Source of the DNA: an uncultured Opitutia bacterium | GTDB lineage: Bacteria > Verrucomicrobiota > Verrucomicrobiia > Opitutales > UBA953 | Direction of reading: 5' to 3' | Assembly (NCBI GenBank): GCA_945957395.1 | Contig: CAMFKE010000004.1 | Coordinates: forward strand, 1 to 64,000 | Length of the DNA: 64,000 bases | Shown: positions 1-64,000 of the stretch, piece by piece | Layout of the letters: every line of letters begins with the position of its first letter | Position numbering within the stretch: position 1 is the stretch's first letter | Position numbers and translations under genes: made by a program | The notes under the pieces: generated by a model | Seen by the model: only the letters and a program-made list of their open reading frames with translations | Database searches by the model: none | Told to the model about the DNA's origin: nothing

Positions 1-12
1 CGCCGGGTTTAT

Positions 13-48
13 GCCCCTGATCGGCCCAAAGCCGATCAGGGGCTTTTT
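13..48 (+). terminator. Rho-independent terminator
   Basis: A perfect 13-bp stem (13-25 with 31-43) closes a five-base loop and is followed by five T residues. It would end transcription of a plus-strand gene lying to the left of the window. Confidence 0.85.
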
Positions 49-216
49 GTTTGCCGCTCCCCTGGGGGCCCACCTCTCGGCCGACTCCGCACCGGATGAC
101 GACAAAGCCGACCTCGGCCTCAGGCGGCCTTGGCGACGGTGCCCGATGCAGGGCTGCGACGCCAAATTTCTCTTTATTTGAGGGGAAATCGGCCATTCCC
201 TCCCGATGCCTTTCGC

Positions 217-3054
217 ATGAGCCACTTCACCCTGCAATTTTCCGATTCTTACAGGCCTGTGGCCGACGGGGTTGCCGATATAATCGTCGCTCGCGCAAAA
301 TGTCTTGGGCGCGCCGCAGATTTGACCGACTTGCTGGTGATTGTACCGACAAAAACAGCGGGGCGAAGTTTGGGCGAGTCGTTGGTTCGATCCTGCAGCG
401 CCGCAGGATTCACCGGCGTTTTGACGCCGGAAATCGCCACTCCGGAGTCTGCGATTCGCCGTTTTTGTCCGCCGGGCATGCCGGTCGCTCCCCCCGAGGC
501 CGCTCGGCTGATTATGGCTCGAGCGCTCGAGGCCATTCCCTGCGATGCGCTCTCCACGCTCTGCCCCTATGGCGATGTTCTTCGCAACGCCGCTTCTCGG
601 GAAAAGGTCGCCGAAGGCCTTCTGGGGACACGCGCTGCCCTTGTTGATTCCTCCGATACGCCGGATTTCGCCCATGTCTCGATGCTGCCGACCAACGAGG
701 AGCCCGACCGATGGCGTGAAATGGCCGAGGTTGAGCGGGTCTATCGTCAGTTGCTGAAGGATGTGGGGTACGCCGATGCCGACGATAGGCGCGCTGAGGC
801 TGTCCGCGCTCCCGCAGTTCCCGCCCGTATACAACGGATTGTCGTGGCGGCCCTGCCGAACCTTTCGGGCGCCTTTATTGCCTGGCTGCGAAACACCGGG
901 TTGCCTGTTCAAATCATCGTTGCGGCGAATGCCGAGGATGCCGCCGGCTTCGACGAGTACGGCGTTCCGCTTGAGGCCGTCTGGACGGCCCGTTCGCCCG
1001 CATGGGATGACTTCGACGCCCAAGTATGCGTGCCGACTTCTCCGATGGAATTGCAACATCGCTTGGCCGGATTGTTCCAAGGTGCGCCGGATGGCGCGGC
1101 GGTGACCGTGATTCTTGCGGACAACGACCTGGCTCGGGTGGCGACACAGGGTGTAGCCGACGCCGGCGGGAGGGCCAGCGAGGCTGAAGGGATTCCGTTG
1201 GACGAACACCCGCATGCACGCCTGCTGAAGGACTGGGCCGAGTACTTGCGCGAGCCGACTTGGGAGGCGTTGAACCGTCTGTTGCGTCGTCCCGCCTTTG
1301 CCAAGTGGATCGCGCCCGGCCACGTCCAGTCGCAGGTGCTGCGCATATGGGATGAAATCGAAGCGGCGCATCTGCCGTATGAGCCCGGCCAACTGCTTCA
1401 CATCGCCGACGCCTCGGCGAATGCCGCCTTCGCTCGCGAATTGGTCATGAGCATAGAGGCCAAAGCCCGGGCGTTCAAAGCCGCGACGAACTTTTCCGAC
1501 GCGGTGACAGGACTGGTGAGGGAGCTTGGTTTGGAGGGTTCGGATGCTCGGGATACCGACTTCTTGGAGCAGCTTCGCGAGGCTTCCGACGAGTTGGGGC
1601 AGCTTGTGCAGAATCTAGGCGGCATCACCTCCGTGGACGCACTGGCGATGCTGGTGCGACGCCTGAGCGGGCTGGCGTATCATCCCAGGTCACCGGCTAG
1701 CGATGTCGCGGTACGCGGGTGGCTGGAACTACTGTGGGAGGATTCTCCGCATATCCTGATTCTCGGACTGAATGAGGGCCGTGTTCCGGAAAGTCTTTCG
1801 GCGGACGCATTTCTTCCCGGTTCCTTGCGGGAGAAACTCGGCCTTCCCGGGGATGGGCGGCGATTCGCCTGCGATGCGTATGCGCTCGACCGAGCCCTGC
1901 GGCTTCGCGCGTCGGGTCGCGGCCGCGCCGATGTGTTTGCGCCACGCCACGACAATCAGGGCGATCCGCTTCGTCCTTCGCGCCTGCTGTTCTCAGGGGC
2001 CGGCGATGCGCTACCCGCACGCGTGCGGCGTCTTTATGCGGCCGAGTCGGAAGCTCCGCCGGAACCCGCGCGCACCTCGCCATGGAAACTGCTTCCCCGT
2101 GTGCGGCGCGACCGGTTGGAACAGTTGGGGCGGACGCTCCCCGCGACCGCGTTTCGCGACTACCTTTCGTGCCCGCTTCGATTCTACCTGTCACGCGTGC
2201 TGCAGGCCGAAGCCGTCGACTGCGACCGCGCCGAGCCGGACGCGCCTGTATTCGGCAACCTGGTGCACGAAGTGCTTCGCCTTTACGGGAGCGGCCCGGA
2301 CTTTTCCGACCTCACGGACGAGGCGAAGGTGGCCCGGGCCTTCGATGCGCTGCTCGGCGAGGTGGCCTCGGTCATGTTCGGGCCGCAGCCTTCGGTCGCC
2401 GCGACGGCCATGACCCGCGCGGCCGGCGCTCGTCTCGCCGTCTTCGCCCCGATCCAGGCGCGGCGGCGCCGCGAAGGCTGGCGTATCCTTGAAGTGGAGA
2501 CCGAACGGACAGTGTCCGTCGCGTTGCCCGACGGTGATCCCGTGACCGTGCGTTTGAAAATCGACCGCATCGACCGACACGAGACGGACGGGCGTCTGTG
2601 CATCATGGATTACAAGACCTCCAACCGGGGGGACGATGCCCCCAAGGCGCACCTCGCGCCCTTGGGCGAATACGGCGTGTATCCGGAATGGCATGTCACT
2701 CGCCACGCATTGAATCGGCGCGGAGAGCCGGAGGCGCGGCGATGGACGGACCTGCAGTTGCCCATTTATGTGGAGTCGGTTCTCGCCTCGGGGTCCGCGC
2801 CGATAGGGGCCGTCGTTCCCGCCTATGTCCTGCTCCCTGAGGCGTCCACCGACACGCGCATCGCCGAATGGAACGACTACTCGCCCGCTCTCCATGCCGA
2901 CGCGATGGGTACGCTGCGCGCCATCGTTAATGGCATCCGGGCGAACGCGTTTAGACCGCATGGCAAAGCGCCGGCATACGACGACTTCCGCAAGCTTCTC
3001 GGTCACGCCGAGGTGGATTTCGAGGCCTTTGAGCGCAACCTTTTCACCCGCTGA
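217..3054 (+). CDS. AddB-like PD-(D/E)XK nuclease
   Basis: Probable non-motor partner of the helicase-nuclease pair that processes double-strand breaks before RecA loading. The 945-residue product ends in a RecB-type nuclease domain. An SCPLRFYL motif lies near residue 650, a GNLVHEVL helix (conserved His) near 680, and IDRID followed by IMDYKTSN (D...D-x-K core) near 780-802. AddB proteins usually carry an Fe-S cluster made of one Cys before the nuclease and three Cys at the C-terminus. The Cys of SCPLRF is present but the C-terminal trio is absent. The N-terminal part is a degenerate helicase-like region without Walker A. I chose the ATG at 217 because upstream codons show no family similarity. 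The helicase gene follows after 17 bp, which implies an operon. The family is clear; the name AddB is by context. Confidence 0.82.
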   Translation: MSHFTLQFSDSYRPVADGVADIIVARAKCLGRAADLTDLLVIVPTKTAGRSLGESLVRSCSAAGFTGVLTPEIATPESAIRRFCPPGMPVAPPEAARLIMARALEAIPCDALSTLCPYGDVLRNAASREKVAEGLLGTRAALVDSSDTPDFAHVSMLPTNEEPDRWREMAEVERVYRQLLKDVGYADADDRRAEAVRAPAVPARIQRIVVAALPNLSGAFIAWLRNTGLPVQIIVAANAEDAAGFDEYGVPLEAVWTARSPAWDDFDAQVCVPTSPMELQHRLAGLFQGAPDGAAVTVILADNDLARVATQGVADAGGRASEAEGIPLDEHPHARLLKDWAEYLREPTWEALNRLLRRPAFAKWIAPGHVQSQVLRIWDEIEAAHLPYEPGQLLHIADASANAAFARELVMSIEAKARAFKAATNFSDAVTGLVRELGLEGSDARDTDFLEQLREASDELGQLVQNLGGITSVDALAMLVRRLSGLAYHPRSPASDVAVRGWLELLWEDSPHILILGLNEGRVPESLSADAFLPGSLREKLGLPGDGRRFACDAYALDRALRLRASGRGRADVFAPRHDNQGDPLRPSRLLFSGAGDALPARVRRLYAAESEAPPEPARTSPWKLLPRVRRDRLEQLGRTLPATAFRDYLSCPLRFYLSRVLQAEAVDCDRAEPDAPVFGNLVHEVLRLYGSGPDFSDLTDEAKVARAFDALLGEVASVMFGPQPSVAATAMTRAAGARLAVFAPIQARRRREGWRILEVETERTVSVALPDGDPVTVRLKIDRIDRHETDGRLCIMDYKTSNRGDDAPKAHLAPLGEYGVYPEWHVTRHALNRRGEPEARRWTDLQLPIYVESVLASGSAPIGAVVPAYVLLPEASTDTRIAEWNDYSPALHADAMGTLRAIVNGIRANAFRPHGKAPAYDDFRKLLGHAEVDFEAFERNLFTR

Positions 3055-3071
3055 AGGACCCTGGCCGGAAC

Positions 3072-6000
3072 ATGATTTCACATAGCATCATCCTCGCCTC
3101 CGCCGGATCGGGAAAGACCTACCGTCTGGCCAATCGCATCCTCGGCCTGCTTCTCGACGGCGCCGCGCCCGAGTCCATCGTCGCGTTGACCTTCACGCGA
3201 AAGGCCGCTTCGGAATTCATCTCCAGGGTGCTGACATCCCTGGCCGCCGCCGCCGCCGATGACGCAGCGGCGCGTGAGTTGGGCGCGGCTCTCGGACGGC
3301 GTGATGTGACTCGCGAGCTGTGTGTGCGGCGGCTGCGCGAGACGGTGGAGTCCTCGCATCGTCTGCGATTCGGCACGATGGACGGCTTCTTCCAAAGTCT
3401 GTTGCGCACGCACCCGCTCGAGTTCGGATTGCCCTCCTCGTTCACGCTGCTCGACGCGCGCGGGGCGGCCATGACGCGCGGGCGCATCCTGCGTAAGCTT
3501 CTGCGTTCACGCGCTGACGACGACACGGAGGCCTTTCTTGCCGCCTTCAGACTCGCCTCGCATGGGCGGGAATCCCGCGGGTTGGCGCGCGACCTCGAAT
3601 CGTTCGCCACGGATTCCTATGAGCTTTTTCGCGCTTCGCCGGGCGAGGCAGCCTGGGGCGGCGAGGAGGCGGTTTGGGGCGGCGCGAAATGCCGATGGCT
3701 TCCCGCCGGAACTGTCGACGAGTTGGAGAAATCGGTGTTGCGCGCCCGCGAGGAGCTGGAGGGTTTCACCTGCGCGCATGCGGGCTTTGCGAAACTCATT
3801 CCGGCGTTTCTCGACAGCGCGGGGAACTGGATGCCCGGGCAGCCCGTTTCGCGGTTAAAGGGTCTTTGGAAGCAAATGATGACGCCCGCCTTCATCGGGG
3901 CGGCCGAGCGAGGCGAAGAGTTTCGCTGCCGGTACTCGCGCAAGGAAATCGTGGTGGGCGCTTCTCAGGTACGGGCCTTGTTCGCCGTGCAGCGAGCCAT
4001 TCTCGGGCTCGAGCTGGATTCGTGCCTGCGGCTGGCGCAAGGGGCGGGCGGACTTCTCGCGCGCTATGACCGTTTGTACAAGGAGGCCGCCATCGACGCC
4101 GGAAGGCTGACATTTTCCGACATCGTGCACCTGCTCGGACGCGAGAACTGCGCGGAAGCGCTCGCCCAACTGGCCTACCGGCTCGATTCGCGCGCCAAGC
4201 ACTGGCTCTTCGACGAGTTTCAGGACACCTCGCGCAGAACCTGGCGGATCCTCGAGGTGTGCACGGAGAATGTCCTCGCGGAGGCGGCCGGAGAAAGAAG
4301 CACCTTTTTCGTGGGCGATGTGAAACAGGCGATCTACGGGTGGAACGGTGGCGACCACCGGCTCCTTCCGGAAATCGCCGCCCGATACGGCATCGAGCCG
4401 GAGGGGCTTAACCAGACGCGTCGTTGCTGCCCCTCCGTCCTGCAGGCGGTGAACGCCGTGTTCTCGGATGTTTCGAAATCCGGGCTCATCGAATCCGCCG
4501 CGGGCGCATGGGAGGAACACTGGCGCGAGCATACGGCGGGCGGCGCGGCGGCGCTGCAGAGCGGACTCGTGCTGCACCGTCGCGTGCCTTCCGAGGAGGA
4601 TGCGAGCGCCGCGGGCCCGGCGGATTCGGAGCCTCGAAGCGCCGTCGACCGCCGGCTCGACTTCGTGTGCGAGCGCATCCGCGAGGCCGCTTTCCTGCAG
4701 CGCGGACTCAGCGTCGGGCTGCTTGTGCGCTCGAACGCGCAGGCGACGCTCGCGGCGGAACACTTGAGGGCGAACGGCATCGAGTGCCTTTGCGAGACGG
4801 ACCTGAATCCCGCCGAGGACAACCTGGTGTGCCATGTCCTGCTGAGCGCCCTGCGCGCGGCCGTTCATCCCGGCGACAGGCTCGCCCGGGAAACCGTGGC
4901 CATGACGCCCGCCGCCGATTCGCTGGGGGCGCCGTCGATGTCGGCGCGCCTGCTCGGCGTCTTCACCGCCTCGGGTGCGGAGGCTACGGTTCGTCTGCTC
5001 GTCGCCCAAGCTCATGCGGTGTTGCCGCGGGACGCCTTCAGCGCCGGCCGCGTGGAGAAACTTCTGGAAATCGCGCGCGAGTACGACGCGACGGGGGAGC
5101 GCGACGCCGACGGATTCCTGCGCTTCGCCGCGGCCACGACGAGGCGCGACAAGGCGTCGCGAGGGCTGGTGCAGGTGATGACCATTCACAAGTCGAAGGG
5201 GCTCGAGTTCGACTGCGTGTTCCTTCCCTTCATCGAGACGAAGACCATGGAGGCGGTGATGGCCGAGGATTTCATGGCCATTCCGGACGATGATTCGGAG
5301 TCCATTCGCGGCGTGATAGCCCCGCCGGTGGACGCCGTGTTGCGCACCGACCCCGTGCTGGCCGCCCGCCGGGCGTTCGAACGGGGCCGCGCCGCCTACG
5401 AGAGCCTGTGTCTGCTTTATGTGGCCATGACTCGCGCCCGTCGCGAGCTCGTCATCCTCACCGACGCTCCGGGGAAATCGGCGCGCCAGCGCGCCGAGGG
5501 GCGCGAGCTCGGCGATGACGCGGAGGATGCCGCGTCGCCGTCGTGGGCCGCGCTGATCGACGCCGCCTTTGGCAACGGCTTCGAGCCCGGCGAGTTCGTG
5601 ATAGCCGGCGAACGCGACTGGTACGGCGCCGTCGAGCGTCCTGTTTCCGAAGAGGCCGTTTCCGCAGTGAGCGTGAAGGCGGCCGGGTTTTCGCCGAGGT
5701 CACGGTATGAACGGACGACGCCGTCCGAGGCCAAGGACGCTGATTTCAGCCCCGAGCCCGGATACGAGTCGACGGGCAAGGAGTTCGGGACGGAGGTGCA
5801 CCGGCTTTTCGAGCAGCTCGGGCGCATCGCTCCCGGCGTATCCGAGGATACGATACGCGAGAGGCTGATGCGGCATGCGCCCTCGTCGCCTTCGCCGGAG
5901 GTTTTCGCCCGCGCGTCGGAAGCGGTGCTGCGCGCGCTTCGTTCCCCCGAGGTGATGGCGGCGTTCGATGCGCCCGCCTCGTGCGTCGTGCGCACGGAGC

Positions 6001-6257
6001 TCGCCTTCTCGTTCCTTCAGGACGACGGGCGCTTGCTCTCGGGCACCATGGACCGGCTGGTGCTGACGCCGGGGGAGGGCGCCGTGGTCTATGATTTCAA
6101 AACCGACGCGTGCGCTCCCGAGTCGCTGGTCGCCCGGTATGCCGGCGCCATGCGCTGTTATCGCGAGGCGGCGGCGGGGCTCTTCGGCCTCGAAACTTCG
6201 GCGGTGCGTCTGGTTCTGCTTCACACCCCGAGCGGGCGGGCCGTCGAGATCGACTAA
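3072..6257 (+). CDS. AddA-like UvrD-family helicase-nuclease
   Basis: ATP-dependent 3'-5' DNA helicase with a C-terminal nuclease, 1061 residues, acting in recombinational repair with the upstream AddB-like protein. Superfamily 1 motifs are complete: Walker A ASAGSGKT (9-16), Ia ALTFTRKAA, II WLFDEFQDTS (about 378), III VGDVKQAIYGW (about 414), V TIHKSKGLEFD (about 704) and VI YVAMTRARREL (about 782). The RecB-type nuclease shows GTEVHRLFEQLG (about 906) and GTMDRL...VVYDFKTD (about 990-1011). It is shorter than Bacillus AddA (about 1230 residues). Gene order and domain pairing argue for an AddAB-type complex rather than RecBCD; no RecD-like gene is next to it. Confidence 0.88.
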   Translation: MISHSIILASAGSGKTYRLANRILGLLLDGAAPESIVALTFTRKAASEFISRVLTSLAAAAADDAAARELGAALGRRDVTRELCVRRLRETVESSHRLRFGTMDGFFQSLLRTHPLEFGLPSSFTLLDARGAAMTRGRILRKLLRSRADDDTEAFLAAFRLASHGRESRGLARDLESFATDSYELFRASPGEAAWGGEEAVWGGAKCRWLPAGTVDELEKSVLRAREELEGFTCAHAGFAKLIPAFLDSAGNWMPGQPVSRLKGLWKQMMTPAFIGAAERGEEFRCRYSRKEIVVGASQVRALFAVQRAILGLELDSCLRLAQGAGGLLARYDRLYKEAAIDAGRLTFSDIVHLLGRENCAEALAQLAYRLDSRAKHWLFDEFQDTSRRTWRILEVCTENVLAEAAGERSTFFVGDVKQAIYGWNGGDHRLLPEIAARYGIEPEGLNQTRRCCPSVLQAVNAVFSDVSKSGLIESAAGAWEEHWREHTAGGAAALQSGLVLHRRVPSEEDASAAGPADSEPRSAVDRRLDFVCERIREAAFLQRGLSVGLLVRSNAQATLAAEHLRANGIECLCETDLNPAEDNLVCHVLLSALRAAVHPGDRLARETVAMTPAADSLGAPSMSARLLGVFTASGAEATVRLLVAQAHAVLPRDAFSAGRVEKLLEIAREYDATGERDADGFLRFAAATTRRDKASRGLVQVMTIHKSKGLEFDCVFLPFIETKTMEAVMAEDFMAIPDDDSESIRGVIAPPVDAVLRTDPVLAARRAFERGRAAYESLCLLYVAMTRARRELVILTDAPGKSARQRAEGRELGDDAEDAASPSWAALIDAAFGNGFEPGEFVIAGERDWYGAVERPVSEEAVSAVSVKAAGFSPRSRYERTTPSEAKDADFSPEPGYESTGKEFGTEVHRLFEQLGRIAPGVSEDTIRERLMRHAPSSPSPEVFARASEAVLRALRSPEVMAAFDAPASCVVRTELAFSFLQDDGRLLSGTMDRLVLTPGEGAVVYDFKTDACAPESLVARYAGAMRCYREAAAGLFGLETSAVRLVLLHTPSGRAVEID

Positions 6258-6391
6258 GGCGCCCAGACAAAGCGCCAGGTCGGCGGCGCTTGGTCGGCGA
6301 CGGTGCGCCCACGGGCGTCGCGCGGCCTTGAAAAAGCCTTTCCTGAGCGCGGCGCGCGGTCAACCTGTCGCCCCCGAACCTCTCCCCGCCC

Positions 6392-7006
6392 ATGAAACGA
6401 TCCCTCCTTCTTCTGCCCGCCTCCCTCGCGCTCGTCGCGACCGCCTCGACGGTGGAGCCGGCCACGCCTCTCACGCGCGCGGCGCCCTCCGTGATGCCCG
6501 CGCTGCCGGCGCCCAAGGTGTCGCTCGCTCAGATGCTCGAGAAACTGCCCGGCGAGTGGAAGGGCGAGCAGCGCATGCAGAATCCGAAGAAGCAGATCAT
6601 GACGATGCGCGTGGGTGCCAGCTACCGGTGGGAAACCGGACCCGACGGCGTGCGCGCGCTGATTGGCGAGACCTCCTATGCCGTGGGGTCCGGGGACAAG
6701 GCGAAGTCCTTCCGCGGCGTTTCTCGCACCTGGATCGACGCCGCCGGCAAGGGGCACGCCGAGGTGACGGAGTCGGGCAAGACGCTGCGCTATGACGCCC
6801 TGGTGAGCGAGGACTCTCTGGTCTTCATCCCGGCGGGCAAGGGGGAGAAGGCGGACAGCGGCACGGGCGTGCGCATCGTGCGCGAGGGCGACACCGAATG
6901 CCTGCTCGTCCGAGGCTTCCAGCGCGCCGCCGACGGCGTTTATGTGGTCGAGGGCAAACTGATCAAGGCTGCCACCGCCACGGCCGAAGCGGCCGCGTCG
7001 AAGTGA
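6392..7006 (+). CDS. Secreted protein of unknown function
   Basis: A 204-residue protein with an N-terminal Sec signal peptide (MKRSLLLLPASLALVATAS) and no lipobox Cys. The mature part begins with a Pro/Ala-rich linker. A compact region follows (KLPGEWKGEQRMQNP..., then beta-strand-like stretches ending VRGFQRAADGVYVVEGKLI) that resembles small lipocalin-like or DUF1579-like sheets, but I cannot assign a family. The Ala-rich tail is low complexity. It stands alone, 134 bp after the helicase gene, with a terminator about 170 bp downstream. Confidence 0.7.
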   Translation: MKRSLLLLPASLALVATASTVEPATPLTRAAPSVMPALPAPKVSLAQMLEKLPGEWKGEQRMQNPKKQIMTMRVGASYRWETGPDGVRALIGETSYAVGSGDKAKSFRGVSRTWIDAAGKGHAEVTESGKTLRYDALVSEDSLVFIPAGKGEKADSGTGVRIVREGDTECLLVRGFQRAADGVYVVEGKLIKAATATAEAAASK

Positions 7007-7175
7007 TTTGAAAATCGGCGGAGGGGTTGCGGTCGACGACTCTCCGGATGATATTGCAAGGAGGCGGCGCGAATGCCGCCGAACGAATTTCCTCCCGGAT
7101 GCCCCCGCCGTGAAAACGGGCGGGGTGACGGACCAAAAAGATTAACACACAGACCAGTCAGCATCCAAGAGGAGG

Positions 7176-7218
7176 AACAGGCGTCCCGATAGACTTCACC
7201 GGGGCGCCTGTTTCTTTT
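7176..7218 (+). terminator. Rho-independent terminator
   Basis: A 13-bp stem (7176-7188 with 7200-7212, one G-U pair) is followed by a T-rich tail on the plus strand. It would stop transcription from the secreted-protein gene or from a small transcript in 7007-7192 before it runs into the convergent dehydrogenase gene. Confidence 0.7.
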
Positions 7219-7249
7219 GAAGCCCCGGAGGGGGCGCTCGCGGCGTATG

Positions 7250-8269
7250 TCAGGCGTGGACGAGCGTTCCGGCCAGCGGGGGCTGCCCGGCGGCGAAGCG
7301 GGCCAGGTTTTCGGTGGTGACACCGGCGATGGCCGTGAGCGCCTCGTGAGTCAGGAAGGCCTGGTGGGCGGTGATGAGCACATTGGGGAAGGTGGTGAGT
7401 CTCGCCAGTGTGTCGTCGGCGAGCACATCGCCGGAATGGTCCTCGAAGAACACGCCTTCCTCCTCCTCGTACACATCGAGCGCTGCGCCGCCGAGCCGGC
7501 CGTTCTTGAGGGCGTGGATAAGGGCCTTGGCGTCGATGAGCGCGCCGCGGCTGGTGTTCACCACATACGCTCCGGGCTTCATTTTGGAGAAGGCCGAGGC
7601 GTTGAGCAGGTGGCGCGACTCGGGCGTCAGCGGCAGGTGCAGGGACACGATGTCGGATTCGGCGAGAAGCCGTTCGAACGGCACATACTCGGCGCCGGCG
7701 GAGGCGGCCCAGGCCGCGTCCGGGAACCGGTCGCTGACCAGCAGGCGCACGCCGAAACCGGAGAAAAGGCCGGCCGTGATGCGGCCGATTTTCCCCGTTC
7801 CCACAAGACCCACGGTCTTGCCGTGCAGGTCGAAGCCCACCAGCCCGCCGAGCGAGAAATTCTGCTCGCGCACGCGGTTGTAGGCGCGGGGAATGCGGCG
7901 GTTGAGCGCCAGCAGCAGGGCCAGCGTGTGCTCGGCCACGGCGTGGGGCGAATAGGCCGGCACGCGCACCACGGTGAGCCCCAGGCGCTCGGCCGCATGC
8001 AGGTCGACATTGTTGAAGCCCGCGCAGCGCAGCGCGAGCAGCCTCACGCCCGAGGCGTGCAGCCGCTCCAGGCACTCGCGGTCGGCACGGTCGTTGACGA
8101 ACAGGCACACGGCCGTCGCACTCGCCGCGGTGGCCGCGGTTTCCGCATTCAGGCGGTGCTCGAGGAAGTGATAGGCGACGGCGCCGTCGGCCGAGGCGCG
8201 TTTAAGGTAGTCGCGGTCGTAGGATTTGGTGTCGAATACGGCGACGGTAAGAGGCTTTCGGTGGCTCAT
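7250..8269 (-). CDS. ldhA: D-lactate dehydrogenase-type 2-hydroxyacid dehydrogenase
   Basis: NAD-dependent D-2-hydroxyacid dehydrogenase of 339 residues, most like fermentative D-lactate dehydrogenase (pyruvate + NADH to D-lactate). Visible signatures: RCAGFNNVDL in the substrate domain, the Rossmann motif VGLVGTGKIG, PLTPESRHLL, VNTSRGALID, the Asp/Glu segment ALDVYEEEEG characteristic of the LdhA subgroup, and ITAHQAFLTHEA with the catalytic His. Length matches the family. Convergent to the upstream plus-strand genes and co-directional with the permease on its 5' side. Substrate specificity among 2-hydroxyacids cannot be settled from sequence alone. Confidence 0.9.
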   Translation of the reverse strand: MSHRKPLTVAVFDTKSYDRDYLKRASADGAVAYHFLEHRLNAETAATAASATAVCLFVNDRADRECLERLHASGVRLLALRCAGFNNVDLHAAERLGLTVVRVPAYSPHAVAEHTLALLLALNRRIPRAYNRVREQNFSLGGLVGFDLHGKTVGLVGTGKIGRITAGLFSGFGVRLLVSDRFPDAAWAASAGAEYVPFERLLAESDIVSLHLPLTPESRHLLNASAFSKMKPGAYVVNTSRGALIDAKALIHALKNGRLGGAALDVYEEEEGVFFEDHSGDVLADDTLARLTTFPNVLITAHQAFLTHEALTAIAGVTTENLARFAAGQPPLAGTLVHA

Positions 8270-8375
8270 GGCGTTTCATAGGAGTCGCGGGATGTTCCGA
8301 CGGGCAAGGGGGCCTGCAGGTTAGTCGCCACCTTTACACCCAGGGGTGAATTTGCGGCGCGGGGCGCCGTCGATT

Positions 8376-9374
8376 TCAGGCCATGGTCGCGTGGATTTTC
8401 TCTGCCATCATGCGGTAGAGGGGCAGGCCCAGCGTGATGTTGAAGGGGAAGGTGAGGACGAGCGCGCCCGTGAGCGAGTAGACCGGATTGGCCTCGGGGA
8501 TGGTGGTGCGCATGGCCGCCGGCACCGCGATGTAGGAGGCCGAGGCCGCCAGCACCGCCAGCATCGTGGCGCCGCCGACGCTCATGCCGGTGAGCACGCC
8601 GAGGAAGGCGCCGATCGCTCCGTGCACGGGGGGGGCGAGCAGGGCGAAGGCTATCAGGAAGACGCCGGCCTTGCGCAGGTCGGGCAGCCTTTTCCCGGTG
8701 ATCAGCCCCATCTCCAGCAGGAAGAGGGCGAGCACGCCTTGGAAGGGGGCCACGAAGAAGGCCTGTGTGGCGACCACGCCCTTTTGTCCGGCGATGGCGC
8801 CCGCCACCATGCCGCCCATGAGCAGGATCACGCTTTTGTCGGTGAAGGCCTCGTGCAGGATGACTCCCAGCTTCGAGGTCGCGTCCCTTCCGGCCTTCTC
8901 TCCGTCGCGCCTCCTGGCGAGACTCAGCAAGATCACAGCGCTGATGATGGCGGGTGTCTCCATGACCGCCAGCAACGCGCTGGCGTAGGACTCGTAAGGG
9001 ACGCCTTGCGAATCCAGGTATTGCCCGGCGGTGATGAAGGTCACGGCGCTCACCGAGCCGTAGTGCGCGGCGATGGAGGCGGCGTCATGCGCGTCGAATC
9101 GCCTGCGCAGCACCGCATAGGCGCTGATCGGGATGAGCGCGCTGAGCGCGAGCGCCGCCAGTGCGGGCTGCCACACCGCGCCCGGGTCCGACTTGGCGAG
9201 CGCCGCGCCGCCCTTGAAGCCGATGGCCAGGAGCAGGTAGAGGATGAGCGACTGGTAGAGCGCCTCGGGCACCTTCAGGTTGCTTTTCACGACCGCCGCC
9301 AGCAGGCCGAGCGCGAAAAGCAGAATCGGCGCCGAGAGCAGGTTGCCCTGTATGGTTTCGAGAAGGGTACTCAT
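8376..9374 (-). CDS. SbtA-type sodium-dependent bicarbonate permease
   Basis: Integral membrane protein of 332 residues with about ten hydrophobic segments. It matches the Sbt_1 (formerly DUF897) family, typified by cyanobacterial SbtA, a Na+/HCO3- symporter. The start (NLLSAPILLFALGLLAAVV) and the following LYQSLILYLLLAIGFKGGAAL are family hallmarks, and the internal repeat begins near residue 175. No SbtB-like PII regulator is adjacent. A LysR regulator is divergently transcribed from the same intergenic region. Bicarbonate as substrate is inferred from the family. Confidence 0.85.
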   Translation of the reverse strand: MSTLLETIQGNLLSAPILLFALGLLAAVVKSNLKVPEALYQSLILYLLLAIGFKGGAALAKSDPGAVWQPALAALALSALIPISAYAVLRRRFDAHDAASIAAHYGSVSAVTFITAGQYLDSQGVPYESYASALLAVMETPAIISAVILLSLARRRDGEKAGRDATSKLGVILHEAFTDKSVILLMGGMVAGAIAGQKGVVATQAFFVAPFQGVLALFLLEMGLITGKRLPDLRKAGVFLIAFALLAPPVHGAIGAFLGVLTGMSVGGATMLAVLAASASYIAVPAAMRTTIPEANPVYSLTGALVLTFPFNITLGLPLYRMMAEKIHATMA

Positions 9375-9505
9375 GCTCAGGCTCCGACTCGGGTTGCCCG
9401 GTTCTTTTCGGCACCGCTTGCGGCGGTGGTTTCGGATGCGGGGGGACGGCTTTCTTTTAGGCGCATGGTGAGCGCAGAATATCTTTTCACGGCGTTAGAG
9501 TCCAT

Positions 9506-9522
9506 GTCTTGATATTTAAGAC
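9506..9522. promoter_or_regulatory. Candidate LysR-type operator (T-N11-A)
   Basis: The inverted repeat GTCTT-N7-AAGAC fits the LysR T-N11-A rule (T9507, A9519). It sits in the only AT-rich part of the 171-bp gap between the bicarbonate permease and the LysR gene, 23 bp before the regulator's start. Autoregulation and control of the permease are inferred. Confidence 0.5.
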
Positions 9523-9545
9523 ACCGTTCTGTTTTATTTAACGAA

Positions 9546-10508
9546 ATGGTCTTTCTCAACTATCACCACCTGAGGTACTTCCGGTACATCGCGAGGGAGG
9601 GCAATCTCACGCGCGCCGCCGAGATGCTGCGCCTTTCGCCGTCGGCGCTGAGCATCCAGCTGCGTCAGTTGGAGGAGAGTCTGGGGCAGACGCTCTTCGA
9701 GCGCGACAAGGGTCGGCTGACGCTCACACCCGCCGGCCGGGTGGCGCTGGAGTACGCGGAGACCATCCATCGCGCGGGCGAGGAGCTGGTGGGCACGATG
9801 CGCGAATCGCGTCCGGGCGCGCTGAAGGTGCTGCGCGTGGGCGCCGTGGCCACGCTCTCGCGCAACTTCCTTTTGGAGTTCCTTCGGCCGGCGATGCACA
9901 GCGCCGAGACCGAGGTGGTGGTGCGCTCCGGCGGCCTTCGCGAATCTCTGGCGCGTCTGGCCACCGGGGAGGTCGATGTGGTGCTGTCAAACCGGCCGGC
10001 GACCGGCGAGGGCGGCGCTCCCTGGCACACGCATGCGCTGGCGTTGGAGCCGGTGAGCCTTGTCGCCACACCCGCGCTCGCCGCGCGCCCGAGGCGTTTT
10101 CCGGAGGACTTTTCGGGCGCCCCGGTGATTTTGCCCAGCGAGGAAAGCGACACGCGGCTGCTGTTTGAGCGGCTGTGCGAATCGGCCGGGGTGCGTCCCC
10201 GCATCATCGCCGAAGTGGACGACATGGCGATGCTGCGTCTGTTCGCGCGCGAGGGCGAAGGGTACGCGCTCGTGCCGCCCGTCGTCGTGCGCGACGAGAT
10301 CGAGGCCGGCGCGCTGGTGGAGACGCACCGGCTCGAAGGGCTGCGCGAAACCTTCTATGCGATCACGCTGAGCCGTAAGTTTCAAAACCCCATCGTGGCC
10401 TCGCTGGTCGCCCGCATCAAGGCGGCCAAGGCGGATGCGCCGGCCGCCGGCTCCGGCGCGGCGTCCGAGGCGTCGAAACCGACTAGGCGCGAAGCGCGGC
10501 GTCGATAG
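9546..10508 (+). CDS. LysR-family transcriptional regulator (NhaR-like)
   Basis: Transcription factor of 320 residues. An N-terminal winged helix (LNYHHLRYFRYIAREGNLTRAAEML, then SALSIQLRQLEESLGQTLFER) is followed by a LysR substrate-binding domain (about 95-300). The LNYHHLRYF opening is typical of the NhaR-like subgroup. Divergent from the permease gene, so that gene is its likely target, with an operator candidate at 9506-9522. The C-terminus ends in an Ala/Arg-rich tail, and its 3' end overlaps the convergent purK by 26 bp. The inducer is unknown. Confidence 0.88.
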   Translation: MVFLNYHHLRYFRYIAREGNLTRAAEMLRLSPSALSIQLRQLEESLGQTLFERDKGRLTLTPAGRVALEYAETIHRAGEELVGTMRESRPGALKVLRVGAVATLSRNFLLEFLRPAMHSAETEVVVRSGGLRESLARLATGEVDVVLSNRPATGEGGAPWHTHALALEPVSLVATPALAARPRRFPEDFSGAPVILPSEESDTRLLFERLCESAGVRPRIIAEVDDMAMLRLFAREGEGYALVPPVVVRDEIEAGALVETHRLEGLRETFYAITLSRKFQNPIVASLVARIKAAKADAPAAGSGAASEASKPTRREARRR

Positions 10509-11637
10509 CGCGGGCGCGGGCCAGCGCGTCCTCCACGGTGTCGGCGACCACGGTGATGTGGCCCATCTTGCGGCCTGGTGCCGGGCGGCCCTTGTCGTAG
10601 AGGTGCAGCTTGGCGGCGGGGTCGCGCAGCACGCGGGTCCAGTCGGGGATGCCGCCGGCCGGCCACAGGTCGCCGAGCAGGTTGAGCATGACGGCCGGCT
10701 TCATGAAACGGGTGTCGCCCAGCGGCAGACCGCACACGGCGCGCACATGCTGTTCGAACTGCGAGGTCACCGCGGCGTTGATCGTGTGGTGGCCAGAGTT
10801 GTGCGGACGCGGCGCCATCTCGTTCACGAGCACGGAGCCGTCGGCGAGCACGAAGAGTTCGACCGCCAGGAGCCCGACCACGTCGAGGGCCTCCGCCACG
10901 CGCACCGCCAGGGCGCGCGCGCGCGCCTCCACTTCCGCGGACACGCGGGCTGGGGTGATCGTCAGGTGCAGGATGTGGTTGGCGTGGATGTTTTCGCACG
11001 CCGGGTACACGGCGGTCTCGCCGGTGGCCGAGCGCGCCACGATGACCGAAATTTCCAAGGTGAACGGAATCCACGCCTCCAGCACGCCCACCGGCGCGGC
11101 GAGTCGCTCCCACACCGCGTCCAGGTCCGTGTCGCGCGAGGGGATTTTCACCTGGCCCTTGCCGTCGTAGCCGAAGTCGGCGGTCTTGAGCACCGCAGGC
11201 GCTCCCAGCTCGGCCACGGCCGCCTTCAGCGCGGCGGGCGAATCCACCACGCGGAAGGGCGCGCACGGGATGCCCTGGCTTCCCAGAAACTCCTTCTCGC
11301 GGCGGCGATTCTGGCAGACCGACAGCACGCGCGGCGAGGGGTTCACGGTCACGCCGGCGGCGAGGATGGTCTCCAGCGCGGCGGGCGGGATGTTTTCAAA
11401 TTCGAGGGTCACCCGGTCGCAGGCGGAGGCGAATCGGCGCAGGGCTTCGGCGTCGTCGTAGCCGGCGGCGGTGTGGTGGTCGGCGATGCCCGCGGCGCAG
11501 GCGGTTTCGGAAGGGTCGAACGTGCGCACGCGGAAACCGAGGGCGCGCGCCGCCATGGCGGACATGCGGCCAAGCTGGCCGGCGCCGAGGATGCCGAGCG
11601 TGGCCGGGGGAAGAACGGGGGCCTGGTGCGTGTTCAT
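10483..11637 (-). CDS. purK: N5-carboxyaminoimidazole ribonucleotide synthase PurK
   Basis: ATP-grasp enzyme converting AIR, bicarbonate and ATP to N5-CAIR in purine synthesis; 384 residues. Evidence: N-terminal [11 protein letters not shown], the ATP-grasp segment [33 protein letters not shown], and the metal-binding end [18 protein letters not shown] start at ATG 11637, just before [13 protein letters not shown]; an upstream in-frame extension is not family-like. It faces away from purE, unlike the usual purEK operon. It is also close to a bicarbonate permease, although bicarbonate supply is only a possible link. Confidence 0.93.
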
Positions 11638-11693
11638 CGTGCGGCGGATGGCGTGTTTTGGGTGCGGATTGGCAATGCGAAACATCTCGGCTC

Positions 11694-11717
11694 GGGCCCG
11701 CGCCCGGGCCCCTTTTT
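11694..11717 (+). terminator. Terminator-like hairpin in the purE leader
   Basis: A GC-only 7-bp stem (11694-11700 with 11705-11711) with a four-base loop is followed by C and five T residues. It lies between the divergent purK and purE starts, about 47 bp before purE. No gene ends here, so it is either an attenuator or chance. No riboswitch aptamer was recognised. Confidence 0.4.
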
Positions 11718-11764
11718 CAAACTGGCGGCTTGATGGCGGGGCCGGCTTTTCGCACATGCAGGCC

Positions 11765-12295
11765 ATGTCCAACACCGCCGCCGCCCCCCGTCATCCGTCG
11801 CCCGTCGTGGGCATCATCATGGGTTCCCAGTCCGACTGGGAGACCATGTCCGCCGCCTCCGACACGCTCACCAAGCTGGGCGTGCCGCACGAGTGCGAGG
11901 TGGTGAGCGCCCACCGCACGCCGCAGAAGATGTTCACCTACGCCGGCGAGGCGCGCTCGCGCGGCCTTCGCGTCATCATCGCCGGTGCCGGCGGCGCCGC
12001 GCACCTGCCCGGCATGGTCGCGGCCCTCACGCCTTTGCCCGTGATGGGCGTGCCCGTGCAGTCCAAGGCGCTCTCGGGCGTCGATTCCCTGCACTCGATC
12101 GTGCAGATGCCCGGCGGCGTGCCCGTGCACACCTTTGCCATCGGCAAACCCGGCGCGATCAACGCCGCCCTCGGCGCCGCGGCCATCCTCGCGCTCAACG
12201 ACCCCGCTCTGGCCGGTCGCTACGACGCTTTCCGCGCCGCGCAGACGCAGTCGGTGTTGGACAATCCCGTGCCCGGCACGGTGGCCGCCCACTGA
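11765..12295 (+). CDS. purE: N5-carboxyaminoimidazole ribonucleotide mutase PurE
   Basis: Class I PurE, 176 residues, interconverting N5-CAIR and CAIR. Motifs: [28 protein letters not shown] (with the active-site His), [15 protein letters not shown] and [17 protein letters not shown]. The start at 11765 gives a short N-terminal tail before PVVGIIMGS; an in-frame ATG nine bases upstream is the alternative. It is divergent from purK with 127 bp between start codons, and a terminator-like hairpin lies in its leader. Confidence 0.94.
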
Positions 12296-12318
12296 GCCGC
12301 AGTGGCGGAATCGGCGCG

Positions 12319-13797
12319 TCAGTCGCGCCTCGCCGGCATGGTCCAGACGACATCGCCCGGGGTCGCCTTTTCGTTGCCGGAGTCGTCGCATACATCCTCG
12401 CCCCGGTAGGTGAGTGTGTATCCGCCGTCCGGTGACGAGGCGTAGGTGGGGGGCTTGGCCTTGGTCGTGCCGAGCGGGATGCTTTTCAAAATCCCGGAAG
12501 GTATTTCGGCGAGGGTTTCCGGAAGCTTGCCTGCGGCCAGTCGGTGCCGCTCGATGGCGCATCCCAGCAGGGCGCAGTGGCGGAAGGTCTGAGCGCGCGC
12601 GGCGTTCATGATGAATCTCGGGCTGGTTTGGCCGAACTGTGCGGCGAAGTGCCAGGGCATATCCCCGGAAGGCGTTGCCGCCGAATGGGCCTTGAAGACC
12701 GCGAGGTCCACGGTGCCGTCCGGGCGAATTCCGTCACGCAGCAGGTTGAGCCGACTGCGTACGGCCTGCGCATGGTGCAGGTCGAAAAGGCCCCGGGGGG
12801 TCGCGTAAAAGCAGGCAGCCTGAATCCGCTCATCGGTTGTGCTGAGCCTTTGGATATCGATGGTTTCCGGTATGTTTTCGAGCATGTCGATCATCATGAC
12901 CAAGCCGTTGGCCGAGTTGCGGCAGGCCATGCCCGGGAAGTCGAGTCGGCCGAGGGCGCCCTGAAGTTCGCTTAGCTCGGCTTCGCTCCACGCACGGCGT
13001 ATCAGTCCGGCGTAAAGGGGCTGCAGAGCCGTTTGCCTGAGGTGTCGGATGGCCAGCGCTGAGCATCTGTCGGTGTAGGCGCTCAACAGGGCGTTTTCGT
13101 AGCGCAAAGCCGTGAGCACGACCTGGGCGGCGACGCGCGGGTCGCCGGCGCGGGCCTGGGCCACGGCATAGGGAGAGATGACCATGGAGCTGTTTCTAAG
13201 CGGTCTGAAGAACGGTGACCATGCGTTCCAGAGCGCGCGGGCGGTGGTGTAGTGGAATCCCAGTGAGAGCTCGGGGCGTGAGGCGAATTCGGCCGGTATG
13301 GTTTTAAGTTCGGGCAGGTCGTGTTCGAGGGCCGTGATAAGCGCTGCCTCGCGCGACTGCCCGGGGATGTCGGCGAGCACCGCGGGCTTGTCCGGCGCGC
13401 CGGCTTTGCCGGGAACGGGACGGAAGAGCCGATCGAGGTCGCAGGTGAAGGGGTCGGTTTCCTTGTCTGAGGCTTCGATGTGCCTGGCCCATTTCTCCCA
13501 AGCCGGATTGGCGGATACTCCCGGCGCGCTTTGGTTCCAGTCGCGAAAAACCTGAGCTCGCAGGATGTTTTTGTCGTCAGGCACGACGGGGGAATCCTGC
13601 GGCTTCTCGCCGAACTTCAGAGAGGGCTCGGATGCGTTCCACTCGGCCTTGGCCGCGCTGATTTCACGCGAGGCGTTCCAGTTGAAAAGGAGCCAGCAGG
13701 CGCCGAGGAAGGCGACGAGTGCGACGACGATGCCGATTTTTCGGTCGCGAGAAAGGCGCGTGGCGCCGGCATTGTTTTCGGGAGATTCGGAGGACAT
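12319..13797 (-). CDS. Membrane-anchored hypothetical protein
   Basis: Function not recognised. The 492-residue product has a short cytoplasmic N-terminus, one transmembrane helix (about residues 21-40, IGIVVALVAFLGACWLLF) and a large, mostly helical extracytoplasmic domain. The C-terminal part contains AIERHRLAAGKLPETLAEIP followed by YTLTYRGED. This 'grows by a pseudopilin-like tail' pattern is seen in many Verrucomicrobiota and Planctomycetes hypothetical proteins. The start at 13797 is chosen because it directly precedes the anchor. It is convergent to purE with a 23-bp gap. Confidence 0.75.
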   Translation of the reverse strand: MSSESPENNAGATRLSRDRKIGIVVALVAFLGACWLLFNWNASREISAAKAEWNASEPSLKFGEKPQDSPVVPDDKNILRAQVFRDWNQSAPGVSANPAWEKWARHIEASDKETDPFTCDLDRLFRPVPGKAGAPDKPAVLADIPGQSREAALITALEHDLPELKTIPAEFASRPELSLGFHYTTARALWNAWSPFFRPLRNSSMVISPYAVAQARAGDPRVAAQVVLTALRYENALLSAYTDRCSALAIRHLRQTALQPLYAGLIRRAWSEAELSELQGALGRLDFPGMACRNSANGLVMMIDMLENIPETIDIQRLSTTDERIQAACFYATPRGLFDLHHAQAVRSRLNLLRDGIRPDGTVDLAVFKAHSAATPSGDMPWHFAAQFGQTSPRFIMNAARAQTFRHCALLGCAIERHRLAAGKLPETLAEIPSGILKSIPLGTTKAKPPTYASSPDGGYTLTYRGEDVCDDSGNEKATPGDVVWTMPARRD

Positions 13798-13868
13798 ATT
13801 CGAAAGTGAGAACGACGGTGGGAGCGAGCGGAGTCGCTCCGGTCTCGGCGCGGGGCGCGCCGTGGGAA

Positions 13869-14612
13869 TCATGTGGCGTGCGCTTCCCAGCGGCCCAGTC
13901 CGGCCAGGGCGATGGCGCCGGCCGCCACGCAGGCGGTCTCCACGCGCAGTACGCGGTCGCCCAGGTGCGCTAGCGTGAATCCGGCGGCCTTCAGCGCGAC
14001 GCGTTCGCGCTCGCTCCAGCCGCGTTCGGGGCCGATGGCGAGCAGCGCGCCGGGCTTGCCGGCGAACTGGGGGCCGAGCGGGCCGGACGCCTCGTACACA
14101 TCGGGCGCCACGCGCGCGCTTCCTTCCGGCAGCGAGGCGGCGGCGGCGTTCAGGGCGTCGTTGAGCGTGGCGTGCACGACGACCTCCGGCAGCAGCGTGG
14201 AAAAGGCCTGCTCGGCGCCGCGCGCGACCTCGTCGCGCCATTCGCCGTCGCGCCAGAGCGTGGCGGTCGCGTAGGCGGGGTCGCCTTTCTCGCTTTTGAA
14301 AAAGTGCAGGGCCGAAACGCCCATCGAGGTGAGCTCGAACAGCGCCTTTTTCGCCGTTTGCGGTCTCGGCAGGCCGATGACGAACGCCAGCGGCAACCTC
14401 TCCTGTATCCGGGGTTCCCAAACTACGGTGAATCGCAATCCGTCCGCGGTGTCGGACACCTCGGCCTTGCCGCGGGGGCCGCCGGGGACGCCGACATAGA
14501 ACGAGCCGCCCGCCTTGACCCCGACGATTTTGAGCAGGTGCTTCGTCCGCTCGTCGCCGGCGGGGAGGACGCCGGCGTCGGCTTCGGCTTGGGTGAGGAG
14601 GACGAGGTTCAT
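13869..14612 (-). CDS. RsmE-family 16S rRNA (uracil-1498-N3)-methyltransferase, divergent copy
   Basis: SPOUT-class RNA methyltransferase of 247 residues. Markers: an N-terminal PUA-like region (DERTKHLLKIVGVKAGGSF), FVIGLPRPQTAKKALFELTSMGVSAL, and the knotted SAM site LLAIGPERGWSERERVALKAAGF with LGDRVLRVETACVAAGAIAL. It differs clearly from the second RsmE at 33425-34171, so one of the two may modify another site. I start at 14612 (MNLVLL); an alternative ATG lies at 14621. Any longer start would read through a heptamer repeat. Confidence 0.82.
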   Translation of the reverse strand: MNLVLLTQAEADAGVLPAGDERTKHLLKIVGVKAGGSFYVGVPGGPRGKAEVSDTADGLRFTVVWEPRIQERLPLAFVIGLPRPQTAKKALFELTSMGVSALHFFKSEKGDPAYATATLWRDGEWRDEVARGAEQAFSTLLPEVVVHATLNDALNAAAASLPEGSARVAPDVYEASGPLGPQFAGKPGALLAIGPERGWSERERVALKAAGFTLAHLGDRVLRVETACVAAGAIALAGLGRWEAHAT

Positions 14613-14626
14613 ACGGGCCATGAAAA

Positions 14627-14759
14627 TGCAAAAGGCATAATGCAGAATGCAAAAGTAGGCCGACATTGTCGGCCGACACCGATGAGTGTTTTCGAAATCG
14701 GATGCGGTTTCGCGGCGCGCAGCGACGCCACTTTTGCATTTAGCCTTATGCCTTTTGAC
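14627..14759. repeat. Paired inverted heptamer arrays
   Basis: Two arrays of degenerate 7-mers face each other. The left array (14627-14657) is built on TGCAAAA, and the right array (14729-14759) on its complement, TTTTGCA. The spacer between them is about 70 bp and is GC-rich with its own short palindrome. They occupy the gap between nadC and the first rsmE, and the left array directly precedes the rsmE start. Confidence 0.75.
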
Positions 14760-14784
14760 TTCGGCGCGGCAGCGCCGCGCCGGG

Positions 14785-15711
14785 TCACTCCCAGTCCAGG
14801 CCGATGTCTATCCAGACGGTCTTGTGGGTGACGGCGCCGGTGGAGACGAAGTCGGGGCCGATGCGGCCGATTTCCGGCAGCGTGGTCTCGGTGACGCCGC
14901 CGGACACCTCGGTCCAGGCGCGCTCGCCGATGAGGGAAATCGCGGCGCGCATGTCGTCGTAGGTGAAGTTGTCCAGGAGGATGATGTCCACGCCGGCGTC
15001 GAGCACGGGCTGAATCTGGGCGAGGCGGTCCACTTCGCACTCCACAAGCAGGTCGGGGCGCGCGGCGCGGGCGCGGCGCACGAGCTCGGCGAGGCGCTCG
15101 CCGGCGTCGGCGTTGCCGGCGGCGAGGTGGTTGTCCTTGAGCATGATGCGGTCGAACAGGCCGATGCGGTGGTTCGTGCCGCCGCCGCAGGCCACGGCGT
15201 ACTTTTCAAGGGTACGCCAGCCCGGGGTGGTCTTGCGCGTATCCAGAAGCTTCGTGCGCGAGTCGCCCAGGGCGCGCACGAGGCGTGCGGTGTCGGTGGC
15301 GATGCCGGAGAGCTTCTGAAGGAAATTGAGCGCCACGCGCTCGGCCTGCAGCAGCGTGCCGGCGGGGCCTTCGATCACGCCGATGGGCGCGCCTGCCGCC
15401 ACCTTGTCCCCGTCCTGCACGGCGGGCGCAAAGGAGCAACCGGGGCCGTAGGCGTCGAGAATGAGCGGCAGCAGGGGCAGCCCGGCGACCACGCAGTCCT
15501 TGCGCGCCATGAGCGCGGCGCGGCCTCGGGCGCCTGCCGGGACGAGCGCGCTGGTGGCGTCGCCGGCGACGGCCGGCCGGGCGGCGAGGCCCAGGCCCGC
15601 GAGGTCCTCGTCGCGAGCGAGCGCGATGAGGTGGCGCACATGCGCCGTGTCGATCTCCGCCCAGGACAGGCGGCGGTGGAGTTGGGCGGCTTGTGCGGCG
15701 GTCTTGGGCAT
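14785..15711 (-). CDS. nadC: Nicotinate-nucleotide pyrophosphorylase (carboxylating)
   Basis: Quinolinate phosphoribosyltransferase for NAD synthesis (quinolinate + PRPP to NaMN), 308 residues. Motifs: LNFLQKLSGIATDTARLV, LLDTRKTTPGWRTLEKYAVACGGGTNHRIGLFDRIMLKDNHL, ECEVDRLAQ, DIILLDNF and VSGGVTETTLPEIGRIGPDFVSTGAVTHK. These cover both the N-terminal and barrel domains at normal length. It shares orientation with the upstream GxxExxY gene but is separated from it by a 9-mer repeat array. Confidence 0.95.
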   Translation of the reverse strand: MPKTAAQAAQLHRRLSWAEIDTAHVRHLIALARDEDLAGLGLAARPAVAGDATSALVPAGARGRAALMARKDCVVAGLPLLPLILDAYGPGCSFAPAVQDGDKVAAGAPIGVIEGPAGTLLQAERVALNFLQKLSGIATDTARLVRALGDSRTKLLDTRKTTPGWRTLEKYAVACGGGTNHRIGLFDRIMLKDNHLAAGNADAGERLAELVRRARAARPDLLVECEVDRLAQIQPVLDAGVDIILLDNFTYDDMRAAISLIGERAWTEVSGGVTETTLPEIGRIGPDFVSTGAVTHKTVWIDIGLDWE

Positions 15712-15723
15712 GGCGTTTTTCTT

Positions 15724-15763
15724 TCAACGCAAAGGGCGCGAAAGGCGCAAGGGGCGCAAGAGT
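15724..15763. repeat. Nonamer array, left flank of the GxxExxY gene
   Basis: Four perfectly phased 9-mers of the form CGCAAAGGG / CGCAAGGGG run from 15728 to 15763 after TTCAA. The same sequence returns in reverse orientation at 16222-16250, on the other side of the GxxExxY gene. Confidence 0.8.
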
Positions 15764-15767
15764 TGAG

Positions 15768-16148
15768 TCAGAGCCCGTTGACGACTCGGTGTATGCCGTC
15801 CTTCACTCGCGTTTCTCCGAAATTGATGACGAGTCCGAGTTTGAGGCCGGTGAGTCGCAGGTAGGTGAGTGTCTGCGATTCGAAGACGGCGTTGTACTGG
15901 GTGGTCGCCTTGCACTCGACGATGACTTTGTCGCTCACGAGCAAGTCGATGCGGAGCGGCGTGGCGAGTGTCGCTCCCTTGTAGTCGATGGGCACCGGCT
16001 TTTGTCGCTCCACGGCGAGCCCTCGGTTCGAAAGTTCCCAAGCCAGGGCCTCTTCATAAACAGCCTCCAGTAGTCCTGGGCCTCCGAGTGTGCGATGAGC
16101 CTCGATGGCGCATTCATAAATCACGCGGCTGATTTCATTTTCTGTCAT
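15768..16148 (-). CDS. GxxExxY protein (PD-(D/E)XK-like, PDDEXK_3)
   Basis: A 126-residue protein of the GxxExxY family (TIGR04256/PDDEXK_3). The family motif appears as GLLEAVY, in the usual context YECAIEAHRTLG-G-PGLLEAVYEEAL; the extra Gly is unusual. A nuclease-fold core is visible as RIDLLV...VIVECKA (D...E-x-K), followed by TYLRLTGLKLGLVINFGE. Biological role is unknown. I start at MTENEIS, typical of the family; the ATG nine bases upstream is less likely. Nonamer arrays in opposite orientation flank it, so it may have arrived as a cassette. Confidence 0.88.
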   Translation of the reverse strand: MTENEISRVIYECAIEAHRTLGGPGLLEAVYEEALAWELSNRGLAVERQKPVPIDYKGATLATPLRIDLLVSDKVIVECKATTQYNAVFESQTLTYLRLTGLKLGLVINFGETRVKDGIHRVVNGL

Positions 16149-16172
16149 GAGCGGCAAGGGAATCGGGCATCA

Positions 16173-16256
16173 GAAATGCGAGAGGCGCAATGGTCGCAAC
16201 CGCTTTTCAGCCGTATGCGTCCGTTGCGCCCCTTGCGTCGTTTGCGTTGAACTGCG
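16173..16256. repeat. Nonamer arrays, right flank of the GxxExxY gene
   Basis: Two nonamer arrays face each other between the GxxExxY start and the end of dnaJ. One (about 16176-16203) reads in the CGCAA direction; the other (16222-16250) reads as its reverse complement (TTGCG). The second is the inverted partner of the array at 15724-15763. Confidence 0.75.
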
Positions 16257-16259
16257 CCC

Positions 16260-17408
16260 TTACTTGAAGAAGCGGGAGAACCAGGATTCGGAGACCGGGT
16301 TTTCGGTGTCGCCGCAGGCCTTGGAGAAGGCTTCGAGCTTCTCGCGCTGGTCGGCGTTGAGCTTCTTGGGCACATCGATGGCGACATGCACGAAGAGGTC
16401 GCCGCGCACCTTGGGGTCGCGCAGGTGCGGCATGCCGTTGGCGCGCAGCTTGAATACGGTGCCGCCCTGGGTGCCGGCGGGGATTTTGAGGGAGACTTTT
16501 CCACCGTCGATGGTGGGCACCTCGATGGCGCCGCCGAGGGTGGCGATGGTGAACTTCACGGGCACCTCGCAGTGCAGGTCGGTGTCCTCGCGACGGAAGA
16601 GGTCGTGCTCCTCGACATTGATGAAGACATGCAGGTCGCCGGATTCGCCGCCGCGCACGCCGGCGGAGCCGTTGCCGCGGGAGCGCAGGCGCGTGCCGTG
16701 GTCGACGCCGGCGGGAATCTTCACGGAGATCTCGTGCTCGGCGACCACACGGCCTTCGCCGCCGCACTTCTTGCAGGGTTTCTCGATGACTTCGCCGGCG
16801 CCGCCGCAGGTGGGGCAGGGTTGGCGGACGGAGAAGAAGCCGTTGGAGCGCACGACCTGGCCGGAGCCTTTGCAGGTGTGGCAGGTCTTTTTCTTGGAGC
16901 CCTTTTCGGCGCCTGAGCCGTCGCACGCGTCGCAGTGGGCGTGACGGCGGTACTTGATCTTCTTTTCGACGCCCTTGGCGGCTTCCTCGAGGGTGATGCG
17001 GATTTCGGCGCGGAGGTCCTCGCCGGAGTTGTCCTGCTCCTGCGAGCCGCCGCCGCCGAACATGCTTTCGAAGATGCTGCCGCCCTGTCCGCCGAACATC
17101 TGGCGGAAGAGGTCGGATGGGTCGTGGAAGCCGCCGAAGCCGCCGGGGCCGCCGCCGGGGCCGCCGGCGCGGGGGCCGGCGCCGCCCTCGAAGGCGGCGG
17201 AGCCGAACTGGTCGTAGGTCTGGCGCTTCTGGTCGTCGGAGAGGACCTCGTAGGCGTGGGAGACCTTTTTGAACATCTCCTCGGCCGCCTTGTCGCCCGG
17301 GTTCTTGTCCGGGTGGTACTTCATGGCCTGCTTGCGGTAGGCCTTTTTGAGTTCCTCGGAGGTGGCGGTCTTGGAGACGCCGAGAAGGTCGTAGTAGTCG
17401 TCAGCCAT
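16260..17408 (-). CDS. dnaJ: Chaperone protein DnaJ
   Basis: Type I Hsp40 co-chaperone that stimulates DnaK ATPase and delivers substrates; 382 residues. Order: J domain with HPD at 32-34, a Gly/Phe-rich linker (about 70-125), a zinc-binding region with four CxxCxGxG repeats ([32 protein letters not shown]), then C-terminal substrate-binding domains ending SWFSRFFK. It lies downstream of grpE in the same direction, but a paired heptamer array separates the two. No dnaK or hrcA is in the window and no CIRCE operator was seen. Confidence 0.96.
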
Positions 17409-17420
17409 GGATGGCGAAAA

Positions 17421-17537
17421 GTGTTCGGTGTTCAGTTTTCAGTGTTCAGCCGGGGCGCGGCCGGTGTTTTGGGGCGCCGGTTTTGTATTCGGAAAAGGCA
17501 TACGCTCGCTTTGCCGAAAACCGAAAACTGAAAACCC
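17421..17537. repeat. Paired inverted heptamer arrays
   Basis: Left array (17421-17450) of GTGTTCA/GTTTTCA 7-mers faces a right array (17513-17537) of ACCGAAA/ACTGAAA 7-mers, its approximate reverse complement. The spacer is about 62 bp. The pair fills the grpE-dnaJ gap. Confidence 0.75.
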
Positions 17538-17545
17538 GGTTTTGG

Positions 17546-18109
17546 TCAGGCGGCGGGGCCGGAGGAGACGGTGACGGTGGCCGGGCGGATGACGCGGTCG
17601 TGCAGCTTGTAGCCCGGGCGGAGCACGGCGGCCACATGGTCCTCGGGGACGGACGGGTGGGGGACATGCGCGACGGATTCGTGGGAGTGCGGGTCGAAGG
17701 CGGCGCCGACGGGGTTGAGCTCGACGAGTCCGTTTTTGGCGAGGGCGGCCTTGAAGCGGTCGGCCATCATGCGGAAGCCGTCGGAGACGGTCTTCACATC
17801 GGTGGCCTTGTCGGCGGCGGCGAGGCCGGCGGCGAGGTCGTCGAGCACCGGGATGAGGTCCTCGGAGAAGCGCTGGAGGGCGAACTTGCGCGAGTCCTCG
17901 ATGTCACGCTGGGTGCGGCGGCGGATGTTCTCGATGTCGGCGAGCGCGCGCAGGTGCATGTCCTTCATCTTGGCGGCCTCGGCTTGGGCGGCGGCGATGA
18001 GGGCGGCGGCGTCGTTCATGGAGGATTCGGCGGACGCCCCGGTGTCGGCGGCGGTGTTGGCGGCCTCGGCGGGGTTCGGAGTGGTGGCGTCGGACTGGTC
18101 CTGGCTCAT
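17546..18109 (-). CDS. grpE: Nucleotide exchange factor GrpE
   Basis: DnaK nucleotide exchange factor of 187 residues. An acidic, Ala-rich N-terminus leads into a long helix (DMHLRALADIENIRRRTQRDIEDSRKFALQRFSEDLIPVLDDL), then NGLVELNPVGAAFDPHSHESVAHVP and the C-terminal GYKLHDRVIRPATVTVS that marks the family. Start at 18109; longer in-frame readings run through a repeat array. It is followed by dnaJ in the same direction. Confidence 0.94.
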   Translation of the reverse strand: MSQDQSDATTPNPAEAANTAADTGASAESSMNDAAALIAAAQAEAAKMKDMHLRALADIENIRRRTQRDIEDSRKFALQRFSEDLIPVLDDLAAGLAAADKATDVKTVSDGFRMMADRFKAALAKNGLVELNPVGAAFDPHSHESVAHVPHPSVPEDHVAAVLRPGYKLHDRVIRPATVTVSSGPAA

Positions 18110-18168
18110 GGTTTTCTTGCGGCTAAAAAAGTTCAAGTGGGACAAAAGGGCGGCTCTCGCCCCTTGGG

Positions 18169-18341
18169 GCAAAGGCAAAATGCAGGAAGGATGCCGGGCC
18201 GGCGGGCGGTGGCGCCGCCACGGACGCCGCCAAGGCGGAATGCAAAATGAAGAATGCGGAGGTGCGTGCGGGCTTCGCGTTTTCGAGGGGAGCGTGGGCC
18301 GGTGGCCATTTTGCACTCCACATTCCACAATTTGCATTTTC
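18169..18341. repeat. Paired inverted heptamer arrays (long)
   Basis: This fills most of the 329-bp gap between grpE and the AsmA-like gene. Segments at 18169-18194 and 18237-18260 read in the AATGCAAAATG direction. An array of five phased 7-mers at 18307-18341 (CATTTTG, CACTCCA, ...) reads as the complement. The rest is GC-rich without a recognisable gene. Confidence 0.7.
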
Positions 18342-18383
18342 CCCCTGTGCCGGTGTGACGCGCCCCGGCACACCGTGCCTCGC

Positions 18384-18418
18384 AAAAAAAACGCGACCGG
18401 CGTGGTGACCGGTCGCGT
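18384..18418 (-). terminator. Rho-independent terminator
   Basis: A perfect 10-bp stem (18391-18400 with 18409-18418) is followed on the minus strand by eight T residues. It ends the AsmA-like gene that stops at 18439. Confidence 0.85.
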
Positions 18419-18438
18419 CTTAAAGGATGAGGGGAGGC

Positions 18439-19389
18439 TCAGGGCTTCTTGGGCTCTTCCTTCTTCCCGCCGAAGAGTCCGCCGATGCCCGAGGTGACCG
18501 AGCCGATGCCTTCGGATACGGCCTTCGAGGTGCTGTCGACGGCTTTGCCCGTGAACTGGCTGACGGCCTTGGCTGCCTGGTCGGTGTATTTTCCGAGTTC
18601 GGCCACGGCGAGGGCGGCGGCGAACTTGGCGAACTTTCCACCGAGTTTGGCGATGTCGTGCTTCACCACATCGTAGACCTTTTCCTTGATGTTCTCGTCG
18701 GTGATGTCGGTGAACTCCCAGTTGAGCCCGACCGTGTCGTCGATGAGCACCTTGGGGGGCTCTCCGGGGGTGGTGGCGTGGGAGAGCGCGCGGAGGTGGT
18801 CGATGCGCAGGGTGAGCTTGGCGATGCGGAAGTGCTTCTTCGGGCCTGCTTCCTCTTTCTTGGGCTCCTCAGGCTTGGGCTCTTCCTTCTTGGGCTCAGT
18901 CGATTCGGGTTGTTCGGGCACGAAGGCCTTTTTGAAGTCGAGCGCGTTGTTGTCCTTCATCCATTCGTCGCTGCCGACGATGGAGATGGCGCCGAGGTCG
19001 AAGATGACTTCCGGCACGACGATGGTGTCGGTCATGGCGGAGTGCAGGTCGACGACGGCCTTGAGCTCGTTGATCTTCACGAAGCCCTTGTCGGTGAAGC
19101 GGGAGGGGTTGGTGAGCTCGATGCCCTTCAGGTGGACGCGGCCGGCGAACAGGTTCGTGTCGTTGCCGGCGAAGCTGAGGGTGCCGCCGGACTTGTCGTT
19201 GACGAACTTGGAGGCGAGGTTGAGCGCGTGGTTGCTGCCGGCGAACCACAGGCCGAGAACCAGAAGCAGGATGAGGAACAGAAGGCCGCCGACAAAGAGG
19301 GTGAGCAGGCAGCCGAGCGGCTTGCGGAAGAAGGATTTCTTCTTGGGGGCCTCGGGGGCGGTCGCGTCGGGCGCGGGGTCGGTGTTCAT
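18439..19389 (-). CDS. AsmA-like membrane-anchored protein
   Basis: A 316-residue protein with a basic N-terminus and one transmembrane helix (about 24-49). The following segment (NLASKFVNDKSGGTLSFAGNDTNLFAGRVHLKGIELTNPSRF...VVVPEVIFDLGAI style) resembles the N-terminal repeat of AsmA-family inter-membrane proteins. A charged linker rich in PKKEEPKPEE (about 160-185) separates it from a second beta-rich part and a helical, Gly-rich, Lys-ended tail. It is much shorter than AsmA itself. Role unknown; an envelope location is inferred. Confidence 0.7.
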   Translation of the reverse strand: MNTDPAPDATAPEAPKKKSFFRKPLGCLLTLFVGGLLFLILLLVLGLWFAGSNHALNLASKFVNDKSGGTLSFAGNDTNLFAGRVHLKGIELTNPSRFTDKGFVKINELKAVVDLHSAMTDTIVVPEVIFDLGAISIVGSDEWMKDNNALDFKKAFVPEQPESTEPKKEEPKPEEPKKEEAGPKKHFRIAKLTLRIDHLRALSHATTPGEPPKVLIDDTVGLNWEFTDITDENIKEKVYDVVKHDIAKLGGKFAKFAAALAVAELGKYTDQAAKAVSQFTGKAVDSTSKAVSEGIGSVTSGIGGLFGGKKEEPKKP

Positions 19390-19497
19390 GGGGGGATGAT
19401 TCGGAGTTATCGCGTAAGTGGATGGCGCGTGCCTATCACGCTGCCGATTGCCGCGTTCCGGTCAATCGCGCGTCTGAGCGACGCCTCGGTAAAACGA

Positions 19498-19530
19498 AAA
19501 AACCGTCTCGCACGGGGCGAAACGGTTTTT
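19498..19530 (-). terminator. Rho-independent terminator
   Basis: A 9-bp stem (19498-19506 with 19522-19530), with an inner 4-bp extension, has T-runs on the minus strand. It lies just after the lipoprotein gene that stops at 19566. Confidence 0.75.
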
Positions 19531-19565
19531 CCGGGACAATCGGGCTCCGCGGGGAGCGGTCGGTG

Positions 19566-20072
19566 TCACTTGGCGGCTTCGGGAGCGGCGGTGCAGGCGA
19601 CTTCCTCGCCGATCTTGATGTCGGGGGTCTTGATCTGGCGGGGGGAGATGTTGGCGATCACGGCGTCGCCTTCCACGGAGGCGACGACAATCTGTAGGCT
19701 CTTGTTGTCCTTGGTCAGGACGAGCTTGTCGCCGGGGGCGGAGGCGTCGGTGCGCTTGATCTGGATGAGACCGGCGTCGCCGCGCATGGCGGTGATGATG
19801 GCGCGGCCGGAGGCGAGCTCGACGGGCTGGCCGGCCTTGGCGGCCTTCTCGGCGGCGGCCTTCTTCTGCCAGGAGTACTTGAGCGGGTCGGCTTCACCGG
19901 AGGTCTCGCCGGCGGCCTTGGCGGCGGCGAGCTCCTTGGAACCGGTGGCCTCGGCCTTGGCGGCCTTGCTGTCGGCGCGCTCCTGTTCGGTGCTCCAAGG
20001 GTTCTCGGAGGCGTTGTCGGCGCAGCCGGCGAGGATCAGGGCGGAAGCGATGAGGGGCAGGAACTTGTTCAT
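19566..20072 (-). CDS. Lipoprotein of unknown function
   Basis: A 168-residue predicted lipoprotein with lipobox LILAGC (Cys17). The first half of the mature protein is an Ala/Lys/Glu-rich helical stretch. The second half is compact (GRAIITAMRGDAGLIQIKRTD...GDKLVLTKDNKSLQIVVASVEGDAVIANIS) and looks like a small beta-barrel of the kind that begins with a GDKLVV signature. Ends in an acidic/Ala tail. No family could be named. Confidence 0.75.
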   Translation of the reverse strand: MNKFLPLIASALILAGCADNASENPWSTEQERADSKAAKAEATGSKELAAAKAAGETSGEADPLKYSWQKKAAAEKAAKAGQPVELASGRAIITAMRGDAGLIQIKRTDASAPGDKLVLTKDNKSLQIVVASVEGDAVIANISPRQIKTPDIKIGEEVACTAAPEAAK

Positions 20073-20204
20073 TGCAGGTGGGGCGGGGTATGGGGGAATG
20101 AGGAAAGTTGCGCGGTGCGGGGCGCTTTAAGGTGGGTGGCCAAAACGCCGAGACGGCACGGCGAGTCAACATCGAATCGGCGGGCGGCGCAGACCCGATT
20201 GACC

Positions 20205-20232
20205 TTGGCAAAACACGCGTGCCGGTTACTGT
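20205..20232 (+). promoter_or_regulatory. Putative promoter of the 6S RNA
   Basis: TTGGCA (20205-20210) and TACTGT (20227-20232) are separated by 16 bp. They would start a transcript near 20239-20240, where the predicted closing stem of the 6S RNA begins. Confidence 0.45.
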
Positions 20233-20239
20233 GTAACCT

Positions 20240-20427
20240 AACCTCTGCGGTGTACGACACCCGATCCAGCGCCCTTTTCCTATGATTCGAAAAACTCCGG
20301 GAGCCCGGTTTCGCCAGCGGCTGTCACGCCGTCCTTCGGGATGGAAGGCAAAGGCGGCGAACAGGACACCCACCTGAACCCTCGCGGTAAAGGGACTCCA
20401 TTCGGAACGGCACAGGCGGAGGCCAAT
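20240..20427 (+). ncRNA. ssrS: Probable 6S RNA
   Basis: About 188 nt of non-coding sequence with the features of 6S RNA, which binds the housekeeping RNA polymerase holoenzyme. The ends pair (CCTCTGC at 20242-20248 with GCGGAGG at 20416-20422, then GTGT with GCAC). An open central bubble follows, then an upper irregular hairpin. The 3' side of the bubble (GACACCCACCTGAACC then AAAGGGACTCC) resembles the conserved 3' strand of proteobacterial 6S RNAs. A promoter lies just upstream and a hairpin terminator just downstream. It is divided from the convergent recA by that terminator. It fills most of the 520-bp gap between recA and the lipoprotein gene. The call rests on pattern recognition, not on a covariance model. 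Confidence 0.6.
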
Positions 20428-20439
20428 TTCCGAAAAGCG

Positions 20440-20479
20440 AAAAAAAGACCCGACGGCGGCAAGCCGGCGGGTCTTTTCG
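20440..20479 (-). terminator. Bidirectional terminator for recA and the 6S RNA
   Basis: A 13-bp stem with one mismatch (20445-20457 with 20463-20475) has seven T residues on the minus strand and TTTTCGT on the plus strand. It would end recA in one direction and the 6S transcript in the other. Confidence 0.75.
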
Positions 20480-20486
20480 TGTCGTG

Positions 20487-20583
20487 GTGGTTTCAGGTTG
20501 TCGGTCTCAAGCGCGGAGCAGGCAAACCTCCGGACAGTTGAGGGCGCCTGCTGAAAACCTGAAGCGGGAAACCTGAAACACGG
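20487..20583. repeat. Paired inverted heptamer arrays
   Basis: GTGGTTTCAGGTT near 20485-20497 is inverted at 20570-20582 (AACCTGAAACAC). The right array repeats AACCTGA with a 14-bp spacing (20556 and 20570), in heptamer phase. It lies just after the recA stop codon. Confidence 0.65.
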
Positions 20584-20592
20584 CTTTGCCGC

Positions 20593-21669
20593 TTATTCGC
20601 CGGAGGCGGATTCGGACTCGGCGAGGGTGGTGCCGCCGACGACCTGCACCTTGTCCATGATCTCCCTGGAGACCTCCTCCATGACCTTGGGGTTCTTGGC
20701 GAGGTAGTCCTTGGCGGCCTCGCGGCCCTGGCCGATGAGCTGGCCCTTGTAGGCGATCCAGGCGCCCTTCTTTTCGAGAATCTTCTGTTCGACGCCCAGG
20801 TCGATGATGGAGCCGGTGCGCGAGATGCCCTCGGCGTACATGATGTCGAACTCGCACTCGGTGAAGGGCGGGGCCACCTTGTTCTTCACCACCTTCACCT
20901 TGGTGCGGTTGCCCACGATCTTGCCCGAGGGCTCCTTGATCTGGCCCACGCGGCGGATTTCCAGGCGCACGGACGCGAAGAACTTCAGCGCGCGGCCGCC
21001 GGGGGTGGTCTCGGGGTTGCCGAACATCACGCCGATCTTCTCGCGGATCTGGTTGGTGAAGATGCAAAGGCAGTTGGACTTGCTGATGGCGGCGGTGAGT
21101 CGACGCATGGCCTGGCTCATCATGCGCGCCTGCACGCCCACCGTGCTGTCGCCCATCTGCCCGTCGAGTTCCTGCTTGGACACGAGGGCGGCGACGGAGT
21201 CGAGCACCACGACATCGATGGCGTTCGTGCGGATGAGCGTCTCCACGATGTTCAGCGCGTCTTCGCCGGATTCGGGCTGGGAGACGAGGAGGTTGTCGAG
21301 GTCCACGCCCACGACCTTGGCGTACTTGGGGTCGAGCGCGTGCTCGACGTCGATGATGGCGGCGGTGCCGCCCTGGCGCTGCACTTCGGCGATGACGGAA
21401 AGGCACAGCGTGGTCTTACCGGAGGACTCGGGGCCGTAGATTTCGACGATGCGTCCCTTGGGCAGACCGCCCACGCCCAGGCACAGGTCGATGGCCACGG
21501 AGCCGGTGGAGACGGCCTCGACCTTCATCTTGGCGGCGTCGCCCATGCGCATGAGCGTGCCTTCGCCGTAGGTCTTGTTGATGGAGGAAAGGGCGAGGTC
21601 GAGCGCCTTGCGGTCGGCCACCTTTGCGGCGGCGGCGTCTTTGGCGGAGGGGGCGGTTTCTTTGGCCAT
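20593..21669 (-). CDS. recA: Recombinase RecA
   Basis: DNA strand exchange and LexA co-protease, 358 residues. Walker A GPESSGKT at 79-86, Walker [11 protein letters not shown], the L1/L2 regions ([49 protein letters not shown]) and the C-terminal acidic tail are all present at normal length. The leader is pyrimidine-rich with no Shine-Dalgarno sequence. A promoter is visible at 21726-21755. Confidence 0.97.
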
Positions 21670-21725
21670 GGTCGTGGGAGAGGTTAAGGTGTGGGTGGTT
21701 TCCTTGGGAAATCGGAGTGTGTCTC

Positions 21726-21774
21726 GATATGCCCGCCGGAGGTGGGCGGCGTCAAGGCAATGTTCAAGTGTTCA
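21726..21774 (-). promoter_or_regulatory. recA promoter with adjacent direct repeat
   Basis: On the minus strand TTGACG (21750-21755) and CATATC (21726-21731) are 18 bp apart, placing the start about 50 bp before recA. Just upstream of the -35 box, 21761-21774 holds the direct repeat TGTTCA-AG-TGTTCA (plus-strand reading), a possible SOS operator. The rest of the 325-bp gap (21670-21994) shows only GC-rich sequence and the 5' leader of the next gene. Confidence 0.45.
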
Positions 21775-21994
21775 CTATGCCGGGGGCGGGCAAGCCGAGG
21801 CTTCGTCTGGGTATGGGAATTACAAACACCATACGGCTTGGGAATCGCGGGTGATTTTCATCCCCGCCAGAGGTGACGGGCCCCGGCGGCTTATCCGGCG
21901 GCGCGGGACAGGTGGCCGGATTCCGCTTGTCGGGGCAGGGGGCGGGCGTACCTTCGGCTCTCGCTCAAACAGCACGCTCTCACGAGTAAACACC

Positions 21995-23242
21995 ATGCGC
22001 CAGATTCAATCCTACGCCCGCGCCGATGTGGCCCGGGGCATCGCCCGCCCGGCGCTTTTCGCCGCGCTTTTCGCCGCCGCGCTCGCCCCCCTGTCGGGCG
22101 CCGCCGAAACCACGCCGCAGGTTGAGCGGGCCGAGTCCGGCGTTGCGCCTTCCGCGAAGGCCGCACCGGCCGGCGTGTTCGTGGCGGTTCGCAATCTCGC
22201 CGGCGAGTCCCTCAAGGACCGCGAACAGGCTTTCGAGGACCTCGTCGCCTCCCGCGTGGCCGCCGAGTCCGGCGTGAGCGTCCTGAGCCGCGCCGAGGCC
22301 GTGAAGCGCCTTTCGGCCGCCGAGGGCAAGCAGGCCGACCTGGACGGCGACAAGGTGGACCGGGCGTTCGATGACCGCACCTCGGCCCTGCGTCTCGCCC
22401 AGAATCTCGACGCCGAAGGCATTCTCAGCCTCTCGCTCATCTCGTTGGGCAAGGAAACCGTCTCCTTCACCGGCAACGGCATCTCCACCATCAACGACAA
22501 GCACATCCTGCGCGTCTCCTGGAAGCTCCTTGAGGCCGGTCGCGGCGCCGGCGTCGTCGGCGACACCGTCGTCGCCACGCGCACCGTGCGCCGGACCTCC
22601 GGCATCACCGAGTTGCCCGGCGACCTGGTGAACGGTCTGCTCGACGACGCCGCGCAAAAGGTGGCCGAGGGCGTTCGCTCGCGCCTCGCCGCCGACACCG
22701 CCGCGGCCTCGTCGCTCAAGGCGGCCGCCGCCAAGCGCGTGAAATTCTCCGTGGGCGTGACCGCCCGCAATGTCTTCTTCCCCGAGCTGGCCGTGGACAA
22801 GGAGGGCGTGCTGCGCATCTCTCAGGAAAAGTCCCCCGTCGCGCTCGACGGCGTGACCGTGGAGCTCGACGGCGCCGCCGTGGGCACCGCGCCCTTCGCC
22901 GCGCCCGTCGAGGCCCGCCCCGGCATCCACAAGATGCGCCTTTCCCGCGACGGCTTCAAAGCGTGGGAGGGCGTCGTGAACCTTCACGAGGGCTTCGTGT
23001 TCAACGCTTCTCTCGAACTCGACGAGGCCGGCCTGAAGCGCTGGCGCGAGCAGTCCGCGTTCATCGAGACCGTGAAGGCCGGCGCCAAGCTCACCGACGC
23101 CGAGGTGGCCCTCATCCGCGCCAAGGCCGAGAACCTGAAAAACTACGGCTTCAAGGTGGACTTCAAGGTGGACGCCAAGGAGCTGCCCGAAGACAGGAGC
23201 AACATCATCAATGTCGTCCCCGGCGGGAGCGCGGTCCGATAG
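21995..23242 (+). CDS. Secreted PEGA-domain protein with CsgG-like N-terminal domain
   Basis: A 415-residue exported protein. After a long signal peptide (ends about residue 38) comes a region resembling CsgG/LpoB-type domains (VFVAVRNLAGESLKDREQAFEDLVASRVAAESGVSVLSRAEAV, then ALRLAQNLDAEGILSLSLISL). A PEGA domain follows at about 281-335 (VTVELDGAAVGTAPFAAPVEARPG then LSRDGFKAWEGVV), typically a periplasmic or surface beta-sandwich. It is the first of five co-directional envelope genes. The start at 21995 immediately precedes the signal peptide; upstream codons are intergenic. Partner or ligand unknown. Confidence 0.78.
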   Translation: MRQIQSYARADVARGIARPALFAALFAAALAPLSGAAETTPQVERAESGVAPSAKAAPAGVFVAVRNLAGESLKDREQAFEDLVASRVAAESGVSVLSRAEAVKRLSAAEGKQADLDGDKVDRAFDDRTSALRLAQNLDAEGILSLSLISLGKETVSFTGNGISTINDKHILRVSWKLLEAGRGAGVVGDTVVATRTVRRTSGITELPGDLVNGLLDDAAQKVAEGVRSRLAADTAAASSLKAAAAKRVKFSVGVTARNVFFPELAVDKEGVLRISQEKSPVALDGVTVELDGAAVGTAPFAAPVEARPGIHKMRLSRDGFKAWEGVVNLHEGFVFNASLELDEAGLKRWREQSAFIETVKAGAKLTDAEVALIRAKAENLKNYGFKVDFKVDAKELPEDRSNIINVVPGGSAVR

Positions 23243-23341
23243 GCCCCGCAGGCCTCCGGCGTTTTTTTGGACACAGCATCGAATGACGAAATGAAACCGC
23301 GCGAAAGCGCCCTTCGCATCCTTAACGCAGACTTCCCAGTC

Positions 23342-24511
23342 ATGAAAATTTCCCTCCGCCACACCGCCCTTCTCACCGCCCTCGCGGCGGCCCCCTTCCT
23401 CCACGCCGCCGGCGATGCGGCCGCCGCCCCCGCCAAGGCCGTGGCGCCCGCCGTCGCCATGGAGGCGGTAGGCGTGGTGCCCGCCAAGGTCACGCCCGCC
23501 GTGCTCGAGAAGGTCAAGCGGCAGGGCAAGACCCTCGAGCTCAACGCCTTCACCGAGGCGCTTGAGAACCGGCTCACCACCGCGCTTTCCTCAACGCGCA
23601 AGTTCAAGGTCGTCACCCGCGGCGATCTCGACGCCGTGCTGCGCGAGCAGAACCTCGCCGCCTCCGGCAACCTCGACGCGGATGATCCGCAGCTGGCGAA
23701 GGCCTTCAAGCTCGCGGGCGTGAAGAGCATCCTGCTCGTCACGGTCGACGACTTCCAGGACCGCAACGAGGAGTTCAAGTCCGAGTCCATGGGGCAGACC
23801 TTCCGTCGGCGCACCATCCGCGTCGGCGCTTCCGCCAAGCTGCTCGACACCACCACCGGTCAGGTGAAGGAGGCGGTGGCGGTGCCGCCCGTCACGCAGG
23901 ACGACCTGCGCGCCACGCTCGCCAAGCTCAGCAGCAGCGCCGACCGGGCCGACGCCGTCGCGCCGGAGCTCGCGCGCCTGGTGTCCGAGCGCGTTGTGCA
24001 GCGCCTGGTGGATGTGCGATTCCCCGCCAAGGTCATGGCGAAGTCTCCCGACGGCATCATCACCTTCAACCGCGGTGACGGCTCCGGCGTGCAGCCCGGC
24101 CAGGAATGGGGCGTGTATGCGGTGGGCGAGGCGATGGTCGATCCCGACACCGGCGAAGTCCTGGGCGCCGAGGAGGTGCTCATCGGACGGGTCGTCGTCA
24201 CCGAGGTCGAAGCCAAGTTCGCCAAGGCCCGTCTTCTGAAGGACCAGGGCGTGGTGCGCGGCGCCGTGCTGCGTCCCGTGGCCCCCGCCGCCGAGAAGCC
24301 CGACTCCGAGTCCGCCGCCGAGGCGCCTCCCGCGCCTCCGGCCAAGCCAGCGAATGCGCCCGAGTCCGCGCCCGCGGCTACTTCGCCCGCTGCGCCCGCC
24401 AAGGGGGCGGAGGTCAAGGGGGCGCCCGTCGCCGAGGGGGCTGAGCCGGCTCCCCGCTCCGGTTTTGAGAATCCCAAGCCGGCCAAGGCTCCCGCCGCTG
24501 CGGCGCGCTAA
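23342..24511 (+). CDS. CsgG-like periplasmic protein
   Basis: A 389-residue exported protein (signal peptide about 1-23, no lipobox). Residues about 65-150 carry a CsgG-type domain (LENRLTTALSSTRKFKVVTRGDLDAVLREQNL, then QLAKAFKLAGVKSILLVTVDDF). A central domain (VMAKSPDGIITFNRGDGSGVQPGQEWGVY...LIGRVVVTEV) looks like the C-terminal part seen in FlgT- or CsgG-related proteins. The last 90 residues are Pro/Ala/Glu-rich. Lack of a lipid anchor and of transmembrane strands makes it unlikely to be a true curli secretion channel. It lies between the PEGA and COG3014-type genes. Confidence 0.72.
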   Translation: MKISLRHTALLTALAAAPFLHAAGDAAAAPAKAVAPAVAMEAVGVVPAKVTPAVLEKVKRQGKTLELNAFTEALENRLTTALSSTRKFKVVTRGDLDAVLREQNLAASGNLDADDPQLAKAFKLAGVKSILLVTVDDFQDRNEEFKSESMGQTFRRRTIRVGASAKLLDTTTGQVKEAVAVPPVTQDDLRATLAKLSSSADRADAVAPELARLVSERVVQRLVDVRFPAKVMAKSPDGIITFNRGDGSGVQPGQEWGVYAVGEAMVDPDTGEVLGAEEVLIGRVVVTEVEAKFAKARLLKDQGVVRGAVLRPVAPAAEKPDSESAAEAPPAPPAKPANAPESAPAATSPAAPAKGAEVKGAPVAEGAEPAPRSGFENPKPAKAPAAAAR

Positions 24512-24626
24512 GGCGCTTTCGTCGAGTCTCGCCCGCCTCGCTTGTCGGGGCGGCGGGCCGGCGTCCTCTGAGCGCGGCTCAATTCGCAACATCGGGCCGT
24601 CCGCCCACACACCTCGCCTCCAGCCC

Positions 24627-26168
24627 GTGTCCCGCACATCGTATTTTCGTCATCGCCTCCCTCTTTTCGCGGCGGCCGCCCTGCTCGCGGGTTGCGCCAC
24701 CTACGAGGAGCAGTCCAAGGCCGTCGCCAATCACTTCCACTCCGGGGAGTACGCCCTCGCCGCCGGCGCGGCGAAGGAGGGGCTCGAGGACGCCCCGGAG
24801 CGCGACAAGCTGGTATGGAAGCTCGAGTACGCCGCGGCCGAGCGCGCCGCGGGAAACTGGAGCGGCAGCAATTCGGCCTTCGAGGACGCCGAGGCCGATC
24901 TCGTGAAGTGGGATGAGTCTGCCGATATCCTCATCTCGGGGGAGACCGCCGCCACGCTGGTGAACCTCACCTACCTCCCGTATCGCGGCACCGGATACGA
25001 CAGGGTCATGGCGCCGACCTACCGCGCCCTCAACGAACTCGCGCTCGGCGACATCGACAGGGCGCGCGTGGCGCTCAATCGCACGCTGGCCCGGCAGGAG
25101 GAGGTCGCCAAGCTCGCCGAGCGGCGCGTGGAGGCCGCCCGCGCCGAAGCGTCCTCGGCGTCGTCCGGCGACAACGGCTTCGATGTCTCCCGCACGGAGG
25201 GCGACCCCGCCACGCAGGCCAGGCTCGACTCACTTTACGGCGACCTGAAGACCTATCACCTGTACGGCAACTATGTGAACCCCTTCGCGCTCTGGCTTCA
25301 CGGCGTGTTCTTCCTGGCCACAGCGGAGTCCGTCTCGGATGTCGAGCGCGGCCACAAGTCGCTGGAGCGCCTTTCGCGCATCGTGCCGGGCTGCGCCGCC
25401 GCCAAGGCCGATTTCGAGCTGGCCCGCCGCATGCGCGACGGCGCCGCGATGCCTCCCTATGTGTGGGTGGTCTTTGAGACCGGGATGGCTCCGCACAAGG
25501 TCGAGGAGCGTCTGGACATCCCCGTCTTCATCGTTTCGGACACGGTGCCCTACGCCGGCATCGCTCTGCCCAAGCTTTGGTTCTCATCCGGGCACTGCCC
25601 TTCGCTGGCCGTCGAGGCCGGCGGCCGCGTCGCCGCCTCCACCGAGACCGTGGCGTCCATGGACGCCATCGTGGCGACCGACTTCGACAACGAGAAGTCG
25701 GTCATCATCACGCGCTCGATCATCACCGCCGGGCTCAAGGTGGCCGCGCAGTATGCGGCGAATCGGGCTGCCTTGGAGTATGCGCAACAGGAGGGGGGCT
25801 GGGCCGGCGCGCTTGTCTACCTGGCCACCTACATCACCACCGGGGCGACCTCCTATGCCACGACCCAGGCGGACCTGCGCACCTGGCGCACCCTGCCCAA
25901 GGCGTTCCAAGTCGCCCGTTTGCCTTTGCCCGCCGACGGCAAGATCCGGCTGGTCGGCTCCTCTCCCGCCCAGTCCCGCGAAATCACCCTGCCCCCCGGC
26001 GCAGCGCACCTGGTGGTGGCGAAATCCACGGACGCCGGCACGCCGCTGGTGGTCTCCGTCACCGTTTTGCGGGGAGCCCCGAAGGCGCCGCATCTGGGCG
26101 CGACGCCGCCCGCGGTGGGGCCCCTGCCGGTGGAGGTGCGGACCATCCCCGCCGGCGGCGCCCGATGA
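24627..26168 (+). CDS. COG3014-type lipoprotein
   Basis: A predicted outer-membrane lipoprotein of 513 residues. It starts at GTG 24627 (VSRTSYFRHRLPLF), giving lipobox LLAGC with Cys23. The helical N-terminal half looks like tetratricopeptide-type stacks (ANHFHSGEYALAAGAAKEGLEDAP, TYRALNELALGDIDRARVALNRTLARQEEVAKL). The second half (WVVFETGMAPHKVEERLDIPVF, ALPKL, MDAIVATDFDNEKSVIITRSIITAGLKVA) matches the COG3014 pattern. In Proteobacteria COG3014 genes sit beside YcfL- and LpoB-like genes, and the same order follows here. Function unknown. Confidence 0.78.
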   Translation: MSRTSYFRHRLPLFAAAALLAGCATYEEQSKAVANHFHSGEYALAAGAAKEGLEDAPERDKLVWKLEYAAAERAAGNWSGSNSAFEDAEADLVKWDESADILISGETAATLVNLTYLPYRGTGYDRVMAPTYRALNELALGDIDRARVALNRTLARQEEVAKLAERRVEAARAEASSASSGDNGFDVSRTEGDPATQARLDSLYGDLKTYHLYGNYVNPFALWLHGVFFLATAESVSDVERGHKSLERLSRIVPGCAAAKADFELARRMRDGAAMPPYVWVVFETGMAPHKVEERLDIPVFIVSDTVPYAGIALPKLWFSSGHCPSLAVEAGGRVAASTETVASMDAIVATDFDNEKSVIITRSIITAGLKVAAQYAANRAALEYAQQEGGWAGALVYLATYITTGATSYATTQADLRTWRTLPKAFQVARLPLPADGKIRLVGSSPAQSREITLPPGAAHLVVAKSTDAGTPLVVSVTVLRGAPKAPHLGATPPAVGPLPVEVRTIPAGGAR

Positions 26169-26232
26169 GCGGCGTGTCTCCTTGCGTTTGCGAAAACCGA
26201 AAGCAGAACTCACACAGTCTCCGATTACCCTT

Positions 26233-26664
26233 ATGAAAACCCAGCTCCGTTTCGCCGCTCTCGCGGCGCTCGTCGCCGCCGGCGCGCTCGCCGGCTGCCG
26301 CACCTCGGTGAACACCGTGGATCCCGCGAACCCCGTGGGTCAGCCCAATCCGGAAGCCATGCGCCACATGGTCACCGACCCCTCGCTGTCGGATTCGGTG
26401 GTTCCCGTGTTCTACAACAAGGGTCAGACCGAGGCCGGCTTCGCCATCGTGCAGCTGCAGGTGCAGAACCAGTCGCGCTCGGTGGCCCGCGTGAATTACC
26501 GCGTGGAGTGGTTCGACACCAACGGCATCGCCATCACCTCGCCCGCCCCGATGACCCGCTCGCTCGTGATCGAGTCCGGCGCCACCGAGACCGTCAAGGC
26601 CGTCGCTCCCACCCCCAAGGCGGTGGACGCGCGCATCCGTTTCCAGGAATCCAAGAACGACTGA
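26233..26664 (+). CDS. YcfL-like lipoprotein (DUF1425)
   Basis: A 143-residue lipoprotein with lipobox GALAGC. The domain has a small immunoglobulin-like pattern of the YcfL family (VVPVFYNKGQTEAGFAIVQLQVQN...ARVNYRVEWFDTNGIAI, then a C-terminal ATETVKAVAPTPKAVDARIRF). In E. coli ycfL lies directly upstream of lpoB, as here. Located between the COG3014-type and LpoB-like genes. Confidence 0.85.
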   Translation: MKTQLRFAALAALVAAGALAGCRTSVNTVDPANPVGQPNPEAMRHMVTDPSLSDSVVPVFYNKGQTEAGFAIVQLQVQNQSRSVARVNYRVEWFDTNGIAITSPAPMTRSLVIESGATETVKAVAPTPKAVDARIRFQESKND

Positions 26665-26679
26665 ACCGGCGAAGCCGGC

Positions 26680-26756
26680 AGGTGATGGGCGGCATGGGTG
26701 CGGAGGATTTTCCATCGGTACCCTCGCTTTCACCTACCACCTCTCACCTTCCACCT
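26680..26756. repeat. Heptamer arrays between the ycfL-like and lpoB-like genes
   Basis: The right array (26729-26756) is four phased 7-mers ending in CACCT/CCACCT. A weaker left array begins with AGGTGAT at 26680, in the inverted sense. The right array lies in the leader of the lpoB-like gene. Confidence 0.6.
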
Positions 26757-26770
26757 GACACGATATTCCC

Positions 26771-27367
26771 ATGAAAAAACTTCTTATCGCCGCCGGTGTC
26801 GCCGCGCTGGCCTTCACCGGATGCCAGCAGGGCGCGCAGTATGAGGACGCGCAGGGCAACCGCACCATCACCAATCTCGACAAGGTGAACATTCAGGACT
26901 TCGCGAAGGCCGCCGATTTCCTCGTGCAGTCCTTCCTCTCCTCCGAGGAGTTCGCCAACATCGCCAAGGCCGGCAAGAAGCCCGTCATCGCCATCAGCGG
27001 CGTGCGCAACGACACGACGGGCAACTTCGACACCGACATGCTCATGACCAAGATCAAGTCGGCCATGATCAACTCCCGCAAGGTGCTCATCTCGACCACC
27101 GTCGGCCCCGGCGGCCGCGCCGATGACGCCCTGGCACGCGAGCTGCGCCAGCAGGACGACTTCGTGGCCGGGCGCGACACGCTGCCCAAGACGCCCGAGT
27201 ACACCCTCTCCGGCAAGATTCTCGAGGACCGCGCCCGCGCGGGCGACATGAAGCAGACCTCGTATGTCTTCCAGCTCACCCTCACGAGCGTGAAGGAGGG
27301 CGTCGCCGTCTGGATGGAGGAGAAGATCATCACCAAGCAGGGAGAGAAGGACAGCGTCGGCTGGTAG
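26771..27367 (+). CDS. LpoB-like penicillin-binding protein activator
   Basis: A 198-residue outer-membrane lipoprotein (lipobox AFTGC, Cys18) of the LpoB family, whose E. coli member reaches through peptidoglycan to activate PBP1b. Diagnostic stretches: NLDKVNIQDFAKAADFLVQSFL, PVIAISGVRNDTTGNFDTDMLMTKIKSAMINSRKV, then ELRQQDDF and EYTLSGKILEDRARAGDMKQTSYVFQLTLT. The linker between the anchor and the globular domain is short. It closes the five-gene cluster. Activation of a class A PBP is inferred from homology. Confidence 0.88.
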   Translation: MKKLLIAAGVAALAFTGCQQGAQYEDAQGNRTITNLDKVNIQDFAKAADFLVQSFLSSEEFANIAKAGKKPVIAISGVRNDTTGNFDTDMLMTKIKSAMINSRKVLISTTVGPGGRADDALARELRQQDDFVAGRDTLPKTPEYTLSGKILEDRARAGDMKQTSYVFQLTLTSVKEGVAVWMEEKIITKQGEKDSVGW

Positions 27368-27407
27368 CCCTTCGCCGCGGCGGGCCGCCTTCGGGCGGCC
27401 GGTCAAA

Positions 27408-27444
27408 ACAAAGCCCGCATCCGGATTCCGGATGCGGGCTTTGT
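27408..27444. terminator. Bidirectional terminator between lpoB-like gene and guaB
   Basis: A perfect 18-bp inverted repeat (27408-27425 with 27427-27444) sits between two convergent genes, with short T/A tracts on both sides. It would end both transcripts. Confidence 0.85.
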
Positions 27445-27461
27445 CCTTCGGAGGGGAAGGG

Positions 27462-29045
27462 TCAGTCCTTCTTGGACGCCTTGATCTCGATCACGTCGTG
27501 CGGGGCCGATTCCTTCTGGCCGGCGGGCGAGACCCGGATGTAGCGGGCCTTCGTGCGCAGCTCGGCGAGGGTGGACGCGCCGAGGTAGCCGAGTCCGGAC
27601 TGCACGCCGCCGGCGAGGTTGGCGAGCACCTGGTTCGCCTCGCCCGAGACCTCCTTGAGCGCCTCGACGCCTTCGGCGGCCACCTTGGAGAGCTTGGTGC
27701 CGGCGGCCTTGGTGTCATGGCCGTAGCGGGAGGCGGAGCCGCGCTTCATCGCGGCCAGCGAGCCCATGCCGCGGTACTCCTTGTACAGCTTGCCGTTGAT
27801 TTCGAGAATGTTGCCGGGGGCTTCCTTGCAGCCCGCGAGCAGGCCGCCGAGCATCACGGCGTCGGCGATGGTCAGCGCCTTGACGATGTCGCCGGACTTG
27901 GTGATGCCGCCGTCGGCGAGGATGCGCACGCCGCGCTTGCGGGCGGCGATGGAGGCCACATGCAGGGCGGTCAGCTGCGGGATGCCCACGCCGGCGACGA
28001 TGCGGGTGGTGCAGATGGAGCCGGGGCCCTGGCCGATCTTGATCGTGTCCGCGCCGCAGTCGGCGAGGTACTCGACGCCGGCGCCGGAGGTGACGTTGCC
28101 GGCGATGATGGTGAGCTCCTTGAACTGCTTGCGAAGCAGCTTCACGGCGTCGCCCATGCCCTTGGAGAAACCGTGGGCGGAGGAGACGGCCACCGCGTCG
28201 AGCCCTTCGGCGACGAGGGCGCTGACATGGTTGACGAGGCGCTCGCGGTCGATTTCGCCGTCGGCCAGGCGCGGCACGGCCACGGCGGCGCCGCAGCGAA
28301 GGCGGAACTGCTCGTCGCGCGCGGAGCGCACGCCGGACTTGGATTCGTCGGCGAGGCGTTCGATGTCGGAAAGGGTGAAGAGGCCGCGGAGGCGGTCCTT
28401 GGCGTCGACGACGAGCAGCTTGCTGATGCCGATGTTTTCGGCGAAGGCCTTGTCGGCGGCGGCCACCGGGTTTTTGCCCAGCGACTTTTCGGCGATGGTG
28501 AGGACGCCCTGGCGCGGGGTCATGGCGTCGGCCACCTTGAGCGCGCGGTGGCGCTCCTTGACCACGCCGCCGCGAAGCAGGCCGAGCAGCTTGCCGTCGG
28601 CGCCGACCACGGGGAAGGTGCTGAAGCCGAGGTTTTCCTCCTCGATGCGCTCCAGCACGTCGCCGACGGTCATCTCGGGGGAGACGGTGGCCGGGGCGTC
28701 GATCATTCCGTGGATGTGGTTCTTCACCTTGCGCACCTCGGTCACCTGGTCGGCTTCCGACATGTTGTAGTGAATGAGGCCGAGGCCGCCGTTGAGCGCC
28801 ATGGCGACCGCCATGGTGGACTCCGTCACCGTGTCCATGTCGGCGGAGATGATGGGCAGGGACAGCGGGAGGCGGTCGGAAATGGTCGTGTCCAGCTTGG
28901 TCATGCGCGGGAGCACCTCGGAGTAGAGGGTGGCCAGCGACACGTCGTCATAGGTGAGGCCGACACCGACATTGGCGGTGAAGAAGGCTTCGGCGTCCTT
29001 GTAGAAGAAATCGTCGTTGTGGAGGGGACCTTTGCGGGAGGACAT
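27462..29045 (-). CDS. guaB: Inosine-5'-monophosphate dehydrogenase
   Basis: Oxidises IMP to XMP with NAD in guanine nucleotide synthesis; 527 residues. TYDDVSL at the start, tandem CBS domains (about 118-235), [11 protein letters not shown], and the active-site loop [11 protein letters not shown] with Cys345. Then [17 protein letters not shown] and the flap region [19 protein letters not shown]. Slightly longer than average because of the N- and C-terminal extensions. No Shine-Dalgarno sequence; the leader is C-rich. Divergent from menC. Confidence 0.96.
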
Positions 29046-29141
29046 AGCGGATACGGTTTCCCCGAGGGGGGGTAAGGCTGGGCGAGGGGGGCTGCAAGAG
29101 TGAAACTGGCCCGGAGTTTGAAGTTTTCACCCCCGGCATTT

Positions 29142-30143
29142 ATGTCCGGAGTTCTTCGTGTGACCAAGGAACACCCCGTCAGGTTGGAATGGAAGCGCCT
29201 CGCCCGCCGTTTTCGCACCCCCGTGCGCAGCGCCGCCGGCGAGTTTTCCCGGCGTGAGTCGCTGGTGCTTCGCGTGACATCGGCCGGCGGCGCGGGCTAT
29301 GCCGAGGTGGCGCCGTGGCCGGGCTTTCCCGGACCGTCTCTGGATGAGACGGAACGGGAGCTGGTTCGCCTGAGCGAGTCGATGCGGGCCGGCACGGTCG
29401 AAGTCGATGCGGCGTTCCCCGCCGCCCTGCCGCCGGTTCGCGCCGCGCTCGAGTGGGCCCGGCTGGGCTGGGGGAGCGCCGGCATCTCGCGACCTTGCGC
29501 GGCCCTGCTGCGCGACGATGCCGAGGCGGCGTCGCTCGTCGCCGCCGGCTACGCCACGCTGAAGCGCAAAATCGGGCTGCGTCCGGTGCGCGACGAGCAG
29601 CGGGAGGTGTCCGGGCTGGTGCGCGCGTGCGGCGAGGGCGTGAAGCTGCGGCTCGACGCCAACGGCGCGCTGTGCGCCCGCGACTGCGCGCTGTGGTGCG
29701 ACTTTCTCAGCGAGTTTCCTGAAATCGAGTGGTTGGAGCAGCCGATGCGCGTGGGCGCGGAGGCCGAGATGCTGGCGGCCGGGGAAAAGGCGGGCGTGGC
29801 GGAGCGTGTCGCGCTCGACGAATCGGTGTGCGCCGTCGGCTCCATGCCCGGCGAATGGCCCGGCGTGATCGCGGCGAAGCCGCTGCTGGTCGGCGACCTG
29901 GACGCCTGGCGCGCCCGGCGCATGGCGTATCCGCAGGTCGCTTACGCGTCGGTGTTTGAGTCGCCCTTCGGCCGGCAGGCCGCCCTTTGCGTGGCCGGTG
30001 AGGACGGTCGCGCCGGATTCGCCCTGGGGTTCGGCACGCTCGGCGCCTTTGACGACGATCTGGACGCGCATGCGGCGGGCCCCGCGGCCTCGACCCTGGT
30101 GCGCGAGCCGGAGTTTTGGGACGCTCTCTGGAACCGGCTTTGA
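29142..30143 (+). CDS. menC: o-Succinylbenzoate synthase
   Basis: Enolase-superfamily enzyme that dehydrates SHCHC to o-succinylbenzoate in menaquinone synthesis; about 333 residues. Motifs in order: LKRKIGL (acid/base Lys), LRLDANGAL (metal Asp), IEWLEQPM (metal Glu), ALDESV (metal Asp) and AAKPLLVGD (second Lys). An ATG at 29142 is preferred; GTG 29100 in frame is an alternative. The following gene is menE, supporting menC over other enolase-superfamily functions. It is divergent from guaB. Confidence 0.82.
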   Translation: MSGVLRVTKEHPVRLEWKRLARRFRTPVRSAAGEFSRRESLVLRVTSAGGAGYAEVAPWPGFPGPSLDETERELVRLSESMRAGTVEVDAAFPAALPPVRAALEWARLGWGSAGISRPCAALLRDDAEAASLVAAGYATLKRKIGLRPVRDEQREVSGLVRACGEGVKLRLDANGALCARDCALWCDFLSEFPEIEWLEQPMRVGAEAEMLAAGEKAGVAERVALDESVCAVGSMPGEWPGVIAAKPLLVGDLDAWRARRMAYPQVAYASVFESPFGRQAALCVAGEDGRAGFALGFGTLGAFDDDLDAHAAGPAASTLVREPEFWDALWNRL

Positions 30144-30150
30144 TCCGACC

Positions 30151-31512
30151 ATGCCGCACACGGCCCCGAGTCCGGAAACCGCCCGCCGTTGGATCGCCAC
30201 GCGCGTTTCGCCCGACGACGCCCGGGCGCGCGCCCTGGCCGCGTTTGACGTAGTCGCCGCTTTGCCCGCATCCGCTGTGGCGCCGGCTTATGCGGACAAC
30301 GCCGCCTACGCGGGAGCGTGCCTGGCGGCCGTCACGAAAGGCGCCGCGGTCTGGTTCGCCAATCCCAAGTGGGGCGAGGTCGAGCGTGCCGAGGCGCGGC
30401 TCGCCATGCCGTCGGAGGCCGTGTGGGTGGACGAGGGAACGCGGCACGTGCGAGCGGATCATGCCTCGGAACGGGCTCCGGAAGATTGTTCCGCATTCCG
30501 TAATCCGCATTCCGCCAATCTCTTCATTCCCACGGGCGGCACCGGCGGGCGCGTGCGTTTTGTGCGGCACACCCCGGCGACTTTGGCCGCGGCCGCCGAG
30601 GGTTTCTCCCTTTATGCCGGCAAGCGGCTTTCCACTGCGGGCCGCCCGGTGCGCCTTCACGCCGTGCAGGCGCTGCCGTGCTGCCATGTGAGCGGCCTTA
30701 TGCCGGTGGTGCGCGCCTGGCTCACCGACGCCGAAATCGTTTTCTCACCGCCTTCATTTCGTGCGGACCTGCCCTTGCCGCGCATGCCGGCGACCCCCGA
30801 CGGGCTGACGGTGGTCTCGCTCGTGGCGGCGCAACTCTTCCGGCTTTTGGAGAGGCCCGACGGCCCGGCCTGGTTGCGTTCCGCGGGGCTTGTGCTGGTG
30901 GGCGGCTCCGCCATCGCGCCCGAGCTTCTCGCCCGGGCTCGCGTCGAGCGCGTTCCGGTGGGTGTCAGCTACGGGCTCACCGAGGCGGCGGCGCTGGTCG
31001 CGATTTACCCGCCCGAAGCGTTTCTTCGGGGCGATCTCCCGGTGGCCGGCGAGGTGCTGCCGCATGTGCGAATTTCCATCACGCCCGAGGGCCGCGTGGC
31101 GATCTCCGGCGCCAGTCTTGGCGAGGATGTCCCGCTCGACGAAACGGGGCGTTTCGTCACGGGTGACGAAGGCTTTCTGGACGGTGCCGGGCGGCTGGTG
31201 GTCACCGGTCGAGCCGACCGCATCCTGGTTTCCGGAGGAGAAAAGGTCGACCCGGTCGAGGTCGAGGCCGAGCTGCGGCGGACCGGGCTGGTGCGCGAGG
31301 CGCTCGTGGTGGGCGAGCCCGACCCCGAGTGGGGTCGTCGTGTCGTCGCCCTTTATACGGGGACGGCCACACCGGAGTCTCTGGCCGCCGCCCTGGCCGG
31401 GAAGCTGGCCGGGTTTCGTCTTCCCCGCCGCTACCTTCGGGTGGATTCGCTCCCCTTGGATGCCCGCGGGAAGCTCGATCACGCCGCCCTGTCGGCCCTC
31501 TTGCGGCGCTGA
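30151..31512 (+). CDS. menE: o-Succinylbenzoate-CoA ligase
   Basis: ANL-superfamily ligase of 453 residues that activates o-succinylbenzoate with ATP and CoA. Visible motifs: P-loop PTGGTGGRVRF (about 127-137; the usual Lys is replaced by Arg), SYGLTEAAAL, the hinge TGDEGFLDGAGRLVVTGRADRILVSGGEKVDPVEVEAEL, and the C-terminal DSLPLDARGKLDHAAL with the catalytic Lys. It starts 7 bp after menC. A heptamer repeat has been incorporated in frame at residues 113-122 (CSAFRNPHSA) just before the P-loop. The 3' end overlaps the convergent protease gene by 34 bp. Confidence 0.86.
   Translation: MPHTAPSPETARRWIATRVSPDDARARALAAFDVVAALPASAVAPAYADNAAYAGACLAAVTKGAAVWFANPKWGEVERAEARLAMPSEAVWVDEGTRHVRADHASERAPEDCSAFRNPHSANLFIPTGGTGGRVRFVRHTPATLAAAAEGFSLYAGKRLSTAGRPVRLHAVQALPCCHVSGLMPVVRAWLTDAEIVFSPPSFRADLPLPRMPATPDGLTVVSLVAAQLFRLLERPDGPAWLRSAGLVLVGGSAIAPELLARARVERVPVGVSYGLTEAAALVAIYPPEAFLRGDLPVAGEVLPHVRISITPEGRVAISGASLGEDVPLDETGRFVTGDEGFLDGAGRLVVTGRADRILVSGGEKVDPVEVEAELRRTGLVREALVVGEPDPEWGRRVVALYTGTATPESLAAALAGKLAGFRLPRRYLRVDSLPLDARGKLDHAALSALLRR
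30488..30515. repeat. Heptamer array inside menE
   Basis: Four phased 7-mers (GTTCCGC, ATTCCGT, AATCCGC, ATTCCGC) lie within the menE reading frame and encode part of SAFRNPHSA. Three heptamers equal seven codons, so the array keeps the frame. Confidence 0.75.
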
Positions 31513-32423
31513 AGGCGCCTGCTCGCGGATATCGCCAGGGTCGCGAAGGCTGCGAATTTCGCGTAGTCGGATGGCTCAGGGACGGCGGTGATGGAGGCGA
31601 TTTGGGCCGAGTAGGAGCTCATGCGGACAAACAGGTTCTCATCGCCGTTGGAGCCGTTGTTGGCCTCGGCTGCAAAGGTCGTCGTATAGTCGCCGCCACG
31701 ATTTGAGACCAAGGCTGTCAGTCCGACCATGTACCAGGTCCCGGAAATCTGTTGGAACAGGCCCGAGCCGGAATCGTAGTAGGTGGCGCCTGCCTCGGTG
31801 CTTGAGTCCGTGCCCGTATGCGTGGTGATGAAATCGTAGGCTGGGCGGCTTTCGGCGGCGACCAGACTGTAGTTGTTCAGCGTGTTGGAGCCCCACCGCT
31901 TGGCCGAAGTGGAGAAATCCCAGCCGACCAGCCCGGCGCCCGTGGCGGTGGCGTTTCGGCCCACGCCCCATCCCACGAGTGTGACCGCAGCGGCGCTTCT
32001 GTTCGCGCCCGAGGGCGATGTCCAAAACTTTTCGGAGGCGGACGACAGGAGTCTTGCGCCAGAGATGCCGATGGGAGCCGAGGCCAGTCTGAAGACCTTG
32101 GCGTCGGCGGACACGCCTCCCGATGCGAGCTGGACTGAGGCGAAGCTTGTGTCGATGGCGTAGGTCGCGGCGCCGTCGAAGGAAACGTAGCCGGAGGAAA
32201 GGTCCACATGGTTGGCGGTCACCATGTAGCCGTTGCCAAGATAGACGGCCGAACCGCTGAGCCCGACGGCGTCGGATTTTGTCACTTTCGCCACCGATTC
32301 CCAGGGGGCTCCCGTGCCCGGATCGGTGCGGTTCGCGGTGTTGTCCAATCCGTAAAGGACAACGGCGTTCGCCGCTGGCGCGGCTGCGCTGATCAGAAGG
32401 GCCGAAAGGACTGCATTTCTCAT
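31479..32423 (-). CDS. PEP-CTERM trypsin-like serine protease
   Basis: Secreted 314-residue protein with a signal peptide (about 1-20), a chymotrypsin-fold protease domain and a C-terminal PEP-CTERM sorting signal. Likely triad: His72 (YMVTANHVD), Asp108 (ADAKVFRLA) and Ser218 (YYDSGSGLF, in place of the usual GDSGG). The tail reads VPEPSDYAKFA, then a hydrophobic stretch and RRLQRRKR, the classic PEP-CTERM end cut by exosortase. Head-to-head with a second protease of the same design. Substrate unknown. Confidence 0.83.
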   Translation of the reverse strand: MRNAVLSALLISAAAPAANAVVLYGLDNTANRTDPGTGAPWESVAKVTKSDAVGLSGSAVYLGNGYMVTANHVDLSSGYVSFDGAATYAIDTSFASVQLASGGVSADAKVFRLASAPIGISGARLLSSASEKFWTSPSGANRSAAAVTLVGWGVGRNATATGAGLVGWDFSTSAKRWGSNTLNNYSLVAAESRPAYDFITTHTGTDSSTEAGATYYDSGSGLFQQISGTWYMVGLTALVSNRGGDYTTTFAAEANNGSNGDENLFVRMSSYSAQIASITAVPEPSDYAKFAAFATLAISASRRLQRRKRADRAA

Positions 32424-32604
32424 CGAAGAGGCCTAGGATGGACTTCGCAGGGCTGCCATCAGTCCATTCATTGTCAATGCGTCGAGCAGGGCCTGCTGTT
32501 CGAATCCTCCGCTGCGCCGCCGTCGGACCCGGTATGCCGAACGCGCACGAAATGGCGGCTGCGTTTTGCAGTCTGTTGACGATCGCCTATTGGTGAAGGC
32601 GAGG

Positions 32605-33450
32605 ATGCGGAAGATTCCGCCTAATGTCATGAGAGCGATTTCGTCCCTTTTGCTGGCGATGGAGACCCTTTTGCCCGCCCAGGTCTTGTTCGCGTTGTCG
32701 GGTACGGGGGTTTTGACGGTTGCCCCGCCCGCCGAGGAGGATCCCGGCTGGGCCAATGTGGGCACGGTCAACGGAGGCCCGTCCTGCGTTTACCTCGGCT
32801 CCTATGCCAGCGGTTTCTGGGTCATATCGGCCGCCCATGTCATCGCCTCCGACTCCTCGGGGACGGCGCAGATCAACGGGGCTTCCTACTCGATCGTGGC
32901 GGGCAGCGGCGTGCGCCTGGCCAACATCGGCAACGCCACCTATCCGTTCGCCGACCTGTACATGTTCCGCGTCGCCGGGGACGCCGCGCTGGCGTCGTTG
33001 GGGAATGTCACGGTCGCCACGCAGTCGCCATCGACGACGGGGTCCACCGCCTCGATGACCGTGATCGGGTGGGGCGGGGGCGTGAAGGGCTACGGGAGTT
33101 TGACGGTCACGAGAACGGGGCTGGCCCCGGGCTCCATCAGCATATCGGGGGCCAACGGCGCCTCGGCGCTCTTCCTCGCCGAGAGCCCCGGCGTCCGGCT
33201 CATCGCGGGCGATTCCGGCGGCGGCCTGTTCGCCAAAGACAACGGCACTTGGAAACTTTATGGGCTCAGCGAGGCCAGCGGCATGAGCGGCTCAAACTAC
33301 CTTGCCGTGGCTTCCGATCTTTCCGCTTACGCCGGGCAGATCGAAGCGTACACGGTCAACGCCGTGCCGGAACCGGCGGCCTATGGCGCCGCGGCCGGAG
33401 GCATCCTCTTCGCGGCCGCCCTTTTCAGGCGACACCGGCGCGCTGCCTGA
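32605..33450 (+). CDS. PEP-CTERM trypsin-like serine protease
   Basis: Secreted 281-residue protein; the start at 32605 gives a basic n-region and hydrophobic core. Triad: His78 (ISAAHVIAS), Asp117 (FADLYMFRV) and Ser204 (IAGDSGGGLF). The tail VPEPAAYGAAAGG, hydrophobic segment and RRHRR is a PEP-CTERM signal. ATG 32629 is an alternative start. Divergent from the protease at 31479-32423 with a 181-bp gap; its 3' end overlaps the convergent rsmE by 26 bp. The sequences share fold and architecture but are clearly diverged. Confidence 0.84.
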   Translation: MRKIPPNVMRAISSLLLAMETLLPAQVLFALSGTGVLTVAPPAEEDPGWANVGTVNGGPSCVYLGSYASGFWVISAAHVIASDSSGTAQINGASYSIVAGSGVRLANIGNATYPFADLYMFRVAGDAALASLGNVTVATQSPSTTGSTASMTVIGWGGGVKGYGSLTVTRTGLAPGSISISGANGASALFLAESPGVRLIAGDSGGGLFAKDNGTWKLYGLSEASGMSGSNYLAVASDLSAYAGQIEAYTVNAVPEPAAYGAAAGGILFAAALFRRHRRAA

Positions 33451-34171
33451 GCTGGTCGGCGGCCACGAGCGCGTAGAGCGCGGCGGTTTCCGCGCGCAGC
33501 ACATGGGCGCCGAGCCGTATGGGGCGGAATCCTGCGGCGCGTGAGGCGGCGTATTCGGCGGGCGAGAGGTCGCCCTCCGGGCCGACCAACAGAACGATTT
33601 CGCGCGTCTCCGCCGGCAGGGCGAAGGTGGCGACGGGTACGGAGCCTTCCTCCAGGCTGGCGGTGAGGCCGAGCGAGCCCGGGCCCAGCGACTTGGGCAA
33701 CCACTTGGCAAGCGCCTGCACGGGCGCGAGCTCGGGCAGCCACGGGTTGCCCGATTGCTTCATGCCTTCGACCAGCAGGGCGCTCCAGCGCTCGGCCTTG
33801 GACTCGGCGCGGTCGCCGGTGAGCTTCACTTCGCAGCGCTCCGAGGTGAGCGGCACGATCCTGTCGGCGCCCAGTTCGACGGCGGTGCGCAGCAGGTCGT
33901 CGAAGGTGCCGCCCTTGGGCAGGCACTGTGCGAGCGTGAGCCTGACGGCCGGGCGCGGGCGCTCCTCGGTGCGGCCGATGGCGATGCGCAGGCCGAACTT
34001 GTCGGCGGCGACGGCGTTGCCGTGCCAGATGCGACCCTTGCCGTCGAACACCTCCACCGGCTCGCCCTCGCGTGCGCGCAGGGATTTCACGAGGTGCCGG
34101 CTCTCGTCTCCGTTGAGCGTGAGCGCGCCGGCATTGGGGGAAATCGGATACGGGTGGTGGGCGCGCAGCAT
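33425..34171 (-). CDS. rsmE: 16S rRNA (uracil-1498-N3)-methyltransferase RsmE
   Basis: SPOUT methyltransferase of 248 residues, close to canonical RsmE. N-terminal PUA-like domain (GDESRHLVKSLRAREGEPVEVFDGKG), QCLPKGGTFDDLLRTAVELGADRIVPL, a region with KAERW and EGMKQSGNPWLPE, then the knot VLLVGPEGDLSPAEYAASRAAGF and RLGAHVLRAETAALYAL. It matches the family better than the first copy at 13869-14612 and is the likelier true RsmE. Confidence 0.9.
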   Translation of the reverse strand: MLRAHHPYPISPNAGALTLNGDESRHLVKSLRAREGEPVEVFDGKGRIWHGNAVAADKFGLRIAIGRTEERPRPAVRLTLAQCLPKGGTFDDLLRTAVELGADRIVPLTSERCEVKLTGDRAESKAERWSALLVEGMKQSGNPWLPELAPVQALAKWLPKSLGPGSLGLTASLEEGSVPVATFALPAETREIVLLVGPEGDLSPAEYAASRAAGFRPIRLGAHVLRAETAALYALVAADQLRQRAGVA

Positions 34172-34179
34172 GAGGGAGA

Positions 34180-34253
34180 TTCAAGCTTCAGGTTTTAGGT
34201 TTCAAGGCGGTTCATGGCTTCCGACATGAAACCGGGTACTTGACTCCTCAAAC
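34180..34253. repeat. Heptamer arrays between rsmE and thiH
   Basis: The left array (34180-34207) is four phased 7-mers: TTCAAGC, TTCAGGT, TTTAGGT, TTCAAGG. A degenerate inverted right array (about 34227-34253) has GAAAC and CAAAC 21 bp apart, in phase. The pair fills the 82-bp gap. Confidence 0.65.
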
Positions 34254-35393
34254 TCAGCCGATGAGCGCGGCGCGTTCGTAAGCGTGATCCCAGTCCTTCC
34301 AAACGGGCTCGTATCCGGCGGCGCGCAGCATGGCGACGACCTCGGCGGCGGAGCGCTTGTCGCTCATGTCGAACTGTTCCAGCGAGGCCTTGGGGCTCTC
34401 GGCGTAGCCGCCGGGGTTGGTGCGGGCGCCGGCGGACATGGCGGTGAAGCCGAGCTTGAACGCCTGATCGCGGAAGGCCGCGCGTTCGCGGGTGGAGAGG
34501 GTCAGTTCGATCTCGCCGTTGAAGAGGCGGAAGGCGCACAGGGTCTGCACCAGGTCGCGCTCCGTCATCTCCACCTTGGGGTCGAGGCCGCCCACATGCG
34601 GGCGCAGGCGCGGGAAGGAAACCGAGTAGCGTGTGCGCCAGTAGGTTTTCTCAAGATACGAGAGGTGCAGCCCGACGAACAGCGCGTCGGTGCGCCAGTC
34701 CTCCAGGCCGAACAGCGCGCCCAGGCCGATCTTGTGCACGCCGGCCTGCCCCAGGCGGTCGGGCGTCTGCACGCGCCAGTCGAAGTCGGATTTGCGACCG
34801 CGCGGGTGGTGCAGGCGGTAGTCGGTGCGGTTGTAGGTCTCCTGGTATACGATGACGGCGTTGAGGCCGTGGTCGCGCAGGCGGGCGTACTCGTCGGTCT
34901 CGAGCGGCTGCACCTCCATGGAGAGGTTGGCGAAATGCGGGCGCAGCAGGTCGAGCGCGTCGGCGAAGTATTTTTCGCCGACGGTGCGCTGGGATTCGCC
35001 GGTGACGATGAGCACATGGTCGAAGCCCAGTTTGCGGATGGCGCCGGCCTCGCGCAGGATCTCGGCCGGGTTGAGCGTGCGCCGCGCAATCTTGTTGGTT
35101 ACCGAGAAGCCGCAGTAGGTGCAGACATTCTGGCACTCGTTGGAAAGGTACAGCGGCGCGAACAGCTGCATGGTGCGACCGAACCGGCGCACCGTCTTGG
35201 CGTGCGAGATGCGCGCCATGCTCTCCAGGTACGGCGTCGCCTGCGGCGAGAGCAGCGCGGCCAGGTCGTCGAGGTCGCAGGCGTCGCGCTCCGAGCGGGC
35301 GAGGGCGCGTTCGACATCGGCGCGCGTGGCGGCGGCGATGCGTGCGGACATCGCCTCCCACGGGTGCTTTTCCAGGACCTCGGAGAAACTCAT
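34254..35393 (-). CDS. thiH: 2-Iminoacetate synthase ThiH
   Basis: Radical SAM lyase that cleaves tyrosine to dehydroglycine for the thiazole part of thiamine; 379 residues from ATG 35393. The SAM cluster motif CxxxCxxC is C87-QNV-C91-TY-C94. Further family segments: IVTGESQRTVGEKYF, LETDEYARLRDHGLNAVIVYQETYNRTDYRLHHPRGRKSDFDWRV split by family-typical spacing, and SAGARTNPGGYAE. No thiG, thiS or other thi gene is adjacent and no TPP riboswitch was seen upstream, which is unusual for this gene. Confidence 0.92.
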   Translation of the reverse strand: MSFSEVLEKHPWEAMSARIAAATRADVERALARSERDACDLDDLAALLSPQATPYLESMARISHAKTVRRFGRTMQLFAPLYLSNECQNVCTYCGFSVTNKIARRTLNPAEILREAGAIRKLGFDHVLIVTGESQRTVGEKYFADALDLLRPHFANLSMEVQPLETDEYARLRDHGLNAVIVYQETYNRTDYRLHHPRGRKSDFDWRVQTPDRLGQAGVHKIGLGALFGLEDWRTDALFVGLHLSYLEKTYWRTRYSVSFPRLRPHVGGLDPKVEMTERDLVQTLCAFRLFNGEIELTLSTRERAAFRDQAFKLGFTAMSAGARTNPGGYAESPKASLEQFDMSDKRSAAEVVAMLRAAGYEPVWKDWDHAYERAALIG

Positions 35394-35422
35394 GGCGCGG
35401 CAGGGTGCACGCGAACGCAGGG

Positions 35423-35447
35423 AAAACAAGCGCCCGGTTTCGGGCGC
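35423..35447 (-). terminator. Rho-independent terminator
   Basis: A 7-bp GC stem (35430-35436 with 35441-35447) is followed on the minus strand by TTGTTTT. It ends the BNR-repeat gene that stops at 35464, before thiH. Confidence 0.65.
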
Positions 35448-35463
35448 GGCTTCGCGACCCGGC

Positions 35464-38400
35464 TCACGGGGCTTCGGGGGCGGCGCGGTCGCAGGGCTCG
35501 ACCGTCACGGGGTCCTGAAGCGGAACCTGGAACGGCTGCGCCTGGCGCGCGAGCAGGCGCTCGCCGAGCGTGGCGTCGGCCGAAACCTCGGGCTTCTCCA
35601 TGCCCATCGCCGCGTACACGGCCTTCTTGCCGGCCTCGTCGCGCAGGTCGGCCAGGGCGTCGCCGTGGTGGAACTTGAGCGTCTTGACGGCCTTGGTCAG
35701 GCGGTCGTTGGCGATTTCCGAGAGGGCCCCGCCCGGGGCGAGCGTGTGGCCGGCGGCCGGCTCCACGAAAAGTCCGCCTTCGGGCGGCGCGTCGAACTGG
35801 AAGTGCGCGACCAGGCCGGGTTCGGCCTTGGTGACCTTGCCGGCCATGAGCGCGGCGACCCCGGGCTCGCCCAGCGCCTGAGCCCAGACCGAGAGTTCGT
35901 CGAGCCGTCCCAGGTAGCGTTCGCCGCCGTCGCGACGGCAGCCGACCGTGAGCATGTCGCCGCGGTTGAAGGTGTAGGGTCCCTTGAAGCCGAACTTGGT
36001 GGTGGCCGCCTTCTTGCCGTTCACGAAGAGGTCGGCCTCGCCGGCGCGGCAGGAGATGGCCACATGCGTCCACTCGCCGTTGGGCACGCGCGCGCCCGTG
36101 CCGGCGGCCCAGCCCGTGCCGTTGACGCTCACGCGCAGCTCGCCCTCCTTGGTCAGGATGAGCGAGACGGCGTTTTTCTCATCCGATAGCGCCGCCACGG
36201 TGGCGAAGCCGCGGCGCGGGTCGTCCTCGGTTTTCAGCCAGGCGGAGAGCGTGACGCCGGCCGAGCGGATGGGGGTGACCAGTTCGGTGCGCACGCTGGA
36301 CGGGTCGCGGAAATTCAGCGCGCCGCCGGGGCCCTTGGTGAACGCCGCGCGCTTCATGCCGAGCGAGACTTCGGCGGCGGGCATGGGCTTCGATTTCAGC
36401 GCGCCCTCGGCGACCTGCACGACCGCCTTGTACACGCCGGGTTTGGCGTAAGTGACGACCGGGGACATCTCGGTGCTTTCGGAGGGCGTGCCGCCGGGGA
36501 AGCTCCAGCGCACCTTGCCGGCGGCGGAGACGGAGGAGACGTCGAAGTAGCGGACCGTGTAAGGGCCGTTGTGCGGGTACTGCACCGGGTTGTCCACGCG
36601 CGTGGAGACGAAGGGCTTGGAGGGCTCGGCGAGGGGGCGCTCGAAGACTCCCTTGTTCGAGCAGAGGCGCACGCGGCCGAGGGCCGGGCTCACCTTCACA
36701 TAGGCGTTGTGGTTGGAGGCGGGGAGGCCTTCGCCCAGGTCGCGCCAGGCGGCGTCGGAGAGGTTGCGGTAGGCGATGCGGCTGGCGGTGATGGCGTACA
36801 CGCCGCCGTCGGTGCCGGCCTGGCACTCGAGGTCGCGCACGGGGCCGTCGCCCTTCAGTTCGGAGTAGAGGCCTCCGGTCACATCGCTCCAGGTCTTGCC
36901 GCCGTCGAGCGAGCGGATGATGAATCCGGCCTGGCCCGGGGTGCTCGAGGATCCGGCGGCATAGAGCGTGGTGGGCTTCATGGGGTCGCAGGACACGCGG
37001 GTGATGCCGTATCCGGACTTGCCCCACGGCAGGGGCGTCGCGCCGCCGGTGATCTCGGACGGGGTGATCTGCGTCCAGTTGGCTCCGGAGTCGCGGGAGA
37101 CCCAGAGGCGGCGGCCTTCGCAGAGGAGGACGAATCCCGGGGCGCCGTGGGCGGTCGTGAGGTCGTCGATGTAGGCGTCGAAGGTGCGCACGAGCGCCTC
37201 GGTGGAGCGGTCGTTGAACAGCATCAGGTCGGACTTGCCGCCGGACTTGTGCTTGCGCTGGCCGTAGAGGGCGTAGGCGCGGCGCGCGTCAAAGGGCGTG
37301 GCGTGGCTGTGGAAGAGGTCGCCGCCGAAGCCGAAGGTCTTCACCGCCTTGGCGGGTTCGGGGGTGCCGGCGGGCGGCATGATTTTCACCACGCTCCAGG
37401 GGCCGTAGACATAGGCGGGGTCGGCGGGGTTGACGAAGCACTGGGAGGAGTCGCCGCCGCCGACATTGATCCAGTGTTCGCCCCAGTGCACGGGGTGCTT
37501 CACATGCACCGGGCCGTGGTTGCAGGCCATGATCATGACATTCGGGTCGCGCCAGGCCATGTCGAAGCCCCAGGGCTCCACGGCGGTGGTGCCGGAGTCG
37601 AGGGTGTGGCAGGTCTTCAGGTGATCGTCGGTGAAATTCAGACCGCCGTCGTTGCCCATCCAGAGCTTTTGACCGAGGAAGGCCGCGGATTGGAAGTCGC
37701 CGTGGCACCAGTGGGTCTTGAAGGAGGACAGGCCGCCGCCCTCGCTGATGGAGCGGTTGTCGTTCTTGTAGGAGATTTCGCGGATGTGGTTCCAGGTCTT
37801 GCCGCCGTCGCGGGTGAGCCAGGGCGAGTGGCCGCCGGCCACCCACAGGTCCGGGTCGGTGTCGGAGATTTCGAAGACGAGGTCCCACATGCCCTGGTGC
37901 AGCGCGCTCTTGGTCCAGTTGCCGACCATGGGGTTGTCCCCGCGGTCGACGCTTTCGCACAGGTTGGGCCGCTCGCGCGTGGGCGGCAGCACATCGTTGG
38001 CGTCGTTCCAGACATTGCGGAAGGTCTTGCCGCAGTCGTCGGAGATCCAGACGCCCTTGACGCCGTAGAGGATGGGCTCGACCTTGCCCGACCACATGTC
38101 GACCACGTTGTGTTTGCCGGCGAGCGTGGTGTTGCCGCCGAAGCCCATCATGACGATGCGGTCGGGTCTGGCGGTGCAGGTGCGCACATAGTAGCCGAGG
38201 AGTTGCTCGCGCTTGCGCCCGTTCTGCTCGACGGGGAGGCCAGCCGTGACGCGGGTCCAGGTCTTGCCGGCGTCCTCGGAGCGGTGGAATTCCGTCCAGT
38301 CGCAGGCGTTGTAGTAACGGCCGTACTTGCTCGCGGCCAGGTACATGATGGCGGGATTTTCCGGGTGCAGCTTGAAGCTGTTCGCCGCCAGATCCGAGAC

Positions 38401-38967
38401 CTTGCGCCAGGTGGCGCCCGCGTCGTCGCTGCGGAAGGTGCCCGTCTGGGTGGCGTAGACGACGACACGGCCGTCGGCCGAGGTGTCCATGAACACCTGC
38501 TGCGGCTCGGTGCCCTCGGAGTTCGGGTAGAGGGCGGTGCGGTCGATGAGCGGGTCGGCGAGCTTGGTCCAGGAGCGGCCGCCGTCGACGGACTTGAGCA
38601 CGCCGAAGTAGCAGCCGGCGTAGACGAGGCCGGGCGTCTTGCGCGCGAAGACGAGGGCGCGGAAGTAGTTCATGCCCCGGACCTCGTGGTCGGTGTTGCG
38701 CCAGGTCTTGCCGGCGTCCTCGGTGAGCCAGATGCCGCCGCGCTCGGTGGAGGTCAGCACGCGGGAGTGGTTCTGCGGGTCCGGGGCCACGGCCACGAAC
38801 ACGCCGTGCGCGCCGGAATGGCCGTCCACCCAGGAGGCGTAGCCGACATTCGTCCAGGGGCTTTCCTTGGATTGGGGCAGGAATCCGATGGCGGGGGTGC
38901 CGGCGGCGAAAACGGGGGAGAGGGGCAGGAGTGCCAGACCAAGCCAAAGGGGGCGGAGCGTGCGCAT
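35464..38967 (-). CDS. Secreted BNR/VPS10-type beta-propeller protein with PKD and LamG-like domains
   Basis: About 1167 residues. Signal peptide MRTLRPLWLGLALLPLSPVFAAG, then at least eight BNR-type blades with S/T-x-D-x-G-x-T/S-W or close variants (for example TEDAGKTW, SVDGGRSW, SEDAGKTW, TRDGGKTW, SLDGGKTW), as in GH74 xyloglucanases, sortilin-like propellers and sialidase-like proteins. A PKD-like domain (WSFPGGTPSES...VVTYAKPGVYKAVV) and a LamG/concanavalin-like domain (TLSAWLKTEDD...GEWTHVAISCRAGEADLFVNGKKA...YLGRLDELSVW) follow. A C-terminal helical segment ends the protein. No GH74 catalytic pair could be confirmed, so a glycan-binding or lyase-like role is open. Divergent from the fucosidase. 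ATG 38979 is an alternative start. Confidence 0.75.
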   Translation of the reverse strand: MRTLRPLWLGLALLPLSPVFAAGTPAIGFLPQSKESPWTNVGYASWVDGHSGAHGVFVAVAPDPQNHSRVLTSTERGGIWLTEDAGKTWRNTDHEVRGMNYFRALVFARKTPGLVYAGCYFGVLKSVDGGRSWTKLADPLIDRTALYPNSEGTEPQQVFMDTSADGRVVVYATQTGTFRSDDAGATWRKVSDLAANSFKLHPENPAIMYLAASKYGRYYNACDWTEFHRSEDAGKTWTRVTAGLPVEQNGRKREQLLGYYVRTCTARPDRIVMMGFGGNTTLAGKHNVVDMWSGKVEPILYGVKGVWISDDCGKTFRNVWNDANDVLPPTRERPNLCESVDRGDNPMVGNWTKSALHQGMWDLVFEISDTDPDLWVAGGHSPWLTRDGGKTWNHIREISYKNDNRSISEGGGLSSFKTHWCHGDFQSAAFLGQKLWMGNDGGLNFTDDHLKTCHTLDSGTTAVEPWGFDMAWRDPNVMIMACNHGPVHVKHPVHWGEHWINVGGGDSSQCFVNPADPAYVYGPWSVVKIMPPAGTPEPAKAVKTFGFGGDLFHSHATPFDARRAYALYGQRKHKSGGKSDLMLFNDRSTEALVRTFDAYIDDLTTAHGAPGFVLLCEGRRLWVSRDSGANWTQITPSEITGGATPLPWGKSGYGITRVSCDPMKPTTLYAAGSSSTPGQAGFIIRSLDGGKTWSDVTGGLYSELKGDGPVRDLECQAGTDGGVYAITASRIAYRNLSDAAWRDLGEGLPASNHNAYVKVSPALGRVRLCSNKGVFERPLAEPSKPFVSTRVDNPVQYPHNGPYTVRYFDVSSVSAAGKVRWSFPGGTPSESTEMSPVVTYAKPGVYKAVVQVAEGALKSKPMPAAEVSLGMKRAAFTKGPGGALNFRDPSSVRTELVTPIRSAGVTLSAWLKTEDDPRRGFATVAALSDEKNAVSLILTKEGELRVSVNGTGWAAGTGARVPNGEWTHVAISCRAGEADLFVNGKKAATTKFGFKGPYTFNRGDMLTVGCRRDGGERYLGRLDELSVWAQALGEPGVAALMAGKVTKAEPGLVAHFQFDAPPEGGLFVEPAAGHTLAPGGALSEIANDRLTKAVKTLKFHHGDALADLRDEAGKKAVYAAMGMEKPEVSADATLGERLLARQAQPFQVPLQDPVTVEPCDRAAPEAP

Positions 38968-39166
38968 GCTCGCGTGCATACACGCGCGAGCGTCGTGTGT
39001 TCCGGCAACTTCTTCAGCCGGGAAGGCCCGCTTCCCGGCCCCGCCGGGGCCATCTGACGCATTCCGGGCTCGTTCGCCTCCATTTGCGAACCTAGGCTGG
39101 CGAAATCTGTGAAGCGCGGTTCGTCCCTGTCCGCCCCTCTTCCCCCCCCCTCCTTTCCCCTCCGCC

Positions 39167-40960
39167 ATGAAAAGATTCCTTCCGCTCCCGGTCATGCTCG
39201 CGTCGTTGCTCGTCCCCCTTGCCGCCTCCGCCGAACCGGCTTCGCCCGCTCTGGCCGAGCGCAAGGAGACCGCCGCCCAGCGCGACGCGCGCATGGCGTG
39301 GTTCCGCGACGCGCGCTTCGGCATGTTCATCCACTGGGGCCTCTACGCGCAGGCCGGCGGCTTCTGGAACGGCAAGCCGACCAAGACCAACCGGTGCGCC
39401 GAGTGGCTGCAGATCGCGGGCAAGGTGCCCGTGGCCGATTACGCCGCGATGGCCAAGGACTTCAACCCCGTGAAGTACGACCCGGACGCCTGGGTGCGCG
39501 CCGCCAAGGCCGCGGGCATGAAGTACATCGTCATCACCACGAAGCACCACGAGGGCTTCGCCATGTTCAAGACCGCCGCGTCGCCCTTCAACATCGTGGA
39601 CGCCACGCCGTACAAGAAGGACGCCATCAAGCCTCTCGCCGAAGCCTGCCGCAGGCACGGCATCAAGCTCGGCTTCTACTACTCGCAAAACCTCGACTGG
39701 CACCACCCCGGAGGCGGCGGCGGCACCTGGGACCCCGCCCAGAAGGGCGACCCCGCCAAGTATGTCGACGGCGTGGTCATACCCCAGTTGCGCGAAATCC
39801 TTTCCAACTACGGCGACATCTCGGTTCTCTGGTTCGACATCCCCGGCGGCGCCATCAACCAGGAGCGCGCCGACCGTATCTGGAAGTTGGTTACGGAGAA
39901 GCAGCCCAAGATCATCATCAACAACCGTCTCGGCGGCGGCTACCACGGCGACATCGAGACGCCCGAGAACTTCATCCCGCCCGCCGGCTTCCCCGGCAAG
40001 GACTGGGAGTCCTGCATGACGATGAACCACACCTGGGGCTTCGCCAAGGACGACCACGACTGGAAGTCCACCCGGACCCTCATCCGCCACCTGGCCGACA
40101 TCGCGTCCAAGGGCGGCAATCTCCTGCTCAATGTCGGCCCGAACGAGAAGGGCGAAATCCCCGCTCCGTCCCTGGAGCGACTGGCCGAGGTCGGCGCCTG
40201 GATGAAGGTGAACGCCGAGGCCGTCCACGCCACGCGTTCCGCCGGCTTCGCCGCGCTGCCCGAGTGGGGGCGCTACACGCAGCGCCGCAACGCCGACGGC
40301 TCCACCACGCTCTACGCCATCGTCTTCGACGCGCCGAAATCCGGCGAAATCATCGTTCACGGACTGGCCAACCCCGTCGTCTCGGCGCGCGCCCTGGGGT
40401 CGTCCGGCGCCGTCGCGGCGGCCAACGACGGCGCCTCGGTGCGCGTGAAACTGCCCGAGTCGCTCAAGGACAAACAGGATTTCGTCGTCGCGATCACCGT
40501 GAAGGGCGATCTGCGGCTCGACAACGCCGCGTATCCGGATTCCTCCGGCGCCATCCGGCTCACCCCGCGCCAGGCCCGATGCACCAAGGGCCTGAAGGAG
40601 GAGATCGCCGGGGCCTCCGGCGTCGATCACTCGCCGCCCGAGCAGCACCTCGGGTTCTGGACCGACGCCGCAGCGACCGCCACCTGGACGATCAAGACCA
40701 AGTCCGCCGGCGAGTACACGCTGACCGCCCGGCTTGGCTTGCCTGACAAGTCCTCCGGCAGCGCGCTCGAGTTCGTGGTCGGCGGCGCAGTGCTGCCTCT
40801 GGAGCTGGAGTCCACCGGGGGTTGGAACAACTATAAGGACATGCCGGTCGGCACGGTCAAACTGCCCGCCGGTGAGTCGGAACTGGTCGTGCGCGTGAAG
40901 ACCAAGAAGGGCGACGCCCCCTGCAATATGGCCGGCCTCAAGCTCACGCCCGCCAAGTGA
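39167..40960 (+). CDS. GH29 alpha-L-fucosidase
   Basis: Exported glycosidase of 597 residues that removes alpha-L-fucose. Signal peptide about 1-22; catalytic barrel with RFGMFIHWGLYA, KYIVITTKHHEGFAMF, GIKLGFYYSQNLDWHHP, and the nucleophile Asp224 in VLWFDIP. LLLNVGPNEKGEI ends the catalytic part. A C-terminal module (about 470-597; TWTIKTKSAGEYTLTARLGLPD) looks like a carbohydrate-binding sandwich. The leader is a long pyrimidine tract without a Shine-Dalgarno sequence. Divergent from the BNR-repeat gene. Confidence 0.93.
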   Translation: MKRFLPLPVMLASLLVPLAASAEPASPALAERKETAAQRDARMAWFRDARFGMFIHWGLYAQAGGFWNGKPTKTNRCAEWLQIAGKVPVADYAAMAKDFNPVKYDPDAWVRAAKAAGMKYIVITTKHHEGFAMFKTAASPFNIVDATPYKKDAIKPLAEACRRHGIKLGFYYSQNLDWHHPGGGGGTWDPAQKGDPAKYVDGVVIPQLREILSNYGDISVLWFDIPGGAINQERADRIWKLVTEKQPKIIINNRLGGGYHGDIETPENFIPPAGFPGKDWESCMTMNHTWGFAKDDHDWKSTRTLIRHLADIASKGGNLLLNVGPNEKGEIPAPSLERLAEVGAWMKVNAEAVHATRSAGFAALPEWGRYTQRRNADGSTTLYAIVFDAPKSGEIIVHGLANPVVSARALGSSGAVAAANDGASVRVKLPESLKDKQDFVVAITVKGDLRLDNAAYPDSSGAIRLTPRQARCTKGLKEEIAGASGVDHSPPEQHLGFWTDAAATATWTIKTKSAGEYTLTARLGLPDKSSGSALEFVVGGAVLPLELESTGGWNNYKDMPVGTVKLPAGESELVVRVKTKKGDAPCNMAGLKLTPAK

Positions 40961-40976
40961 CGGCGAGGGCATGACG

Positions 40977-41012
40977 AAAACGGGTGCGTCGTCGCGGCGC
41001 TCCCGTTTTTTT
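40977..41012 (+). terminator. Rho-independent terminator
   Basis: An 8-bp stem (40977-40984 with 41002-41009) is followed by a run of seven T residues. It ends the fucosidase transcript. Confidence 0.8.
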
Positions 41013-41055
41013 GCGCCCCGCTCCGGAGCCGGGCGCCGCCTGACCCGGAAAACAA

Positions 41056-41086
41056 GAAGCCCCGTCGCTCGACGCGACGGGGCTTC
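41056..41086 (-). terminator. Rho-independent terminator
   Basis: A perfect 13-bp stem (41056-41068 with 41074-41086) has a TTGTTTT tail on the minus strand. It lies 17 bp after the stop codon of the GH20 gene. Confidence 0.8.
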
Positions 41087-41102
41087 GCCTTGGCGGTGCG
41101 GC

Positions 41103-43337
41103 TTACTTGCGCTTGATCAGCACGACGCCCTCGGTGTTGGAGCCTTCGTCGCCGTAGACCTGCGCGACGATCTTGAAGGAGGCGCCGGTCTGGTAGTCCT
41201 TGATCTTCACCTTGTAGACATTGTCCTTGTGCTGCGACCCGGTGAAGCCGTGGTGCTCGTCGGCGGCCACGACCTCGCTGTCGTTGCGCAGGATCTTGAT
41301 GCCGTCGATCTCCAGGCGTTGGGCGCCGCCGGTGTATCGGAAGGTGATCTCATAGTCGCCGTTGGCGTTGATGAGGCCGGTGGCGTCGAAGGTCATGGGC
41401 TTGGGCGTGCCCGCGCCGGGCTGGCCGGGCTTCCAGCGGCCGGCCACGGCGCCGAGCTCGGGGAACGGGTTCTGCGTCTGCTTCGACGCGTACACGAGGC
41501 TGGTGCGCTTGCCGTCGGGCAGCACGGTGATGGCGCGCAGGTTGTCCTTTTCGCCCACCTTGATCGAGCCTTCGAGCTTCGGGGAATCGGCGGTCGGTTC
41601 GGAGCCGTCGAGCGTGTAGCGCACGGAGCCTCCCTCGACCGGGCAGCGCGCGGAGACGAAGGTCTCGCCGCCGCGTTTCTCTTCGGTGATCTCGGGCGTC
41701 GGCACGCGGAAGAGGTAGCCCTTGTCCGCATATCGCGGATACAGAGTCGCCATGCGCTCGCGGAACCCTGCGAAATTGCGGGAGGGCTTCGGGGTCCAGC
41801 CCACTTCCGCCAGAGCGGCGATGCGGGGCAGCGTCAGGTAATCCGCATACGCCTCGGATCGCGCGGTGCCCTCGCCCGGGCGGTCGGCGAGCTTGTCGGG
41901 CGTGTGGAGGAACTGGTCGGACCACAGGCAGGCGTTGGGCCCGAGGATGTTTTTGCGGGCCGCCTCGGGGAGGTTGGCCGGCATCGGGTCCCACTCGTAC
42001 GCGCGTTGCAGCGTGACCGGCGGGATCCAGGTCGCGGCGGGCGGCTCGCCCGGCAGCTTGCTTTCCGGGGCGTCGAAGTAGGTGTTGCCCGTGTAGGAGA
42101 GGACGATGGGGTGGCCCGCGATGGCGCCCTTTTTCGCGTCGTTGGGCTGATGCCAGACCATCAGGCCGGTGTCGGGTCCGGCGCCGCAGCCGAGCACCTC
42201 GCTCCATCCGACGATGCGCTTGCCCTTGGGCTTGAGCATGGCCGAAAGGCGGCGGGTGGCCCAGCCCTGCAGCTCGTGTTCGCCCTTGAGCTTCTGTTCC
42301 TTGATCACGCTCTGGCAGTCGGGGCATTTCTTCCAGCGGGAATAACGGGCCTCGTCGCCGCCGATGTGGATCCAGGGGGAGGGGAAGAGCGCGGCCACCT
42401 CCGTGAAGACGCCGTCGAGGAACTCCCAGGTCTTCGGCTTGCCCACGCAGTAGATCTCCGGGGAGATCGAGTGCTTCACCGGCATCTCGAACTGCTTCTT
42501 GGTGCATCCGAGCTCCGGGTAGGCGCAAAGGGCTGAAAGCGTGTGCGCGGGCACCTCGATCTCGGGGATCACCTCGATGTTGCGCGCCGCCGCGTAGGCG
42601 ACGATTTCGCGGATGTCGCTCTGCGTGTAGAAGCCGCCGTGGCGCGCGTCGCCCTGTCCGCGGAAGGCGCCGATTTCGGTGAGCTTCGGGTAGCGCTTGA
42701 TCTCGATGCGCCAGCCGCAGTCGTCCACGAGGTGCCAGTGGAAGACGTTCAGCTTGTGCATGGCCATCATGTCGAGGTAGCGCAGCACATACTTCTTCGA
42801 GAAGAAGTAGCGGGAGACATCGAGCATCACGCCGCGCCAGGGGTAGGCCGGGGCGTCGGAAATGTTCACCGCGGGAATCGTTTTCGCGCCGGCGCGGGGC
42901 GTGAGCTGAAGCAGGGTCTGCGCGCCGTAGAACCAGCCGCCGTTCGCCGAGGCAGCGATGCGCGCGCCTTTGGCGTCCACGGTGAGCCGGTAACCTTCGC
43001 GCGGAAGGTCGGCGGCGCGTTCGAACACGATGGCTCCGGGGCGCGCCGCACCCGCGGTCGCGACGAACTTGCCCTGCGTGGCCTCGCGCATCGAGGCGGC
43101 GAAAAGCTCGGCCGCCGATTTCGCGGCGGGGTCTGTGTAGACGATGGGCACGGCGCCTCCCAACGGGAACCCGGGCGCGCCTTCGGGCGCGGCGATCTGG
43201 GCGGGCAACGGCACGACCGTAAGCTCGGCCGCGTTCGCGTGGAAGCCGAAGCCGGCGGCGAGCGCAGCGAGGGCGCCAAGCCGGGCGAGGCGCGAGGGGA
43301 GGGAGGGCAGGGCGAGGGAATCGGGGTGGTGTCTCAT
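41103..43337 (-). CDS. GH20 beta-N-acetylhexosaminidase
   Basis: Exported hexosaminidase of about 744 residues releasing beta-linked GlcNAc or GalNAc. A signal peptide is followed by an N-terminal GH20b domain (VVPLPAQI...EGYRLTV). The barrel contains RGVMLDVSRYFFSKKYVLRYLDMMAMHKLNVFHWHLVDDCGWRIEI, with catalytic Asp-Glu in HIGGDEARY. Then FN3-like (VRYTLDGSEPTADSP) and a C-terminal sandwich domain (about 600-744). ATG 43367 is an alternative start. The Cys pairs (CPDC, CGAG) suggest it works outside the cytoplasm. Probably co-transcribed after the esterase and regulator. Confidence 0.92.
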   Translation of the reverse strand: MRHHPDSLALPSLPSRLARLGALAALAAGFGFHANAAELTVVPLPAQIAAPEGAPGFPLGGAVPIVYTDPAAKSAAELFAASMREATQGKFVATAGAARPGAIVFERAADLPREGYRLTVDAKGARIAASANGGWFYGAQTLLQLTPRAGAKTIPAVNISDAPAYPWRGVMLDVSRYFFSKKYVLRYLDMMAMHKLNVFHWHLVDDCGWRIEIKRYPKLTEIGAFRGQGDARHGGFYTQSDIREIVAYAAARNIEVIPEIEVPAHTLSALCAYPELGCTKKQFEMPVKHSISPEIYCVGKPKTWEFLDGVFTEVAALFPSPWIHIGGDEARYSRWKKCPDCQSVIKEQKLKGEHELQGWATRRLSAMLKPKGKRIVGWSEVLGCGAGPDTGLMVWHQPNDAKKGAIAGHPIVLSYTGNTYFDAPESKLPGEPPAATWIPPVTLQRAYEWDPMPANLPEAARKNILGPNACLWSDQFLHTPDKLADRPGEGTARSEAYADYLTLPRIAALAEVGWTPKPSRNFAGFRERMATLYPRYADKGYLFRVPTPEITEEKRGGETFVSARCPVEGGSVRYTLDGSEPTADSPKLEGSIKVGEKDNLRAITVLPDGKRTSLVYASKQTQNPFPELGAVAGRWKPGQPGAGTPKPMTFDATGLINANGDYEITFRYTGGAQRLEIDGIKILRNDSEVVAADEHHGFTGSQHKDNVYKVKIKDYQTGASFKIVAQVYGDEGSNTEGVVLIKRK

Positions 43338-43430
43338 GGGGTGCCCGCTGCATGTAAATTTTTTCATCCACAGGCGAGGCTTTCCTGCGAAGCAACGCGA
43401 ACTTTCGGCCCGCTCCCGCCCGCGGTCCCC

Positions 43431-44267
43431 TCAGCGTGCGGTGCGCAAAATCCAGGCCTGCGCGAGGTCGGCCCAGGCGGACGCGGCGCCTCCCCCGGAG
43501 CTCGCGCCAAGGCCGAAACCGTGCCCTCCGGAGTCGAACACATGCAGCTCCGCAGGCACGCCCGCGCCGCGCAGGCGGCGCCAGAGCTGCACGCTGCCCT
43601 CGGCGGGGAAGGGGTCGTCGGCGGCGTGAACGAAGCAGGCGGGCGGTGAATCCTTGGCCGGCGCGTACGCGCGCTTGAGTTCGCCGTTTCGTTCCAGGAG
43701 GTAGGCCGGATACACGGCGACCACGAAATCGGGCCGGGCCGAGCCTTCGGGCATGGGCCCGTAGGCGGCGTTCAGCGCCAGGTGCGCTCCCGCTGAAAAC
43801 CCCATCGCGCCTACCGCGCGCACGGGCAGCCCGCGCGCCTTCATCCTGACTCGCGCCGCGCGCACGGCCTCGGCCAGATCGAGCCTTGGCGCGCAGTCGG
43901 CGGCTTCGGGGTTCCCGCACGGCACGCGGTAGCGCAGCACCGCCACGGACAGACCCCGGCTCGCCATGCGCCTGCCGACCGCATCGCCCTCCTTGTCGGC
44001 GGCCAGCACGCCGTATCCGCCGCCCGGACACACGATGAGCACGCGTCCGTCGGCGTCCCCGGGGATGAACCATGTGAGCGTGGGCCTCGCGACATCCGTG
44101 ACGCGCCCGGCGTCCAAGGCGCGTCCGGCGGGGTCGGCGCCGGGGCGTGCCTCGGGCGCGGCGCCGCGCATGCCGGTCGTCCAAAGCGGCTCGCGCTCGG
44201 CTCCTCGGGCCGGGCGGGCGAGGAGCAACAGGGCTCCGAGGAGGAGAAGGCTGGGTGTGGTTCTCAT
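43431..44267 (-). CDS. Secreted alpha/beta-hydrolase esterase
   Basis: A 278-residue esterase of the carbohydrate-esterase-like alpha/beta-hydrolase type. Signal peptide (MRTTPSLLLLGALLLLARPARG), oxyanion-hole motif CPGGGYG, nucleophile Ser158 in GFSAGAH, then Asp218 (HAADDPF) and His249 (SGGHGFG). It resembles acetyl-xylan-type or BD-FAE-like esterases, so removal of acetyl groups from sugars is likely. It starts 14 bp after the stop codon of the XylR-type regulator. Confidence 0.85.
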   Translation of the reverse strand: MRTTPSLLLLGALLLLARPARGAEREPLWTTGMRGAAPEARPGADPAGRALDAGRVTDVARPTLTWFIPGDADGRVLIVCPGGGYGVLAADKEGDAVGRRMASRGLSVAVLRYRVPCGNPEAADCAPRLDLAEAVRAARVRMKARGLPVRAVGAMGFSAGAHLALNAAYGPMPEGSARPDFVVAVYPAYLLERNGELKRAYAPAKDSPPACFVHAADDPFPAEGSVQLWRRLRGAGVPAELHVFDSGGHGFGLGASSGGGAASAWADLAQAWILRTAR

Positions 44268-44281
44268 GAAACAGTGTCGGC

Positions 44282-45415
44282 TCAGGCCCGATGCCGCGTC
44301 GGCCGCGCCGGGTATTCTCCGGGGGCGCATCCCGCCGTTTTGCGGAACGCCGCCCTGAATGCCCGCGGTGACGCGAACCCTACGCCCGCCGCCACCGACT
44401 CGACCTTCTCTCCGGCTGCGAGTAGTCCGCGTGCGACCTCCATGCGCAGGGCCAGACCCTTGGCGGCGACGCCCCTGCCGAAGGCGTCGGTGAACGCGCG
44501 GTTGAGCGTCGAGCGCGACACGCCGACGAGTCGCGCAAGCTCATCCACCGAGGGCGGGTTTCTCACGCGCAGACGCAGGATGGCCAGCGCCCGTTCGCAC
44601 AGCGGGTGGGGCGCCGTTTCGCCCGCCGTGCTCGCGCGAACCACGAGCTCGACCGGAGGAAAGGCCAGGCAGGCGCCTTCCGGTATCTTTCCCGCCATGC
44701 GCTCGTCCAAAAGCTTCGCCGCGGCGTAGCCCCAGGCGCGGTAATCGATGGCGATGCTGCTGAGCGGAACCGGAGCCAGCGCGGCGACCAGGTCGCGGTT
44801 GCCGAAACCCAGGATGCAGGCGTCGCCGGGCACCTTTAGTCCCGCCCTGTTCGCCGCGTCCAACGCGAGCCGGGCGGAGGCGTCCACCGAGCCGAAAATC
44901 CCCACGGGCCTCGGCAGCCGTCGCAACGATTCGGCAAGCCGCGCCACGGCGGAGGACTCGTCGTCATCCCCGCATAGGAAGGTTTCCCGAGGTCTTGCGT
45001 CGCCCGCCAGCCCTGCGGAAAAGCCCGCCGCTCGGGCGGCGTGCGTGGGGGTGAGGTCGCGCGCGACAAAAAGAAAGGAGGCGACCGGGCGGAGTCGCAG
45101 GTGGTCTGCCGCGAGTCGCCCCACGGCGTCGCCGTCGGAAGGGCACCGGCACCAGCGTCCGTTTTCCGGATAGGAAAGGGAAAGCTCGACCACGGGCGCG
45201 CGAGTCGCCTGCGCGAAACGGTGCACGGGGTGCTCCGGCGGAGGCAGCATGCCCAGGATGCCGTCGCACGCCGACGGCTCCAGCTCCGCCACGCTGTCGG
45301 CGTTGAGCACGCGCGTGAGCCATCCCCTTTCGAGGGCGTAGCGCAAGGCGCCTTCATGCAGGGCTTCCGAGTACCAGTGGAAGGCGAGCAGGATGCGTGG
45401 AGGAGGGGCGCTCAT
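44282..45415 (-). CDS. XylR-type (AraC/LacI hybrid) transcriptional regulator
   Basis: A 377-residue regulator with an N-terminal periplasmic-binding-like sensor (RILLAFHWYSEALHEGALRYALERGWL, then GFSAGLAGD and VGIFGSVDASARLALDAANRAGLKVPGDACILGFGNRDL). A C-terminal AraC helix-turn-helix lies at about 285-377 (SVDELARLVGVSRSTLNRAFTDAFGRG...GFASPRAFRAAFRKTAGCAPGEY). E. coli XylR has the same layout. It probably senses a sugar from the glycan and controls the flanking operons; direct repeats that could be its operator lie just upstream. Confidence 0.9.
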   Translation of the reverse strand: MSAPPPRILLAFHWYSEALHEGALRYALERGWLTRVLNADSVAELEPSACDGILGMLPPPEHPVHRFAQATRAPVVELSLSYPENGRWCRCPSDGDAVGRLAADHLRLRPVASFLFVARDLTPTHAARAAGFSAGLAGDARPRETFLCGDDDESSAVARLAESLRRLPRPVGIFGSVDASARLALDAANRAGLKVPGDACILGFGNRDLVAALAPVPLSSIAIDYRAWGYAAAKLLDERMAGKIPEGACLAFPPVELVVRASTAGETAPHPLCERALAILRLRVRNPPSVDELARLVGVSRSTLNRAFTDAFGRGVAAKGLALRMEVARGLLAAGEKVESVAAGVGFASPRAFRAAFRKTAGCAPGEYPARPTRHRA

Positions 45416-45446
45416 ACGGGATCGCCATGAACACACGCGCCTGCCC

Positions 45447-45482
45447 CGGCGGCGCAACCCCGCGTTGAGCCCGCCGGCGCAA
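45447..45482. promoter_or_regulatory. Candidate XylR-type operator (direct repeats)
   Basis: CGNCGGCGCAA occurs twice (45447-45457 and 45472-45482), 25 bp apart, in the 141-bp gap between the regulator and the GH2 gene. XylR/AraC-type proteins usually bind direct repeats. Which promoter it controls is inferred. Confidence 0.35.
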
Positions 45483-45537
45483 AACAGCCCGGATTGCTTC
45501 GGAAAAGCCGCCGAACGCGTTTCCCCCTCCCGCCCTT

Positions 45538-45556
45538 GTCCGATACGGGTTCGGAC
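45538..45556. promoter_or_regulatory. Inverted repeat abutting the GH2 start codon
   Basis: GTCCGA (45538-45543) and TCGGAC (45551-45556) form an inverted repeat with a 7-bp centre ending directly before the ATG. It could be an operator or a hairpin hiding the start. Confidence 0.35.
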
Positions 45557-47626
45557 ATGACCCGACCGCTCCCGAAGTCCCTCGCCGCCTTCGCCCTTGC
45601 CCCGCTCTTCGCGTATTCCGCCACCCGGGTTGATGTGTGGCGATACTCCGAGGTCTCCGCCGAGGCCGCCGTCGCCGGCGAGACCGTCGCGATCCCCCAC
45701 ACCTGGAACGCGACCGACATCCAGGCGGGCCGGGGGAGGGACGACATGGGCAGGGACGGATACCGGCGCGCGCCCTCCTGGTATGCGACGCAGCTCCCGA
45801 CGCCTACTCCGGGCAAGCGGGTGTTCGTGCGATTCGGCGCCGTGTCGTCGGTGGCCGAGGTGTCGCTCAACGGGCATAAGCTCGGCACGCACCGAGGCCC
45901 GGCCACCGCCTTCGCCTTCGAACTCACGCCTCACCTTTCCCCGGGTGGCGCGAACACGCTTCTGGTGAAGGCGGACAACACCTGGCGCTCCGATGTCGCG
46001 CCGCTCTCCGGCGACTTCGGCATACCCGGCGGCATCTACCGCGCGGTGGAACTTTTGGAAAAGCCGCCGGTGTGCATCTCGCCCCTCGTGCTCGGCTCGC
46101 GCGGCGTATCCGTCACGACCTTGCGCGCCGACAAGACGCGCGCCGAGCTCAAGGTCGTCGCACACCTCGACCGCGCGGCGAACGCCGCCGCGGAGGTCGC
46201 CTTCCGCCTGCTCGACGCCAAGGGCGCGCCTGTCGCCACCGCCGCGGCCTCAGCGCCCGCCGGCGTCGGCGCGACGAGCGTCGAGGTGAAGCTTTCCCTG
46301 GATTCGCCGCATTTGTGGAACGGGCTGAAGGACCCGTACCTCTACACGCTCGAGACCTCGCTCGCCGCCACCGACGGTTCCAAGGACACGCAAAAGCTCA
46401 AGGTCGGCCTGCGCACGCTCACCTTCGACAAGGACAAGGGCGCCTTCCTCAACGGGGAAGCTTACCCTCTGCGCGGGGTGAACCGGCACCAGGACCGGGA
46501 AGGGCGCGCGTGGGCCGTGACCGAGGAGCAGGAGCGGGAGGATGCGGCGCTCATCCGCGAAATCGGGGCGAACGCGGTGCGCGCCGCGCACTACCCGCAC
46601 AGCGAAGTGTTTCTCGACGAATGCGACCGGCTCGGGCTGCTCGTGTGGGCGGAGGCGCCGCTCATCGACACGGTGGGCCAAAACCCCGCCGAACTCGGCG
46701 CGAATGCGGAGCTTCAGTTGCGCGAGATGATGGCGCAGCAGCGTCACCACGCCTGCGTGTTTTGCTGGAGCCTGTTCAACGAGATAGGCCAGCGCGAAGG
46801 CGGCGGGAAGAACCCCCTGTCGGTCGTGCGCCGGCTCAACGATGTCGCGCATGCCGTGGACCCTTCGCGCCCCACCGCGGGCGCCACCAATCGCGCATGG
46901 AAGGAGCTTAACAGCATCGCCGACCTGATGGCGTACAACGGCTATCCCGGCTGGTACGGCGGCGGCAAGGGCGGCCACGACGCCGTGTTCAAAAGCTTCC
47001 GCGCCTCGGCGCCCGACCGTCCGTGGGGCATTTCAGAATACGGCGCCGGCGCCTCCCTCTCGCATCAGGACGACTCCGTGATGAAGGGGCCCAAGCCCGC
47101 CGGAAAATGGCACCCCGAAGCCTGGCAAAGCCGCGTGCACGAGCACGCCCTGGCCTCCATCGAAAGGATGCCGCAGGCCTGGGGCACCTTCGTCTGGAAC
47201 ATGGCCGACTTCGCCAGCCCCTGGCGCACCGAGGGCGAGCGCGACGGCATCAACGCCAAGGGGCTCGTCACGTATGACCGCCGGACACGCAAGGACGCGT
47301 TCTTCCTCTACAAGGCCAACTGGTCCGACGCCCCCGTGCTGCACCTGCTCGCCCGCCGTGACTCCGCGCGCAAGTCGGCCGACACCGTGGTGCGCTACTA
47401 CAGCAACCTCGCTGATGTGCGCGTGACGCTCAACGGCGCCGCGCTGCCCGCGGGCGTCGCGTATGCGCCGTCCGCTTACATCATCGGAAATGTGCGGCTG
47501 CGTCCCGGAAAAAACACCGTCGAGGCCGCCGCGAGAACGAAGGATGGCAAGAGCGTGACGGATGCCGTGGAGTGGGTGCTGGAGGGTCCGGCGAAGCAGC
47601 CCGCCCCACGCCCTTCCGCCCGTTGA
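45557..47626 (+). CDS. GH2-family beta-glycosidase (beta-galactosidase-like)
   Basis: A 689-residue exported glycosidase. Sequence begins with a signal peptide, then a sugar-binding domain (WRYSEVSAEAAVAGETVAIPHTWNATD), an immunoglobulin-like domain and a catalytic barrel. Acid/base Glu409 in CWSLFNE, nucleophile Glu494 in GISEYGAG, and RGVNRHQDREGRAW at the start of the barrel. The NAKG motif before VTYDRRTRKDAF also occurs in GH2 uronidases, so galactosidase or glucuronidase cannot be settled; glucuronidase would suit chondroitin. First gene of a unit with the sulfatase and lyase. Confidence 0.85.
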   Translation: MTRPLPKSLAAFALAPLFAYSATRVDVWRYSEVSAEAAVAGETVAIPHTWNATDIQAGRGRDDMGRDGYRRAPSWYATQLPTPTPGKRVFVRFGAVSSVAEVSLNGHKLGTHRGPATAFAFELTPHLSPGGANTLLVKADNTWRSDVAPLSGDFGIPGGIYRAVELLEKPPVCISPLVLGSRGVSVTTLRADKTRAELKVVAHLDRAANAAAEVAFRLLDAKGAPVATAAASAPAGVGATSVEVKLSLDSPHLWNGLKDPYLYTLETSLAATDGSKDTQKLKVGLRTLTFDKDKGAFLNGEAYPLRGVNRHQDREGRAWAVTEEQEREDAALIREIGANAVRAAHYPHSEVFLDECDRLGLLVWAEAPLIDTVGQNPAELGANAELQLREMMAQQRHHACVFCWSLFNEIGQREGGGKNPLSVVRRLNDVAHAVDPSRPTAGATNRAWKELNSIADLMAYNGYPGWYGGGKGGHDAVFKSFRASAPDRPWGISEYGAGASLSHQDDSVMKGPKPAGKWHPEAWQSRVHEHALASIERMPQAWGTFVWNMADFASPWRTEGERDGINAKGLVTYDRRTRKDAFFLYKANWSDAPVLHLLARRDSARKSADTVVRYYSNLADVRVTLNGAALPAGVAYAPSAYIIGNVRLRPGKNTVEAAARTKDGKSVTDAVEWVLEGPAKQPAPRPSAR

Positions 47627-47643
47627 ATCTCGCCCCGCCCGCC

Positions 47644-49131
47644 ATGCGCCTGCCCCCCAAGCTCCTTCCCCTGGTCGCCCTCCTGTCGGTCGCCCCGTCG
47701 GCCGTCGCTTCGTCGCCCCCGGCGCGCCCCGACATCCTCATCCTTCTGGCCGACGACATGGGCTTCGCCGATCTCGGCTGCTACGGCTCCGAGGTGCCCA
47801 CGCCCAACATCGACAGGCTCGCCGCGCGCGGCGTGCGCTTCACGGATTTTCACACCTGCGCCCGGTGCAGCCCGAGTCGCGCCGCACTGCTCACCGGGCG
47901 CTATCCGCAGGCGGTGGGCATGGGCCATCTCGACACGGATATGGGCAAACCCGGATACCGCGGACGCCTCGACCCCGACGCGCCCACGCTCGCGGAGCGT
48001 CTGCGCGACGCCGGCTACGACACCGCTCTGGCGGGCAAGTGGCACCTCGGCCTGGGCGAAGGCCACCGGCCATGGGATCGCGGCTTTCGCCGCAGCCGGG
48101 GCCTGCTCGGCGGCGCCGCCGATTATTTCAAACCCATGCCGGCGCGCCCCTTCGGCGAGGACGGCAAACTGCTCGCGCCGGAGGATCTGCCCGCCGATTT
48201 CTACATGACCGACGACATCGCGGCGACCGCTTCGCGCTACATCGCGACGGCCCCCGCGGACAAGCCGCTCTTCCTTTATGTCGCTTTCACCGCCCCGCAT
48301 TACCCGCTTCAGGCTCACGAGGCCGACATCGCGCCCCGTCTTGCGGATTATGCCAAGGGGCCGGCGGCTGTGCGCGACGCGCGTTTCGCGAGGATGAAGG
48401 CCTCGGGCCTTCTCGCGGCCGACGCCACCCTCGCGCCGTACAGGTTTCCCGAGTGGGCGAAACTGCCGCCCGCCGCGCGAGCATCCTCGGTGCGCGACAT
48501 GGCCACCTACGCCGCGCAGATCGTGGCCATGGACCGCGGCGTGGGGAAGATCCTTGATGCGCTGGAGAAATCCGGGCGCGCCGGGAACACGCTCGTGATG
48601 TTCCTCTCCGACAACGGGGCGACGCGCGAGCAGCACGACCGCGGTTACGGCCCGCATTGGGCGACCGTGTCGAACACGCCTTTCCGCAGTTTCAAGGCGC
48701 ACACCTACCGCGGCGGCACGGCCGATCCGCTCCTCGTCGTGATTCCGGGCGGCGCGCCCGGAGGCGCCCGCATCGAACGCAGCCCGACCCATATCATCGA
48801 CCTCGCCCCCACCTGCCTTGAATTCGCGGGCCTCGCCCCGTCGCCGAGCACCGACGGCGTCTCTCTCTCGGCGCGCCTTTCCGACGCCAAGGCGCCCGCA
48901 GCCGCGCGCACGCTTTTTTGGGAACACGAGGGCCGTCGCGGCGCTCTGGACTCCGGTCGGAAGCTTGTGTCGGAGCCCGGGCGCGCGTGGGAGCTCTATG
49001 ACGCGCGCGACACCGGCGAGACGCGCGATCTCGCCGCCGCCGAACCCGACGCCGTGAAACGCCTCGCCGGCGAGTGGCGCGAGTGGGCGGCCGGGCATCG
49101 GGTGGACCCGCGGGCGGCCGTGCGGCGATAG
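47644..49131 (+). CDS. Sulfatase (S1, formylglycine-dependent)
   Basis: Type I sulfatase of 495 residues, exported. Signal peptide about 1-25. Metal ligands LADDMGFADLG; modification motif C75-S-P-S-R-AALLTGRY (Cys to formylglycine); GKWHLG, SDNGATREQHDRGYGP, THIIDLAPTCLE. The Cys form needs a formylglycine-generating enzyme (FGE) or anaerobic maturase; none is in this window. It starts 17 bp after the GH2 gene and precedes the chondroitin lyase fusion, so a sulfated glycosaminoglycan is the likely substrate. Confidence 0.9.
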   Translation: MRLPPKLLPLVALLSVAPSAVASSPPARPDILILLADDMGFADLGCYGSEVPTPNIDRLAARGVRFTDFHTCARCSPSRAALLTGRYPQAVGMGHLDTDMGKPGYRGRLDPDAPTLAERLRDAGYDTALAGKWHLGLGEGHRPWDRGFRRSRGLLGGAADYFKPMPARPFGEDGKLLAPEDLPADFYMTDDIAATASRYIATAPADKPLFLYVAFTAPHYPLQAHEADIAPRLADYAKGPAAVRDARFARMKASGLLAADATLAPYRFPEWAKLPPAARASSVRDMATYAAQIVAMDRGVGKILDALEKSGRAGNTLVMFLSDNGATREQHDRGYGPHWATVSNTPFRSFKAHTYRGGTADPLLVVIPGGAPGGARIERSPTHIIDLAPTCLEFAGLAPSPSTDGVSLSARLSDAKAPAAARTLFWEHEGRRGALDSGRKLVSEPGRAWELYDARDTGETRDLAAAEPDAVKRLAGEWREWAAGHRVDPRAAVRR

Positions 49132-49195
49132 TCGCTCGCCACGCCTGCGTTTATACGCCATTTCCGGAAAACCCCGTGCGCGACGCCCCGTATCC

Positions 49196-52100
49196 ATGTC
49201 TACCCTGAAGCCCCTCTTCCTGCTCGGATTGTGCGGTCTGCCGTGCTCCCTCGTCCTGCTCGCCGACGATGTCGTGCCGGCCTATTACGACGCCGCCAAC
49301 GCGCCCGGCGCCGGCAACTTCAACACCACCTGGCCCGGCTTTCGCGCGCACTGGCTCTCGCGCCGAAAAACCTTCGCCGCCGAGCGCCCGGTCTCTCCCG
49401 GGGCGACGGTTTTCCTGGGTGACTCGATCACCGAGGGCTGCCCGACGACCAAGCTTTTTCCCGGCGTTCGAAGCGTCAACCGGGGCATCGCCGGCGAGAC
49501 GACGCGCGGCATGCTGTGGCGATTGGAGGCCGACGTCATCGCCTTGCGGCCGGCGGCGGTGGTCATCCTCGGCGGCACCAACGACCTGTTCCAGCCCGGC
49601 GGTTCGCCCGAGGCCACGGCGACGAACCTGCGCGTCATGGTCGAGCGCCTGCGGGCGGCCCTGCCCGGCTGTCGCGTGATCGTGCCCAAGGTCATGCCCA
49701 ACGCCAAGGTCGAGCCGGAGCGCGTGCGCGCCTTCAACGACGCCGTGGACAAGGCGCTGGAGCCGCACGGCGACTGCGTGCGCGTGGATACCTTCACGCC
49801 CTATCTGACGCCCGCCGGCGGCTTCGACGCCTCGGCTTTCCGCGACGGCGTGCATCCGAACGCCGAGGGTTATGCGCGTTATCAAAAGGCGATGTCGCGC
49901 GCTCTCTCAACGCCTTCCGCGCCGACCGCAGTGCCGCCTCTTTCGGACGGTGTGATCAGTTTCGAGGCCGCCGCGGTCCCCGAGGGCGTGAGCGCGTCCG
50001 GCGGAGGGCTGTCGGTGTCGACACGCCGGCGCATCCATGGCGAACGCTCCCTGCGCTGGGCGTGGAAGGGCGGCGATGTGCTCGTCATCCGTCACCCGGT
50101 GGAGGTCCTCGGGCCGAAGGCGGCCCGGGAGGCGTTCGGCACCGCGGCGCTTTCGAGCTTCCATCTCTTTGTTCACAACGAGCGCGCGGTGGCCGACGGC
50201 AAGCTGCGCGTGGAGTTTGCGACGGGAGGCGCCGACGCGCCGACGCAGTGTCATTTTGAAATGGGCCTGGACTTCACGGGGTGGCGCAAGGCGACGCCGG
50301 CGTTTCTGCGCGACATGAAGGGGACGCCGGGCGAGGGCATGGACACGATCCGGCTGGTCGCGCCTGCCGGTGCGGGCGTGATGCACCTCGACCAGATCAT
50401 TCCGGGCATCGTCAACGACCCGCGCTTCCAGTGGCCCGACCGGCAGCTTCCCGAAATCGGTCCTGATAACGCGCCGCCCGCGCGACTGCCCGTCCCGGCT
50501 CGGCGCCCGATTGAGGCCGACGCTCGCGAACTCGCCGACCTGCTGGTCGTCGCCGCCCGGCTCGCCGGCGAAGCCCCGCGGCGAAGCGCCGGGGAGGTGG
50601 ACGCCGCCTGCGCGCGCGCGGAGGCTTTGGGGGTGGTGGAGGATGGCGACGGCGTGCGAGGTCCGCATGTGATCACCACCTACGAGCATGACATGTTCCC
50701 CCCCGAGCTGCGGCGCAAGGTGGTTGCCGGTCAGGCCGGATACATGCCTATCAATCGATACGGGCAGGTCATGCTGGATGTCGCCGAGGCCTGGCGCGCC
50801 GCGCCGGACGAGCAGTCCCGGGGGCGGGCGCAGGCTCTTTTCATGCGGTTGACCCGGCACCTGCTCGACCAGGGGTGGGCGGACGGCAGCGCGCTGGGCA
50901 CCACGCACCACTTCGGCTACCAGTCGCGCGAATGGGTGCGCGCCGTGTTCCTGATGCGCGAGCCGCTTGCGAAGGCCGGGCTGCTGGCCCCGATGAGCGG
51001 GGCGCTGGAGTGGTATGCGCGTGAATTCATCCTGCTTGATTCTCCCGGAGAGAGCCTGCGCCGCGGCGTCGACATGGACTACCTGAATACGGTGGCGGCC
51101 TCTCACCTCATGCTGTGCCTGATGCACCCGGATCCCGCCGTACGCGCCTCGCGCGCTCGCGCCGCCGCCGACTACTGGCGCGTTTCCTTGGGCGAGACCG
51201 GCCGCGACCTCGGATCGGGTTTCAAGCCGGACGGCACCGCCTTCCATCACTGGGGGCACTATCCGGGATACGCGTATCCCGGCGTCATCGGCGGCGCATA
51301 CCTCGCATGGGTGCTGCGCGGCACGCGGTTCGCGCTGCCCGAGTCCGCGCTGGCGCCCATGAAGGGCCTGGTGCGCACGGCGGCCTTTTCGGGGAACCCG
51401 CAGACGGGCATGGCGCTCGCCGGGCGCCACCCCTTCGGGGAAAGCTCGGTGGAGTCGCTCGCCGAGGCGGCGGTGCGCCTGGTCGAGGCCTCCCCAGCGC
51501 CGGACCGCGATTTCGCGGCGCTCGCCGTGTCGCTCAGTCCCGGCGATGCCGGGCGCGTGGCCGCGGCCTGCGGCGGGCCTGTCGGGCCGGCGGCGCCGGC
51601 TCAGGGGCATCGGGTTTTCAACTACGGCTGCTTCGCCATACACCGGCACGGCGACCGGATGGTCACGCTGAAGGGCTTCAACCGCTATGTGTGGTCGAGC
51701 GAGATTTACGCGAAGGACAACCGCTACGGGCGCTACCCGAGCAACGGTTCCGTGCAGATCGTGAAGCGCGGCGCGAATGCGGATTCCGGATACCTTCAGG
51801 AGGGCTGGGATTGGAGTCGCTTCCCGGGCGCGACGGCCCGGCGGCTGCCTCCGGATCTGCTGGAAAGCCCCTCGCGGCACACGCTCATGCTTCGCTCCGA
51901 CAAGACCTTCTGCGGCGGCTCCTCGCTGGAGTCGCGCTACGGTGTCTTCGTCATGCAGCTTTGGGAGCCCGACATGAAGCGCTTCGACCCGGCTTTCGCC
52001 GGACTTAAAACCGTCTTCTGCTTCGACGACCGGATTGTCTGCCTGGGGTCGGGAATCCGTTCCGGCGACTCCGAGCATCCTGTGGAGACGACCCTGTTCC

Positions 52101-52786
52101 AGCATGCCGACACGCCCGGAGCGAGCGGCGTGCAGATCGGTCCCGACGGCCCTGTCGGCGAATTTCCCTTCGCGCGCCGCCTGCCGCCGCCGGTCTGGCT
52201 GACGGACGGCCGGGGCAACGGCTATGTCGTGCGCTCCGGTCCGGACATCGTGTGCGAACGGCGCCGGCAGGTGTCGCGTCACAACAAGACCAAGGCGCGC
52301 ACCGAGGGGGATTTCGCTTCAGCCGTGCTCGATCACGGCGTCGCGCCCTCCGACGGCGGCTACGAGTACGCGGTGCTGCCGGGGGCGACGCCCGAGCGCA
52401 CCGCCGCCTTCGCCCGGAATCCTCCCTACGCGGTGCTGAGCCGGGACGGCGCGCTTCACGCGGTTCACGACCAAGCCTCCGGGGTGCGCGCCTATGTCGC
52501 GTTCCGACAGGGTGGTTTCGCCGCCGGAGATCTGCTGGCCGTGTCTTCGCCGTGCCTTGTCATGACTCGCGAGACGCCCGAAGGGCTGCGCGTGAGCGTG
52601 GGCGATCCGGACTTGAACATCCCCAAGGACGGCGTGTCCGCGCCGAAGACCCTCGCGGTCACGCTGCGCGGCGAGCGCCGGCTGGCGGCGCCGGCGGAAG
52701 GAGTGAGCGCGTCGGCCGTGGCGGGCGCCACTCAGGTGGTCGTGCGGGTGCGCGACGGCATCCCCGTGGAGTTCACGCTTCGCTGA
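49196..52786 (+). CDS. SGNH esterase-chondroitin ABC lyase (PL8) fusion
   Basis: A 1196-residue exported bifunctional enzyme. Residues about 55-240 are an SGNH/GDSL hydrolase with all four blocks: Ser77 (FLGDSITEG), Gly in NRGIAGE, Asn129 (LGGTNDL), and Asp217/His220 (DGVHPNAEG). Residues about 250-1196 resemble the complete chondroitinase ABC I of Proteus: N-terminal lyase domain (GERSLRWAWKGGDVLV), helical domain (LLDQGWADGSALGTTHHFGY, DGTAFHHWGHYPGYAYPG) and beta-sandwich. The catalytic residues known as His501, Tyr508, Arg560 and Glu653 there appear here as His685, Tyr692, Arg744 and Glu836. It should de-esterify and then cleave chondroitin/dermatan-type chains by beta-elimination. Substrate of the esterase domain is unknown. 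I know of no described protein with this fusion. Confidence 0.92.
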   Translation: MSTLKPLFLLGLCGLPCSLVLLADDVVPAYYDAANAPGAGNFNTTWPGFRAHWLSRRKTFAAERPVSPGATVFLGDSITEGCPTTKLFPGVRSVNRGIAGETTRGMLWRLEADVIALRPAAVVILGGTNDLFQPGGSPEATATNLRVMVERLRAALPGCRVIVPKVMPNAKVEPERVRAFNDAVDKALEPHGDCVRVDTFTPYLTPAGGFDASAFRDGVHPNAEGYARYQKAMSRALSTPSAPTAVPPLSDGVISFEAAAVPEGVSASGGGLSVSTRRRIHGERSLRWAWKGGDVLVIRHPVEVLGPKAAREAFGTAALSSFHLFVHNERAVADGKLRVEFATGGADAPTQCHFEMGLDFTGWRKATPAFLRDMKGTPGEGMDTIRLVAPAGAGVMHLDQIIPGIVNDPRFQWPDRQLPEIGPDNAPPARLPVPARRPIEADARELADLLVVAARLAGEAPRRSAGEVDAACARAEALGVVEDGDGVRGPHVITTYEHDMFPPELRRKVVAGQAGYMPINRYGQVMLDVAEAWRAAPDEQSRGRAQALFMRLTRHLLDQGWADGSALGTTHHFGYQSREWVRAVFLMREPLAKAGLLAPMSGALEWYAREFILLDSPGESLRRGVDMDYLNTVAASHLMLCLMHPDPAVRASRARAAADYWRVSLGETGRDLGSGFKPDGTAFHHWGHYPGYAYPGVIGGAYLAWVLRGTRFALPESALAPMKGLVRTAAFSGNPQTGMALAGRHPFGESSVESLAEAAVRLVEASPAPDRDFAALAVSLSPGDAGRVAAACGGPVGPAAPAQGHRVFNYGCFAIHRHGDRMVTLKGFNRYVWSSEIYAKDNRYGRYPSNGSVQIVKRGANADSGYLQEGWDWSRFPGATARRLPPDLLESPSRHTLMLRSDKTFCGGSSLESRYGVFVMQLWEPDMKRFDPAFAGLKTVFCFDDRIVCLGSGIRSGDSEHPVETTLFQHADTPGASGVQIGPDGPVGEFPFARRLPPPVWLTDGRGNGYVVRSGPDIVCERRRQVSRHNKTKARTEGDFASAVLDHGVAPSDGGYEYAVLPGATPERTAAFARNPPYAVLSRDGALHAVHDQASGVRAYVAFRQGGFAAGDLLAVSSPCLVMTRETPEGLRVSVGDPDLNIPKDGVSAPKTLAVTLRGERRLAAPAEGVSASAVAGATQVVVRVRDGIPVEFTLR

Positions 52787-52910
52787 AGACCGTTCCGCCC
52801 GGCGGCCGCACTATTTGCTTTGACCACCCCGGGCCGCGCTCTTTCCTCCCGCGTTCCCGTGCGCAGGTCGCGCGCGGCACACTCGTTTTCCCTTTCAACG
52901 AACCACCACC

Positions 52911-54215
52911 ATGCAGTTCACCGTCGAAGACATCAACCCGACCCGCAAGGCCGTCACCGTCACCGTTCCCGCCGCCAAGATCGCCGAGCAGGAAGCCGCC
53001 CTCATCAAGGAGTTCGCCTCCCAGGTGCGCGTCCAGGGCTTCCGCCCCGGCAAGGCCCCCGCCTCCCTCGTGAAGGCCCAGTTCGCCAAGGGCATCGCCG
53101 AAGAGCTCAACAACAAGGTCGTGCAGGAGGGCTACAAGTTCGCCTCCACCGACGCCAAGCTCAAGGTCTTCAACCTCGTCGATGTGAAGGCTGACGCCGT
53201 CGTCGCCGGCAAGGACGCCGTGATCCGCTACGAAGTGGACATCCAGCCCGAGTTCGAACTGCCCGAGTACAAGGGCCTCGAAGTCGCCGAGGAAGCCGTC
53301 GTCGTGACCGACGCCGATGTGGACGCCGGCGTGGACCGCATCCGCAGCCAGTCCGCCAAGTTCGACGTCGTCGAGCGCGCCGCCGCCAAGGGCGACTACG
53401 TGAAGGTTTCCTACGTCGGCACCATCGACGGCAAGCCCGTGGCCGAACTGGCCCCCGAGGCCTACCTGTGGACCGAGCAGAAGAGCACCTGGGAGGAAGC
53501 CGGCGCCGAACAGGGCCTGGGCGTCCCCGCCATCGTCTCCGGCATCGTCGGCATGAAGGCCGGCGACAAGGCCACCTTCTCCCACTCCTTCGCCGCCGAC
53601 TTCGAGACCGAAGCCCTCCGCGGCAAGACCGCCTCCTACGCCGTCGAGGTGTTCGAAGTGCGCGCCAAGACCCTTCCCGAACTCACCGAAGAGTTCTTCA
53701 AGCAGCTCAACGTCAAGGACCTCGAGGAGCTCAAGAGCCAGGTCCGCACGAGCATCGAAGGCCAGAAGAAGAACGAAGGCCTCGCCAAGAAGCGTCAGGA
53801 CGTGATCGAGGCCCTCAACGCCAAGGTCGACTTCCCGCTGCCGGAATCCGCCGTGGACCGCGAAGCCTACAACATCTTCGTCGAGTTCGCCAACATGCAG
53901 ATGCGCTCCGGCGTGCCCGTCGAGGAAATCGAAAAGCAGCGCGACGAGCTGCTCACCGGCTCCAAGGACGCCGCCAAGACCCGCGTGAAGACCCAGTTCG
54001 TCCTCGCCAAGATCGCCGAAAAGGAAGGCCTCAAGGTCGAGCAGGAAGAACTCAACCGCCGCATCGTGCAGGAAGCCTACGCCGCCCGCACCCCCGTGGA
54101 CAAGTTCGTCAAGGAACTCTCCAAGGACCGCGGCCGCGTCGCCGACATGCAGCGCTGGGTGCTCTTCAACAAGGCCCTCGACCTCGTGGTCGGCGCCACC
54201 AAGGCCAAGGCCTAA
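52911..54215 (+). CDS. tig: Trigger factor
   Basis: Ribosome-bound chaperone and peptidyl-prolyl isomerase, 434 residues. The ribosome-docking signature GFRPGKAP lies at 43-50, the FKBP domain at about 160-245 (DYVKVSYVGTIDGKPVAE...GIVGMKAGDKATFSHSFAADF), and the helical C-domain follows (LPESAVDREAYNIFVEFANM, FVLAKIAEKEGLKVEQEELNRRI). No Shine-Dalgarno sequence. The usual clpP/clpX neighbours are missing downstream. Confidence 0.95.
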   Translation: MQFTVEDINPTRKAVTVTVPAAKIAEQEAALIKEFASQVRVQGFRPGKAPASLVKAQFAKGIAEELNNKVVQEGYKFASTDAKLKVFNLVDVKADAVVAGKDAVIRYEVDIQPEFELPEYKGLEVAEEAVVVTDADVDAGVDRIRSQSAKFDVVERAAAKGDYVKVSYVGTIDGKPVAELAPEAYLWTEQKSTWEEAGAEQGLGVPAIVSGIVGMKAGDKATFSHSFAADFETEALRGKTASYAVEVFEVRAKTLPELTEEFFKQLNVKDLEELKSQVRTSIEGQKKNEGLAKKRQDVIEALNAKVDFPLPESAVDREAYNIFVEFANMQMRSGVPVEEIEKQRDELLTGSKDAAKTRVKTQFVLAKIAEKEGLKVEQEELNRRIVQEAYAARTPVDKFVKELSKDRGRVADMQRWVLFNKALDLVVGATKAKA

Positions 54216-54245
54216 GCGACTCCCGGTCCCTTCGGGGCCGTTATG

Positions 54246-54284
54246 AAAACGGGCCGGACGCCTCGCGCGTCCGGCCCGTTTTTT
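54246..54284 (+). terminator. Rho-independent terminator
   Basis: A perfect 16-bp stem (54246-54261 with 54267-54282) is followed by T residues. It ends tig. The remaining 200 bp before rmlB show no recognisable gene. Confidence 0.9.
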
Positions 54285-54490
54285 GTCTTTGGCGCGAATT
54301 GCGCGCTCCGCCCGGATTGGCTTTCAGAGATGGTCCTTTCGTTTGCGGCGCCGGGCCGTTGCACAGGGGCGTTCCGCCTTCCGGAGCCGCCCACATGAGC
54401 CCCTCCGTCAGGAGGAAGTTGTGTCCGGGCTGACTACGGCGGCATCTCGGAGCTTGAAAGGCGTCCCGGGCCCATGCTTCCTTCGCGGGC

Positions 54491-55552
54491 ATGAAAATCC
54501 TCGTATCGGGAGGAGCCGGTTTTATCGGTTCGAATCTTGTCCGGCTGCTGATTGCTCGCGGGCATCAGGTTCTCAACGTCGACAAGCTGACCTATGCGGG
54601 AAACGCCGAATCGCTGGGCGACATTCGCGGCAATCCCGCCCACCGGCTGCTGGTGGCGGACATCTGCGACGCCGAGGCGATGCGCGCGGCCTTCTCTGAA
54701 TTCCGGCCGGAGTGGGTGATGCACCTGGCCGCGGAATCGCATGTCGATCGTTCCATCGACGGGCCGGGCGAATTCATCCGCACCAACATCACGGGCACCT
54801 TTACGCTGCTTCAGGCCGCTCGCGCCTACTACGAATCGCTGGCGGGGGACGCGCGCGCGCGGTTCCGGTTTCTGCATGTCTCCACCGACGAGGTTTACGG
54901 GTCGCTCGGCGAGACCGGACTGTTCACCGAGCGGACGCCGTACGACCCGCATTCGCCCTACTCGGCGAGCAAGGCTGCCTCCGACCATCTGGCGCGCGCC
55001 TGGGCCGACACCTACGGGTTGCCCGTCGTCGTGACCAACTGCTCGAACAACTACGGGCCCTTCCAGTTTCCTGAGAAACTCATCCCCGTGGTCATCCTCA
55101 AGGCGCTGCGCGGCGAAGCCATCCCCGTGTACGGCAAGGGCGAGAACATTCGCGACTGGCTCTATGTCGAGGACCACGCCGAGGCGCTGCTGGCCGCCGT
55201 CTCCACAGGCAAGCCCGGGGAGACATACAACATCGGTGGATACAATGAGCGCAAGAACATCGACCTGGTGCGTCTGCTGTGCGGCATCCTCGCCGAGCTT
55301 CGCCCTCGCGGCGACGGCCGCAGGTACGCCGAGCAGATCACCTTCGTTGCGGACCGCCCCGGGCACGACCTGCGGTACGCCATCGACGCCTCCAAGATCC
55401 GTCGCGAGCTCGGCTGGGCGCCCAGGCAGGACCACGAGTCGGGCTTCCGCAAGACGGTCGCCTGGTATCTTCAGAACGAGGCCTGGTGGAAGCGCATCCT
55501 GGACGGCTCCTACCGGCTGGAGCGTCTCGGCAGCGCAAAAGCAGACAGCTGA
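54491..55552 (+). CDS. rmlB: dTDP-glucose 4,6-dehydratase
   Basis: Short-chain dehydrogenase-type enzyme making dTDP-4-keto-6-deoxyglucose; 353 residues. Rossmann motif [26 protein letters not shown], active-site Thr132-Asp133-Glu134 (VSTDEVYG), Tyr157-x-x-x-Lys161 (YSASK), [30 protein letters not shown]. Here it feeds an amino-sugar branch rather than rhamnose, as no rmlC or rmlD is nearby. Its 3' end merges into a heptamer repeat. Confidence 0.96.
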
Positions 55553-55605
55553 AAGCCGAAACGGACTTTTTCACCCCGTCAGCTTTCCCGATTTCAACTT
55601 TTGTA
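55540..55605. repeat. Paired inverted heptamer arrays at the rmlB-rmlA junction
   Basis: Left array (55540-55560) of AGCAGAC, AGCTGAA, AGCCGAA faces a right array (55578-55605) starting GTCAGCT. The left array encodes the last residues of RmlB, and the right one ends just before the rmlA start. Confidence 0.65.
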
Positions 55606-55608
55606 TCC

Positions 55609-56478
55609 ATGAAAGGCATCATCCTCGCCGGCGGCTCCGGCACGCGGCTACACCCCCTGACGCAGGTCATGAGCAAGCAGCTCCTACCGGTCTACGACAA
55701 GCCGATGATCTACTACCCGCTCTCCGTACTCATGCTGGCGGGCATCCGGGAGGTTCTCATCATCTCCACTCCGCAGGATCTTCCGAAATTCCGAAGCCTG
55801 CTGGGGGACGGTGCGAAACTGGGGTGCCGTTTCGAATACGCGGAACAGGCGGTGCCCAACGGCCTCGCTCAAGCCTTCGTCATTGGCGAGAAGTTCATCG
55901 GCAGCGACAGCGTGGCGCTCGTGCTGGGCGACAATATCTTTTACGCCGCCGGTTTCGGCAACCTGGTCCGCAGTTGCGCGGAGCCGGACGGGGCCATCGT
56001 CTTCGCCTACCCGGTGAAGGATCCCGAGCGCTTCGGCGTGGTCGAGTTCGACAAGGACGGCAAGGCGCTCTCGTTGGAGGAAAAGCCCGCGCAGCCGAGG
56101 TCGCACTACGCCGTGCCCGGCCTCTATTTCTATGACAACTCGGTGGTTGGCATCGCCAAGGCGTTGCAGCCGTCAGCGCGCGGCGAATACGAGATCACGG
56201 ATGTGAACAAGGAGTACCTGCGGCGCGGTCGGCTCTCCGTGAAGGCGATGGGCCGGGGCACCGCATGGTTGGATACGGGCACGTTCGAGTCGCTCCTGCA
56301 GGCGGGTCAGTTTGTGCAAATCATCGAGGAGCGGCAGGGCTTCAAAATCGGGTGCATCGAGGAGATCGCCTGGCGCATGGGCTTCATCGGTGACGACCAG
56401 CTCCGTGCCGTGGCCGCGCCCACCGTGAAGTCCGGCTACGGTCAGTACCTGCTCGACCTGATCAAGGGCGCACGATGA
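55609..56478 (+). CDS. rmlA: Glucose-1-phosphate thymidylyltransferase
   Basis: Makes dTDP-glucose from glucose-1-phosphate and dTTP; 289 residues. [43 protein letters not shown] (metal Asp), [20 protein letters not shown] and [10 protein letters not shown]. The start at 55609 lies before MKGIILAGG. Supplies RmlB. Overlaps the next gene by 4 bp. Confidence 0.96.
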
Positions 56479-56882
56479 GCAGCGGCCGATTTGAAATCCG
56501 CATGCTGGCGAAACGCGGCGACGCGCGCGGCTCGCTGGTCGTGGCCGAGGCCGGCCGCGAGTGCCCGTTCCCGGTGGCGCGTGTGTACTGGGTCTTCGGC
56601 ACGCAGGCCGGAGTTCGGCGAGGGTTCCACGCCCACCATCGGACGCGCCAGATGGCCGTGTGCGTTTCCGGTGCGTGCACTTTCCTCATGGACGACGGCG
56701 CGCATCGCGAGGAGCTCCGCATGGACAGTCCCGACTCGGCGCTCATGATCGAGCCCGGCGTTTGGCATGAGATGTCCGATTTCACGCCCGATTGCGTGCT
56801 GCTCGTGCTGGCCGACGCACCGTATGCGGAGTCCGACTACATCCGCGACTACGCGGAGTTTAAGAAACTGGTTTCACAATGA
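56475..56882 (+). CDS. dTDP-6-deoxy-hexose 3,4-ketoisomerase (FdtA/QdtA/WxcM-like cupin)
   Basis: A 135-residue small cupin. Stretches [57 protein letters not shown] and [31 protein letters not shown] match the FdtA/QdtA family, which isomerises dTDP-4-keto-6-deoxyglucose to the 3-keto form. FdtA and QdtA yield galacto- and gluco-configured products and cannot be told apart here. Translationally coupled to rmlA and to the next gene by ATGA overlaps. Confidence 0.88.
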
Positions 56883-57376
56883 GTGTCGCCCCTCGCATCC
56901 ATCCGCTGGCCGATGTGCAGTCGAACCATATCGGGGAAGGCACCTCGGTGTGGCAGTTTGTCGTCATTCTTCAGGGCGCCCGCATCGGCAAAAACTGCAA
57001 TGTCTGCGCCCAAGTTTTTATCGAGAACGACGTCGTCGTCGGAGACAATGTGACCGTTAAATGCGGCGTTCAGCTTTGGGATGGAGTGACCTTGGAGGAT
57101 AATGTTTTTGTAGGCCCCAATGTCACCTTCACCAACGATCCATTCCCCAGGTCAAAGGTTTATCCCGCAAGTTTCCCTCGCACTCTGGTGAAGCGCGGCG
57201 CCTCAATCGGGGCGAACGCCACGATTCTCCCCGGCGTGACTCTCGGCGAGGGCTGTCTCGTGGGGGCGGGCGCGGTGGTGACCAAAAGCGTGCCTTCGCA
57301 CGCCTTGGTTGTTGGCAATCCTGCTCGCGTCATACGCTCACTGCCCTCCGGTAATCCTGCGCCGTTCCCGACCTGA
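56879..57376 (+). CDS. Hexapeptide-repeat sugar N-acetyltransferase (FdtC/QdtC-like)
   Basis: A 165-residue left-handed beta-helix acyltransferase. Repeats such as [50 protein letters not shown], split by a [19 protein letters not shown] loop, and [33 protein letters not shown] are typical. It probably acetylates the 3-amino group of the dTDP sugar formed by the aminotransferase that follows. Overlaps the upstream gene by 4 bp. Confidence 0.85.
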
Positions 57377-57388
57377 GTCCCCTTTGCC

Positions 57389-58492
57389 ATGACCGTCCCT
57401 TTCCTTGATCTGCGCGCCGTGAACGCGCAATACGCCGACGAACTCGCCGCGGCCGCGCGCCGCGTGATCGACTCCGGCTGGTACATCCATGGCGAGGAGC
57501 ACGCCGCCTTTGAGCGCGAATTCGGCGCATGGAACGGCTCGAAGCACGCGCTGGGCGTGGCCAACGGCCTCGATGCGCTCACGCTCGTGCTGCGTGCCTG
57601 GAAGGAAATGGGTGTGCTGCGCGACGGCGACGAGGTGATCGTGCCGGCCAACACCTACATCGCCTCGATCCTGGCCATCACCGAGAACCGGCTCACGCCG
57701 GTGCTCGTCGAACCGGACCCGGCGACATTCAACCTCGACCCGAATCTTCTGGAAGCCGCGCTTTCGCGCAGGACCAAAGCCATCCTCGTCGTGCACCTCT
57801 ACGGGCGCGTCGCGCCCATGCGCGAGATCATGGATTTCGCGCGTCGCCACGGTCTGAAGGTGTTGGAGGACTGTGCCCAGTCCCACGGCGCCTCGCAGGA
57901 CGGGCGCAAGTGCGGCGCTTGGGGCGACGCCGCCGGATTCAGCTTCTATCCCGGAAAGAACCTGGGCGCCCTCGGCGACGCCGGCGCGGTTACAACCGAT
58001 GACGGCGCGCTCGCCGACACCCTGAAGGCGCTGCGCAACTACGGCTCGCACAAGAAGTACAACAACCTTTACCAGGGACCCAACAGCCGGCTGGACGAGA
58101 TGCAGGCGGCGTTGTTGCGCGTGAAATTGCGCCATCTCGACCGAGAGAACGAACGCCGCCGCGACATCGCTGCCGCCTACCGCGCGGGAATCAAGAACCC
58201 CGCTGTGCGTCTCCCCGGCGCTCCTGCGGGGGCGGAGCATGTGTGGCACCTCTTCGTGGTCCGCCATGCGCATCGCGATGCTTTGCAAAAGCGACTCGGC
58301 GAGGCGGGTGTGCAGACGGTCATTCATTATCCCATCCCGCCGCACCGGCAGGAGGCTTACCCGGAGTTGCGGCACTATCATCTCCCGGTCACCGAGGCCA
58401 TTCACCGAGAGGTGCTCTCTCTGCCCATCAGCCCCGTCATGACCGACGCGCAGGTCGACGCCGTCGTCGCGGCGGTGAACGGCGCCGTCTGA
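57389..58492 (+). CDS. dTDP-3-amino-3,6-dideoxyhexose aminotransferase (DegT/DnrJ/EryC1/StrS family)
   Basis: PLP-dependent sugar aminotransferase of 367 residues. [15 protein letters not shown] and [17 protein letters not shown] at the N-terminus, [18 protein letters not shown], the PLP-binding Lys190 in [17 protein letters not shown], and [12 protein letters not shown]. This subgroup (FdtB/QdtB) aminates at C3. It completes a set for dTDP-Fuc3NAc or dTDP-Qui3NAc. Its stop is 4 bp from the convergent acetyltransferase. Confidence 0.92.
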
Positions 58493-58496
58493 CAGG

Positions 58497-59066
58497 TCAG
58501 CCCTGCGTATCCACCCGGCGGATGACTTTTGCCGGGACGCCTGCGACCAGGGTGCCTGCGGGCACATCCTTGGTCACCAGGGAGCCGGCGGCCACCACGG
58601 CGTGGTCGCCGATGGTCACGCCCTTGAGCACCATCGCCCGTGAACCCAGCCATACGTTGCGCCCGATGTGAACCGGTGCGGATTCGCCGGGGGTGCGGCG
58701 CAGATGAGGGGCGATTCCATGAAAGTCGCTGTCGACAATCATCACTTGGTCCCCCACGAGGCAGTCCTCGCCCACGGTCACTTGCATTATCGCCACGATG
58801 GTGACGTTGTTGGAGAAAGCGCAGTTCGGGCCGATGTCGATGCGGCTTCCCTTTTCTCGCGCCTGCAAAAGATTGGCGCCGTTGCCAATTCTCGGGGCGA
58901 GCGAATAGCCCAAGGCGGTGCGTTCGCCGATGGTCACGCAGCCGCGACCGTTCAGCGTCAACGGGCTTTCCAGTCGCGTTTTCCGACCCAGGTTCAAGGT
59001 GCCTCGCGAGCCCAGTCGAGCCGAGATCAGCCGCCAGGCGGGCAGCAGTTTTCGAAAAAGTCCCAT
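58497..59066 (-). CDS. Acyltransferase with left-handed beta-helix (WcaF/LacA-like)
   Basis: A 189-residue hexapeptide-repeat acyltransferase. The end reads VHIGRNVWLGSRAMVLKGVTIGDHAVVAAGSLVTKDVPAGTLVAGVPAKVIRRVD, and the middle DQVMIVDSDFHGIAPH holds a His typical of the active site in WcaF-like O-acetyltransferases. Last gene of the glycosyltransferase operon, so it likely acetylates a surface glycan. Confidence 0.85.
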   Translation of the reverse strand: MGLFRKLLPAWRLISARLGSRGTLNLGRKTRLESPLTLNGRGCVTIGERTALGYSLAPRIGNGANLLQAREKGSRIDIGPNCAFSNNVTIVAIMQVTVGEDCLVGDQVMIVDSDFHGIAPHLRRTPGESAPVHIGRNVWLGSRAMVLKGVTIGDHAVVAAGSLVTKDVPAGTLVAGVPAKVIRRVDTQG

Positions 59067-59075
59067 GGGGCGTCC

Positions 59076-59981
59076 TCAGAGAAGCTGCAGTCGGTGCCGC
59101 AACAACCGTGCGCTGCGCAGCAGCCGGGAAATCGGGATGGTTTTCATGAAGGCCCGCGCCTCCTGCGGTCGCTTTTCCGCAAGAAGGAGTCTCACGACAT
59201 CGGTGTCGTGCCGGGCGTTGATGAGGGAGGCTAGGCGGCGCGTCGAGGGCTCGGCGGCGCAGAAGAAAAGGGCGACGTCGCGGCAGGCGTGGAGGAACGC
59301 GAGTTTGCGTTCGAGCGCATCGGGCCGGCTCACGCTGCCGTGGATGACGCGGTAGCGCACGCAGGCCTCGGCGATGAAATGAACGCGGCCCTTTCTGGCG
59401 AGGGAAAGCCAGAGCGGGTAATCCTCCATGGGGAAGCTAAGCATCCGGGTCCAGTCCTCCTGCCGAAGCGCCTGCGTGTCGAAGACGGCGGTGCTGGCCG
59501 TGATGAAATTGCCGCCCGTGAGCATCCGGCGGAAGGCGTCGCCCCAGCGCACCTTCGCCTTTTTCGTCGAAACGAGGCCTGTCGCATGGTCCAACTGGTC
59601 GTTGTGGGTGTGCGAAAGGACATATCCGGGATTGTCGCGCAGGAAGGTCACCTGTCGCTCAAGCTTGGTGGAATCGGTCCAGATGTCGTCGCCGCCGAGC
59701 AGGGCGACATAGCGGCCTCGGCACTGCTCCAGCGTCGCGCGGAAGTTGCCTATGAGGCCGAGGTTGACCGGTCGGCGAAGCACGCGCAGCCGGGGGAATC
59801 CGGCGCCGATCGTCTCGCAAACCGAGGCCGTGTCGTCCTTGGAGGCGTCGTCGCCGATGACGATTTCAAAGGGGAAGGTGGTGCGCTGGGCGAGCACGCT
59901 GCGCAGGGTCTCCTCGACGAGGTGGGCCTGATTGTAGGTGAGGATGAGCACGCTGGCCAGCGGACTGTCGGTTGTGTTCAT
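59076..59981 (-). CDS. Glycosyltransferase family 2 protein
   Basis: A 301-residue GT-A fold transferase. SVLILTYNQAHLVEETLRSVLAQRT, EIVIGDDASKDDT, and GGDDIWT carries the acidic metal-binding Asp pair. WLSLARKGRVHFIAEACVRYRVIHGSVSR is typical of O-antigen GT2 proteins. The start at 59981 makes a 4-bp overlap with the GT9 gene before it; the donor and acceptor are unknown. Confidence 0.87.
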   Translation of the reverse strand: MNTTDSPLASVLILTYNQAHLVEETLRSVLAQRTTFPFEIVIGDDASKDDTASVCETIGAGFPRLRVLRRPVNLGLIGNFRATLEQCRGRYVALLGGDDIWTDSTKLERQVTFLRDNPGYVLSHTHNDQLDHATGLVSTKKAKVRWGDAFRRMLTGGNFITASTAVFDTQALRQEDWTRMLSFPMEDYPLWLSLARKGRVHFIAEACVRYRVIHGSVSRPDALERKLAFLHACRDVALFFCAAEPSTRRLASLINARHDTDVVRLLLAEKRPQEARAFMKTIPISRLLRSARLLRHRLQLL

Positions 59982-60976
59982 GCGGAATGGGTCAGGTGAC
60001 GGGCAAGCATGTCGGCCACGGTGGACACGTTGATTTCGGCGGTGGCGGAACCCGGCCCGGTCGGGGCGATCATCCTGGCTGCGGGATGCAGCGGAGCCCA
60101 CTGGACCGGATCGCTTTCGGGCGGATGCGCGAACAGGGCTACTATCGGCACATCGCAGGCCGCTGCCAGGTGCATGGCTGCGGTGTCCACGCCAAGGTAA
60201 AAGCGTGAGCGGTAGAGCGCCCCGGCGATCGCGCTCCATCCGAACGCTCCGTCCGAATTGTGCACATCGGGCGAGTTCAGCGCCTCGGCGATGTCGTTCA
60301 TATAGGCGCGTTCACCGGCAGACGGTCCGGCGCCGAGAATGACGGGGTGACCTTCCGCCACGAGGGACTTAAGAAGCTCCACCCACTTGTCCCGCGTCCA
60401 CATCTTGCCTGCGCGGCTGGCGACGGGATGGACAAAGACCGGTGGGCGGCGCAGCCCGAGCGAATCCACCCAGGTGAAGTCTGCCAGGGATTTCTCGAAA
60501 ACGGGCGCGCATGGGCCGGGCGGCAAGCGGAGCGCGGTGCAGGTCACGCGCATGTCCCATTCCGCCCGATGCAGACCGGCGATGTCGATGGCCGGGGTGC
60601 GGGGGAACAAACGCCGCCAGAGGAAGGAGCGGAAGAATGTCGCGTTCGCATGCCGGCGGCGCGCGCCCGAGAGCACCGCGAGGATGCGTCCGCGGTCGGA
60701 GTCACCCAGTTCGATGGCGTGATCGAAGCGTTCGCGACGGAGTCTGCGGATGAGGCTTAATTCGTCGCGCAGACTGCGCTTGCCGCGGTTCTCGCTGTTG
60801 CCCGGAACCCGGTGCACCGCGTCGATTTCAGGGCACCCCTTCAGGATGTCCTCGGTTCCCTCTCGCACCACCACATGGATGATCGCATCCGGATGGTGAC
60901 GCTTCACCCAGCGGAGCGTGCCCGTGAGCAGCAGCGCATCCCCGATGCGCTTGGGCTTGATGAAGAGCAGTTTCAT
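59978..60976 (-). CDS. Glycosyltransferase family 9 (heptosyltransferase-like)
   Basis: A 332-residue GT-B protein. KLLFIKPKRIGDALLLTGTLRWVKRHHPDA, VFVHPVASRAGKMWTRDKWVELLKSL, VILGAGPSAGER and YLGVDTAAMHLAAACDVPIVALF are hallmarks of the ADP-heptose:LPS heptosyltransferase family. Its true sugar donor is not evident. Coupled to both neighbours by 4-bp overlaps. Confidence 0.9.
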   Translation of the reverse strand: MKLLFIKPKRIGDALLLTGTLRWVKRHHPDAIIHVVVREGTEDILKGCPEIDAVHRVPGNSENRGKRSLRDELSLIRRLRRERFDHAIELGDSDRGRILAVLSGARRRHANATFFRSFLWRRLFPRTPAIDIAGLHRAEWDMRVTCTALRLPPGPCAPVFEKSLADFTWVDSLGLRRPPVFVHPVASRAGKMWTRDKWVELLKSLVAEGHPVILGAGPSAGERAYMNDIAEALNSPDVHNSDGAFGWSAIAGALYRSRFYLGVDTAAMHLAAACDVPIVALFAHPPESDPVQWAPLHPAARMIAPTGPGSATAEINVSTVADMLARHLTHSA

Positions 60977-61788
60977 GCGGGGCGGCTTCCGGGGGGGGCG
61001 GAAAGTTGCTTTAGGCCGCTTTCGCAGCGGCGTCGTCCCGAGGCGACTCCCTGCTCGAAGCGCGCCCTGTTGGATTTCGCCCGGTCGCGCGCAGCGGGCG
61101 GATGATCCAGGTGGTATACGACCGCGCGTCCGTGCACGACCCGGCGCACGCGGCCGTTGGCGTACAGCCGCGCCGCCAGGTCGGCGTCCTCATGTCCCCA
61201 GCCTTCGAAGGCCTCGTCGAAGCCGTTCACCAGTTGCAGGTCGGCGCGCCAGACGCCGAGGTTGCATCCGAGCACTCCATGGAAGTCCCGGTCGGTGCGA
61301 ATGAGGGGGAGCGGGAGCCGCAGGCCCTTGGCCATGCCGTGCATGCCGCCGGTGAGTGCAAGCTTCGCCAAACCGGCGCGGCGCGCGAGGAATTCGGGCA
61401 CGCGCGCTTCGCGGATGAAGGCGCGCCGCCCCTGCACGAACGCACCGTCGCGCGCAAGCGCCGCGTGGTCGGCGACGAAGTCCGGGTGCGGCACGCAGTC
61501 GCCGTCGAGGAAAACGACATATTCGGAGGTGGCCGCGGCGATGGCGCGGTTAAGCACGACGCACTTTCGGAAGCCGGTGTGCGGCTGACGCAAATGCATC
61601 GGAGCGGGCGCGAAGTGCCGGGCGGCCTCGCGGACGACGCACTCCGTTTCGGAGTCTTCGCCGTCTTCGGCGACGATGATCTGAGCCGGGCGCACGGGAG
61701 ATCCGGCCAGGCGCTCCAGGATGAGTCGCAGCGACGCCGCCTGGCGGTGCGCGCTGATGACGAGTGTGATCGAGGGCGGGTGGCTCAT
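60973..61788 (-). CDS. Glycosyltransferase family 2 with C-terminal galactosyltransferase-like region
   Basis: A 271-residue GT2. ITLVISAHRQAASLRLILERLAGS, IIVAEDGEDS, VVFLDGDCVPHPDF (D-x-D-type site) and the C-terminal VNGFDEAFEGWGHEDADLAARLYANG, the feature of glyco_transf_7C-type proteins. Start at 61788 with a 4-bp overlap to the preceding gene. Confidence 0.88.
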   Translation of the reverse strand: MSHPPSITLVISAHRQAASLRLILERLAGSPVRPAQIIVAEDGEDSETECVVREAARHFAPAPMHLRQPHTGFRKCVVLNRAIAAATSEYVVFLDGDCVPHPDFVADHAALARDGAFVQGRRAFIREARVPEFLARRAGLAKLALTGGMHGMAKGLRLPLPLIRTDRDFHGVLGCNLGVWRADLQLVNGFDEAFEGWGHEDADLAARLYANGRVRRVVHGRAVVYHLDHPPAARDRAKSNRARFEQGVASGRRRCESGLKQLSAPPGSRPA

Positions 61789-62540
61789 CGTGGGCGAAGG
61801 GCCAGTTTGGCGTATTTGTGGAAGGTGCCCTCGGCGTTGAGAACGGCCAGCACGAAGCCCTCGCGTCCGTCGAGGATGCCCAGTTTGAGGAAATAGGTGC
61901 GCAGGAATGTCCACAGCGCCCGCAGGGCCCCCAGGGCGACGGAGCCGGTTTTGCCTTTGGCGGCGAGCGAGCGGGCGCCGGCGCCGGAGTAGGAGTTCAT
62001 CTTGGCGAGAGACTCGGAGAGTTCGCGCACCGCCAGGTGGATGATGGGGTTGGCGAGCATGCCGGCTTTGCCTTCGTGCAACAGTCGCTCGTGGACCAGG
62101 TCGTCGGAAAAGCGGCCGCTCCCTCGGCGCCACAGGCGAACCACAGGGTCCGGCCACCATCCGGAATGTTTCATGAAGCGCCCGCAGAACGAGGAGCGGC
62201 GCGGCATGCGATAGACCTCAAAGGGGGGCGCGCCGCGCAGAAGCGTCTCGATTTCCGTTCGCAACCCGGGCCCGAGCCGTTCGTCGGCGTCGAGGCTGAG
62301 CACCCACTCCTGCGTGGCCAGCGCCAGCGCGCGGTTCTTTTGCGGGCCGAATCCGGGCCAGTCCGTCCCGACGACGGTCGCGCCCATCTCCCGGCACAAC
62401 GCCTGGGTGCCGTCGGTGCTGCCCGAGTCGACGACGACCACCTGCGAGGCGAGGCCGCTGACGGAGCGCAGACAATCTCCGATCATCGCCGCCTCGTTTT
62501 TGGCGATGATGATGACGGAAAGCGACAGGGGGGCGTTCAT
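61785..62540 (-). CDS. Glycosyltransferase family 2 (WaaE/KdtX-like)
   Basis: A 251-residue GT2 of the type acting on LPS core. LSVIIIAKNEAAMIGDCLRSV, VVVDSGSTDGT, GFGPQKNRALALATQEWVLSLDADERL, and HSGWWPDPVVRLWRRGSGRFSDDLVHERL match the WaaE-like family. The C-terminal part (LRALWTFLRTYFLKLGILDGREGFVLAVLNAEGTFHKYAKL) is amphipathic, for membrane contact. Confidence 0.9.
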   Translation of the reverse strand: MNAPLSLSVIIIAKNEAAMIGDCLRSVSGLASQVVVVDSGSTDGTQALCREMGATVVGTDWPGFGPQKNRALALATQEWVLSLDADERLGPGLRTEIETLLRGAPPFEVYRMPRRSSFCGRFMKHSGWWPDPVVRLWRRGSGRFSDDLVHERLLHEGKAGMLANPIIHLAVRELSESLAKMNSYSGAGARSLAAKGKTGSVALGALRALWTFLRTYFLKLGILDGREGFVLAVLNAEGTFHKYAKLALRPR

Positions 62541-62549
62541 GGGCGTGGA

Positions 62550-63500
62550 TTATCGGGTGAAAAGACGGCCGCAAGTGCCTCGCGCGTAGCCGCCGCAACG
62601 GGCCAGCCTCACGCGGCTTCGCGACCGATGGTCGGCGTTTCGAAGGAGTGTCGCCAGCGCGACATTGAGGGCGAAAAACGGCGCCTTCAGGGCCGCTACG
62701 AGCAGTCGGCCGAGGAGGAATCGCGTGCTGCGCCAGCCGTGAGGGATTTTCATCAGCTTGGCCTCGATGCTTGATTCCGCCGAGTCGCTGGCGAGGCGCA
62801 TGGTGTTTTCCTCGGTCAGTCGCGTTGCCGGAATCTGGTGACGCCCGAGGGCGCCGGGATGGAACCACACTTCGCGGCCGGCCCGAAGGATCCGCTCGGC
62901 CATCTCGGGCTCCTCTCCCGCAAGCAAGCGCGTGCCGATGCGCCCAAGGTTCGGGTCGAACATGCCGTGCGCATGGAACATCTCGGCGGGTGCCGCCATG
63001 TTGCCGCCGCCGATTCCCGGCTCGAAGGGGAACTTGCGTCGAACCGGCTCGGTGAGCGTCGTGGGCCGGTTGTCCCAAAAGGCTTTCGCCCATTCGGGGC
63101 ATCCGTCGGGAAAGTCGGTGACGAGCGCTCCGTAGACAAGTCCCGGGCGGGCCCCCCTCTCGGTGCGGAAGAGTTCCGTGATGCGTTCAATCCAGTCCGG
63201 ACCTACGAAAACATCGTCTTCCCCGAAGGCCAGGATTTCGCCACGCGCCTCGCGTATGCCTCGGTTGCGCGCATGGGAAACCCCCTGGCGCGGTTCGCTC
63301 ACGAAACGGAAACGCCGGTGGCTCGCGCAGAAATCCCTCGTGATTTTAGGCCCGCCGTCCGACGAGTTGTTATCAATGATCAGCAACTCCCATTCGCCCG
63401 GGTAGGTTTGCAGGTCGAAGCGTCGGAGGGTCTCCCCGATGAAGCGCTCCCGGTTGTAGGTCGGGATGATGACGCTTACGAATGGAAATCGGTCAGGCAT
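62550..63500 (-). CDS. Glycosyltransferase family 2 protein
   Basis: A 316-residue GT2. VSVIIPTYNRERFIGETLRRFDLQTYPGEWELLIIDNNSSD, QGVSHARNRGI, AFGEDDVFVGPDWI (Glu-Asp-Asp in place of the usual D-x-D) and FEPGIGGGNMAAPAEMF. A hydrophobic segment near residue 265 (LLVAALKAPFFALNVALATLL) suggests membrane association. Lies 12 bp after the ABC transporter gene. Confidence 0.87.
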   Translation of the reverse strand: MPDRFPFVSVIIPTYNRERFIGETLRRFDLQTYPGEWELLIIDNNSSDGGPKITRDFCASHRRFRFVSEPRQGVSHARNRGIREARGEILAFGEDDVFVGPDWIERITELFRTERGARPGLVYGALVTDFPDGCPEWAKAFWDNRPTTLTEPVRRKFPFEPGIGGGNMAAPAEMFHAHGMFDPNLGRIGTRLLAGEEPEMAERILRAGREVWFHPGALGRHQIPATRLTEENTMRLASDSAESSIEAKLMKIPHGWRSTRFLLGRLLVAALKAPFFALNVALATLLRNADHRSRSRVRLARCGGYARGTCGRLFTR

Positions 63501-63512
63501 GTCGGGGGCCGG

Positions 63513-64000
63513 CTAGTCGTTCAGGCCGAACTTCTGACGCTCGTAGAGCGAGTGGTAGATGGGCGAGCTTGCCAGCAACGCCTCGTGCGTGCCGTCGGCG
63601 GCCACGCCGAGCGAGGATTTCTCGAAGACCAGGATGCGGGTGGCGAAGCGGATGGTGGAGAAACGGTGCGCGATGATCAGCACGGTCTTGCCGCGGGCGA
63701 GAAGCTCGAGCGCCTCCTGCACCTGCGCCTCCGTTTCGGAATCCAGCGCCGAGGTGGCTTCGTCGAGAACCAGGATTGGCGCATCCTTGAGGAACGCCCG
63801 GGCGATGGCGAGGCGCTGGCGCTGGCCTCCGGAGAGCAGCCCGCCGCGTTCGCCCACGGGGGTGGCGAAGCCCAGCGGCAGGGACTCGATGAAGTCGAGG
63901 GCGCCGGCCTTTCTCGCCGCCTCGCGAATCTCCTCGTCCGTGGCGTCGGGTTTGCCCAGTCGCAGGTTCGCCGCGATGGTGTCGCTGAAGAGAATGGGCT
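63513..64000 (-). CDS. ABC transporter, MsbA-like, C-terminal part (truncated by window edge)
   Basis: Only the end of the gene is in the window; the frame is open to base 64000. Seen: the post-Q-loop segment [15 protein letters not shown], signature [17 protein letters not shown], Walker [21 protein letters not shown], and the switch [11 protein letters not shown]. The composition fits the fused membrane-ATPase exporters of the MsbA/lipid-linked glycan type, in keeping with the glycosyltransferases that follow. The transmembrane part lies outside the window. Confidence 0.9.

Follow-up and report, generated by a model that had tools for sequence, protein, structure and literature searches.

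An uncultured Opitutia bacterium encodes, in one polypeptide of 1196 residues, an SGNH esterase domain followed by a catalytically complete chondroitin-ABC-type lyase of the PL8 family. The gene lies in the window, i.e., the whole 64,000-nucleotide stretch of DNA analysed here, and runs from ATG to stop with zero internal stops; together with the Pfam domain series, this bears out the single intact frame proposed in the first-pass annotation (Table 1). The protein looks like a true fusion, the product of one gene, and a chance match of its domains and catalytic residues is out of the question. Each half is a known kind of enzyme, and none of the other genomes searched showed the two combined.

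Table 1. Features of the fusion gene and its neighbourhood (positions of the window; residues are those of the fusion protein).
Feature	Positions	Strand	Basis or remark
SGNH esterase–PL8 chondroitin-ABC-type lyase fusion, 1196 aa	49196..52786	+	Open frame, Pfam domains, single copy in genome
Probable Sec signal peptide, residues 1 to ~23	49196..49264	+	MSTLKPLFLLGLCGLPCSLVLLA-DD; cleavage site by eye
SGNH/GDSL hydrolase domain, residues 73–228 (Ser77, Asn129, Asp217, His220)	49412..49879	+	PF13472, fold model
Linker STPSAPTAVPPLSDG, residues 236–250	49901..49945	+	Without second signal peptide
Lyase_N domain, residues 252–419	49949..50452	+	PF09092
PL8 alpha-helical catalytic domain, residues 480–758 (His685, Tyr692, Arg744)	50633..51469	+	PF09093, 1hn0 mapping
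PL8 super-sandwich domain, residues 805–1064 (Glu836)	51608..52387	+	PF02278, 1hn0 mapping
PL8 C-terminal beta-sandwich (Lyase_8_C), residues 1080–1139	52433..52612	+	PF02884
S1-type sulfatase, 495 aa from ATG 47644, likely signal peptide, CSPSR formylglycine motif	47644..49131	+	PF00884
GH2 glycosidase	45557..47626	+	Nearest NCBIfam model beta-glucuronidase LacZ4
Regulator: periplasmic-binding-protein-like sensor and AraC HTH, divergent from GH2 operon	44282..45415	-	
Alpha/beta-hydrolase related to pectin/xylan acetylesterases (PaeX, AxeA1 models)	43431..44330	-	
GH20 beta-hexosaminidase	41103..43367	-	
GH29 alpha-L-fucosidase, weak CBM6 match	39167..40960	+	

Domain composition of the fusion protein

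The N-terminal domain matches PF13472 above the Pfam cut-off (E 4e-26) and has the conserved blocks of SGNH hydrolases, namely the GDS serine, the oxyanion glycine and asparagine, and Asp-x-x-His, which are found in the motifs GDSIT (residues 75–79), NRGIAG (95–100), GTND (127–130), and DGVHPN (217–222). Throughout the alignment of 11 SGNH relatives, GDSIT, NRGI-G, GTND, and D-x-x-H-x-N are retained, and the four catalytic residues, which had been called an intact set, are invariant.

Modelled alone, this domain adopts the SGNH fold with pLDDT 92. Its best fold match is the sialate O-acetylesterase of Phocaeicola vulgatus (7pzg; Z 26.6, with 190 residues superposed at 1.6 A; further structures of the Phocaeicola/Bacteroides vulgatus enzyme are 6njc and 6xpg), followed by uncharacterised acylhydrolases and PAF acetylhydrolase (1wab, Z 22.3), and then by xylan acetylesterases. 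Since the characterised proteins among the top fold matches take off acetyl groups, O-deacetylation is the likely chemistry of the modelled domain. The sialate O-acetylesterase is, unlike the fusion, a stand-alone protein with a different expected sugar, and its identity to the SGNH domain (about 24%) is no higher than that of PAF acetylhydrolase.

The remainder of the protein contains Lyase_N, Lyase_catalyt, Lyase_8, and Lyase_8_C in this order, all above the Pfam cut-offs, as in PL8 lyases of the ABC type. Residues 270–1194 share the domain series of chondroitin ABC lyase I from Proteus vulgaris (1hn0), and in this alignment (561 bits) His685, Tyr692, Arg744, and Glu836 correspond to His501, Tyr508, Arg560, and Glu653 of the P. 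vulgaris enzyme, respectively, which, unlike the fusion, has its own start and lacks an esterase domain. As these four residues are also invariant in the alignment of 12 lyases, the earlier claim of a full-length PL8 lyase with its catalytic residues in place is confirmed. The domain list given with that claim holds for PF09092 and PF09093, which denote the ABC type, and for PF02278; PF08124, also listed, has no Pfam match in the lyase half. Among solved structures, this half comes closest to chondroitin ABC lyases, which score 561 and 322 bits and far exceed the other PL8 types, and the fold comparison places it nearest to the same enzymes.

Family membership predicts esterase activity for the SGNH domain and lyase activity for the PL8 half, and the probable N-terminal signal peptide suggests that the protein is exported. 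The model of the full-length protein has mean pLDDT 61.7, with residues 243–446 below 50; the relative geometry of the two active sites in this model was therefore rejected as unreliable.

Genomic context and relatives of the two halves

The GH2, sulfatase, and fusion genes, separated by 17 and 64 bases, respectively, probably form one operon with the fusion gene in the last place; downstream of it lies the housekeeping gene of trigger factor. The score of the GH2 protein against the beta-glucuronidase LacZ4 model (564 bits) is under the model cut-off of 950. The alpha/beta-hydrolase constitutes a second acetylesterase-like gene of the cluster, and the set of enzymes as a whole suits a role in the breakdown of a glycosaminoglycan or a host-type glycan. 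The protein encoded at 35464–39330 on the reverse strand (1288 residues) has VPS10/BNR repeats and a LamG-like domain, and its only PDB match is weak and lies outside the repeats; we considered it as a candidate sialidase and rejected this assignment, as there is no sialidase match among PDB sequences.

No GH88/GH105 (PF07470) gene was found in the genome, and hence the unsaturated products of the lyase must be processed another way or released. Such genes are absent from eight out of 15 PL8-bearing genomes checked, this one included.

GH29 genes occur 2–9 kb from PL8 genes in four genomes of three families; in genomes G642, G683, and G792, the first and the last of which belong to the same genus, the distance is 1.8–7.1 kb. 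Since G642 has a single GH29 gene genome-wide, this adjacency is unlikely to have arisen by chance, and it may reflect a fucose-bearing target, e.g., fucosylated chondroitin or mixed host glycans. Outside the window, the loci with GH29 next to PL8, namely L112:7471-15927 (with two sulfatases in between), L123, and L116, which come from three genomes, are possible fucosylated-chondroitin loci.

The closest relative of the lyase half (42% identity) stands alone and comes from another class (genome G683), and the tree pairs the two with support 94/94, which is fair rather than full. The SGNH subfamily of the fusion is present in 50 out of 384 genomes of the class, where its members are joined to a 3-keto-disaccharide hydrolase domain (PF06439), placed behind an alpha/beta-hydrolase, or free-standing. 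The fused proteins of this kind in the same phylum have 35–44% identity to the SGNH domain studied here and, unlike our fusion, carry other partner domains and no lyase. In another genome (locus L133), an alpha/beta-hydrolase 31% identical to the product of 43431–44330 is fused to the same type of SGNH domain. Thus, fusion of this module to enzymes that are esterases or act on carbohydrates is recurrent, the lyase being its partner here. Because its relatives occur with several other partners or alone, the fusion by itself does not reveal the target of the SGNH domain.

The closest SGNH protein (47% identity) is free-standing; in genome G485, its gene stands between those of an alpha/beta-hydrolase and a sulfatase, the latter 39% identical to that of the window. 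This related sulfatase ties the SGNH activity to the breakdown of sulfated glycans independently of PL8. The contig with this esterase–sulfatase set (C84, L122:12720-15888) carries no lyase. Within the genome studied here, several distant SGNH paralogues are clustered at G000:C1:93233-98782, near BNR_2 genes (C1:99339-102604).

Predicted function and alternative substrates

The explanation that we consider best, at evenly balanced probability, is that the protein acts as one exported bifunctional enzyme that breaks down an esterified chondroitin-like chain, both domains acting on the same chain. The SGNH domain would strip O-acetyl, or another small acyl group, via the Ser-His-Asp serine-esterase mechanism, and the PL8 domain would then act by beta-elimination on the hexosaminyl-(1,4)-uronic acid linkage, yielding 4,5-unsaturated oligosaccharides, with Tyr692 and His685 as the presumed acid/base pair and Arg744 and Glu836 predicted to position the chain. 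The sulfatase of the operon would take off sulfate, and the GH2, GH20, and GH29 enzymes would trim glucuronic acid, hexosamine, and fucose, respectively.

Several observations favour this explanation: the complete domains and catalytic residues, the match of the lyase to the ABC type, the closeness of the SGNH fold to O-acetylesterases, the second acetylesterase-like gene, the joining of a similar alpha/beta-hydrolase to this SGNH type in L133, the sulfatase with its CSPSR motif, the gene row in G485, and the adjacency of GH29 and PL8. Against it stand the nearest characterised SGNH fold, which acts on sialic acid and not on a uronan, and the lack of GH88/GH105 in the genome, a lack shared, as noted above, with other PL8-bearing genomes. 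The fusion hints that the sugar chain targeted bears ester groups. We infer that the group would be acetyl, that it would be located on the same glycan as the cutting site of the lyase, and that its removal would aid the lyase. The first-pass annotation had suggested an acylated target whose acyl groups block the lyase; its first part gains from the second acetylesterase-like gene and from the proximity of the SGNH fold to O-acetylesterases, whereas the placement of these groups on the lyase's own chondroitin chain, and their blocking effect, are plausible only.

O-acetylation is not a known feature of the usual chondroitin sulfate of vertebrates, and no naturally O-acetylated chondroitin was found in the open-access literature searched. 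At clearly less than even probability, a single enzyme would deacylate and depolymerise a naturally O-acylated chondroitin-like glycosaminoglycan, which would imply that such chains exist and feed bacteria of this lineage. If the esterase does act on the chain of the lyase, the gene would point to O-acylated chondroitin-like glycans as real bacterial food and would offer a tool to find and analyse them; such a substrate, if shown, would raise the interest of the fusion. Even otherwise, this is a compact enzyme with two activities, whose halves can be tested separately by point mutants.

The main competing explanation, possible at clearly less than even probability, is that the SGNH domain deacetylates a companion glycan, e.g., O-acetylated sialic acid or fucose in side glycans of mucins or proteoglycans, and owes its fusion with the lyase solely to co-export. 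It agrees with the sialate O-acetylesterase being the closest solved fold, with GH29 and GH20 in the cluster, with ten BNR_2 (sialidase-type) matches in the genome, and with the existence of close SGNH relatives without any PL8; on the other hand, the cluster itself yielded no sialidase, its BNR/VPS10 protein having no such match among PDB sequences, and the low identity to the sialate esterase does not exceed that to PAF acetylhydrolase.

It is rather unlikely that the lyase half acts on some other acidic chain, such as an acetylated bacterial exopolysaccharide, in the manner of PL8 xanthan lyases. The PL8 family does include xanthan and alginate lyases, sequence alone is no sure guide to the substrate of its members, and xanthan is acetylated, its loci pairing PL8 lyases with separate esterases (PMC10881899). 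Still, the lyase belongs to the ABC type (PF09092/PF09093), chondroitin ABC lyase I is its best match by a wide margin, and the sulfatase and the GH20 hexosaminidase are encoded in the same cluster.

Precedents, distribution, and integrity of the fusion

No description of an SGNH–PL8 protein was found in the open-access literature searched, and the first-pass statement that no enzyme with this arrangement had been described holds, within that literature, for SGNH combined with an ABC-type PL8 lyase, no characterisation of the same fusion having been published there. It does not extend to the general design of a lyase joined to an esterase. PL-CE of Bacteroides intestinalis (Ostrowski et al., 2022, cited in PMC10881899) is predicted to combine, like the fusion, a polysaccharide lyase with a carbohydrate esterase in a single chain; its esterase module deacetylates xanthan oligosaccharides, and its lyase half showed no activity on xanthan. 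Unlike the fusion, it belongs to a xanthan-oligosaccharide locus, and its lyase is of unknown family and is not presented as a chondroitin ABC lyase. The fusion studied here differs in its partner, an ABC-type chondroitinase with all catalytic residues, the idea of a lyase–esterase fusion being already on record. The chondroitin sulfate utilization locus of B. thetaiotaomicron (BT3324/BT3350 of the PL8 family, sulfatases, and GH88) combines PL8 with sulfatases, as here (PMC9067506); it differs in having separate genes and in using GH88, whereas the genome studied here has no PF07470 match, and its review mentions no esterase (PMC9067506).

In order to define the distribution of the fusion, we searched 79 genomes of the family, 273 of the order, 384 of the class, and 388 of the phylum, as well as 346 of the class holding the nearest lyase, with the whole protein, the lyase half, or PF09092; the samples overlap and comprise several hundred genomes in all (labels up to G947). 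The 213 loci fetched were all scanned with the SGNH profile. PL8 is carried by 102 of them, five of which represent the window's own gene, and, apart from these copies, no SGNH domain was found in the PL8 frame or elsewhere in the 102 loci; the hypothesis of a wider SGNH–PL8 family in the phylum was rejected accordingly. The fusion was likewise not found in the 346 genomes of the other class. PL8 lyases occur in many families and are nearly all stand-alone, about 950–1050 residues long. In plasmids (38 records), PL8 matches begin at residue 240 or later, and none of the 20 listed records has the fusion; no PL8 relative was found in viral contigs; and other phyla were sampled by one pattern scan of a wider contig collection, which yielded a single distant lyase. 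Hence, within the sample, the fusion is limited to one genome.

As this genome is also the only one of its genus in the sample, the fusion might be a recent chance event with no joint role, the esterase being dispensable or nearly neutral. We regard this as very improbable, given that the SGNH catalytic motifs are all intact, the frame has been maintained, and both a matching sulfatase and a further esterase are encoded nearby.

The true fusion is further supported by the structure of the join. A Pro/Ser/Ala linker bridges the end of the SGNH fold and the start of Lyase_N, as defined by the alignment of 12 lyases, in which the other proteins with a complete N-terminus have their own methionine and leader. 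A misjoined or read-through pair of genes would be expected to retain such a leader and a spacer; no second signal peptide or intergenic remnant was found at the join. An assembly artefact merging two genes is hardly credible even for a draft genome of 14 contigs, since the contig bearing the fusion has 336,931 bases and both overall and third-position G+C are even over the join; a frameshift or a two-gene join, named at the outset as what would overturn the finding, was rejected on the same evidence, with no internal stop and a clean linker.

Extensions at the opposite end were observed in PL8 lyases of other genomes: the lyase at L101:1408-5130 (G683) has C-terminal DUF1961/DUF6250 additions, and that at L032:753-5030 (G158) has several hundred extra C-terminal residues with no Pfam match.
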